NCBI GenBank assembly: GCA_031254805.1
Contig: JAIRTP010000094.1
Span: 1 to 36,863 of the forward strand
Direction: 5' to 3'
Origin: Bacteroidales bacterium
Lineage (GTDB): Bacteria > Bacteroidota > Bacteroidia > Bacteroidales > WRLA01
DNA: 36,863 nucleotides
Every line of letters begins with the position of its first letter. Position 1 is the first letter of the stretch. The notes below the pieces were generated by a model that was not told the origin of the DNA, searched no databases, and was given only the letters and a program-made list of their open reading frames with translations. Shown in pieces: positions 1-36,863 of the stretch. The translations under genes were made by a program, and so were the position numbers.

Positions 1-9
1 TAAAATGAA

Positions 10-120
10 TTAAACGAAGCCAAACTTAAATAATATATTATGGCAAATGTTTTTCAATTCGTCATTGATAATTTCGATGATGGAACGTTTGCGAAGCATA
101 ATTTTGTCGGCGTACGACAT
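10..120 (-). pseudogene. Remnant of an IS982-type transposase (C-terminal piece)
   Basis: On the minus strand the reading frame from about 120 down to 40 gives a segment containing DKIMLRKRSIIE followed by INDELKNIC. This matches my memory of the C-terminal catalytic region of IS982-family DDE transposases, where an LRKR-x-IIET-x-NDELKNI block holds the last acidic residue. The expected continuation (IEHSRHRS-like) is absent: the frame runs into unrelated residues and stops at 10-12. No N-terminal transposase sequence is seen to the right in any frame, and no terminal inverted repeats were found. I therefore read it as a decayed fragment, although the window edge hides what lies further left. 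The longer minus-strand frame starting at 201 adds residues that do not look like transposase. Confidence 0.65.
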
Positions 121-201
121 GATAGGCCTTTCATATTCTTTTTCAAACGGTGATCCGTGATTTTTTCTCCGCATCTCGTGATGAGATGTAGCGGTATTCA
201 C

Positions 202-460
202 TCAAAAAGTGAGGATGAATTCCATTAATTTTTCTCTGTTTTAGAAGAAAATGAATTTTTCCCCGAATGTTATCATTTGTATAATAAAAAATACACTTTT
301 GCCTCGTGAAGATAATATTTAAAAGGGAAAAATTTCTACAGGTTCGCATAAAAAAAAAGGGATGCCTTTTTCCTAAATAAAAGAATTAACCCGAATATCA
401 TTTTTTACCATGACATATCTTTACTTTTCTTATTTTTGCAGATTGTTATTTTACAAAAAT
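202..460. other. Non-coding stretch between transposase remnant and tatA
   Basis: AT-rich sequence with no convincing gene. A 68-codon minus-strand frame (143-349) has no recognisable features and overlaps the remnant. A putative tatA promoter box lies at 431-438; nothing else is seen. Confidence 0.5.
431..438 (+). promoter_or_regulatory. tatA promoter -7 box (TATTTTTG)
   Basis: TATTTTTG fits the Bacteroidota -7 consensus TAnnTTTG and lies 22 bases before the ATG at 461. No clear TTTG -33 element is visible. The upstream in-frame ATG at 410 lies before this box, which argues for the start at 461. Confidence 0.5.
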
Positions 461-784
461 ATGACGTTACTTTTTTTAGATATCAGCGGCGGGGAAATTC
501 TGTTTATTGCTTTGGTTGCATTGATCATATTTGGGCCGAAACAGGCGGGAGCTATTGCTAGAAAAGTGGGAAAGACAGTAACAGAATTAAGAAAGGCGAC
601 ATCTTCCATCAAAGACGAGATCATGAAAGAGGATGTAGAAATGACGCAATCGATCTCCAAACCATTGCAAGAGATTACCGAAGAGGCCGAACAAGTCAAT
701 TTGATGTACGGTTTGGATAATGAAGAGCAATTAAATGAAGAAAATCGCGACAAAAAAGAGACCGACCGTGCAACAACTATTTGA
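461..784 (+). CDS. tatA: Sec-independent protein translocase subunit TatA
   Basis: A 107-residue protein with TatA/MttA architecture: a short N-terminal hydrophobic helix (GGEILFIALVALIIF), the FGPK hinge, an amphipathic helix (about residues 28-55) and a charged, Glu/Lys-rich tail. TatA oligomers form the pore through which folded twin-arginine substrates cross the inner membrane, working with TatC. The start at 461 is preferred over the upstream ATG at 410 because it puts the membrane helix near the N-terminus, as in the family, and because the promoter box at 431-438 lies between the two ATGs. No tatC follows; the next gene encodes an OmpA lipoprotein. TatA and TatE cannot be told apart from sequence alone. 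Confidence 0.85.
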   Translation: MTLLFLDISGGEILFIALVALIIFGPKQAGAIARKVGKTVTELRKATSSIKDEIMKEDVEMTQSISKPLQEITEEAEQVNLMYGLDNEEQLNEENRDKKETDRATTI

Positions 785-843
785 AAATATCGTTTAAAAA
801 AGTAATTAAATGAAAGAGCAAAGCTATTATTAAATCAAAATAG

Positions 844-3312
844 ATGATGATAAAAAAAGGACATATTCCCATTCTGTTTTTTATTTTATTCTCTTGTTTA
901 TTTCTATACTCTTGTTCCGCCAAACGAAAAGTAAGAAAAGCGGATCAGGCTTTTTACGAATATAAATACGACAAAGCAAGGAAAATGTATTCCAAAGTTT
1001 TGAGAAAAGTAAAGGATAAAGATGAGAAAGAACGCGTTCGTTGGCAAATTGCGGAAAGTTATCGTTATAAAGATGATTTGGAAAACGGACAAATTGCTTA
1101 TCAAAATTTGATCCAATCAAAATATTACGAAAAAGAGCCTTTGGTATATTATCATTTGGGAAATATTTTGCTGAAAAGAAGTCGTTTGGATAGATCGTTA
1201 ACGGCTTTTGAGAAATATGTAGAATTAGCTCCCGAAGATACTTTGGGAACGATGGCTTTACAGCGTGTTTCGTTGGCGCGGGAATATGAGATTGATCCGG
1301 GACAATATGAAGTTGAAGTTGAGAAAAAACTTAATTCCGATCTCGACGATTGGGCTCCGACTTACAGCAACTCCGCTTTAAATGAGATCATTTTTACCTC
1401 TAATAAAAATTCCTCTATCGGGAAAAATAGAGATGAATGGACGGGGAAAAAATTTTCCGACTTATATATTGTCCGTAAAGATTTGAAAGGACGATGGGGC
1501 GACCCAAAATTATTAGAAGAAAGCGAAGTCATTAATACCGCCCTCAACGAAGGAACTCCGGCAATGAACGGACATTTTACGACATTATATTTTACCCGTT
1601 GCGAGAAACCGGAGGGAAGAGAAGGCGGTTGCGCGGTTTACGCCAGCAAAAGAACAGGGATGGTGTGGGGAGCGCCGCAACGTTTGGATATGGTGGAAGA
1701 TAGTTCTGCCGTAATAGGACATCCAACCGTTACGCCTGACGAATCTATGATTATTGTTTCGGCTCAATTGCCGGGAGGAAGAGGAGGAAAAGATCTCTTT
1801 TACGCTTTGGGCTCGGGAGGGACATTTGGAGAGTTGCAAAATCTGGGAGATGTGCTCAATACGTCCGGGAATGAGATGTTTCCTTATCTTCGCGGCGATT
1901 CGGTGTTGTATTTCTCTTCCGATTTTCATCCGGGAATGGGAGGATTGGATATTTTCAAGTCGAATATTACGTATGACGACGACGGAGAACCTGTATTTTC
2001 CGAGCCGGTCAATATGCGGTATCCGATCAATTCTATTGGCGACGATCTTGGAATTTGTTTTCATCCCGAAGGAAATGAAGAGGGGTATTTTTCCTCTAAT
2101 AGAAAATATTCGAGCGGATTAGATATCTATCATTTCATAATAGAACCGGTCATTTTTACTATTTCCGGCGTTATTCGCGATATGAATACTTTGCTTTACG
2201 TTCCCGACGTATCAATTACCTTGGTCGGTTCTGACAGCACGGCGATAGAAATTAAAACAGGGGAAAGCGGGTCGTATACCTTCCCAAAAACGCAGGTAAA
2301 TCCTAATACCGATTACGTCATTATTGTAGAAAAGGAAGGTTATTTTAGCGTGGAAGAGAAAATTTCGACCGTCGGATTAGAGACTTCCAAAAATTTTAAA
2401 GTCGACGTATTAAATTTCCAACCTGTTCCGAAAGATCCGGTCGTTCTTCCGGAAATATTATTCGACTATGCCAAATGGGATTTAAAAATGCAATATCAGG
2501 ACTCTTTGCGGGGGTTGATCCAAATTTTGGAAGCCAATCCGACCGTTGCCATAGAATTGGGAGCGCATACTGACTCCCGCGGTTCGGAAGAGGCCAACCG
2601 TGAACTATCGCAAAAGCGGGCGCAGTCGGTAGTCGATTATTTAATAGATCGCGGCATCGATGGCGATCGTTTAACGGCAAGAGGCTATGGAAAAACCGCT
2701 CCGCGCGTTTTGCAAAACGATATGGTTCGCGACGGTTTTACATTTCCTGCCAAAACGCAATTGAACGATGAGTACATCGCAACATTATCGTCGCGTATTC
2801 ATCAAGAAGCGGCCCATCAGTTAAACAGGAGGATAGAATTCATCATTACTTCTACCAGATATGTGCCGAAACAAAAAAGCGATCGAACTAAACCTGCCGT
2901 AACAGTCGCTTCGGCAAACGATCGCAACGGCATTCCTATAACCTTAATCGGAAGAAAGGAATTGCCTCAAATGGAAGGATTTATCAATGGAATGAGCGAA
3001 TTGATTATCATTGACGAATCGCAACGAAACGCCGTCGTTTCCTTGGAAGTAGCATTGGCGTTATTACGCGATGGATATATTACAAAAGATGATTTTGAAG
3101 GCGATCCTGAAAAGGTATTGGTCGGAGGAACCATCGCAAAAAACGCGAGATTTATGGTCAACGATTTAAAGATCGGAGAGAAATCTACTTATGATATTAC
3201 AGTTATTGTCGACCATAATTACAAATTGCCGCTTACCGTTCCGACATCGGTGGTGAGAGATATGGGAAATTTTACGATAGATAAAGAGAAACGACTGCTA
3301 TTTTTTGAATAA
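844..3312 (+). CDS. porE: PorE-like OmpA-family lipoprotein (TPR, PD40, CRD, OmpA, extra C-terminal domain)
   Basis: An 822-residue lipoprotein with lipobox LYSC (Cys24). In order: TPR-like helices (about 30-135), PD40/WD40-like propeller repeats (about 165-435), a carboxypeptidase-regulatory-like beta domain (about 436-500), and an OmpA peptidoglycan-binding domain (about 537-668, with AHTDSRG and NRELSQKRAQSV). This order is that of PorE, the type IX secretion component that anchors the system to peptidoglycan; many Bacteroidota OmpA proteins share it, so the specific name is an inference. About 150 more residues follow OmpA. Residues 700-822 resemble a retropepsin-like domain (DES at 724-726 in the place of DTG, LRDGYITKDDF, and a FTIDKEKRLLFF end) that appears to lack the catalytic motif. 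Its stop overlaps the next start by one base (TAATG), suggesting co-transcription with the PurM-like gene. There are two adjacent ATGs (844 and 847). Confidence 0.8.
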   Translation: MMIKKGHIPILFFILFSCLFLYSCSAKRKVRKADQAFYEYKYDKARKMYSKVLRKVKDKDEKERVRWQIAESYRYKDDLENGQIAYQNLIQSKYYEKEPLVYYHLGNILLKRSRLDRSLTAFEKYVELAPEDTLGTMALQRVSLAREYEIDPGQYEVEVEKKLNSDLDDWAPTYSNSALNEIIFTSNKNSSIGKNRDEWTGKKFSDLYIVRKDLKGRWGDPKLLEESEVINTALNEGTPAMNGHFTTLYFTRCEKPEGREGGCAVYASKRTGMVWGAPQRLDMVEDSSAVIGHPTVTPDESMIIVSAQLPGGRGGKDLFYALGSGGTFGELQNLGDVLNTSGNEMFPYLRGDSVLYFSSDFHPGMGGLDIFKSNITYDDDGEPVFSEPVNMRYPINSIGDDLGICFHPEGNEEGYFSSNRKYSSGLDIYHFIIEPVIFTISGVIRDMNTLLYVPDVSITLVGSDSTAIEIKTGESGSYTFPKTQVNPNTDYVIIVEKEGYFSVEEKISTVGLETSKNFKVDVLNFQPVPKDPVVLPEILFDYAKWDLKMQYQDSLRGLIQILEANPTVAIELGAHTDSRGSEEANRELSQKRAQSVVDYLIDRGIDGDRLTARGYGKTAPRVLQNDMVRDGFTFPAKTQLNDEYIATLSSRIHQEAAHQLNRRIEFIITSTRYVPKQKSDRTKPAVTVASANDRNGIPITLIGRKELPQMEGFINGMSELIIIDESQRNAVVSLEVALALLRDGYITKDDFEGDPEKVLVGGTIAKNARFMVNDLKIGEKSTYDITVIVDHNYKLPLTVPTSVVRDMGNFTIDKEKRLLFFE

Positions 3313-4478
3313 TGAGCGATATACGATATAATTTACGCGGCGTTTCTGCATCCAAAGAGGATGTTCATGCGGCGATTAAAAATATTGACAAAGGATTATT
3401 TCCTAAAGCTTTTTGTAAAATTATTCCTGATATTTTGACGGGAGACGAGCGTTATTGCACTGTTATGCACGCCGATGGAGCGGGGACAAAATCTTCATTG
3501 GCATATATCTATTGGAAAGAAATTGGCGATATCTCCGTATGGAAAGGAGTTGCGCAAGATGCGATAGTCATGAATATCGACGATTTGCTTTGTGTTGGAG
3601 CTTATGATAATATTCTTCTTTCATCCACAATCGGGCGTAATAAAAGATTAATTCCCGGCGAAGTTATTGCCGCCATTATCAACGGCACGGAAGAATTTTT
3701 GCAGAATATGCGCGATCATGGCGTCGGAATTTGGCTAACGGGAGGCGAAACGGCCGATGTAGGCGATTTGGTGCGGACTATTATCGTAGATTCTACCGTA
3801 ACGGCGCGGATGAAGAGAGAAGATGTTATTGATAATAAAAATATTGTTGCAGGCGACGTTATTGTCGGATTGGCAAGTTACGGACAAGCGACTTATGAAA
3901 CAGCTTATAACGGCGGCATGGGAAGCAACGGTTTGACTTCGGCGCGTCATGATGTTTTATCTAAAGCGATAACGAAAAAGTATCCCGAAAGTTATGACGA
4001 CGGCATTCCCGAAGAGGTTGTTTATAGCGGAAGTAAAAATTTGACGGATGAAACGGAGATTTCAGGCGTAAACGTTGGAAAGCTAATACTTTCTCCAACG
4101 CGCACTTACGCGCCTGTTATTAGAGAAATGTTAGAGCATTATCGGTCGCAAATTCACGGGATGATACATTGTAGTGGAGGAGCGCAAACGAAGGTGATGT
4201 ATTTTGTTGATGATCTGCATATAATAAAGGACAATTTATTTCCAGTACCGCCTCTTTTCAAACTCATTCAAGAAGAATCGCAAACTTCTTGGTCTGAGAT
4301 GTATAAAGTTTTTAATATGGGACATCGTATGGAGTTGTACGTCCCTGAAAATATAGCAAACGATCTGATCGCCATCTCAAAGAAATATAACGTCGACGCT
4401 CAAATTATAGGACGCGTAGAAAAATCCGATTCCAAAAAGTTGACTATAAAAAGTGAGAAGGGGATTTTTGAGATGTAA
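3312..4478 (+). CDS. purM: PurM-like phosphoribosylformylglycinamidine cyclo-ligase (AIR synthase)
   Basis: A 388-residue protein of the PurM/AIR synthase superfamily. PurM closes the imidazole ring of FGAM with ATP to give AIR in purine synthesis. Visible hallmarks are HADGAGTKSSL near residue 55 (the family ATP/phosphate segment, as D-G-x-GTK), the DIDDLL-like segment (NIDDLLCVGA), and the glycine-rich ATP-binding stretch LTGGETAD near residue 145, followed by VGLASYG and an SGG-containing C-terminal half. Bacteroidota carry this longer, divergent version of PurM (about 390 residues versus about 345 in E. coli). No other purine gene is in the window. It overlaps the porE-like gene by one base and ends four bases from the convergent permease gene. 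A PurM-like paralogue with another substrate cannot be excluded. Confidence 0.8.
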   Translation: MSDIRYNLRGVSASKEDVHAAIKNIDKGLFPKAFCKIIPDILTGDERYCTVMHADGAGTKSSLAYIYWKEIGDISVWKGVAQDAIVMNIDDLLCVGAYDNILLSSTIGRNKRLIPGEVIAAIINGTEEFLQNMRDHGVGIWLTGGETADVGDLVRTIIVDSTVTARMKREDVIDNKNIVAGDVIVGLASYGQATYETAYNGGMGSNGLTSARHDVLSKAITKKYPESYDDGIPEEVVYSGSKNLTDETEISGVNVGKLILSPTRTYAPVIREMLEHYRSQIHGMIHCSGGAQTKVMYFVDDLHIIKDNLFPVPPLFKLIQEESQTSWSEMYKVFNMGHRMELYVPENIANDLIAISKKYNVDAQIIGRVEKSDSKKLTIKSEKGIFEM

Positions 4479-4481
4479 ATC

Positions 4482-5570
4482 TTATTTTTGAGCTATATAC
4501 AATAAGAATACGACCAGTATAATAAAGACCAAATTTGGAACCATCACTCCCATTAAAGGAGTTAATCCTCCGATTCGCGAAAACATCGATGCAAATTGCA
4601 TAAGTAATATGTAAATTGCCGCTAAAGCAAGACCTACCGCTAAATGTATTCCTATTCCGCCTCGCGTTTTTCTGTTGGAGAGCGAGATGCCCATAAGAGT
4701 AAGGATTAAAGAGGTAAGCGGATACATCATCCGTTGATATTTCTCAATCTCGTATGTCTCTACGTTGGTCGCTCCTTTTAACTTCTCTTTCTCAATAAAT
4801 TCATTCAATTCCCAATAATTCATAATCTTCCGGTCTTCCGTATCAATATGAAACTCGGTATTTGTAAAACCAAGCGTCGTATCAATAACCGCTCCTTGCC
4901 GATATGTTTCATGAATTCCATCAAAAGAACGTTCAAAATAGCTTCTCAATCGCCACATCTCTAAAGAGTCGATCCATTGAATAGAAGGCGCAGTTAATTT
5001 ATATACTTGCTTATTATCTTGAAACTTCTCCAAAGTGAATTTATATCCGGTTTGCGTATTTACTTTGTAATTTTCAACATAAATAAAAGTTCCCGGGCTA
5101 ATCTGCATGTGAATATTGACTTCGCGATTTTGAAACGGATTTCGATAATACATCTTTTCAAATTCTCGCATCTTATAGTTACTTTTCGGGATGATAAAGT
5201 TAGATAAAACCAAGAAGAGAACGCCTAACAAAAGTCCTGTAACAACATAAGGAATCAGTAGCCTCCAAAAGTTAATGCCTCCGTTCAACATCGCGATGAT
5301 TTCCGTTCGAGAAGCCAGTCGAGAGGTAAAGAAAACGACTGCTATAAAAATAAAAAGATAGCTGTATTGGGTGATGAAAAAAGGAAGAAAATTGAAATAA
5401 TAATCAAAAATAATAGCGTGAACAGATGCTCCGCGCGTCAAAAAATCGTCAATTTTTTCTGAGAGATCAACGATCACAATGATTACGGAAAGTAAGGCAA
5501 TAGCAAAGAAAAAAGTGCTTAAAAATTGCCTGATAATATATCTATCTATGATCGACGGAAACTTTTTCAT
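4482..5570 (-). CDS. LptF/LptG (YjgP/YjgQ) family permease
   Basis: A 362-residue membrane protein. It begins with the typical IIDRYIIRQFLSTFFFAIALL segment, continues with two or three further helices (residues about 15-125), a large periplasmic beta-rich domain (about 130-265) and about three C-terminal helices (about 275-360). This is the LptF/LptG fold: the permease half of the LptB2FG ABC transporter that extracts lipopolysaccharide from the inner membrane and passes it to LptC. Which of LptF or LptG it represents is not decidable here. It starts 12 bases after the tgt stop and is probably co-transcribed with tgt. It ends four bases from the oppositely oriented purM-like gene with no visible terminator between. 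Confidence 0.88.
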   Translation of the reverse strand: MKKFPSIIDRYIIRQFLSTFFFAIALLSVIIVIVDLSEKIDDFLTRGASVHAIIFDYYFNFLPFFITQYSYLFIFIAVVFFTSRLASRTEIIAMLNGGINFWRLLIPYVVTGLLLGVLFLVLSNFIIPKSNYKMREFEKMYYRNPFQNREVNIHMQISPGTFIYVENYKVNTQTGYKFTLEKFQDNKQVYKLTAPSIQWIDSLEMWRLRSYFERSFDGIHETYRQGAVIDTTLGFTNTEFHIDTEDRKIMNYWELNEFIEKEKLKGATNVETYEIEKYQRMMYPLTSLILTLMGISLSNRKTRGGIGIHLAVGLALAAIYILLMQFASMFSRIGGLTPLMGVMVPNLVFIILVVFLLYIAQK

Positions 5571-5582
5571 CTAATCTATTCC

Positions 5583-6713
5583 TTACAACCGTTGCGTCAA
5601 AACATTAATCATCTGATTCTTCCAAGCGCTAAAAGAGCCTTCTAAGATTTTATTACGAGCTTCCCCAACCAACCACAAATAAAATGCCAGATTATGTTGG
5701 CTTGCTATCATAGCTCCCAACATCTCTCCGGATGCAAAAAGATGGCGCAAGTAAGATTTTGAGTAAGCTTCGTCGACAGCAGAAGCGCCGCCCTCTTCAA
5801 TAGCTGAAAAATCATTCTTCCATTTCTCGTTTTTGATATTAATAATCCCGTTTTTTGTAAACAACATCCCGTTGCGTCCATTGCGGGTTGGCATCACGCA
5901 ATCGAACATATCGATTCCTAAAGCGATACTCTCTAAAATATTCGCGGGCGTTCCAACGCCCATCAAATAACGCGGCTTCTCTTTTGGAAGTATATCGCAA
6001 ACCAATTCGGTCATCTCATACATCATTTCATGAGGCTCTCCGACGGACAATCCGCCGATAGCGTTTCCTTCCGCTTCGTGAGAAGCGATAAATTCGGCGG
6101 ACTGTTTTCTTAAATCCTTATAAACGCTTCCTTGAACAATAGGAAATAAAGTTTGGGAATAATCATATGCAGGCGCAGTGTTGTTCAAACGATCTATGCA
6201 CCGTTTAAGCCAGCGATGCGTCATCTCCATCGACCTTTTTGCATATTCATATTCGCAAGGATATGGAGTGCATTCATCGAACGCCATGATGATGTCGCCT
6301 CCAATAACGCGTTGAATGTCCATGACATTCTCCGGAGTAAACGTATGGCGCGATCCGTCGATATGAGATTGAAAAACAACGCCCTCTTCTTTCATTTTGC
6401 GCGTGCCTGCCAGAGAATAGACCTGATATCCTCCGCTGTCCGTCAATATCGGGCGATTCCATCCGTTAAAACGCTGGAGGCCGCCGGCGGCCTTCAACAC
6501 GTCGAGGCCGGGACGCAAATAGAGATGATACGTATTTCCGAGAATTATTTTTGCATTAATGTCGTTTTTCACGTCGTAAATATGAACGGCTTTGACGCTG
6601 CCGACCGTGCCTACCGGCATGAAAATCGGCGTCGGAATATTTCCATGAGCGACAATTATACTTCCCGCTCTTGCTTTTGTCTCTTTATCAATCTTATCGA
6701 GAGTAAATTGCAT
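5583..6713 (-). CDS. tgt: Queuine/preQ1 tRNA-guanine transglycosylase
   Basis: A 376-residue tRNA-guanine transglycosylase that exchanges guanine-34 in GUN anticodons for preQ1 in queuosine synthesis. Visible motifs: TDSGGYQ with the base-binding Asp92, and MFDCVMPTRNGRNG with the nucleophile Asp271 (numbered from the ATG at 6713). An ATG three codons upstream (6722) is possible, but MQFTLDKID at 6713 fits the family start better. The C-terminal segment that usually carries CxCxxC plus His as a zinc site has lost the cysteines here (GGASAVDEAYSKSYLRHLF), though YLRHLF and the later ASQHNLAFYLWL remain. I recall this as common in Bacteroidota. It is the first gene of a tgt-permease operon; queA lies 1.6 kb away on the other strand. 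Confidence 0.95.
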   Translation of the reverse strand: MQFTLDKIDKETKARAGSIIVAHGNIPTPIFMPVGTVGSVKAVHIYDVKNDINAKIILGNTYHLYLRPGLDVLKAAGGLQRFNGWNRPILTDSGGYQVYSLAGTRKMKEEGVVFQSHIDGSRHTFTPENVMDIQRVIGGDIIMAFDECTPYPCEYEYAKRSMEMTHRWLKRCIDRLNNTAPAYDYSQTLFPIVQGSVYKDLRKQSAEFIASHEAEGNAIGGLSVGEPHEMMYEMTELVCDILPKEKPRYLMGVGTPANILESIALGIDMFDCVMPTRNGRNGMLFTKNGIINIKNEKWKNDFSAIEEGGASAVDEAYSKSYLRHLFASGEMLGAMIASQHNLAFYLWLVGEARNKILEGSFSAWKNQMINVLTQRL

Positions 6714-6765
6714 GAAAAACAATTAAAAATGTTACTAAATAAATAGCCGGTTGTTAAAAACTCGA

Positions 6766-6773
6766 CAAAGATA
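6766..6773 (-). promoter_or_regulatory. tgt promoter -7 box (TATCTTTG on minus strand)
   Basis: On the minus strand TATCTTTG lies 52 bases before the tgt ATG. Together with the box at 6800-6807 it makes a compact divergent promoter region. Confidence 0.55.
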
Positions 6774-6799
6774 CGGCGATATTTAATATCCTTTCGCAA

Positions 6800-6807
6800 T
6801 ATCTTTG
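6800..6807 (+). promoter_or_regulatory. Glycosyltransferase promoter -7 box (TATCTTTG)
   Basis: TATCTTTG is 17 bases upstream of the ATG at 6825, leaving a very short leader. No good -33 TTTG is visible. Confidence 0.55.
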
Positions 6808-6824
6808 CATGATATTTTTAAATT

Positions 6825-7970
6825 ATGCTTGATTGGTGGAAACAACAGGATGTGGCGTCGCAAATCATATTGATCACATTTGCCGCTACGGCGCTTTTCC
6901 AAATCTTATATTTTTGGATCGTATTTGGAAAAGTAGCTTTTTATAGAAAAAAGAAGACGACAGAGAATAATGCTCCGATGAGGGCGTTCCCAGCCGTCTC
7001 AGTCGTAATGGTTGCTCAAAACGATTACTCGCATTTACGCAGAAATTTAGCGGCTGTTTTGAATCAGGATTATCCTGATTTTGAAGTTTTAATAGTAAAT
7101 AGCAGCTCTGAAGAGACAAAATCGTATTATTTTCTGATTACGATGAAAGAGCAATATCCTAATTTAAAAGTTGTAGAAATTCCCGAAGTTCGTACTTTTT
7201 ACTCTGCAAAAAAATTTCTATTGGCTATCGGAACCAAAGAAGCGTCAAACAATATTTTTTTATTTACCAATCCTGATTGCCTGATACAATCTCCCCATTG
7301 GATACGAACAATGATGGAAAACATGCAAAAGGGTAAAGAATTAGCGCTTGGATATTATGGATTGGCCGACGCCAATAAATTTTATCGATTAGATCATTTA
7401 AATACGTCGCTGAATTATCTTGCATTGGCGCGTTTGGGAATGCCGTATACAGGTAGCGGGAACAATATGGGATATACGCGCGCATTATTCAACAAAGCAG
7501 AAGGCTTTATTTCTCATTATTCCATTTTGTACGGCGAGGATACGCTGTTTATCAACAAAAACGCCAATAAGAAAAATACAGTCGCCGTTTTAGACCAGGA
7601 GGCAATGGTCATGCTTCAACCTAAAATCTCTTATAAACGTTGGTTTAGGACAAAAAAAGAGGCGAGAATGTCTCAAAAACAATACAAATTGGGGCAAAGG
7701 TTTGTGCTCTCTCTTTTTCCTTTTACAAGATTTGTCTTTTTTGTCGCGTTTATATTGGCGCTTTATTGGCTTCCAATAAATCATTTTTACTATGTGGTTT
7801 TAGGAATTTTCGGTATTCGATTGACCTCTCAATTGGTCGTTATGAAGCAGGTAATGAAAAAATTCAATGAAAAAAAATTTCTTTTTCTTATTCCGCTGTT
7901 TGAGCCTGTAAATATGCTAACGTCATGGTGGATATTCCTAAAAACGAACTTTGATAAAAAAATGAAATAA
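6825..7970 (+). CDS. Membrane-anchored family 2 glycosyltransferase
   Basis: A 381-residue protein with one N-terminal membrane helix (about residues 12-38), a GT-A family 2 domain (about 55-285) and two or more hydrophobic segments at the C-terminus (about 290-375). Family features are VSVVMVAQNDYSHLRRNL with LNQDYPDFEVLIV at the nucleotide-sugar end, a NPD in place of the usual DxD, YGEDTLF as the acceptor/base motif, and KRWFRTK resembling the Q/RxxRW end. It probably transfers a sugar to a lipid or envelope glycan at the inner membrane; donor and acceptor cannot be inferred. It has its own promoter box at 6800-6807 and is followed by 326 non-coding bases. Confidence 0.8.
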   Translation: MLDWWKQQDVASQIILITFAATALFQILYFWIVFGKVAFYRKKKTTENNAPMRAFPAVSVVMVAQNDYSHLRRNLAAVLNQDYPDFEVLIVNSSSEETKSYYFLITMKEQYPNLKVVEIPEVRTFYSAKKFLLAIGTKEASNNIFLFTNPDCLIQSPHWIRTMMENMQKGKELALGYYGLADANKFYRLDHLNTSLNYLALARLGMPYTGSGNNMGYTRALFNKAEGFISHYSILYGEDTLFINKNANKKNTVAVLDQEAMVMLQPKISYKRWFRTKKEARMSQKQYKLGQRFVLSLFPFTRFVFFVAFILALYWLPINHFYYVVLGIFGIRLTSQLVVMKQVMKKFNEKKFLFLIPLFEPVNMLTSWWIFLKTNFDKKMK

Positions 7971-8296
7971 AACGCGCTTCAACTATTTTTTGTTGATTTA
8001 GAAGTTGTAAAAATAATACCTTGCGCATTATTTGAGATGGCTTTTTTGTGCGCGGTTCTTGTAAATAATTTGAATATGGAGGAGAGCTTTATATAAATCG
8101 TATCAAAACGCGTCTCAACTTATCGACATATTATTTGCCGGCGACAATCCAATGACGAATAGCGTCCATTTGTTTGAAAAATATATCGCCGAATAAAAAT
8201 AATTGAAAAAAAACTTGCCAAAGGGGGTGCGATTGTATTATCTTTGCAAAATTATTTTTGAATAAATGAAGTTATTTAATTCATATACTGCTGATT
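7971..8296. other. Intergenic region before queA
   Basis: 326 bases without a supported ORF, tRNA or strong terminator. It holds the queA promoter (8215-8246). An AAGTTATTTAAT 12-mer at 8269-8280, in the queA leader, also occurs in the inverted repeat at 17294-17330; in AT-rich DNA this may be chance. Confidence 0.5.
8215..8246 (+). promoter_or_regulatory. queA promoter (TTG, 21-base spacer, TATCTTTG)
   Basis: TTG at 8215-8217 and TATCTTTG at 8239-8246 are separated by 21 bases, which fits Bacteroidota primary sigma promoters. The leader to the queA ATG is about 45 bases. Confidence 0.65.
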
Positions 8297-9343
8297 ATGA
8301 AACTTTCACAGTTTAAGTTTAATCTACCGAAAGAACTTATTGCAAGCAAGCCTGCCGAAAACAGAGACGATTCTCGTCTGATGGTTTTAGATAGAGCGAA
8401 AAAAACCATTGAGCATAAGATGTTTGTAGATATCCTTGGCTACTACGGCGAAGGAGATCTCTTAGTTTTGAATAATACCAAGGTTTTTCCGGCGCGCTTA
8501 TGGGCTGAAAAAGAGAAAACCGGAGCGAAAATTGAGGTTTTTTTGCTCAGGGAATTAAATCCGGAATGTAATCTTTGGGATGCGCTGGTCGATCCCGCGC
8601 GAAAGATTCGCATCGGTAATAAACTTTATTTCGGCGATGATCAACTCGTTGCAGAAGTAATTGATAATACGACAAATAGGGGTAGAACTTTACGTTTCCT
8701 TTACGACGGGCCTCCGGATGAATTTCGGAAACTTTTACATGAATTGGGAGAGGCTCCTATTCCAAAAGTGCACGAGCGTCCCGCCGACGAAATGGATGCA
8801 GAGCGGTATCAAACTATTTACGCTAAGCACGAAGGCGCTGTGGCGGCTCCCACCGCCGGATTACATTTCAGCCGCATTTTAATGAAAAAAATGGAGTTGC
8901 AAGGCGTAAATTTCTCAGAGGTCACGTTGCATGTCGGATTAGGTAATTTTCGCCATATCGAAGTGGAGGATCTTTCCAAATATAAAATGGATTCGGAAGA
9001 GTTGATTATTTCTGAAACGACGGCGGACGTCGTCAATAAAACAAAAGAAAACGGTAAAAAAGTTTGCGCCGTCGGAACTACCGTGATGAAAGGATTGGAA
9101 TCCTCCGTCGCCGTCGCCGGTTATTTGAAACCGTTCAAAGGCTGGACGAATGCGTTTATTTACCCGCCTTATCCATTCCATATTGCCGATTCGATGATCA
9201 CGAATTTTCATCTTCCGCAATCTTCGATGATGATGTTGACGGCGGCGTTTGCCGATTATGACTTTTTGCTGGAAGCGTACGATGTCGCCGTGAGAGAAAA
9301 ATATCGTTTCTTTACCTATGGAGATGCTATGTTGATCATTTAA
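8297..9343 (+). CDS. queA: S-adenosylmethionine:tRNA ribosyltransferase-isomerase
   Basis: A 348-residue protein matching QueA over its full length: [15 protein letters not shown] at the start, then [27 protein letters not shown] and a [15 protein letters not shown]-type C-terminal block. QueA moves the ribosyl group of SAM onto preQ1-modified tRNA to give epoxyqueuosine, acting directly after Tgt. It is first in a tight run, nine bases before ispD, which in turn overlaps an SDR gene by eight bases. The promoter at 8215-8246 probably drives all three. Confidence 0.95.
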
Positions 9344-9352
9344 GTCGTTGAT

Positions 9353-10024
9353 ATGGATCGTTATGTCGTGATTGTGGCGGGAGGAATAGGCTCAAGAATG
9401 GGAGAAGAAATTCCTAAGCAATTCTTACCGCTTCATAATAAACCGATTATCATTCATACGATTAATCAATTTTTGATATTTGATCCTGACATACAAATTG
9501 TGGCGGCGTTGCCGGAACTTCATTTTCCGAGGTGGAAAACGCTTGCCAAAAAATATAATCTTTTTGAGAATATTGCCGTTGTTTTTGGCGGACAACAACG
9601 TTTCGACACGGTAAAAAATGCTTTGAAAATTATTCCCGACGGAGCCCTTGTGGCCATTCACGACGCGGTGCGTCCGATCGTATCGATCAAAACTATTGCA
9701 CAATCTTTTAAAACGGCCGAAAAATTCGGCAGCGCTATTCCTTATGTTTTGCCCGGCGCGTCCGTTCGTTTTGACGACGAAAATGGGAATATTGCGCCGT
9801 TAGACCGGAACAAGGTTCGCATTATACAAACGCCGCAAACTTTTCATTCGACGAAATTGAAAGAGGCTTATCTTCAATCGTATCAGGAGAATTTTACCGA
9901 CGACGCCGCCGTTTGGGAAAAAGCGGGAAATAAATTGACTTTTTTTGAAGGAGATACGGAGAATATTAAAATTACATTGCCTATTGATCTGAAAATTGCA
10001 GAATATTTGATTTTACATGAATAA
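9353..10024 (+). CDS. ispD: 2-C-methyl-D-erythritol 4-phosphate cytidylyltransferase
   Basis: A 223-residue nucleotidyltransferase matching IspD, the MEP-pathway enzyme that joins CTP and methylerythritol phosphate. The N-terminal VVIVAGGIGSRMG followed by PKQFLPL is the glycine-rich CTP-binding loop with its Arg and Lys. VAIHDAVRP and the late TDDAAVWEKAG segment are also characteristic, and the length is typical (about 220-240). It sits nine bases after queA and overlaps the SDR gene by eight bases (ATG at 10017), indicating translational coupling. It indicates that isoprenoids are made by the MEP route. No other MEP gene is in the window. Confidence 0.94.
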   Translation: MDRYVVIVAGGIGSRMGEEIPKQFLPLHNKPIIIHTINQFLIFDPDIQIVAALPELHFPRWKTLAKKYNLFENIAVVFGGQQRFDTVKNALKIIPDGALVAIHDAVRPIVSIKTIAQSFKTAEKFGSAIPYVLPGASVRFDDENGNIAPLDRNKVRIIQTPQTFHSTKLKEAYLQSYQENFTDDAAVWEKAGNKLTFFEGDTENIKITLPIDLKIAEYLILHE

Positions 10025-10790
10025 TCTAACCGGAAAAACCGTTTTAATAACCGGAGCAGGCAGCGGCATTGGAAAAGCAGCCGCTGTTCGCTTTGCTCAA
10101 GAAAGCTGCAAAGTTATAATTTGCGCCCGTAATATCGAAAAAATCGAAGCGTTAGCCGCCGAATTAAAGGAGAAATATCAGGCTGATACGTACGCTTTTG
10201 CATTAGACGTGCGAGATAAAGAATTCGTACGCGCTGTAATAGAATCTATTCCGCAAGAATTTCGGAATATCGATATTTTAATTAATAATGCCGGTTTGGC
10301 ATTAGGATTAGAGAAGTTTTCGGACAATTTAGTCGAAGATTGGGAGGAGATGATCGATACAAATATTACAGGATTGCTCTACGTAACGCGAGAAATTTTA
10401 CCGATCATGTTGCATCGTCGACAAGGACAGATTATAAATGTCGGTTCTATTGCGGGCATTCATGCATATCCGAACGGAGCGGTTTATTGCGCTACGAAAG
10501 CCGCCGTAAAAACATTGACGGATGGATTGCGGCAAGATTTAGTGGAAACGCCAATCAGAGTGACAAATATTCAACCCGGAATGGTTGAAACAAATTTCAG
10601 CGTCGTTCGATTTCATGGCGACAAAAAGCGCGCCGGCGATGTATACAAAGGAATAGAACCGTTGACAGGAGAGGATATTGCCGATATTATTGCTTATGCG
10701 GCGGTTGTTCCAGCTCATGTGCAAATTTGTGAAATTACTGTTACGCCGACCAATCAGGCGACAGGAAATATCGTTTATAAGAAACGATAA
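10017..10790 (+). CDS. Short-chain dehydrogenase/reductase (YdfG-like)
   Basis: A 257-residue classical SDR oxidoreductase. It has the Rossmann motif TGAGSGIG (residues 12-19), the structural NNAG, the catalytic Ser in NVGSIAG and the catalytic pair in YCATK (Tyr157, Lys161). The sequence style, including the PGMVETNFS segment, is closest to the YdfG-type NADP-dependent 3-hydroxy acid/serine dehydrogenases, but the substrate cannot be deduced. It overlaps the end of ispD by eight bases and is last in the queA-ispD-SDR run. The following 100 bases are AT-rich without a clear hairpin. Confidence 0.88.
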   Translation: MNNLTGKTVLITGAGSGIGKAAAVRFAQESCKVIICARNIEKIEALAAELKEKYQADTYAFALDVRDKEFVRAVIESIPQEFRNIDILINNAGLALGLEKFSDNLVEDWEEMIDTNITGLLYVTREILPIMLHRRQGQIINVGSIAGIHAYPNGAVYCATKAAVKTLTDGLRQDLVETPIRVTNIQPGMVETNFSVVRFHGDKKRAGDVYKGIEPLTGEDIADIIAYAAVVPAHVQICEITVTPTNQATGNIVYKKR

Positions 10791-10891
10791 TCATGCTTTA
10801 TTAGATTATATATACTTATCATTATCTGACGAATAGAGATATATTTTGCGGATATTTCTCTTTTTCGAACAAGCGATATCTGTTTATTGAT

Positions 10892-10899
10892 TACATTTG
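10892..10899 (+). promoter_or_regulatory. Promoter -7 box (TACATTTG)
   Basis: TACATTTG fits TAnnTTTG. It overlaps the TTG at 10897 that would be the longest start of the next gene, so translation more likely starts at the TTG at 10921. Confidence 0.4.
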
Positions 10900-10920
10900 C
10901 CGACATATAATTGTAGTATA

Positions 10921-11532
10921 TTGGCGACTCGTAACCTGTTTTTCTTAGTGAGCGTATTTATTTTTGCTTTAAGTTCTTGTAATGATAAAAAAAGCAGAGA
11001 ATTTCCATTATCCGAATTAGAGGAAGGCGATATTTTGTTTCGAAAGGGGAACGGCGGAAAAACGCGAACCGTATTGATGGCGGATACGGAAGGTATTTAC
11101 AGCCATGTAGGAATTGTCGTTGTAACAGATTCCGGTTTTATGGCAGTGCATATTACGCCGGGAGAACGGCATTCGGAAGAAACGGAGGATTATATTAAAA
11201 TGGAACGTTTGGAGCATTTCTTCTCTCCAAAATTAGCTTCACAGGGGGCTTTTATGCGGTTGCAGGATTCATCGTGCGCTCCTCGAAAAGCGGCAAAATA
11301 TGCAATAGCTTTTTACGAAGAAAGGATTATATTTGACAATGATTATAATTTGGGAGACCCATCTAAAATGTATTGCACAGAGCTGATTTGGCGCGTATTT
11401 CAATTGGCGGGAAAAGATATTACAAACGGTAGAAGAAGCTTTGTAAGAGGTTTTCCGTTATACTCTGGAGAGTACATTTTTCCGTCGGATATTTCAAAAA
11501 ATGAACAACTTATAGAATATTATAGATTTTGA
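10921..11532 (+). CDS. YiiX/YebB-like permuted NlpC/P60 lipoprotein (peptidase family C92 type)
   Basis: A 203-residue exported protein. From the TTG at 10921 the signal peptide ends in a lipobox LSSC at Cys20; a longer start at TTG 10897 adds eight residues but overlaps a promoter box. No ATG is available near the start. The mature part begins with the family-typical EEGDILFRKG, followed by the histidine motif YSHVGIVVV and the late cysteine motif MYCTELIW, the arrangement of circularly permuted papain-like (C92/YiiX) enzymes. These are presumed amidases or thioesterases acting on lipid or peptidoglycan bonds; the substrate here is unknown. It lies upstream of another small exported protein. 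Confidence 0.72.
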   Translation: MATRNLFFLVSVFIFALSSCNDKKSREFPLSELEEGDILFRKGNGGKTRTVLMADTEGIYSHVGIVVVTDSGFMAVHITPGERHSEETEDYIKMERLEHFFSPKLASQGAFMRLQDSSCAPRKAAKYAIAFYEERIIFDNDYNLGDPSKMYCTELIWRVFQLAGKDITNGRRSFVRGFPLYSGEYIFPSDISKNEQLIEYYRF

Positions 11533-11565
11533 AAATGATTTATTAACCTCAAAAAAAGAGATATT

Positions 11566-11988
11566 ATGAAGGAATTATCATTGATAACAGTTTTATTGAC
11601 GTTATTTATAGCGTTTATGTTTAGTTTTTGCGGCGGCAAGGGCAAACGTCCTGCCGATATTTCCATGTCTTTGTGGGAATATACCAAAAAAGGAGACTAT
11701 AAAAAAGCTGCGGAAGTATGGTACGATAATGCCGCTTTCGACCAAGACGCTCCTGCGGAATTTTCCAAAAAAGAGACGGTTGATATGTTAGCGTTGAAGC
11801 TTGAAGAATCTCAAGCAGATAAGTCAAAAATTAAAGATGTAAGATTAGTCGGAGAAGAAATCGACAAGAAGGCAGGAACAGCTTTCGTAACGATATTGAT
11901 CATTTACGACGACGGGACAGAAGAAGAGACGATCGACAATTATATAAAAGTAGACGGCGCCTGGAAAATCGATATGGGGAAAAAATAG
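11566..11988 (+). CDS. Small exported DUF4878-like protein
   Basis: A 140-residue protein with an N-terminal hydrophobic signal ending near Cys22 (SFCGG), probably a lipoprotein though the box is not canonical. The mature part starts with PADISMSLWEYTKKGDYKKAAEVWYD and ends with a beta-rich DNYIKVDGAWKIDMGKK. That helix-then-curved-sheet pattern is typical of NTF2-like DUF4878 proteins of Bacteroidota. No function is established for this group. It follows the C92-like lipoprotein gene by 33 bases and may share its transcript. Confidence 0.65.
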   Translation: MKELSLITVLLTLFIAFMFSFCGGKGKRPADISMSLWEYTKKGDYKKAAEVWYDNAAFDQDAPAEFSKKETVDMLALKLEESQADKSKIKDVRLVGEEIDKKAGTAFVTILIIYDDGTEEETIDNYIKVDGAWKIDMGKK

Positions 11989-12145
11989 GAACGTTCTTAA
12001 TTGATTTTCAAACGAGTAATTCTGTCAATATCTTTTTGGAGGCCTCGATTAAAAAAGCAAATCTTAAATTTATTTATCGTTCTCATATAAGTTCTTGATT
12101 TAGATATTATTGGATTTAGCTTAATTTTTTTCCGTTGTAATAAGA

Positions 12146-12175
12146 TTTGTTTTTAATAAAAAATTCATATCTTTG
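12146..12175 (+). promoter_or_regulatory. rpsP promoter (TTTG, 18-base spacer, TATCTTTG)
   Basis: TTTG at 12146-12149 and TATCTTTG at 12168-12175 form the most complete Bacteroidota-type promoter in the window. The leader to the ATG at 12231 is about 50 bases. Confidence 0.72.
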
Positions 12176-12230
12176 CGCTCTGATTCGTGAAATCAGGAGA
12201 AGATTATAAATGATTAATTATTAGAGAATT

Positions 12231-12845
12231 ATGGCAACAAGAATTAGATTGCAACGTCATGGTAGGACAAAATGCCCGTTTTATCATATCGTGATTGCCG
12301 ATGGTCGCGCACCAAGAGACGGCAGATATATTGAAAGAATCGGGTATTACGATGCAGTAAAAGTTCCCGCGGAGGTAAGGCTTTATTTTGACAGAGCGTT
12401 GGATTGGTACGGAAAAGGAGCTCAACCTTCCGCTACCGTTAGAAGCATCTTACGCGCAGAGGGCGTTTTATTACGTCATCACCTCTTATTAGGCGTTCAA
12501 AAAGGAGCGCTCACGCAAGAGCAAGCCGACGTGAGATTTAATCAATGGAAAGAAGAAAAAGCACAACGAGTCGCAGCAAAACGCAACGAATTGGAGCAAA
12601 ACGAACGCAATGAACGCAAAAAACAATTAGAAGCTGAAAAGAAAACCAATGAAACGCGTCTTGCAAAGATACAAGAACGTAATGCCGCGCTCTTAAAAGA
12701 ACAAGAAGAAGCGGCAAGAAAAGCATATGCTGAACAACATAGAGAAGAAACAGTTGCTGAAACCGCTGGAGAGATAGCTTCGGAAGAAACCGCCGACTCG
12801 GAAGCTATTGCTCAAGAAACTCCTGCAACTGAAATAGAAGAATAG
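12231..12845 (+). CDS. rpsP: 30S ribosomal protein bS16 with long C-terminal tail
   Basis: A 204-residue protein. The first ~80 residues are S16 (ATRIRLQRHGR, FYHIVIADGRAPRDGRYIERIGYYD, FDRALDWYGKGAQPS), a small-subunit assembly protein. A further ~120 residues follow, first HHLLLGVQKGALTQEQADVRFNQW and then a highly charged Lys/Glu/Arg/Ala-rich tail predicted to be helical, ending in an acidic Glu/Ala/Thr stretch. Bacteroidota S16 proteins normally carry such an extension (usually about 180 residues in total), so this one is at the long end. The gene is alone, with its own promoter and terminator; rimM and trmD do not follow as they do in Proteobacteria. Confidence 0.95.
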   Translation: MATRIRLQRHGRTKCPFYHIVIADGRAPRDGRYIERIGYYDAVKVPAEVRLYFDRALDWYGKGAQPSATVRSILRAEGVLLRHHLLLGVQKGALTQEQADVRFNQWKEEKAQRVAAKRNELEQNERNERKKQLEAEKKTNETRLAKIQERNAALLKEQEEAARKAYAEQHREETVAETAGEIASEETADSEAIAQETPATEIEE

Positions 12846-12867
12846 TTGAGTAAAACTTTCTATAAAG

Positions 12868-12898
12868 AAACAGATCGTAATTGATCTGTTTTTCTTTT
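12868..12898 (+). terminator. Intrinsic terminator of rpsP
   Basis: Perfect 9-bp stem AAACAGATC / GATCTGTTT (12868-12876, 12883-12891) with a 6-base loop, followed by a T-rich run. It lies 23 bases after the rpsP stop. Confidence 0.8.
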
Positions 12899-13163
12899 AC
12901 AAAAACCTCTTGCTTTGATATATTATTTTATATGAAAAATTTATTTTACAATAAAATATTCATATCAAAAATCAGTTTAATAGAAAGTTCGAGTTAATAT
13001 TTTTTATAAAATTAATAAAAGGAGACGACGGCAAAGAGGTGCAAATCGGTGTCAAATAGGATTAATTATAAAATGCTTTATCCGGATTTTTGCCGATTTG
13101 TTCTTGCAAGTTTAAAAATAACTATCTTTGCGTCCAAATTTTTGAAAAGGGGTCAGAAAGGGA
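12899..13163. other. Intergenic region between rpsP terminator and yceD
   Basis: AT-rich. A 65-codon plus-strand frame (13049-13246) overlaps the yceD start out of frame and has no family features, so I do not call it. The only functional signal seen is the promoter box at 13123-13130. Confidence 0.5.
13123..13130 (+). promoter_or_regulatory. Promoter -7 box of the yceD-rpmF-plsX-fabH operon (TATCTTTG)
   Basis: TATCTTTG, with a TTTG at 13097-13100 (spacer 22). It lies 33 bases before the yceD ATG. Confidence 0.62.
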
Positions 13164-13685
13164 ATGAAAACATATTTATTGCCTTTTGCCGGGCTAAAAA
13201 ACGGCGGACATCATTTAGACTATCATGTAGATGGAACGTTCTTTGAAGATTTTCCGGAATCGGAAATTCAGAATGCAAATATTCATGTTCATCTTATTAT
13301 GGAAAAGCAAGAGAATATGTTGGTATTAAATTTTACAATCGACGGCGTTTTGCAAGTAACGTGCGATCGTTGTTTAGATGAATTTCCGTTTCCTATAGAT
13401 AAAGAAGAGACATTGATTGTGAAGTTCGGACAAAGCTACGAAGAGATTTCCGACGATGTTATTGTGCTCCCGTCGTCCGAGCATGCATTTGATTTGCATC
13501 AACATATTTATGAATATATCATGTTAGCGCTTCCCATACAACGAATACATCCGGACAATGCGGATGGATCTTCAGGATGCGATCCGGAAATGATGGAACG
13601 ATTAGAATCAATGAAAACAGATAACGCCATTGATCCCCGTTGGGAAGCTTTGGCTCAATTAAAGAAAGATAACAATACAAAATAA
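13164..13685 (+). CDS. yceD: YceD/DUF177 family protein
   Basis: A 173-residue DUF177 protein. Its core has the family signature of a beta-rich middle followed by VTCDRCLDEFPFPI (CxxC) and an acidic region, with a C-terminal DPRWEALAQLKK that is a hallmark of the family. In other bacteria YceD affects 23S rRNA accumulation, and its gene nearly always precedes rpmF, as here (eight bases between). It opens the yceD-rpmF-plsX-fabH operon, which links ribosome assembly and lipid synthesis. The name rests on both the motif and the synteny. Confidence 0.88.
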   Translation: MKTYLLPFAGLKNGGHHLDYHVDGTFFEDFPESEIQNANIHVHLIMEKQENMLVLNFTIDGVLQVTCDRCLDEFPFPIDKEETLIVKFGQSYEEISDDVIVLPSSEHAFDLHQHIYEYIMLALPIQRIHPDNADGSSGCDPEMMERLESMKTDNAIDPRWEALAQLKKDNNTK

Positions 13686-13693
13686 TTTAAAAA

Positions 13694-13879
13694 ATGGCAC
13701 ATCCTAAACGAAAAGTCTCTAAAACGAGAAGAGACAAACGCAGAACGCATTATAAAGCCGTAGCGCCGGCATTAGGAACTTGTTCAAACTGTAACGCTCC
13801 TGTGCGGTTTCATCATGTTTGCCCTGAATGCGGCTATTATAGAGGAAAATTGGCGATAGAGGTCAATTCGGCTAACTAA
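13694..13879 (+). CDS. rpmF: 50S ribosomal protein bL32
   Basis: A 61-residue protein starting AHPKRKVSKTRRDKRR, the canonical L32 N-terminus, with Cys30, Cys33, Cys43 and Cys46 forming a C2-C2 zinc ribbon (the zinc-containing C+ form). No zinc-independent paralogue is in the window. It lies eight bases after yceD and 11 bases before plsX. Confidence 0.97.
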   Translation: MAHPKRKVSKTRRDKRRTHYKAVAPALGTCSNCNAPVRFHHVCPECGYYRGKLAIEVNSAN

Positions 13880-13890
13880 ATGTTCTAATC

Positions 13891-14841
13891 ATGAGATTAG
13901 GCCTTGATGTAATGGGCGGAGATTTCGCTCCTGATGTAGCTATTGAGGGAGCGATATCGGCTGCGAAAGAGTTATCTCACGACATTCGCATTGTTCTCTT
14001 TGGTCCTCAACAAATCATTGAGGAGAAGTGTGAGGAAAACAACGTCCGTCCCGGCGACTTTGATATCATTCACGCTCCCGATGTAATAGGAATGGATGAA
14101 AGTCCGATAAAGGCTTTTTCTACAAAGCCTCAATCTTCTATTGCAGTGGGATTCAGAATGTTAAAAGCAAAGAAAATTGACTCGTTCGCAAGCGCCGGCA
14201 GTACGGGAGCGATGTTTATCGGAACAATGAATAGCGTCGACAGGATTCCCGGAATTATTCGTCCGTGTATCAGTACGATTATTCCAAGGGAAGATGGACA
14301 AAACAATTTACTGCTCGACGTAGGATTAAACCCCGATTCGCGCGCCGACGTGATGTATCAATTTGCTATTTTGGGGAATATTTACGCCAAATCGGTACTA
14401 AAAATTGCAGAACCAAAAATCGGATTGTTGAATATAGGCGAGGAGGAGAAAAAAGGTTCTATTTTGGCGCAATCCGCTTATCAATTGATGAAAGAATCGA
14501 CGGAATTTAATTTCATCGGTAATATTGAAGGGATTGAATTGTTTCAGGATAAAGCTAATGTGATCGTCACGGACGGCTTTACCGGAAATATTGTGTTGAA
14601 GCAATTGGAAGCGGTCATGTCCATAGTGCAAAAGAGAGGATTTAAAGATAGTTATATCGAAACGTTTAATTATGAAAATTTTGGCGGAACGCCCATTTTA
14701 GGAGCTAATGCGCCCGTTTTGATAGGACATGGAAAATCTTCTGCGCTTGCTATAAAAAATATGGTTCTGACTTCAAAAGAGATGGTGGAGTCTAATTTGG
14801 TTAAGAATTTTAGAAAAGCATTTACCTATAATATTTTCTGA
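13891..14841 (+). CDS. plsX: Phosphate acyltransferase
   Basis: A 316-residue protein matching PlsX from its start (RLGLDVMGGDFAPD) through SAGSTGAMFIG, LLDVGLNPDSRADV and VTDGFTGNIVLK. PlsX converts acyl-ACP to acyl-phosphate, which PlsY uses to acylate glycerol-3-phosphate. The length is slightly shorter than E. coli PlsX but normal for Bacteroidota. It lies directly between rpmF and fabH, one base before the fabH ATG, in the conserved lipid operon. Confidence 0.96.
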   Translation: MRLGLDVMGGDFAPDVAIEGAISAAKELSHDIRIVLFGPQQIIEEKCEENNVRPGDFDIIHAPDVIGMDESPIKAFSTKPQSSIAVGFRMLKAKKIDSFASAGSTGAMFIGTMNSVDRIPGIIRPCISTIIPREDGQNNLLLDVGLNPDSRADVMYQFAILGNIYAKSVLKIAEPKIGLLNIGEEEKKGSILAQSAYQLMKESTEFNFIGNIEGIELFQDKANVIVTDGFTGNIVLKQLEAVMSIVQKRGFKDSYIETFNYENFGGTPILGANAPVLIGHGKSSALAIKNMVLTSKEMVESNLVKNFRKAFTYNIF

Positions 14842-14842
14842 T

Positions 14843-15844
14843 TTGAACATGATAAGAGCAGCAATAACCGGCATCGAGGTATATGTTCCCGATTATATTT
14901 TGACCAACGAAGAATTATCTCGAATGGTCGATACGTCGGACGAGTGGATCATGACCCGTATCGGGATCAAAGAACGCCACATTATTCGTGAAGAGGGAAA
15001 AGGATCCTCTTTTGTCGGCGTTCGAGCCGTAGAACAATTATTAAAAAAAACAAATACCAAACCCGAAGAGATTGATTTTGTCATCTGCGCAACGGTGACT
15101 CCTGATTATCAATTTCCTGCAACGGCTAATATCATCATGGACAAATGCGGCATCCGCAATGGATTTGGTTATGACCTGAATGCAGGATGTAGCGGATTTC
15201 TCTATTCATTGGTAACGGGAACTCAATTTATTGAATCGGGGAGATATAAGAAAGGCATCGTAATAGGAGCAGAAAAAATGTCTTCTATTGTCGATTATAC
15301 CGACCGAAACACCTGTTGCATCTTCGGAGATGGTTCGGGAGCCGTTTTATTAGAACCGACAACAGAAGATATAGGCGTCATTGACAGCCAATTGTTGAGC
15401 GATGGAGTCGGCGCCGCTCATCTTCACCAAAAGGCGGGCGGCTCGGTAAAACCTGCTTCGCATGAGACGATCGACAACAGAGAGCATTTCATTTATCAAG
15501 AAGGACAAGCTGTTTTTAAATGGGCGGTTTCCAAAATGTCAGACGTTACCGAAGAGGTTATGAAACGTAATAATCTGACGGTCGATAATGTCGCTTATTT
15601 AATTCCTCATCAAGCAAATCTTCGTATCATCGACGCCGTAGGGAAATGTTTAGGATTTCCTCCGGAAAAAGTTATGGTGAATATAGAACGTTATGGCAAT
15701 ACTACCTCTGCGACGCTCGCATTGTGTTTGCATGAATGGGAAAATAAACTCCGCAAGGGAGATAATTTAGTGCTTACCACTTTCGGCGCCGGATTTACTT
15801 GGGGAGCCGTATATTTGAAATGGGCTTACGATCCGAAGGAATAA
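14843..15844 (+). CDS. fabH: 3-oxoacyl-ACP synthase III
   Basis: A 333-residue ketoacyl-ACP synthase III, which starts fatty acid synthesis by condensing acyl-CoA with malonyl-ACP. The catalytic triad is visible: Cys116 in NAGCSGFLYS, His256 in IPHQANLRI and Asn286 in YGNTTSA. The DTSDEWIMTRIGIKERH segment and the GAGFTWGAV end are also typical. It closes the yceD-rpmF-plsX-fabH operon and is followed by a strong terminator at 15859-15892. A TATATTTG (15810-15817) inside its last codons could be a promoter for the next gene. Confidence 0.96.
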   Translation: MNMIRAAITGIEVYVPDYILTNEELSRMVDTSDEWIMTRIGIKERHIIREEGKGSSFVGVRAVEQLLKKTNTKPEEIDFVICATVTPDYQFPATANIIMDKCGIRNGFGYDLNAGCSGFLYSLVTGTQFIESGRYKKGIVIGAEKMSSIVDYTDRNTCCIFGDGSGAVLLEPTTEDIGVIDSQLLSDGVGAAHLHQKAGGSVKPASHETIDNREHFIYQEGQAVFKWAVSKMSDVTEEVMKRNNLTVDNVAYLIPHQANLRIIDAVGKCLGFPPEKVMVNIERYGNTTSATLALCLHEWENKLRKGDNLVLTTFGAGFTWGAVYLKWAYDPKE

Positions 15845-15858
15845 TATAACACTTTCAT

Positions 15859-15892
15859 AAAAAAGGCCTTGAGGAGACTTGAGGCCTTTTTT
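15859..15892 (+). terminator. Strong intrinsic terminator after fabH
   Basis: An A6-GGCCT / AGGCC-T6 stem (15859 onward, ending at 15892) continues through TGAG/CTTG (two wobble pairs) to a GAGA tetraloop, giving about 15 bp. With poly-A upstream and poly-T downstream it could work in both directions. The next ATG is only 15 bases downstream. Confidence 0.88.
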
Positions 15893-15906
15893 CAATCTAA
15901 TCAAAC

Positions 15907-16731
15907 ATGTATCAATATCCCATCCGGTTATTAAAAATAGACCAATATGGTTATCATCCATTTATTACTTTTCGAAGAGAAGGAAACGAACTGATCGCTT
16001 TAATTGACACCGGAGCGTCTTGCAGTTTTCTGAGTTCCGCTTTTTTTGATCATTTGGGGGATAGTTTTGACGAAAAGAAAGCGTTGGGATTTGGCCATGA
16101 TTTCTCAGTAGCGTCTTTTCTCGCCGAAAATTTGGAAATTGCCGGACATGCTTTGCCGAACGCAATGATTTCAAAAAGCGACATGGGAGTAATCAATCAT
16201 TCTTTGGAAATGATGGGGTTGAAAAAAGTAGACGGAATTTTGGGAAGCGATATTTTGTATCTTTTGGAATCTAAAATTGATTTTTCCGGGGAAAAGCTTT
16301 TTATCAAAAAAGATACTGATGGAATACCCTTTTGGAATGAAATGCAAATCGCACAGCCAAATATCTCTATTTTATTTGAGAAACAACCGCTTACCATGAT
16401 TCTTGATACCGGCGCATCGCAAACATTGTTAAATAGCTCCATTGCCGAACGGCTATTTCCTCATGCAACTTGGGAGATTAATGAGAAACCTTCAATTGGG
16501 ATTTCTCCCGACGATCTATTAGAAAGCAGGAGACATATCGAAGTAACTTTTGACGATTCTGAGATTACTTGGGATATTGATTTTATTGCTTTGAAAATAG
16601 ATAATATTAACGTCGCATACGATATGTTGGGCGTTCCTCAGGTTCACGCCATTTTAGGATCTGATTTTCTGGCTAAATATCATGCGATAATTGATTTTCA
16701 AAAAGCAGATTTATTTTTATCGAGGCGGTAA
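15907..16731 (+). CDS. Tandem retropepsin-like aspartyl protease (two DTGAS domains)
   Basis: A 274-residue protein made of two retropepsin-like halves. Half one (about 10-130) has LIDTGASCSFLS with Asp34 and later DGILGSDIL; half two (about 145-274) has MILDTGASQTLLN with Asp167 and later HAILGSDFL. Retropepsins are normally homodimers giving one Asp each; this chain carries both Asp motifs, so it could fold as a single-chain enzyme like pepsin. No signal peptide or membrane helix is evident, suggesting a cytoplasmic site. The substrate is unknown. The ATG is only 15 bases after the fabH terminator, so it needs either read-through or the possible promoter inside fabH. It belongs to the broad Asp_protease_2/gag-asp protease group; closer assignment is not possible by eye. 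Confidence 0.78.
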   Translation: MYQYPIRLLKIDQYGYHPFITFRREGNELIALIDTGASCSFLSSAFFDHLGDSFDEKKALGFGHDFSVASFLAENLEIAGHALPNAMISKSDMGVINHSLEMMGLKKVDGILGSDILYLLESKIDFSGEKLFIKKDTDGIPFWNEMQIAQPNISILFEKQPLTMILDTGASQTLLNSSIAERLFPHATWEINEKPSIGISPDDLLESRRHIEVTFDDSEITWDIDFIALKIDNINVAYDMLGVPQVHAILGSDFLAKYHAIIDFQKADLFLSRR

Positions 16732-16800
16732 ATTGTTCTCGCGCCTTCATAAAACAAATATTTTTAGCATAAATCTGTTATCTGTTTAAATAAAACGAAT

Positions 16801-16808
16801 TATATTTG
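16801..16808 (+). promoter_or_regulatory. Promoter -7 box (TATATTTG)
   Basis: TATATTTG, 18 bases before the ATG at 16827. No -33 TTTG is visible. Confidence 0.45.
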
Positions 16809-16826
16809 CAGTAAAATTGAAAAAGT

Positions 16827-17234
16827 ATGCGCGTTTTTAAAAGTGCAACAGCCATTTTATTAGGATGTCTTTTAAGTTTCCTTCCCGGAAGATATTCCAT
16901 TGAGGATATTTTCGAGGCGCGTTTTTCTTTATCATTTCAAGATAAATCTTCTTCCGAAGATCATGCGAACAATGATTTCCACTTTTCAGAAGTGGAATTG
17001 ATTCCGTTCGAGGCTACTACGCGTCCGGTAAACAACGTAAAAATGCCTGTCAGAACGCAAAGTGTAGATTTTTCCTTTTATAATTGCTTTAAAAATCAAT
17101 GGATCCGTTTTTCCGTCAGGTCGGAAAATCTTGTAAAACAATTTTTACATATCCACGCATACGACGTCAACTCATCTCATTTTTGTTTTCCGTGTCGTTA
17201 TCACGTTTTAGCGCTTCGGGAAATTATTATTTAG
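16827..17234 (+). CDS. Hypothetical exported protein
   Basis: A 135-residue protein I do not recognise. The N-terminus (MRVFKSATAILLGCLLSFLPG) looks like a signal peptide or a single membrane anchor. The rest is polar, with an acidic Ser/Asp/Glu patch (residues 40-50) and a C-terminal part with FCFPCRYH (CxxC). A promoter box 18 bases upstream and an ATG at the right distance support it as a real gene, but no domain is apparent. It stands alone between the retropepsin gene and another unknown gene. Confidence 0.5.
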   Translation: MRVFKSATAILLGCLLSFLPGRYSIEDIFEARFSLSFQDKSSSEDHANNDFHFSEVELIPFEATTRPVNNVKMPVRTQSVDFSFYNCFKNQWIRFSVRSENLVKQFLHIHAYDVNSSHFCFPCRYHVLALREIII

Positions 17235-17293
17235 CTTTCTATTTCTTTACAGTTTAAAAGTCTCGTTATATTTTAGTAAAACGATGATTATAA

Positions 17294-17330
17294 ATTAAAT
17301 AACTTTATAAAAGTGTTGAAGTTATTTAAT
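17294..17330. repeat. Perfect 12-bp inverted repeat in intergenic DNA
   Basis: ATTAAATAACTT (17294-17305) and AAGTTATTTAAT (17319-17330) are exact inverse complements around a 13-base spacer, 46 bases before the next ATG. It could be an operator or an RNA hairpin in the leader; it is AT-only apart from one pair and lacks a T-run right after, so a terminator is less likely. Confidence 0.55.
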
Positions 17331-17375
17331 ATTATGTATTTTATATATTAATAATCACAAAAAAATAATAAAGAA

Positions 17376-17915
17376 ATGGAACCACAAGTAAATGAAAGCA
17401 GAATAAATATAGAAAATATAGAACATATAAAATCTGTAAAAAACACCGGAATGATTGCTACGGCTATCGTTTTAATGCTCATAGGCGCTGCCGCCATGGC
17501 TTATGGATTTGCACAACAAGGTACGTCGACGTTCAATACCGTCTCATTAATAGTAGGAATTGCAATACTTATTTTGGGAGTTATTCTCGTCGCTACAAAA
17601 AGCAAAAAAATAGTGTATAAAGCTACAGGAAGCGCCGCTAAAATACGCGCTTATTATTTTAACCGCTCCGATTTAGAACACATGAGAACGTTGTTGGATC
17701 ATTCGGGATTTTCGTTGGCAAAACCGATAGAGCTTTCTTCTAACGGGAATATCAAGATGGACGTAATCGTTTCTAACGATAAACATTTTATTGCTGCGCA
17801 AATCTTTGAATATATTCCCTTTGAATATCAGGCGGCAACTAAGGCGCATGTTTATAACGACGTTCAAGCGGGAGATTTTATCGCATATTTAGAACGTTGT
17901 CCTAAAGTAAACTAA
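17376..17915 (+). CDS. Conserved-looking membrane protein of unknown function
   Basis: A 179-residue protein with a polar N-terminus, two adjacent membrane helices (about residues 25-45 and 52-73) and a soluble C-terminal domain of about 100 residues (from IVYKATGSAAKIRAYYF to AYLERCPK), probably cytoplasmic. I recognise no named family. The regular hydrophobic pattern and codon use like the neighbours support a real gene. A 12-bp inverted repeat lies in its leader and a hairpin follows its stop, so it is probably a single-gene transcript. Confidence 0.62.
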   Translation: MEPQVNESRINIENIEHIKSVKNTGMIATAIVLMLIGAAAMAYGFAQQGTSTFNTVSLIVGIAILILGVILVATKSKKIVYKATGSAAKIRAYYFNRSDLEHMRTLLDHSGFSLAKPIELSSNGNIKMDVIVSNDKHFIAAQIFEYIPFEYQAATKAHVYNDVQAGDFIAYLERCPKVN

Positions 17916-17936
17916 CAGACGCGATATAAGCTATTT

Positions 17937-17984
17937 TGCTTCGCTTTTTTATTGAAACCGATAAGAGAGCGAAGCATTCTTTTG
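17937..17984 (+). terminator. Hairpin terminator candidate between unknown gene and elbB
   Basis: TGCTTCGCT (from 17937) pairs with AGCGAAGCA (to 17976), extendable to 13 pairs with two wobbles, with a loop of about 14 bases; TTCTTTTG follows. The loop is long, so efficiency is uncertain. Confidence 0.5.
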
Positions 17985-18007
17985 TCTCCTTTTTTAGTAT
18001 AAAATCT

Positions 18008-18015
18008 TATCTTTG
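18008..18015 (+). promoter_or_regulatory. elbB promoter -7 box (TATCTTTG)
   Basis: TATCTTTG, 25 bases before the ATG at 18041; TTTG at 17981-17984 is a possible but distant -33 (spacer 23). It lies inside the longest open frame, so it fixes the start downstream. Confidence 0.6.
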
Positions 18016-18040
18016 CAACAGAACAAATATAAATAGACAA

Positions 18041-18688
18041 ATGATGAAAAGATTTGCATTGATCTTGTCGGGATGCGGCGTATACGACGGCGCTGAGATC
18101 CATGAATCGGTTTCAACGATGATCGCTATCAGAAAAGCGGGCGCAGAATATCAACTTTTTGCTCCGAACAGAGAACAGTATCACGTCGTAAATCATCTCA
18201 CGGGAGAAGAAATGGACGAAAAACGTAATGTTTTAGTGGAATCGGCGCGAATAGCGCGCGGCCAAATTAAAGATATTATTGAATTTGATCCTAAGGATTT
18301 TGACGCCATTATATTCCCGGGAGGATTTGGAGCCGCAAAAAATCTTAGCGATTATGCTTTCAAAGGAAGTTCATGTCGGGCGATTCCCGAAATAGAAAAG
18401 GCAATAAAAGATACTATTGAATCGGGCAAACCTCTTGGCGCCGAATGTATTGCTCCTGTTGTCATGGCTGCCGTTTTAAAGGGAGCAACTGTTACTATCG
18501 GAAGCGACGAAGCTACGGCAAAAGATATTGAGCAGTTAGACGGACATCATATTGTTGCGGAACATAACGGCGTTATTTACGACCGGAAATATAATCTTTA
18601 TACAACGCCTTGTTATATGGCGGCGCAGAATATCTTGGAAGTTTATGAAAGCGCAGAGGCGTTGGTAAACGCTATGATGCGCGCATGA
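18041..18688 (+). CDS. elbB: ElbB/ES1 family DJ-1/PfpI-like glyoxalase
   Basis: A 215-residue protein of the DJ-1/PfpI superfamily, ElbB branch: RFALILSGCGVYDGAEIHE at the start, DFDAIIFPGGFGAAKNL in the middle, and the nucleophile elbow GAECIAPVV with the conserved Cys. ElbB proteins show glyoxalase activity and are linked by older genetics to isoprenoid production; the in vivo role is not settled. The open frame extends 35 codons further upstream (to 17936), but that part covers the hairpin and the promoter box, so I choose the ATG at 18041 (18044 is also possible). It has its own promoter. Confidence 0.88.
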   Translation: MMKRFALILSGCGVYDGAEIHESVSTMIAIRKAGAEYQLFAPNREQYHVVNHLTGEEMDEKRNVLVESARIARGQIKDIIEFDPKDFDAIIFPGGFGAAKNLSDYAFKGSSCRAIPEIEKAIKDTIESGKPLGAECIAPVVMAAVLKGATVTIGSDEATAKDIEQLDGHHIVAEHNGVIYDRKYNLYTTPCYMAAQNILEVYESAEALVNAMMRA

Positions 18689-18757
18689 TTTATTATTTTT
18701 AAGCAGAAAAGGTAGTTATATCTTATACCGGCCATTTTTTGATATTCTTTTAAGAGA

Positions 18758-19297
18758 ATGGAAAATTTGAAATTACACAGGATTACAAATAAAGACGATC
18801 CTTATCTGAGACCATTATGGGAGTTGTATTGCAACGCTTTTCCTGAAGATGAGCGGAGAAATAAAGAAGATTTTCTCGACAGGTTGCGCTCGGATCATCG
18901 TTCTTATTACCATGTAATTCTCAAGGAAGGAACTTTTATAGGATTGATTATTCTTTGGAAATTGCGAGAGGTTTATTATCTGGAGCATTTTGCTATTGTT
19001 CCGGAAGCAAGAAGCAACGGTATCGGCGGAAAAGTTTTGAGGAATATTATGGAAAAAGGTTTTACGCCAATGATAGGCGAAGTAGAGCCGCCTGTAGACG
19101 ACATTGCGCGACGACGCATAGAATTTTATCGCAGGGCGGGATTTGAGTTGTACGATATGGAATATATGCAACCGCCGTACAGCAAAGATAAAAATTCTTT
19201 GAAAATGAGAGTGATAGGTCGTAATTTTGATCAAGCTAAACTTCTCGAAACAATCAGAGAGCTAAAAGAAGTTGTATATCAATATTTTGATGAATAG
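18758..19297 (+). CDS. GNAT family N-acetyltransferase
   Basis: A 179-residue acetyltransferase-fold protein. The core beta-strand pair (FIGLIILWKL, YYLEHFAIVPEAR) leads into the acetyl-CoA loop RSNGIGGKVL, the motif-A pyrophosphate binder, followed by FYRRAGFELYDME, the motif-B helix typical of GNAT proteins. A variable C-terminal helix ends the protein. The substrate is unknown. The gene starts 69 bases after elbB without an obvious promoter box and could share its transcript. A weak AT hairpin follows at 19321-19339. Confidence 0.82.
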   Translation: MENLKLHRITNKDDPYLRPLWELYCNAFPEDERRNKEDFLDRLRSDHRSYYHVILKEGTFIGLIILWKLREVYYLEHFAIVPEARSNGIGGKVLRNIMEKGFTPMIGEVEPPVDDIARRRIEFYRRAGFELYDMEYMQPPYSKDKNSLKMRVIGRNFDQAKLLETIRELKEVVYQYFDE

Positions 19298-19429
19298 TTA
19301 TTGTATGAAGTAGAACTATATCAAAACAAAAAGTTTTGAACTAAGAGGGGCAAAATTCCATTAGTAAATGCAATTTTTTAGGAGGTATAAAAAGGGATTT
19401 TTTGTCGAAAGGGAAGAGAAAAAAAATTA

Positions 19430-19437
19430 TATCTTTG
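19430..19437 (+). promoter_or_regulatory. Promoter -7 box (TATCTTTG) before the VOC gene
   Basis: TATCTTTG, 63 bases before the ATG at 19501. The leader contains a tiny ORF (19458-19490, ten codons plus stop) of uncertain meaning. Confidence 0.55.
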
Positions 19438-19500
19438 CTGGAAAATATAATTGACAATGAATAAACTTGAAAAGTTCTGGCGCATATAAGAGATCATATT

Positions 19501-19974
19501 ATGAATAGAAAAATTTTAATCAGTTTAATACTTATAGCAACTTTTAGTCTTGGATTTGCATTCAAAACAATCATAATAAATAATAATGCTAATATGAAAA
19601 AAGTAACAGGAATAGGCGGCATTTTCTTTAAGTGCAAAGACCCTGAAAAAATGACCGAATGGTATCAAAAACATTTAGGTTTGGAAACAAACGCTTACGG
19701 TGCAATTTTTGAATGGTATGAAGACGGCGAAAGAACAAAAAAGGCGCGAACGCAATGGACGCCTTTTCCGGAAGACGCCCAATATTTTGGTTCACCCCAG
19801 CAAGATTATATGATTAATTACCGTGTTGAAAATTTGGAAAATCTGGTAGAAGAACTGAAAAAAGAAGGAGTAACTATTGTAGACAGTATCGAAACATTTT
19901 ATTACGGGAAATTCGTTCATATTCTCGATGCGGAAGGAAATAAAGTCGAATTGTGGGAAGCTGTCGACGAATAG
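19501..19974 (+). CDS. VOC (glyoxalase/bleomycin-resistance) fold protein with N-terminal hydrophobic leader
   Basis: A 157-residue protein whose part from about residue 32 is one VOC module: VTGIGGIFFKCKDPEKMTEWYQKHLGL at the start, a middle MINYRVENLENLVEELKKEGV and an end FVHILDAEGNKVELWE. The final Glu and the GNKVELWE end are standard metal-site and closing features. A hydrophobic stretch (residues 4-20) followed by a polar segment suggests a signal peptide, unusual for this family; a second ATG at 19594 (MKKVTGIGG) would give the plain cytoplasmic VOC protein and could be the true start. The function could be glyoxalase, thiol transferase or binding only. Confidence 0.75.
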   Translation: MNRKILISLILIATFSLGFAFKTIIINNNANMKKVTGIGGIFFKCKDPEKMTEWYQKHLGLETNAYGAIFEWYEDGERTKKARTQWTPFPEDAQYFGSPQQDYMINYRVENLENLVEELKKEGVTIVDSIETFYYGKFVHILDAEGNKVELWEAVDE

Positions 19975-19975
19975 C

Positions 19976-19989
19976 ATCTGCCGGCAGAT
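19976..19989. promoter_or_regulatory. Perfect 14-bp palindrome upstream of alkD-like gene
   Basis: ATCTGCCGGCAGAT is identical to its reverse complement and lies 10 bases before the TTG (-33 candidate) of the next promoter. It is GC-rich in an AT-rich context; the size and position suit a repressor operator, but this is inference. Confidence 0.4.
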
Positions 19990-19999
19990 AACATTGCGG

Positions 20000-20031
20000 T
20001 TGGCAAAATGGCGAGATGAGCTGTAATTTTG
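20000..20031 (+). promoter_or_regulatory. Promoter of alkD-like gene (TTG, 21-base spacer, TAATTTTG)
   Basis: TTG at 20000-20002 and TAATTTTG at 20024-20031 match the Bacteroidota pattern. The ATG at 20038 follows the -7 box by only six bases, so the mRNA may be leaderless or nearly so. Confidence 0.55.
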
Positions 20032-20037
20032 TACCGT

Positions 20038-20841
20038 ATGACAGAATTCAAAAGAAAAGGAGCCAAATCAATAAAGGATATTCCAAAAGATATTTTGGAA
20101 CAGTTGAATCGCGGCGAAATAGAGACGGTAAACCTAATGGAATGGCTTGCCATTGACCGGAAAGTATTACTTGAAAACCTGTTGGCGCAACACGGCAGGA
20201 AAAAATACCTGAAACCGGTCTTAGAGCAAATCGACAGGCTGGAAAAGCAAACTGCAATTACCGTAAGCATGGCTGTTGTAACAGGGCTTTCAGAGCAAAT
20301 AACAATTTATAAAGACCGCGAATTTTTGCGAACAATTTCAACGCACAAATCAGATTTAGTCCGCTGTTTTGCAGCTTGTGTTGTCGGAAAAAACGCCGCA
20401 TTGGACATTAGGCAAACGCTTCTGGGAATAAAACCGTTTGCCGCAGACCCTCATTTTAATGTTAGAGAATGTGCGTGGAGTATTGTAAGACAAAAGATTA
20501 TAGAAAATCTGGGAGAAAGTATAAATATTTTGTCAGAGTGGGCGGTAAGCGAAGATGAAAACATAAGACGCTTTGCGAGCGAGGCGACAAGACCCCGCGG
20601 CGTTTCCAGCGAACACATCAAAGAATTGAAACAAAATCCTGAATGGGCTTTATCAATTATAGAGCCGTTAAAATCGGATAAATCTAAGTACGTTCAGGAT
20701 AGCGTCGGGAATTGGCTGAATGATGCGAGCAAGACGCAACCGGACTTTGTAAAAGAACTTTGCAAGCGTTGGGAAAAAGAAAGCGACACGAAAGAAACCA
20801 GATATATTATCAAGAAAGCATTAAGAACGATTGATAAATAG
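20038..20841 (+). CDS. AlkD-like DNA alkylation repair / HEAT-repeat protein
   Basis: A 267-residue all-helical protein built of repeated HEAT-like units. The C-terminal half shows the AlkD-type pattern: FNVRECAWSIVR, then WAVSEDENIRRFASEATRPRG, then VQDSVGNWLNDASKTQPDFVKELCKRWEKES and TRYIIKKALRTI. AlkD glycosylases remove bulky alkylated bases, using aromatic and acidic residues in these helices; the RRFASEATRPRG segment is well conserved in that family. The TTG at 20029 extends the frame by three codons but overlaps the -7 box, so the ATG at 20038 is chosen. Codon use is less rich in CG-containing codons than the flanking housekeeping genes. Confidence 0.8.
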   Translation: MTEFKRKGAKSIKDIPKDILEQLNRGEIETVNLMEWLAIDRKVLLENLLAQHGRKKYLKPVLEQIDRLEKQTAITVSMAVVTGLSEQITIYKDREFLRTISTHKSDLVRCFAACVVGKNAALDIRQTLLGIKPFAADPHFNVRECAWSIVRQKIIENLGESINILSEWAVSEDENIRRFASEATRPRGVSSEHIKELKQNPEWALSIIEPLKSDKSKYVQDSVGNWLNDASKTQPDFVKELCKRWEKESDTKETRYIIKKALRTIDK

Positions 20842-21088
20842 GCGCAAACGTCCAATTTACGACCTTTCGCATATATTATCTGAACACAAAGCTATACTGA
20901 CCCTCAATGCCAAGTATTCGTCAAAAGACATTATCGAATTTGTCAGGTCAATACACAAAGTTCAATCGTCGGGGGAACATGGAATTTTTCCGGAACAACA
21001 GAGAAAATTGATGAACGCTGAGATCCGTTTTACGCTAATAAAATGGCAATTTGTTCTTCTTCGTTCTGGATTTTTCGCGTTCTTATAA
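20831..21088 (+). CDS. Doubtful small ORF or gene remnant
   Basis: An 85-codon frame overlapping the alkD-like stop by 11 bases. It has only a TTG start at its beginning; the first ATG (21011) would leave 25 residues. The segment YDLSHILSEHKAILTLNAKYSSKDIIEFV looks protein-like and amphipathic, while the end is hydrophobic. I recognise no family. It could be a gene fragment after a deletion, a translationally coupled small protein or chance. Confidence 0.25.
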   Translation: MINRRKRPIYDLSHILSEHKAILTLNAKYSSKDIIEFVRSIHKVQSSGEHGIFPEQQRKLMNAEIRFTLIKWQFVLLRSGFFAFL

Positions 21089-21104
21089 ACTTTATGATTT
21101 TCGA

Positions 21105-21809
21105 TCAATTTTGTTGCGTTTCTAGAAAATAATTCCATAACGAATCTTTCGGAGTCGGAGCGCTGACTGTAAGTAATTCTTTCTTAATGGGATGAATAAA
21201 AGATACGCTTCGTGCGTGGAGGCTGATGGATCCGTCTTTGTTTGAAGTTGGGAACCCGTATTTCATATCTCCCTTTATCGGCGTTCCGTTATGCGCCAGT
21301 TGCGCTCTGATTTGGTGATGTCTTCCTGTATGCAGGGCTATTTCCAAAAGATAATATCTGTCGCCACGGGCTAATAATTTATAGGACAATTTGGCCTCTT
21401 TTGCCCCCTGAACGCCGGGTTTTACAATATAGGATTTGTTTTGGGTTTCATTCTTCTTTAGAAAATCATGTAATGTATTCTGTTCAGGATCAGGTTTTTG
21501 AGCCGTGATTGCCCAATAGGTCTTTTGCAGTTCGTTGTTTCGTAATAATTCATTCATGCGGGACAGCGCTTTGGAAGTTTTAGCAAAAATAACTACGCCG
21601 CTCACAGGCCGATCTAACCGATGCACAACGCCTAAAAAAACTTCTCCCGGTTTATTGTATTTGACCTTGAGATAAGACTTAACGACTTCGCTCAATGGTT
21701 CGTCGTCGGTTTTATCTCCTTGTACAATATCGGAAGAAGATTTATTTATAATGATAAGATGATTGTCTTCGTAGAGAATTTTACTTTCTATGGAGCGATC
21801 ATCTTTCAT
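21105..21809 (-). CDS. RluA-family RNA pseudouridine synthase
   Basis: A 234-residue pseudouridine synthase of the RluA family. The catalytic motif VVHRLDRPVSGVVIF (Asp of HRLDR) is intact, as are ILYEDNHLIIINKSS at the start and LHTGRHHQIRAQLAHNGTPIKGD in the second half. It has no N-terminal S4 domain, so it resembles the short RluA/RluC-type enzymes; the target uridine (rRNA or tRNA) is unknown. The frame is open four codons further to a TTG at 21821, but the ATG at 21809 is preferred. It lies 12 bases after the panB stop and is probably co-transcribed with it. Confidence 0.9.
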   Translation of the reverse strand: MKDDRSIESKILYEDNHLIIINKSSSDIVQGDKTDDEPLSEVVKSYLKVKYNKPGEVFLGVVHRLDRPVSGVVIFAKTSKALSRMNELLRNNELQKTYWAITAQKPDPEQNTLHDFLKKNETQNKSYIVKPGVQGAKEAKLSYKLLARGDRYYLLEIALHTGRHHQIRAQLAHNGTPIKGDMKYGFPTSNKDGSISLHARSVSFIHPIKKELLTVSAPTPKDSLWNYFLETQQN

Positions 21810-21821
21810 GCGCTGTCGCAA

Positions 21822-22643
21822 TTAATATTGTTCTTGCTCGTTAGGAAAATCTTCGCTTCGCACATCTTTGATATAATCCTGTACGGCTCCTTTTATCTCT
21901 TCAAACAGATTGAGATAACGACGTAAAAAACGCGGAGAGAAATCTTGCGAAATGCCTAACATGTCGTGCAAAACCAACACTTGTCCATCCACTTCTCCTC
22001 CCGCTCCTATTCCGATGGTTGGGATAGAGACGCTATTGGTTACTTGTCCGGCCAATTTTGCGGGAATTTTTTCCAAAACAATCCCAAAACAGCCTGTTTC
22101 ATCCAATAATTTAGCATTTGCGATAAGTTTTGCCGCCTCTTTCTCTTCTTTAGCGCGAACGGTATATGTTCCGAATTTATTAATAGATTGCGGAGTAAGT
22201 CCCAAATGGCCCATAACGGGGATTCCGGCCGATAATATGCGTTCAACTGATTCGACAATCTCTTTTCCTCCTTCAATCTTTATAGCATTGGCTCCTGATT
22301 CTTTCATGATACGAATGGCAGAATGCAAGGCTTCCTTTGAATTGCCCTGATAAGTTCCAAACGGAAGATCGACCACCACTAATGCGCGTTTTACAGCGCG
22401 TACGACCGAACTTGCATGATAGATCATCTCGTTCAATGTTATAGGTAAAGTTGTTTCATAACCCGCCATTACATTGGCGGCCGAATCGCCTACCAAAATC
22501 ACATCTACGCCCGCTTCGTCTAATATTTTCGCCGTAGAATAATCGTACGCCGTCAATATAGCGATCTTTTCTCCTTTATTCTTCATCTCTTGAAGAATAT
22601 AAGTCGTTATTTTTCTGTAATTAAATTCTTTATGCGTCGACAT
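21822..22643 (-). CDS. panB: 3-methyl-2-oxobutanoate hydroxymethyltransferase
   Basis: A 273-residue protein matching PanB along its length: [41 protein letters not shown] (metal- and substrate-binding start), [28 protein letters not shown] and [17 protein letters not shown]. PanB adds a hydroxymethyl group from methylene-tetrahydrofolate to ketoisovalerate, the first committed step of pantothenate and CoA synthesis. No panC or panD is in the window. A promoter box on the minus strand (22663-22670) precedes it by 19 bases, and the pseudouridine synthase gene follows by 12 bases. Confidence 0.96.
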
Positions 22644-22662
22644 AAAAATTGTATCAATTCAG

Positions 22663-22670
22663 CAAAGGTA
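22663..22670 (-). promoter_or_regulatory. panB promoter -7 box (TACCTTTG on minus strand)
   Basis: On the minus strand TACCTTTG is 19 bases before the panB ATG. No clear -33 element. Confidence 0.52.
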
Positions 22671-22791
22671 TAAAAATAGTTGTTATATGGATGAAAAATA
22701 GCGTCAAGTTTATTTTTTGATGGAGGCGATCTCTTTTTTATATTGATAATTAATGTAAAACACTTTATTATTTAACGTGGAACAATAAAAC

Positions 22792-22799
22792 TATATTTG
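22792..22799 (+). promoter_or_regulatory. Possible distal promoter -7 box (TATATTTG) for the SpmA/B gene
   Basis: TATATTTG, 82 bases before the ATG at 22882; it may act together with or instead of the box at 22855. Confidence 0.35.
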
Positions 22800-22854
22800 T
22801 AAGTTGGATCGGCCATTATTTAAACTTCAAATAATAACAGACTTCTTTTTTTAC

Positions 22855-22862
22855 TACCTTTG
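22855..22862 (+). promoter_or_regulatory. Promoter -7 box (TACCTTTG) for the SpmA/B gene
   Basis: TACCTTTG, 19 bases before the ATG at 22882. It lies inside the longest open frame (from 22804), which supports the later start. Confidence 0.52.
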
Positions 22863-22881
22863 TCCGTTGAATAATATTGCT

Positions 22882-24114
22882 ATGGTTCTCAATTATATTT
22901 GGATTGCTTTCTTTTTGGTTGCTTTTATCGTCGCATTGGTAAAGTTGATATTTTTTGGAGATGCGGAAGTATTTCCTGCAATTATCAACAATACTTTTGA
23001 GACGGCAAAAACGGGCTTTGAATTATCTTTGGGGCTGACCGGCGTAATGACTTTATGGCTTGGCATTATGAATGTCGGCGAAAAAGGGGGCATGGTACAA
23101 AAACTTTCAAAGGTTGTTTCTCCGCTTTTTTCAAAACTTTTTCCTGAAATTCCGAAACATCATCCCGCCAACGGCTCGATATTAATGAATATTTGCGCCA
23201 ATATGTTAGGTCTTGACAACGCGGCAACGCCGTTGGGATTGAAAGCTATGACGGAATTGCAAGAATTGAACCCTGACAAGATCCGCGCGTCAAATGCGCA
23301 GATCATGTTTTTGGTTCTAAATACCTCCGGACTGACTATTATTCCGATCAGCGTTATGGTATATCGATCATTGTGCGGAGCGGCTAATCCCACCGACGTT
23401 TTTCTGCCCATATTGTTATCTTCTTTTTTCTCGACGTTAGTTGGAATTATTGCTGTTTCTATTGTTCAAAAAATCAATCTTTTAAATAAGACCATACTGC
23501 TCTATTTGGGCGGCGTTTCGCTTCTTATTGCGGCAATTATTTGGTTTTTTATATCGCTTTCGCAAGAACAATCCGAGATATATTCAACGGTTGCTGCAAA
23601 CATTCTGCTTTTTTCGGTGATCATTCTTTTTATTGTCATGGCTATTAGAAAGAAAATCAACGTATACGACGCATTTATAGAGGGCGCAAAAGAAGGTTTC
23701 ACGGTGGCCGTCAAGATTATTCCTTTTTTGGTTGCGATTCTTGTCGGGATCGGCGTTTTTCGCGTGTCGGGAGCAATGGATTTTCTCATCAACGGTATTG
23801 CGTGGATATTCGATAAAATGGGGGTTAATACGGATTTTGTTCCCGCGCTTCCTGTTGCATTGATGAAACCTCTGAGCGGATCGGGAGCAAGAGGATTAAT
23901 GGTGGACGCTATGACCGCTTATGGAGCGGATTCATTTGTCGGCAGATTATCTTGCATGTTCCAAGGAGCGACAGATACTACATTTTATATTATTGCAGTT
24001 TATTTCGGTTCGGTTGGAATTCGTCAAACGCGTCATGCGATAGGATGCGGATTGATTGCCGATTTAGCGGGCGTCATTGCGGCAATTTTCTTTGCTTATT
24101 TATTCTTTTATTAA
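22882..24114 (+). CDS. Nucleoside-recognition/SpmA-SpmB fusion membrane protein
   Basis: A 410-residue polytopic membrane protein with about nine or ten helices. The first half carries the SpmA-like Gate motif (GFELSLGLTGVMTLWLGIMNVGEKGG, then MNICANMLGLDNAATPLGLKAM), the second the SpmB-like part (GVFRVSGAMDFLI, LPVALMKPLSGSGARGLMVDAM, FQGATDTTFYIIAVYFG). Spore formers encode SpmA and SpmB separately; Bacteroidota, which do not sporulate, carry this fused form, and its transport substrate is unknown. The frame opens 26 codons earlier at 22804, but the -7 box at 22855-22862 lies in that part, so I take the ATG at 22882. The RseC-like gene follows by eight bases. Confidence 0.85.
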   Translation: MVLNYIWIAFFLVAFIVALVKLIFFGDAEVFPAIINNTFETAKTGFELSLGLTGVMTLWLGIMNVGEKGGMVQKLSKVVSPLFSKLFPEIPKHHPANGSILMNICANMLGLDNAATPLGLKAMTELQELNPDKIRASNAQIMFLVLNTSGLTIIPISVMVYRSLCGAANPTDVFLPILLSSFFSTLVGIIAVSIVQKINLLNKTILLYLGGVSLLIAAIIWFFISLSQEQSEIYSTVAANILLFSVIILFIVMAIRKKINVYDAFIEGAKEGFTVAVKIIPFLVAILVGIGVFRVSGAMDFLINGIAWIFDKMGVNTDFVPALPVALMKPLSGSGARGLMVDAMTAYGADSFVGRLSCMFQGATDTTFYIIAVYFGSVGIRQTRHAIGCGLIADLAGVIAAIFFAYLFFY

Positions 24115-24122
24115 AATGCGAT

Positions 24123-24542
24123 ATGCCGAAAAACAGAGTTGAAATACGCCATAAGGGAGTCATTAGAGAGATAACGGAGACGTCGTACAGGATAAGCGTC
24201 GAACGTCAAGCGGCATGCCAAGGTTGCGCCGCTAAAAAATTTTGTAATTTATCCGATGATGACAATGAATTATTACGTATTAAGAGATATCCGCGCCAAT
24301 CTTATAATATCAATGATGAAGTCACGGTTTTGATGAGTGAAGAAATGGGAAGAACGGCCGTATTGCTGGGATATTTTCTGCCTTTTGTTGTTTTAATTTC
24401 AGGTATTATTATTCCTGTTCTATTAAATGTTTCACAAGGAATATCCGGAGTGATCGGATTGTCGGCGGTTGTCGCTTATTATCTTGTTTTATCGCTTTTT
24501 CGAAAGAGGCTAAATAAAAAATTTGTTTTCAGGATTGAGTAA
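24123..24542 (+). CDS. RseC/SoxR-reducing-system family protein
   Basis: A 139-residue protein with a soluble N-terminal domain bearing Cys32, Cys35 and Cys41 (ACQGCAAKKFCN) and two membrane helices (about 78-98 and 105-125). This cysteine pattern followed by a helical hairpin is the RseC/MucC family, which acts with the Rnf or SoxR-reducing complex. In many Bacteroidota it heads the rnfBCDGEA operon, but here a 302-base gap and a porW-like gene follow, and no rnf gene is visible. It follows the SpmA/B gene by eight bases. The longer open frame from 23952 overlaps that gene and is not used. Confidence 0.8.
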   Translation: MPKNRVEIRHKGVIREITETSYRISVERQAACQGCAAKKFCNLSDDDNELLRIKRYPRQSYNINDEVTVLMSEEMGRTAVLLGYFLPFVVLISGIIIPVLLNVSQGISGVIGLSAVVAYYLVLSLFRKRLNKKFVFRIE

Positions 24543-24844
24543 GGGTCTTGAAATTTTGAAATCGATCATCATGTATAACTTCAAAACTTAAACTTTATAA
24601 ATTTTCTTCTTTTATGAACTTCATAAGACTGAATAGTTGCAAAATATCTCTTTTGACATATAAAAAGGGCTTCATCATGTCAAGTCATAAATAATTTTTG
24701 TTAAACCAAGAAAATGAAATAATTTTGCAAAAGTTTTGTTATTATATTTGACATTCGATTTATAACGTAGTCGATATTTTTTAATTGATTAATTGTCAAT
24801 TTGTTAAAACGAACAAATATCTATAGTAAAGATAAAGATAAGGA
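24543..24844. other. Intergenic region before porW-like gene
   Basis: 302 AT-rich bases with no ORF, tRNA or clear terminator. Two -7-like boxes lie at 24720-24727 (TAATTTTG) and 24743-24750. Confidence 0.5.
24743..24750 (+). promoter_or_regulatory. Probable porW promoter -7 box (TATATTTG)
   Basis: TATATTTG, 94 bases before the ATG at 24845. A second box, TAATTTTG at 24720-24727, is a competitor; neither has a well spaced -33. Confidence 0.42.
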
Positions 24845-27523
24845 ATGAATTTTAAGCATATATACCGACATCGTAAAGCGTTATGTAATATTGCTATTGC
24901 AGCGTTTGTGATGATTCTTGTCTTAATTTCTTGTTCTACCAAGAAAAATAACTTTATTAATCGGACATATCATAATACGACAGCGCATTTTAATGTGTAC
25001 TGGAATGGAAATTTTACCTTGTCCGAAGATTATAAAACATTCGAAAAGACGGTAAAAGATAACTATACCCAGATTTTGCCGGTCTATAATATCGGATCTC
25101 TTCAGGAAGTGGGACAAATGAGCGGCGCAGCCGACAAGGCGCTTGAAAAAGGTTCGGCCACCATCCAACGTCATTCCATGTTTATCAATGGAAAAGAAAA
25201 CGTCAAATGGATTGACGACGCCTATTTGATGATCGGAAAAGCTTATTTCTTCAAGAGAGAATATAACAGCGCTAAACGAACTTTTGAATTTATCATTACG
25301 CATTACAACGATCCCAAAATGATCTTTGAAGCGCGGTTATGGTTGATCCATACGTTAGATCAATCGGACAAATTCAATCTCTCCGCTACGGAAGTGGAAT
25401 TGGCGCATTTGATGGTCAATCAGGGGCAAGTCGGCAAAAGAGAGCATCTCTCTTTTTATAATGAAACCATTGCGAATCACTACATTATTTTAAAAGAATA
25501 TAAAGAAGCGCTTCCTTATCTCGAAAAGGCTATTCAATATGCTCAAACGGCTAGAATGAGACGTCGGCTTCAATTTATTACAGGACAGATCTATCAGCAT
25601 TTCGAAGAATGGGACAAGGCGTCGGAATATTATAAAATATTAACGAAAAAGAATACTACTCCGGAGATCGAGTTTAATTCGCTCATCAATTTGGCAAAAT
25701 GTTCCGCAGCCGGATCGGGCGATCGCGAAATTATTACGCGACAATTAGCTAAGATGTTGAAAGAAGCCAAATATGAAGAGTTTAGGGATCAAATATATTA
25801 TGCTTTATATGAGGTCGCTAAAGCTTCTGAAAATGTTGAAAAAGAGAAAGAATATTTAGCGTTGAGCGTTGCGACAAGCGTTCAAAACGATTATCAAAAA
25901 GCGCTTTCTGCATTGACTTTGGCTGAAATGCTTTTTGATGAGCATGATTACGAGGTGTCGCAAGCGTATTATGATACTACTTTGCAAGCGCTTCCAAGAG
26001 ATTATCCGAATTATGACGAGATCAACAAACGCGGCATAATATTGGGCGAGCTGGTTTTCAATCTGTTGCTTATTCGTAATCAAGATAGCTTGCAGATGGT
26101 GGCCGATATGTCTGAAGATAAGCGTAATGCGTTGATCGACGGTATTATCCAAGCGATCATCGAAGAAGAACGCCGTCAACAAGAAGAAGATCGTAGAATT
26201 GCAGAATTGGGATATAGAGATCCAAGAGATCAACAATACGGGCAACAACAAACCGGAGGATGGTATTTCTACAATCCGCAAGCAATATCAATGGGACGTC
26301 GGGAATTTATGCGCAAATATGGTAATCGTAAATTGGAAGACCTTTGGATTGTCTCCAACAAGCAATCGTTCAATTGGGGCGACGATGGGAGCGATATGTT
26401 AGGGCCTGACGGGCAACCAATCGACTCTTCCGTTTTAGCGGTAACCGACGTCAAAAAGCGAGAGTATTATCTGCAATTTTTACCGCTTACGCCTGAGGCT
26501 CGATACAGTTCCGATAGTATGATCGCTATCGCTTATTACAATGTCGGAACCATTTATCGGGAGAAACTGTCGGAATGCGGTCGGGCTGTCGACGCTTTCG
26601 GAACATTGATAGAGCGTTATCCTGATACTTCGCTCAACAAAAATCTTCTTTTGAGTTATTATTTCATTATAAAATGTTATGATGAAATGGGCGACGACGC
26701 TAATCAAAACAAATATACCAATATGCTGTTGAGAGATTTTCCGAACAGCGATATGGCGCGTTTGATTCGAGACCCCGATTATTACAAAGATTTAATGGCC
26801 AAAGCTAAATCGATAGAATCGTTATACGAAAAAACCTATTTGGCGTATAAAGGGAATCAATATTATTTAGTGTTGTTGAATTGGGAAAAAGCTGCCGCAG
26901 AATTTCCCGACCACGAGTTAATGCCCAAGTTTGAATATCTGCGAGCGATGAGTTCGGGAAAATTAGAATCGCGGGATAGTACGGTCGCGCAACTGTCGCG
27001 GCTGGTCATGAAATATCCGTACAGTGAAGTGAGGCCTATGGCCGAAACGGTTATTTCTGCTCTGATGGGCAAGCCTTTTGTATATAACCCTGATGATACT
27101 ACGGGTTCTCTTGCATCAATGCCGGGACTGGGCGCTCCCGAAACTTCCATCTATAAAACCGATAAGTTGAACGGGCGACAATTTTTGGTGGTATATCTGC
27201 CCGACCCGGGCGATATGAGTCCGCTGAAAATACGTTTTATCGACTTTAATTCTGATAATTATAAAATGAGTAATCTGACCGTCAATGGAATTATGATGAT
27301 GAATGGACAAAATGCTGTTGTTACCGTAGGATTATTTAACAACAGGGAAACGGCATTGTCCTATTACCATCATATTTTATCGGAACAATATATCATGTTG
27401 TTGGCGACGAAGCAAGAAGGCGCGGAAGTTTTCTTAATATCCGAGGAGAATTATCCGATATTTTATCAAGATGGCAATGCCAAACAGTATAAAGAATTCT
27501 TTGAAAAATATTATCTGCAATAA
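24845..27523 (+). CDS. porW: PorW/SprE-like TPR lipoprotein of the type IX secretion system
   Basis: An 892-residue lipoprotein with lipobox LISC (Cys30). The mature start CSTKKNNFINRTYHNTTAHFNVYWNG is the signature of the PorW/SprE family (Cys-S-T-K-K-N, then YHN-TAH-N-Y-NG). TPR-like helical repeats follow: 125-170 (WIDDAYLMIGKAYFFKREYNSAKRTF), 200-330, 380-400 and, after a Glu/Gln/Arg-rich linker near 440-470, 565-720. A C-terminal alpha/beta part of about 110 residues ends the protein. In Porphyromonas and Flavobacterium this lipoprotein is needed for type IX secretion (and gliding in the latter) and links outer-membrane and periplasmic parts. A bactofilin gene follows by 12 bases. A PorE-like gene is 21 kb upstream. 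Confidence 0.88.
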   Translation: MNFKHIYRHRKALCNIAIAAFVMILVLISCSTKKNNFINRTYHNTTAHFNVYWNGNFTLSEDYKTFEKTVKDNYTQILPVYNIGSLQEVGQMSGAADKALEKGSATIQRHSMFINGKENVKWIDDAYLMIGKAYFFKREYNSAKRTFEFIITHYNDPKMIFEARLWLIHTLDQSDKFNLSATEVELAHLMVNQGQVGKREHLSFYNETIANHYIILKEYKEALPYLEKAIQYAQTARMRRRLQFITGQIYQHFEEWDKASEYYKILTKKNTTPEIEFNSLINLAKCSAAGSGDREIITRQLAKMLKEAKYEEFRDQIYYALYEVAKASENVEKEKEYLALSVATSVQNDYQKALSALTLAEMLFDEHDYEVSQAYYDTTLQALPRDYPNYDEINKRGIILGELVFNLLLIRNQDSLQMVADMSEDKRNALIDGIIQAIIEEERRQQEEDRRIAELGYRDPRDQQYGQQQTGGWYFYNPQAISMGRREFMRKYGNRKLEDLWIVSNKQSFNWGDDGSDMLGPDGQPIDSSVLAVTDVKKREYYLQFLPLTPEARYSSDSMIAIAYYNVGTIYREKLSECGRAVDAFGTLIERYPDTSLNKNLLLSYYFIIKCYDEMGDDANQNKYTNMLLRDFPNSDMARLIRDPDYYKDLMAKAKSIESLYEKTYLAYKGNQYYLVLLNWEKAAAEFPDHELMPKFEYLRAMSSGKLESRDSTVAQLSRLVMKYPYSEVRPMAETVISALMGKPFVYNPDDTTGSLASMPGLGAPETSIYKTDKLNGRQFLVVYLPDPGDMSPLKIRFIDFNSDNYKMSNLTVNGIMMMNGQNAVVTVGLFNNRETALSYYHHILSEQYIMLLATKQEGAEVFLISEENYPIFYQDGNAKQYKEFFEKYYLQ

Positions 27524-27535
27524 AAAATATTAATT

Positions 27536-27919
27536 ATGGCTAAAAAAGAGACGCAAGTTGTTGATACTAACGCTCACAATCAATTGATTAATGGAACGAT
27601 TGTGAAAGGCGATATCATTTCCAACGGTAATTTCAAAGTAGACGGCAAAGTCATTGGAACCATTACTTCCGAAAATCGCGTTGTAATCGGCGAAACAGGA
27701 GTTGTCGAGGGAGAAATCAAAAGTAACAGCATACAAATATTTGGTAATGTTCAAGGATTTGTCCATTGCGACGACATTTTGGTATTAAAACCTACTTCCG
27801 TTGTGGTTGGAGATATTAAGACAAAAAAATTGGTTGTGGAGATCGGAGCAGTTTTTTCAGGAAACTGCGATATGGTTGTCCAAAATACAAAGGGTAAAGA
27901 AGAAAATTCGAAAAAATAG
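27536..27919 (+). CDS. Bactofilin (polymer-forming cytoskeletal protein)
   Basis: A 127-residue protein with the bactofilin core: INGTIVKGDIISNGNFKVDGKVIGTI, VVIGETGVVEGEIKSNSIQIFGNVQGFV and TSVVVGDIKTKKLVVEIGAVFSGNC, the regular hydrophobic-glycine repeats of a right-handed beta-helix, flanked by short polar tails. Bactofilins polymerise without nucleotide and scaffold envelope machinery. It lies 12 bases after porW and nine bases before an AtpI-like gene, so the three probably share a transcript. The adjacency suggests a link to type IX secretion or envelope positioning, which is inference. Confidence 0.92.
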   Translation: MAKKETQVVDTNAHNQLINGTIVKGDIISNGNFKVDGKVIGTITSENRVVIGETGVVEGEIKSNSIQIFGNVQGFVHCDDILVLKPTSVVVGDIKTKKLVVEIGAVFSGNCDMVVQNTKGKEENSKK

Positions 27920-27928
27920 CATTTCTAT

Positions 27929-28336
27929 ATGTCGAATTTGTTGAGGGCAATAAAGCCTCTTGCTATTAAAACGATTTTTTTCTCATTAATCATAGGCGCC
28001 ATTACCGCTATATTCAAATATTTGAATGTCGTTTCGGGCATTTCGAATTTTTGGTATTGGTTATTGGTTTTTTATTTTGCCATTACCCTATTGATATTTT
28101 ATCTTTTGACGCGCGCTCTACAAAAAAGCCCGCGTAAGTTTGTAGCGACCTTTTTTGCCGTGTCGTTAGGGCGTATTGTTTTATTTACTGCGATCATTTT
28201 GCTTTATGCCGTATTTATTAAAACGGCGGCGGTAAGTTTTATTTTAACTTTTGCGGCGTATTATATTTTATTTACATTTTGGGAAGTGATTCTGATTTTG
28301 CCTGTTGTAAAAGGGGTTAAAACTCCCAATAATTAA
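27929..28336 (+). CDS. AtpI-like four-helix membrane protein
   Basis: A 135-residue protein with four membrane helices (about 12-32, 40-60, 72-95 and 100-125) and short loops. It resembles the hypothetical AtpI-like protein that, from memory, sits between the bactofilin gene and atpB in many Bacteroidota. AtpI assists c-ring assembly of F-type ATP synthase. Here no atp gene follows; folE starts 10 bases downstream. Without that neighbour the assignment rests on topology and position only, so it may simply be an uncharacterised membrane protein. Confidence 0.5.
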
Positions 28337-28346
28337 TTGCTTTTAT

Positions 28347-28958
28347 ATGTCTGATCATTCTAAAGGATTCGAACTTATTGAAAAATATCCTGAACCGAGA
28401 ACTTCTGAGTTGACGGATTATTACCGTAAAATTCTTCGCTCATTAGGAGAAGATCCCGATAGGGAAGGATTGCTAAAAACGCCTGAACGCGTGGCAAAAG
28501 CGATGCAGTTTTTTACTAAAGGATATCATGTCGATCCTGCTGAGATATTGCGTTCCGCTATGTTTAAAGAGGATTATAAGCAAATGGTTATCGTCAAGGA
28601 TATAGAGATTTATTCATTGTGCGAGCATCATTTGGTGCCGTTTTTCGGAAAGGCGCATGTAGCTTATATTCCACGCGAACATATTACCGGATTGAGTAAA
28701 ATTGCCCGCGTTGTCGAAGCTTTTGCTCGTCGTTTACAGGTACAGGAACGATTGACGACGCAAATCAAAAATTGCATTCACGAGACATTGAACCCTTTGG
28801 GAGTTGCCGTTGTTATAGAAGCGCATCATCTTTGTATGTCGATGCGCGGCGTTCAAAAGCAAAATTCTATTACTACGACGTCCGATTTTATCGGCGTCTT
28901 TTCCAATAAGGAGACAAGGGAAGAATTTTTACATTTGATAGGCGTAAAATTGCATTAG
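28347..28958 (+). CDS. folE: GTP cyclohydrolase I
   Basis: A 203-residue GTP cyclohydrolase IA, which opens GTP to dihydroneopterin triphosphate for folate and, through QueD/E/C, for queuosine. The zinc ligands are visible: Cys92 and His95 in [20 protein letters not shown], and Cys163 in [28 protein letters not shown] and [23 protein letters not shown] are further family blocks, so it is a complete FolE rather than the FolE2 type. It follows the AtpI-like gene by ten bases. Tgt and QueA in the same window show the queuosine pathway has use for it. Confidence 0.96.
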
Positions 28959-29006
28959 AATTTTGCATGATTAATGTTATACATAGAATAAATTAAAAAA
29001 AGAGTT

Positions 29007-29738
29007 ATGAATTATTCAGAAGATGATAATATAAGTATTAGGCAAGCCAACGTTCAAGACGCTTCTATTCAACGTTCTTTTATGTCTAAAGCGTTTCTTT
29101 GGATGACGGGAGCTTTAGCTTTGACTGCCATAACGGCATTTTTAATTGCCTCTAATCCTCAAATTCTTGCCTATCTTTTTGATCTTGAAACAGGTAGCTT
29201 AAACGTTTTAGGCTGGGTGGTTATTTTTGCGCCGTTCGTTTTGGTACTCATTATGTCGTCTGCCGTGAACAGGCTTTCGCTACCGGCTTTGTCGGGATTG
29301 TATATTCTATATTCCATATTGATGGGAGCGAGTTTGAGTTTTATATTTTTGGCGTATGATATTGCGCATATAGGAATTACCTTTGCCGTTACGGCCGGAA
29401 CATTCGGCGTTATGGCGTTGGTTGGATTTACGACAAAAACAGATCTGACTAAATTCGGTTCAATTCTGCTGATGGGATTGATCGGTATTATTATAGCCAT
29501 GTTAGTCAACCTGTTTTTAAGAAGCGGAACCATGGATTATGTTATCAGTATCATTGGAGTTTTAATATTTACAGGACTTACCGCTTACGACGTTCAAAAG
29601 TTGAAAAAATTCTCCGGACAAATTGGGGAATTTAACGAAACCGTCGGGAAAATGGCATTGATGGGAGCCTTGACGTTGTATCTTGATTTCATCAATCTAT
29701 TTCTGTTTTTATTACGTATTTTTGGGAGAAGAAATTAA
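29007..29738 (+). CDS. Bax inhibitor-1/YccA family membrane protein
   Basis: A 243-residue protein with a polar N-terminus (about 25 residues) and seven closely spaced membrane helices, as in the BI-1/YccA/TMBIM family. The final helix pair is joined by the GLTAYDVQKLKK motif, with the conserved Asp of the D-x-x family pattern, and ends LYLDFINLFLFLLRIFG. Bacterial members are thought to be pH-sensitive calcium leak channels or modulators of FtsH; the physiological role is unknown. It starts 48 bases after folE and ends 22 bases before fabD. Confidence 0.92.
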   Translation: MNYSEDDNISIRQANVQDASIQRSFMSKAFLWMTGALALTAITAFLIASNPQILAYLFDLETGSLNVLGWVVIFAPFVLVLIMSSAVNRLSLPALSGLYILYSILMGASLSFIFLAYDIAHIGITFAVTAGTFGVMALVGFTTKTDLTKFGSILLMGLIGIIIAMLVNLFLRSGTMDYVISIIGVLIFTGLTAYDVQKLKKFSGQIGEFNETVGKMALMGALTLYLDFINLFLFLLRIFGRRN

Positions 29739-29760
29739 AACAAATCTGATTTTTAATTAC

Positions 29761-30645
29761 ATGAAAACTTATGTTTTTCCCGGGCAAGGCGCCCAATATG
29801 TCGGAATGGGAAAAGACCTTTACGAGAAACATTCTCGAGCAAGATATCTTTTTAAAAAAGCTAATAATATTCTCGGTTTTGACATTACCAAAGTTATGTT
29901 TGAGGGGAGCGACGAAGATCTTAGGCAAACCAAGATCACGCAACCGGCCATATTTTTGCATTCGGTTATTACGGCGCATTTATTAGGCAAAGATTTTCAA
30001 CCGGACATGGTGGCGGGACATTCTCTTGGGGAATTTTCCGCTTTGGTAGCCAATAAGGTGATAACCTTTGAGGATGGCTTGAAGTTGGTTTCTAAAAGAG
30101 CGCAAGCTATGCAAAAAGCTTGTGAAATTACTCCTTCAACAATGGCGGCTGTAATTGGGTTGGAAGATTCTGTCGTTGAAAATATTTGCGCGAGCATTAT
30201 TGACGAGGTGGCCGTCCCGGCCAATTACAATTGTCCCGGACAGGTGGTGATTTCGGGTAGTATCAGAGGCGTTGAAATAGCTTGCGAAAAATTGAAAGCG
30301 GCCGGAGCAAAACGTGCGTTACCGTTGAATGTTGGCGGAGCATTTCATTCTCCATTAATGGAGTCGGCTCGTCAAGAGCTTGAAAAGGCGATAAAAGATA
30401 CTACTTTTGTGCGGGGAATGTGTCCTGTTTATCAAAATGTGACGGCGCAGCCCGTTTCCGATCCGGAGATCATTCGCACCAACCTTATTGCACAGTTGAC
30501 TTCGTCGGTTCGTTGGACGCAAACTATCCAAAATATGATTGCCGGAGGCGCGAAAAACTTTATCGAGATCGGACCGGGAAAGGTGTTGCAAGGGTTGATT
30601 CTTAAAATAGACAAAACCGCAACGGCAGTCAGCGCAGAGGTGTAA
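29761..30645 (+). CDS. fabD: Malonyl-CoA:ACP transacylase
   Basis: A 294-residue transacylase that loads malonyl groups onto ACP. The start MKTYVFPGQGAQYVGMG is typical, with catalytic Ser88 in AGHSLGEFSAL, His196 in GGAFHSPLM, ANYNCPGQVVISG, and the closing IEIGPGKVLQGLI. The open frame extends upstream to 29683 inside the previous gene, but the ATG at 29761 gives the family start. It stands apart from plsX-fabH, 14 kb away. No terminator is evident between it and gldA (102 bases). Confidence 0.96.
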   Translation: MKTYVFPGQGAQYVGMGKDLYEKHSRARYLFKKANNILGFDITKVMFEGSDEDLRQTKITQPAIFLHSVITAHLLGKDFQPDMVAGHSLGEFSALVANKVITFEDGLKLVSKRAQAMQKACEITPSTMAAVIGLEDSVVENICASIIDEVAVPANYNCPGQVVISGSIRGVEIACEKLKAAGAKRALPLNVGGAFHSPLMESARQELEKAIKDTTFVRGMCPVYQNVTAQPVSDPEIIRTNLIAQLTSSVRWTQTIQNMIAGGAKNFIEIGPGKVLQGLILKIDKTATAVSAEV

Positions 30646-30747
30646 AATCATACCTGACAGTCGAAAAATATCCGGTTGATCGTTTTTTTATTTTTAAGCA
30701 AAGAAGATTATCCTTTTGTGTGCTGAAACTTATAACTTCTTAAAAAT

Positions 30748-31671
30748 ATGTCCATTGTAGTTGAACATGTAACGAAACTTTACGGAGAGCAACGCGCTTT
30801 AGATAATGTGTCTTTCTCTGTTGAACCGGGGGAAATTGTAGGTTTGTTAGGCCCGAATGGAGCCGGAAAATCTACAATAATGAAAATCATTACTTGTTTT
30901 ATTCCTCAAAACGAAGGCTCTGTTTCGGTATGCGGATTCAATGTGCAGGAAAATGCTTTGGAGGTAAAAAAGCGGATTGGCTATCTTCCCGAACATAATC
31001 CGCTCTATCCCGACATGTATGTGCGGGAATATTTAGAATTTATCGCCAAAATCCACAAAGTCAATGGCAATATCAATAAGCGCATTGACGAGATGATTTA
31101 TCTGACGGGATTGATGCCGGAGAGAAAGAAAAAAATCGGGGCGTTGTCAAAGGGATACCGTCAGCGCGTCGGCTTGGCGCAAGCGTTGATACATGATCCT
31201 GATGTATTGATTATGGATGAACCGACTTCCGGATTGGATCCAAATCAATTGGTCGGAATACGGGAGTTAATCACTCAAATCGGAAAAGAGAAAACGGTTA
31301 TTCTCTCAACTCATATTATGCAAGAGGCGGAGGCTATGTGTACGCGTACGATCATCATTAATAAAGGGAAAATAGTTGCCAACGCGCCTACGTGCGAATT
31401 GACGCAAGCGGCGTTAGGCAGTAATCGTATCGTGGTGGAATTTAATGGCAAGATCGAGCATAATAAACTTCGGGCTATTTCAGGCGTTGTCCATGTGGAG
31501 AAAATATCCGATGTTATTTGGTCTTTGACGGCTCAAACATCTAAAGATGTCCGGAAAAGCGTATTCGATTTAGCTGTCGCGGAAAAATTAGCCGTTTTAT
31601 CGATGAAAATAGAGCAAAGAAAACTTGAAGATATTTTCCATCAATTAACTACTCAGAATAACAAGGATTGA
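30748..31671 (+). CDS. gldA: GldA-like ABC transporter ATP-binding protein
   Basis: A 307-residue ABC ATPase with Walker A GPNGAGKST (about residue 36), signature LSKGYRQRVGLAQAL and Walker B VLIMDEPTSGLDPNQ. The nucleotide domain is followed by a C-terminal region of about 90 residues ending in the REL-like E-DIFHQLT. The sequence (SIVVEHVTKLYGEQRALDNVSF and the IGYLPEHNPLYPDMYVREYL block) reads like GldA, the ATPase of the GldAFG gliding-associated transporter, a family kept by non-gliding Bacteroidales too. The permeases GldF and GldG are not adjacent, so the partner is unknown; the name reflects family membership, not proof of motility. Confidence 0.82.
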   Translation: MSIVVEHVTKLYGEQRALDNVSFSVEPGEIVGLLGPNGAGKSTIMKIITCFIPQNEGSVSVCGFNVQENALEVKKRIGYLPEHNPLYPDMYVREYLEFIAKIHKVNGNINKRIDEMIYLTGLMPERKKKIGALSKGYRQRVGLAQALIHDPDVLIMDEPTSGLDPNQLVGIRELITQIGKEKTVILSTHIMQEAEAMCTRTIIINKGKIVANAPTCELTQAALGSNRIVVEFNGKIEHNKLRAISGVVHVEKISDVIWSLTAQTSKDVRKSVFDLAVAEKLAVLSMKIEQRKLEDIFHQLTTQNNKD

Positions 31672-31748
31672 GAAGAATTTTATAGTCGAATAGCTTATCA
31701 ATCAAGTTGCTTGATTTAATCTGAAATTAGAATCTTTAAATCTATCCC

Positions 31749-32333
31749 ATGAATCGTAGACAAAGATTTTTCCTGAGGTTGTTTCATCGGACGGGTTGGA
31801 AATTTGTCGGCGAAGAGCGAGCCGTTCAAACATGGAAAGATATGGAAAAATGCGTGCTTATCGTTGCTCCGCACACCGCTATTGTCGATTATACGGTTGG
31901 TTATTTAGCTTTACTTGCGCTTGGAAAAAAAGCGAAGTTTTTGATCAATAAAAAGTTTTTCTTCTTTCCGCTGGGAGCTATTTTGAGAACAAACGGCGGC
32001 ATACCGGTCGCATTGGGAAAGAATAAAAATTTTCTAAAAAATATCACGGAGTATTTTGCAAAATCGCCCCGAATGTTCCTTGTCGTTACGCCGGAAGGGA
32101 CAAGAAAAAAGGTAAATCGCTGGAGAAAAGGGTTTTATCAAATCGCTCAAGAAACGGGCGTGCCGGTATTGCTCGGAGCTTTGGATTTTAAAAAGAAAGA
32201 GGTAAAGCTTGGCGACGCTTTTCCGGTTAGCGGCAATTTTAACGCCGATATGAAAGAGATTAATAAATTTTATGCCGGCGTATCCGGAAAATATCCCAAA
32301 CGGTTTGCTTTACATGGAGAACAACTGTCATAA
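31749..32333 (+). CDS. PlsC-like lysophospholipid/1-acylglycerol-phosphate acyltransferase
   Basis: A 194-residue acyltransferase. The HX4D catalytic motif is PHTAIVDY, and the substrate motif is TPEGTRKKVNRWRKGFYQIA with the GTR triad; the glycine-rich ILRTNGGIPV and the VPVLLGALDF strand lie between and after. It is shorter than classical PlsC (about 240), like other small Bacteroidota members. It probably acylates a lysophospholipid or aminolipid; the substrate is unknown. It starts 77 bases after gldA and ends 11 bases from the convergent thioredoxin-like gene. Confidence 0.82.
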   Translation: MNRRQRFFLRLFHRTGWKFVGEERAVQTWKDMEKCVLIVAPHTAIVDYTVGYLALLALGKKAKFLINKKFFFFPLGAILRTNGGIPVALGKNKNFLKNITEYFAKSPRMFLVVTPEGTRKKVNRWRKGFYQIAQETGVPVLLGALDFKKKEVKLGDAFPVSGNFNADMKEINKFYAGVSGKYPKRFALHGEQLS

Positions 32334-32344
32334 TCCCGATTTGC

Positions 32345-33577
32345 TCATAAAAAGACCGCTAATTCATCTAATAATTCGGTTACAGATTTTTTACCTGTTG
32401 TTTGCCAAACGACTTTTTTATCAGGCGAAATAAGAAAAATGGACGGGAAAATTTTAATTTGTTTCTGGAAAATTGTTACATCATCCGGATTTTTGAAAAA
32501 ATAAAGAGTAGAGATATCAATTTTCATCTTTTCACAAAATGCTTTTAAATAATCGCTTGGCTGTTCATAAGTGTTTAACGAAACAATTGTAATGTCGCGT
32601 TTTTCAAATTCGCGTTGATTTAAAGCGACCGCTTTCATCATCTCAAAACAAGGGTAACAACCTTTGTACCAAATATCAAGCAAAATCCACCCCTTTATAT
32701 CATTCAGTTTTATAGAATTATTTTCAAAGTCAACTATTTCGCAATCAAGCAATTTTTGATTTAAGGAGCTTTTTGATTTCTCAAATTTTGATTTTTGCTG
32801 TTCGCGTTTATCGGATCTTTTTTTATTACTTGCAGTATATGGGTTGTCGTTTTTTATAACTGAAAAATCAGAATAAAAATCCGTGTTAAATATTGATTTG
32901 TAAATAGAATGGGGCTGATTAAATTCCAGATAGTTGATAACAATTTCACGTGTTACGGCGCCCAATTCCAATTCGGCGATTGTATTATTTTGACGTTTTG
33001 TAATGATTCGTTCCAACAAATAATTATCTTTATTTACATACATTTTTACCTCTTCATACATTTGAATATCATTTATATTCATTGAAGAATCCATACATTC
33101 AAACACAAAATAATCGCCAATATCTGAAATTTTATCAATCTTTTTAAAAAATGAAGGGTATCCTATGATTGATGTGTAAAAATGTGTTTCCCAACGAATA
33201 CAGACATCATTAAAATATTCGCCCCAATAATCTTGCAAGGAATTGATGGATATAAATTTTCTTGCAAAGTTTATGGTTGTATTGGTATCATTTTCAGTAT
33301 ATGAAATGGTATTTTTACTTCGCACTCCTGCCATTTTTTTGTTTTCAATATAAATCAAAGCGGTGTCGATAGTGGTATATAGCGTATCGATTACGCCTCT
33401 GTCTTTTGTGTCTTTTCCACGAATTGTTGAATTTGTAATAATTTCTGCCGTATAATTGTTGAATTTTGTATAATTGTCGACTACAGATTGTCGCCAAATA
33501 GCGTCAAGATTAATTTGAGCAAGAAGCGTCTGTCCCAAAATAAGAATTGTTGAAAATAAAAATACTTTTTTCATCAT
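32345..33577 (-). CDS. Exported TlpA-like protein with C-terminal thioredoxin domain
   Basis: A 410-residue protein with a cleavable signal peptide (MMKKVFLFSTILILGQTLLAQ). Residues ~25-260 form a beta-rich domain I do not recognise, followed by a Lys/Ser-rich linker. From about 285 there is a thioredoxin/TlpA domain: WILLDIWYKGCYPCFEMM with CxxC at Cys307-Cys310, DITIVSLNTYEQP, and FPSIFLISPDKKVVW with the cis-Pro region. It probably acts as a periplasmic disulfide reductant. The base composition is markedly more AT-rich and poor in CG-containing codons than the neighbours, suggesting later acquisition. No promoter box was found; a palindromic element lies 24-93 bases upstream. Confidence 0.8.
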   Translation of the reverse strand: MMKKVFLFSTILILGQTLLAQINLDAIWRQSVVDNYTKFNNYTAEIITNSTIRGKDTKDRGVIDTLYTTIDTALIYIENKKMAGVRSKNTISYTENDTNTTINFARKFISINSLQDYWGEYFNDVCIRWETHFYTSIIGYPSFFKKIDKISDIGDYFVFECMDSSMNINDIQMYEEVKMYVNKDNYLLERIITKRQNNTIAELELGAVTREIVINYLEFNQPHSIYKSIFNTDFYSDFSVIKNDNPYTASNKKRSDKREQQKSKFEKSKSSLNQKLLDCEIVDFENNSIKLNDIKGWILLDIWYKGCYPCFEMMKAVALNQREFEKRDITIVSLNTYEQPSDYLKAFCEKMKIDISTLYFFKNPDDVTIFQKQIKIFPSIFLISPDKKVVWQTTGKKSVTELLDELAVFL

Positions 33578-33600
33578 AAAAATTTTTTAACTCTTGTTTT

Positions 33601-33670
33601 AACGGCTTCGCAAGCGTCTTGCCTTTTGCTACCGCAAGCCGTTTCAGAATGCGCTGTCACAGCGCTTGCA
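33601..33670. repeat. GC-rich palindromic intergenic element
   Basis: Several nested inverted repeats: AACGGCTT (33601-33608) with AAGCCGTT (33636-33643); GCAAGCG (33610-33616) with CGCTTGC (33663-33669); and GCGCTGT-C-ACAGCGC (33651-33665). It is GC-rich between AT-rich flanks and lies in the divergent gap 33578-33880. It could be a REP- or MITE-like unit or a structured leader of the minus-strand gene. Confidence 0.5.
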
Positions 33671-33880
33671 GGTAATTTCTAAATATGCGCAATATTACGC
33701 TCCTTTTTTGAAGAATCAAAATGATTTATTATCTGTCGGATTCAACTTATAAAGCGATACTTCTCTTCAATTTCCGTACTAAATTTCGCAAATCTCTCAT
33801 CGTTATTTATCATATTCCATAATTAGATTTTTGTACCTTTGCGCTGTTTTAAAGAATAAAAAACAACAATATAGAGAATC
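33671..33880. other. Remainder of divergent intergenic region
   Basis: AT-rich, no ORF or tRNA. It holds the mutA promoter box at 33834-33841; nothing else is seen. Confidence 0.5.
33834..33841 (+). promoter_or_regulatory. mutA promoter -7 box (TACCTTTG)
   Basis: TACCTTTG, 39 bases before the ATG at 33881. No well spaced -33. Confidence 0.52.
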
Positions 33881-35749
33881 ATGAATTCAGAAAAATTGAA
33901 ACTTTTCGCAGAATTTTCTCCTGTCTCAACGGAAGAATGGATGAAAGTAATTATCAAAGAGTTAAAAGGCGCCGATTTTGAGAAAAAACTTGTCTGGAAG
34001 ACTTTGGATAAGTTTAAAGCGCAGCCTTTTTACAGAGAAGAGAATTTGCAAGATTTAGGTTATCTCAACGCGGCGCCCGGAGCTTTTCCTTATGCGAGGG
34101 GGACAAAACCGTGCAATGATTGGGAAATACGTCAGAATTTTATTGTCGACGACGTCGAGAAAGCCAATAAAAAAGCTGTGGATGCGATTACTACCGGCGT
34201 CGACGCTGTCGGATTTGTTTTTGCCGACGGTATTCCGCGGGATTGCGTCAAGCAACTTTTGAAAAACATTTCGCCCCAAAAAACAGCGCTTCATTTTAAT
34301 GTAGGCAACGATATTGAAACATTTGTACAAGCTCTTACGGATTATTTTAAAGAATGTGATATTGATAAAAACGATCTAAAGGGTTCGATTGATTTTGATC
34401 CGTTGCGTTATTATATGACGCGCGGAAAATTTTGCGTTTCGCAAGAAAAAAGTTTTGATTTAGCCAAAACGTTAATCGAAAAGTTTGCAGATTATCCGCA
34501 ATTTCGCGTTATAGGCGTTTCAGGCATCACTTTTAAAAACGCAGGCGTTTCCATTACGCAAGAGATCGCTTTTGCTTTGGCCGTCGGCGTCGAATATCTC
34601 AATCAATTAACGGAAAGAGGTTTAAAAGCTTACGAAGTTGCAAAAAACATAACTTTCAACTTGGGAATCACGGCGAGTTACTTTCCTGAGATTGCCAAGT
34701 TCAGAGCGGCAAGATTGTTATGGGCGAATATTGTGAAAGCATTTCCCGAAAGTTGCGACGAATGCGCAAAAATGCACGTTCATGCGGAGACTTCATTTTG
34801 GAATATGTCGATTTACGATCCGTATGTAAACATGCTTCGCACGACTACGGAAGCGATGTCGGCCGCTTTAGGCGGCGTCGACGCTTTGACGGTCAAACCT
34901 TTTGACGCCGCTTTTAGAGCCTCGACCGCTTTTTCGGAAAGAATAGCGCGCAATCAGCAAATCATTTTGAAAGAAGAATCCCGATTTAATAAAGTAGCCG
35001 ACGTGTCTGCGGGCTCTTATTTTATTGAAAATCTCACTAACGATATTTCGGAGGAAGCTTGGAATATTTTTATGGAAGTGGAAGACGAAGGAGGTTTTAT
35101 GAAAGCGCTACAAACAGGCCGTATTCAGGAAAGGATAAAAGAGATGCAAAAAATGCGTATGCAAAATGTCGCAACGCGCAGAGAGATCATTTTGGGGACC
35201 AATCAATTTCCTAACTTCACTGAAAAATCGGATGACAGCATGTGCGAATGTGCGCGCCAAATTTGGGATATGACTATCGAAGCCGCTGAAATTGAGACGA
35301 TAAAACCGTTCCGGATGTCGCTGGAATTTGACAATATTCGTCTGGCGACCGATAAATATGCGCAAACGCGCAAACGTCCCGTCGCGTTTATGTTAACCAT
35401 TGGTAACCTTTCGATGCGCACCGCGCGTTCGCAATTTGCGTCTAACTTTTTCGCTTGCGCAGGCTACGAAATCATCGATAACAATGGTTTTTCCACTGTA
35501 GATGAAGGCGTAAAAGTTGCTTTTGACAAAAAAGCCGACATCGTCGTCCTCTGTTCCTCCGATGAAGAATACGCCGAATATGCGCCGGAAGCTTTCGACA
35601 AAGTCTCCGGAAAAGCCATTTTTGTTGTCGCCGGAAATCCGGTCGAATGTATTGATGCGCTGAAAGCAAAAGGAATTGTAAATTTTATTCATGTTCGTTC
35701 CAATGTATTGGAAATGTTGCAAAATTTCAACAGAGAATTAGGCATATAA
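33881..35749 (+). CDS. mutA: Methylmalonyl-CoA mutase small (beta) subunit
   Basis: A 622-residue protein of the small-subunit type. The N-terminal TIM-barrel half (about 1-480) has FSPVSTEEWMKVI, AEFSPVS and the QNFIVDD start, then HVHAETSFWNMSIYDPYVNMLRTTTEAMSAALGGVDALTVKPFD, a hallmark of the mutase family. The C-terminal domain (about 495-622) is the degenerate cobalamin-like fold: where the large subunit has DxHxxG, this one reads LSMRTARSQFA, so it does not bind B12, as expected for MutA. With MutB it interconverts succinyl-CoA and methylmalonyl-CoA in propionate formation. MutB normally follows directly; here it does not in the next 1.1 kb. The gene has its own promoter box. Confidence 0.93.
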   Translation: MNSEKLKLFAEFSPVSTEEWMKVIIKELKGADFEKKLVWKTLDKFKAQPFYREENLQDLGYLNAAPGAFPYARGTKPCNDWEIRQNFIVDDVEKANKKAVDAITTGVDAVGFVFADGIPRDCVKQLLKNISPQKTALHFNVGNDIETFVQALTDYFKECDIDKNDLKGSIDFDPLRYYMTRGKFCVSQEKSFDLAKTLIEKFADYPQFRVIGVSGITFKNAGVSITQEIAFALAVGVEYLNQLTERGLKAYEVAKNITFNLGITASYFPEIAKFRAARLLWANIVKAFPESCDECAKMHVHAETSFWNMSIYDPYVNMLRTTTEAMSAALGGVDALTVKPFDAAFRASTAFSERIARNQQIILKEESRFNKVADVSAGSYFIENLTNDISEEAWNIFMEVEDEGGFMKALQTGRIQERIKEMQKMRMQNVATRREIILGTNQFPNFTEKSDDSMCECARQIWDMTIEAAEIETIKPFRMSLEFDNIRLATDKYAQTRKRPVAFMLTIGNLSMRTARSQFASNFFACAGYEIIDNNGFSTVDEGVKVAFDKKADIVVLCSSDEEYAEYAPEAFDKVSGKAIFVVAGNPVECIDALKAKGIVNFIHVRSNVLEMLQNFNRELGI

Positions 35750-35826
35750 TTTCTAAGTTTTATGAAATAGCTTATATATTAATAATCAGGAGAAAAATCA
35801 TCAGCGATTTCAAAATAATTCATAAC

Positions 35827-36420
35827 ATGAAGAGTAATTTTTTATCATTTTCTCGACCGCTGTTGCTTGCTGTAATTTTTATGCAGGGGGCTATTATTCA
35901 AGCGCAGAAAGAGTATCAAAAACAGATAAATAATATTTCCGACTCAATTACAACAGATACAATACAACTGGATAAGATATCATTATCCCAATTCAAAGCA
36001 ATGAATAGCCGTGAATTAGACAATTTTCTTGAGCAAAATGATAAGCAATTCTCTATCAAGTATCACAGCGGAAGAACATTTTCCCAAATTGGATTGACGG
36101 CGATAGCGCCTGGCGTTATAGTTACATGTATTGGAGTAGGAATAATTACGCACACCGACCATTATCGGATGAGAAGCTTTGGCATTTTAGGCTCTCAAAA
36201 AGTAATTACATGGGGATATTTAGGCGGACTTTATATTACTGCGGTCGGCGGCGTGGCAACAATCATCTCCACTACCTTTGTTCTTATTGGTACCAGGTTA
36301 AAAAATCAGTCTAAAAAAGAATATATTAATAAACATTATTTCAATAATGCAAGCTCCGTGAAACTGACTTTAAATATAGGTTATACCGGCAATGGAATAG
36401 GTCTCTTAATTAATTTCTAA
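35827..36420 (+). CDS. Hypothetical membrane protein with signal peptide
   Basis: A 197-residue protein I do not recognise. It has an N-terminal signal (LLLAVIFMQGAIIQAQ), a polar helical stretch with many Asp/Ser/Asn (30-80), two membrane segments (about 88-108 and 138-160), and a C-terminal stretch NASSVKLTLNIGYTGNGIGLLINF that reads like closing outer-membrane beta-strands. Similar Bacteroidota proteins are annotated only as hypothetical. It follows mutA by 77 bases with no promoter box found, and precedes another exported protein by 38 bases; the pair may form an operon. Confidence 0.65.
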   Translation: MKSNFLSFSRPLLLAVIFMQGAIIQAQKEYQKQINNISDSITTDTIQLDKISLSQFKAMNSRELDNFLEQNDKQFSIKYHSGRTFSQIGLTAIAPGVIVTCIGVGIITHTDHYRMRSFGILGSQKVITWGYLGGLYITAVGGVATIISTTFVLIGTRLKNQSKKEYINKHYFNNASSVKLTLNIGYTGNGIGLLINF

Positions 36421-36458
36421 TAGATTATGACAATAACAACCTTTAAATAAAAAACGTC

Positions 36459-36863
36459 ATGAGAACAATAATTATTTTTTTTGCCATATTATGGCTATTC
36501 GCAGGCTGCGAAGAGATTAGTTTTGAGAATTACGAAAAGCGCACGTATTACGACGTAATAGGCGAAGGTTATGTGTATTGCAAAGATACCAAAGAGCCGG
36601 CGTCGAATGCAAGAGTAGCGGTACAATCTAGCTTTAAAAGCGATGGATGGGCTACGGTCCAACCAATATGGGAAGATTTTCCAGTTGATAGCGCCGGATA
36701 TTTTCGTGTGAAATTTCTCAAACGAACGCATAAAGAAAACGTGATATATTATTATATCTTCCCATCCGCAGATACTTATTATTATACAGGAGAAGCCTAT
36801 CCGGATTTCACGGCAGAGGAATTGCGGGGCAAGAAAGGCATTGTCCAAGTCGATACGTTATGG
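36459..36863 (+). CDS. Partial lipoprotein, cut by the window end
   Basis: The frame is open from the ATG at 36459 to the last base (135 codons, no stop). The start MRTIIIFFAILWLFAGC is a lipoprotein signal with lipobox LFAGC at Cys17. The mature part has GEGYVYCKDTKEPASNARVAVQSS followed by DSAGYFRVKFL, the pattern of a carboxypeptidase-regulatory-like or prealbumin-like beta-sandwich often found at the start of Bacteroidota surface lipoproteins. The rest lies outside the window. It probably shares a transcript with the preceding unknown membrane protein. Confidence 0.75.
   Translation, partial: MRTIIIFFAILWLFAGCEEISFENYEKRTYYDVIGEGYVYCKDTKEPASNARVAVQSSFKSDGWATVQPIWEDFPVDSAGYFRVKFLKRTHKENVIYYYIFPSADTYYYTGEAYPDFTAEELRGKKGIVQVDTLW

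Follow-up and report, generated by a model that had tools for sequence, protein, structure and literature searches.

The DNA analysed here, the window, is a stretch of 36,863 nucleotides from a Bacteroidales bacterium (assembly GCA_031254805.1, contig JAIRTP010000094.1, positions 1 to 36,863 of the forward strand). The open reading frame at positions 844-3312 (+ strand) begins with ATG, encodes 822 amino acids and is a genuine gene. The features of this gene and of its two neighbours are as follows.

410-784, + strand: upstream neighbour, gene for a TatA/B family protein (Pfam), conserved in place
844-3312, + strand: gene for a predicted PorE-family lipoprotein of the type IX secretion system (T9SS), 822 amino acids (NF052230, 520 bits, cut-off 600, E 6.7e-156)
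844-915, + strand: predicted signal peptide with the lipobox-like L21-Y22-S23-C24, read off the sequence; by the general lipobox rule, Cys24 would be the lipidated residue
1144-1239, + strand: TPR region, residues 101-132 (Pfam TPR_1, under the Pfam cut-off)
1843-1956, + strand: beta-propeller part, residues 334-371 (PD40, Pfam match)
2158-2382, + strand: carboxypeptidase-regulatory-like domain (CarboxypepD_reg), residues 439-513 (under the Pfam cut-off)
2446-2847, + strand: OmpA_C-like peptidoglycan-binding domain, residues 535-668 (Pfam; PDB 6top, E 7e-24)
2872-2925, + strand: flexible linker, residues 677-694 (pLDDT below 50 in the full-length and tail models)
2926-3309, + strand: catalytically degenerate retropepsin-fold domain, residues 695-822 (profiles, predicted fold and hhalign)
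3013-3021, + strand: D724-E725-S726, standing where the catalytic D-T/S-G is expected (tail alignment)
3040-3102, + strand: S733-G753, the best-conserved stretch of the tail (L741, G744, I746, K748, F751 and G753), a candidate contact surface
3235-3243, + strand: T798-V799-P800, in place of the second retropepsin motif (alignment)
3312-4478, + strand: downstream neighbour, gene for an AIR synthase-related protein, its start sharing one base with the porE stop

A PorE-family protein with a C-terminal tail

Matches to Pfam and NCBIfam models, together with a full-length structure model, give the domain order TPR, beta-propeller, carboxypeptidase-regulatory-like domain, OmpA domain. The top NCBIfam model is NF052230 (PorE), which matches residues 11-668 at 520 bits and misses the curated cut-off of 600, a cut-off passed by one of the eight tail-bearing proteins scanned; the second-best model, CHU_0125, scores 334 bits against a cut-off of 620. 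The best sequence match in the PDB is the OmpA domain of Porphyromonas gingivalis PorE (6top, residues 535-668 of the window protein), in which D576, N584 and R591 are described as binding peptidoglycan (PMC7192894), and the equivalent residues, D577, N585 and R592, are invariant among 65 aligned tail-bearing proteins. The same genome carries other T9SS genes: SprA/Sov (2454 bits) and 52 matches to the Por_Secre_tail sorting domain. Because the curated NF052230 cut-off is missed, we infer PorE orthology, and with it a role in the T9SS, from these sequence matches; the window protein is thus a member of the PorE family, encoded in a genome with a T9SS.

PorE (PG1058) of P. gingivalis (PMC5053529, PMC7192894) is alike in the peptidoglycan-binding D, N and R and in belonging to a T9SS genome, but it is described as stopping at the OmpA domain (534-668), whereas in the window protein a linker and a pseudo-retropepsin domain follow. 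The initial annotation had counted about 150 extra residues after the OmpA domain; the NF052230 match ends at residue 668, leaving about 154 residues beyond. The tatA-like gene lies upstream in 69 of 81 loci and the AIRS-like gene downstream in 68 of 81. As clues to a partner of the tail these two, the only conserved neighbours identified by Pfam, are housekeeping in look and give no lead. A search for repeats in positions 2500-3400 returned a single, chance-like 14-base pair and nothing else.

The tail is homologous to clan AA retropepsins

The tail had been read, from the order of its motifs, as a retropepsin-like domain at residues 700-822. A search of the window tail alone against Pfam and NCBIfam models (hmmscan) gave no match; relatives were therefore needed, and the case rests on relatives and fold. 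With 16 tails at E ≤ 10, PF13975 is matched by 11 (best E 1e-4) and PF13650 by 5. With 80 tails, one from the window and 79 from the 80 named loci, at E ≤ 0.01 TIGR02281 is matched by 38 (best E 9.6e-7), PF13975 by 25 and PF13650 by 9. In the comparison with these three models that the initial annotation had proposed, relatives' tails thus match all three, and the window tail alone matches none.

A profile of the 16 tails matches, in the PDB, the Rickettsia retropepsin ApRick (E 0.0012). The tail profile also matches non-PorE proteins, both small lipoprotein-like ones and the C- or N-terminal domains of others. Alignment of the tail alignment with 35 of these non-PorE domains, 33 of which have D-T/S-G, scores 99.9% in hhalign, with E near 1e-34 in one run and 1e-32 in another, and ten controls (column-shuffled alignments and other regions of PorE, five of each) all score 0.2% or less. 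The PorE tails and the non-PorE domains have in common a helix-loop segment, LKxGxI-xxDFxG. The Bacteroidota retropepsin-like proteins in question (PF13975/PF13650/TIGR02281-like; L113-L130, L161-L174, L178 and L180) have the same domain, over about 128 columns, in hosts that are lipoproteins or multidomain proteins other than PorE.

The predicted structure of the tail (AlphaFold2, 80-row alignment) has a pLDDT of about 95 from construct residue 21 onward and of 88.6 overall. Foldseek ranks the Rickettsia retropepsin 5c9b first among matches to this model (E 1.1e-6, 18% identity), followed by Ddi1 and HIV protease. Superposition with VIA-align 2 gives Z 11.2 with an rmsd of 2.4 over 100 residues for Ddi1 (7d66_E), and Z 11.0 with an rmsd of 3.6 over 110 residues for 5c9d_A. 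Foldseek and the sequence profile agree on the nearest solved structure, APRc/ApRick of Rickettsia (5c9b, 5c9d, 5c9f), which is described as an aspartic protease and, unlike the window tail, is not part of a secretion anchor. In the full-length model residues 677-694 fall under pLDDT 50, which indicates that the domain hangs on a flexible linker. The homologous domain spans approximately residues 695-822 (2926-3309), in line with the earlier reading of 700-822, and the structure prediction, which could have returned something other than an acid protease fold, returned that of retropepsins. We conclude that the tail is a clan AA retropepsin homologue, by fold and by homology.

PorE tails have lost the catalytic triplet

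The initial annotation had placed D-E-S at residues 724-726 where retropepsins have D-T/S-G, and had taken the triplet to be lost. D724-E725-S726 lies exactly there, and the loss holds across the family: among 136 distinct domain sequences (100 in PorE context, 36 not), D[TS]G occurs in 1 of 100 PorE tails vs. 33 of 36 domains elsewhere. The three exceptions elsewhere are the first tandem copy of L128 (D-F-G), L117 (D-T-V) and L179, which is counted in the 36 and is the PorE tail fragment of genome G050. Position by position, the PorE tails have Asp at position 0 in 77 of 100, T/S at +1 in 4 and R/K at +1 in 68, and Gly at +2 in 11. On a 58-row tree Asp changes at least 13 times; whatever its role, the tail can therefore do without it. 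The second retropepsin motif consists of two hydrophobic residues and a Gly; this Gly is kept in 91 of 100 PorE tails and is absent in the window (T-V-P, 798-800). Other positions are nearly invariant, with L741 present in 100 of 100 tails and G808 in 99 of 100.

To the question whether any homologous tail keeps D-T-G, the one approach to a positive answer is L109, a PorE from a Bacteroidota metagenome-assembled genome. Its D-S-G, the only one among the 100 tails, sits amid D-R/K-x relatives that are catalytically dead, so that the motif either arose late by chance or was regained.

We considered, and rejected, selection for pairing the retained Asp with the R/K that has appeared at +1: both are present in 59 of 100 tails, but phylogenetically independent pairs give a median p of 1. 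In the genome of the window (G000), a search with the tail profile at E ≤ 1 for an active partner finds the PorE copy only, which makes a required active partner unlikely, at least in this species. We conclude that the tail is a retropepsin homologue but very probably not a protease.

Two observations concern retropepsin-like domains outside PorE. The 518-amino-acid frame of L128 encodes two such domains in tandem, D-F-G in the first and D-T-G in the second, resembling a single-chain pair with one dead half. L212 reads D-T-L where the triplet belongs, a further case of independent decay.

Distribution, origin and constraint of the tail

The 80 named loci that align over the tail are all metagenome-assembled and from Bacteroidota or so labelled, a few being titled Chlorobiota. 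In a sample of 60 genomes from 58 genera of the order, full-length matches running to the end of the tail are found in 16 genomes, and a 17th, G050, has its tail at a contig edge, so that 17 of 60 genomes, almost all from different families, bear the tail. One further genome of the 60, G048, gives a match solely by virtue of a separate lipoprotein with D-T-G. In evenly sampled draws from the class (295 genomes) and the phylum (296 genomes), the matches besides the window's own lie outside PorE context.

A tree of the PorE body (residues 30-668; 69 rows, 29 with and 40 without the tail, after six partial rows of 75 were dropped) accounts for the presence of the tail by one change, vs. a mean of 22.4 in shuffles, 0 of 500 of which are as low. 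The branch of the single gain has a support of 58, reflecting the unresolved placement of L013 (with tail) and L017 (without), and 28 of the 29 tail rows make up a group (starred on the tree) with a support of 97. On the domain tree, the PorE tail domains form one side of a fully supported branch that separates them from all other domains. One change on the body tree and a single branch on the domain tree suggest one fusion, loss of the triplet at or near the base, and then vertical descent. On this sequence evidence, the tail probably derives from one fusion.

In 20 close pairs tried for tail dN/dS, 16 were measurable, many of them with dS above 1 and saturated; dN/dS is 0.02-0.11 in 15 of the 16 and 0.46 in the remaining pair (dS 0.064). 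The tail is usually somewhat faster than the PorE body in close pairs. These sequence comparisons indicate that the tail is under purifying selection and is clearly constrained.

Several observations concern PorE C-termini more broadly. Three genomes (G047, G445 and G537) each encode a second PorE-like protein with a tail, divergent from the first (L175, L176 and L177). L017 and L019, which lie close to the tail clade but lack the tail, are PorE proteins with low-complexity C-terminal extensions rich in Pro/Asn or Lys/Thr. L020, a partial, tail-less PorE, has instead a SPOR-like domain (1574-1918; residues 525-639; PF05036, 20 bits vs. a cut-off of 21). The C-terminal end of PorE may serve as a slot that takes various envelope-binding modules.

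Discussion

With its cutting site lost, the domain has most likely been reused as a protein-binding tether: a constrained retropepsin fold that sits on a linker and has no catalytic site finds its best explanation in a module that binds proteins. The initial annotation had likewise suggested a binding or dimerisation module on a type IX secretion anchor. We accordingly hold, with considerable confidence, that the tail is a pseudo-retropepsin that was fused once, lost its triplet and was kept as a non-catalytic protein-binding module; within this reading we infer the location (from P. gingivalis PorE), the binding function and the partner. The source would be a periplasmic retropepsin-like domain of the type present, with intact D-T/S-G, in small Bacteroidota lipoproteins and in larger proteins. 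One fusion to the PorE C-terminus would have occurred in the ancestor of a large Bacteroidales group, T/S-G would have been lost near the base of the tail-bearing group, and selection would then have retained the domain for binding. By its presumed location, PorE would lie on the outer membrane's inner leaflet with the OmpA domain holding peptidoglycan, and the module, attached behind the OmpA domain by some 18 flexible linker residues, would give the anchor an extra contact, either with another PorE or with another part of the envelope.

One alternative is that the tail is specifically a homodimeriser, having kept the obligate homodimerisation of retropepsins, and pairs two PorE anchors; we regard this as unlikely, though worth serious consideration. 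The fold is that of homodimeric enzymes, retropepsins being described as homodimers whose aspartates lie at the interface (PMC12239564), which suggests PorE pairing, and the tail model contains the first and last strands, from which retropepsins build their dimer platform. However, in 68 of 100 tails R/K has replaced the T/S of the dimer centre; like charges would then meet at the twofold axis, which argues against an unchanged dimer, and an offsetting association of D with R/K is not significant after relatedness is counted.

It is rather improbable that the tail binds extended peptides (T9SS cargo or the tail of another protein) uncut in the old cleft under the flap. The helix-loop-flap at 733-768 has most of the tail-specific conservation, which speaks for such binding, but the substrate-side positions that are best conserved outside PorE (A-S after the triplet, and L-L-L-G-Q) drift in PorE tails, and a retropepsin cleft requires a dimer. 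Very improbable is a protease with an unusual site, perhaps working through the retained Asp: against the Asp in 77 of 100 tails and the D-S-G of L109 stand the rarity of T/S at +1 and of Gly at +2, the repeated loss of Asp, the absence of the second-motif Gly in the window and the fact that L109 is a single sequence. Scarcely credible is a functionless vestige, for which the loss of catalysis and the faster change of the tail in most close pairs might speak, since the tail persists in 17 of the 60 genomes sampled, nearly all of which belong to different families, with low dN/dS and with near-invariant positions such as L741 and G808. An assembly or frame artefact, conceivable in that all 80 named records are metagenome-assembled, is already excluded by the recurrence of the same open frame in the same gene order, with its tatA-like and AIRS-like neighbours, in many independent assemblies.

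For the protein-binding module that we favour, a more specific version, which we hold tentatively and at slightly less than even likelihood, is a retropepsin turned scaffold part that couples PorE units mutually or to another T9SS component (e.g. the PorK/N ring or PorP). In this version a large Bacteroidales group would have rebuilt the cell-wall anchor of its T9SS, and a pseudo-protease would act as structural glue in the machine. A functional analogue, for which no homology to the tail is claimed, is the D6 C-terminal domain of PorW, a different protein, described as a lineage-specific C-terminal tether on a T9SS lipoprotein (PMC8754138); the tail might conceivably take the place of this tether.

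Heath et al. (2016) mention, as data not shown, N- and C-terminal extensions in some PG1058 homologues (PMC5053529). Searches of the open-access literature (PorE/PG1058, T9SS, aspartyl protease, C-terminal extension) returned no description of a retropepsin-like PorE tail, and a search of the open-access literature for retropepsin together with Bacteroidetes returned no paper. PorE itself is known; we rate PorE with a pseudo-retropepsin domain as a new variant.

If the proposed reading is true, the architecture of a T9SS part known chiefly from work on two model organisms is different in a large uncultured group, and the tail would be a clear bacterial case of a retropepsin domain turned non-catalytic part. 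Annotation pipelines that label tail-bearing PorE proteins as proteases would be misled. Little is known about how the T9SS rings attach to cell wall and translocon, and the tail, open to deletion and pull-down, would offer a handle on this.
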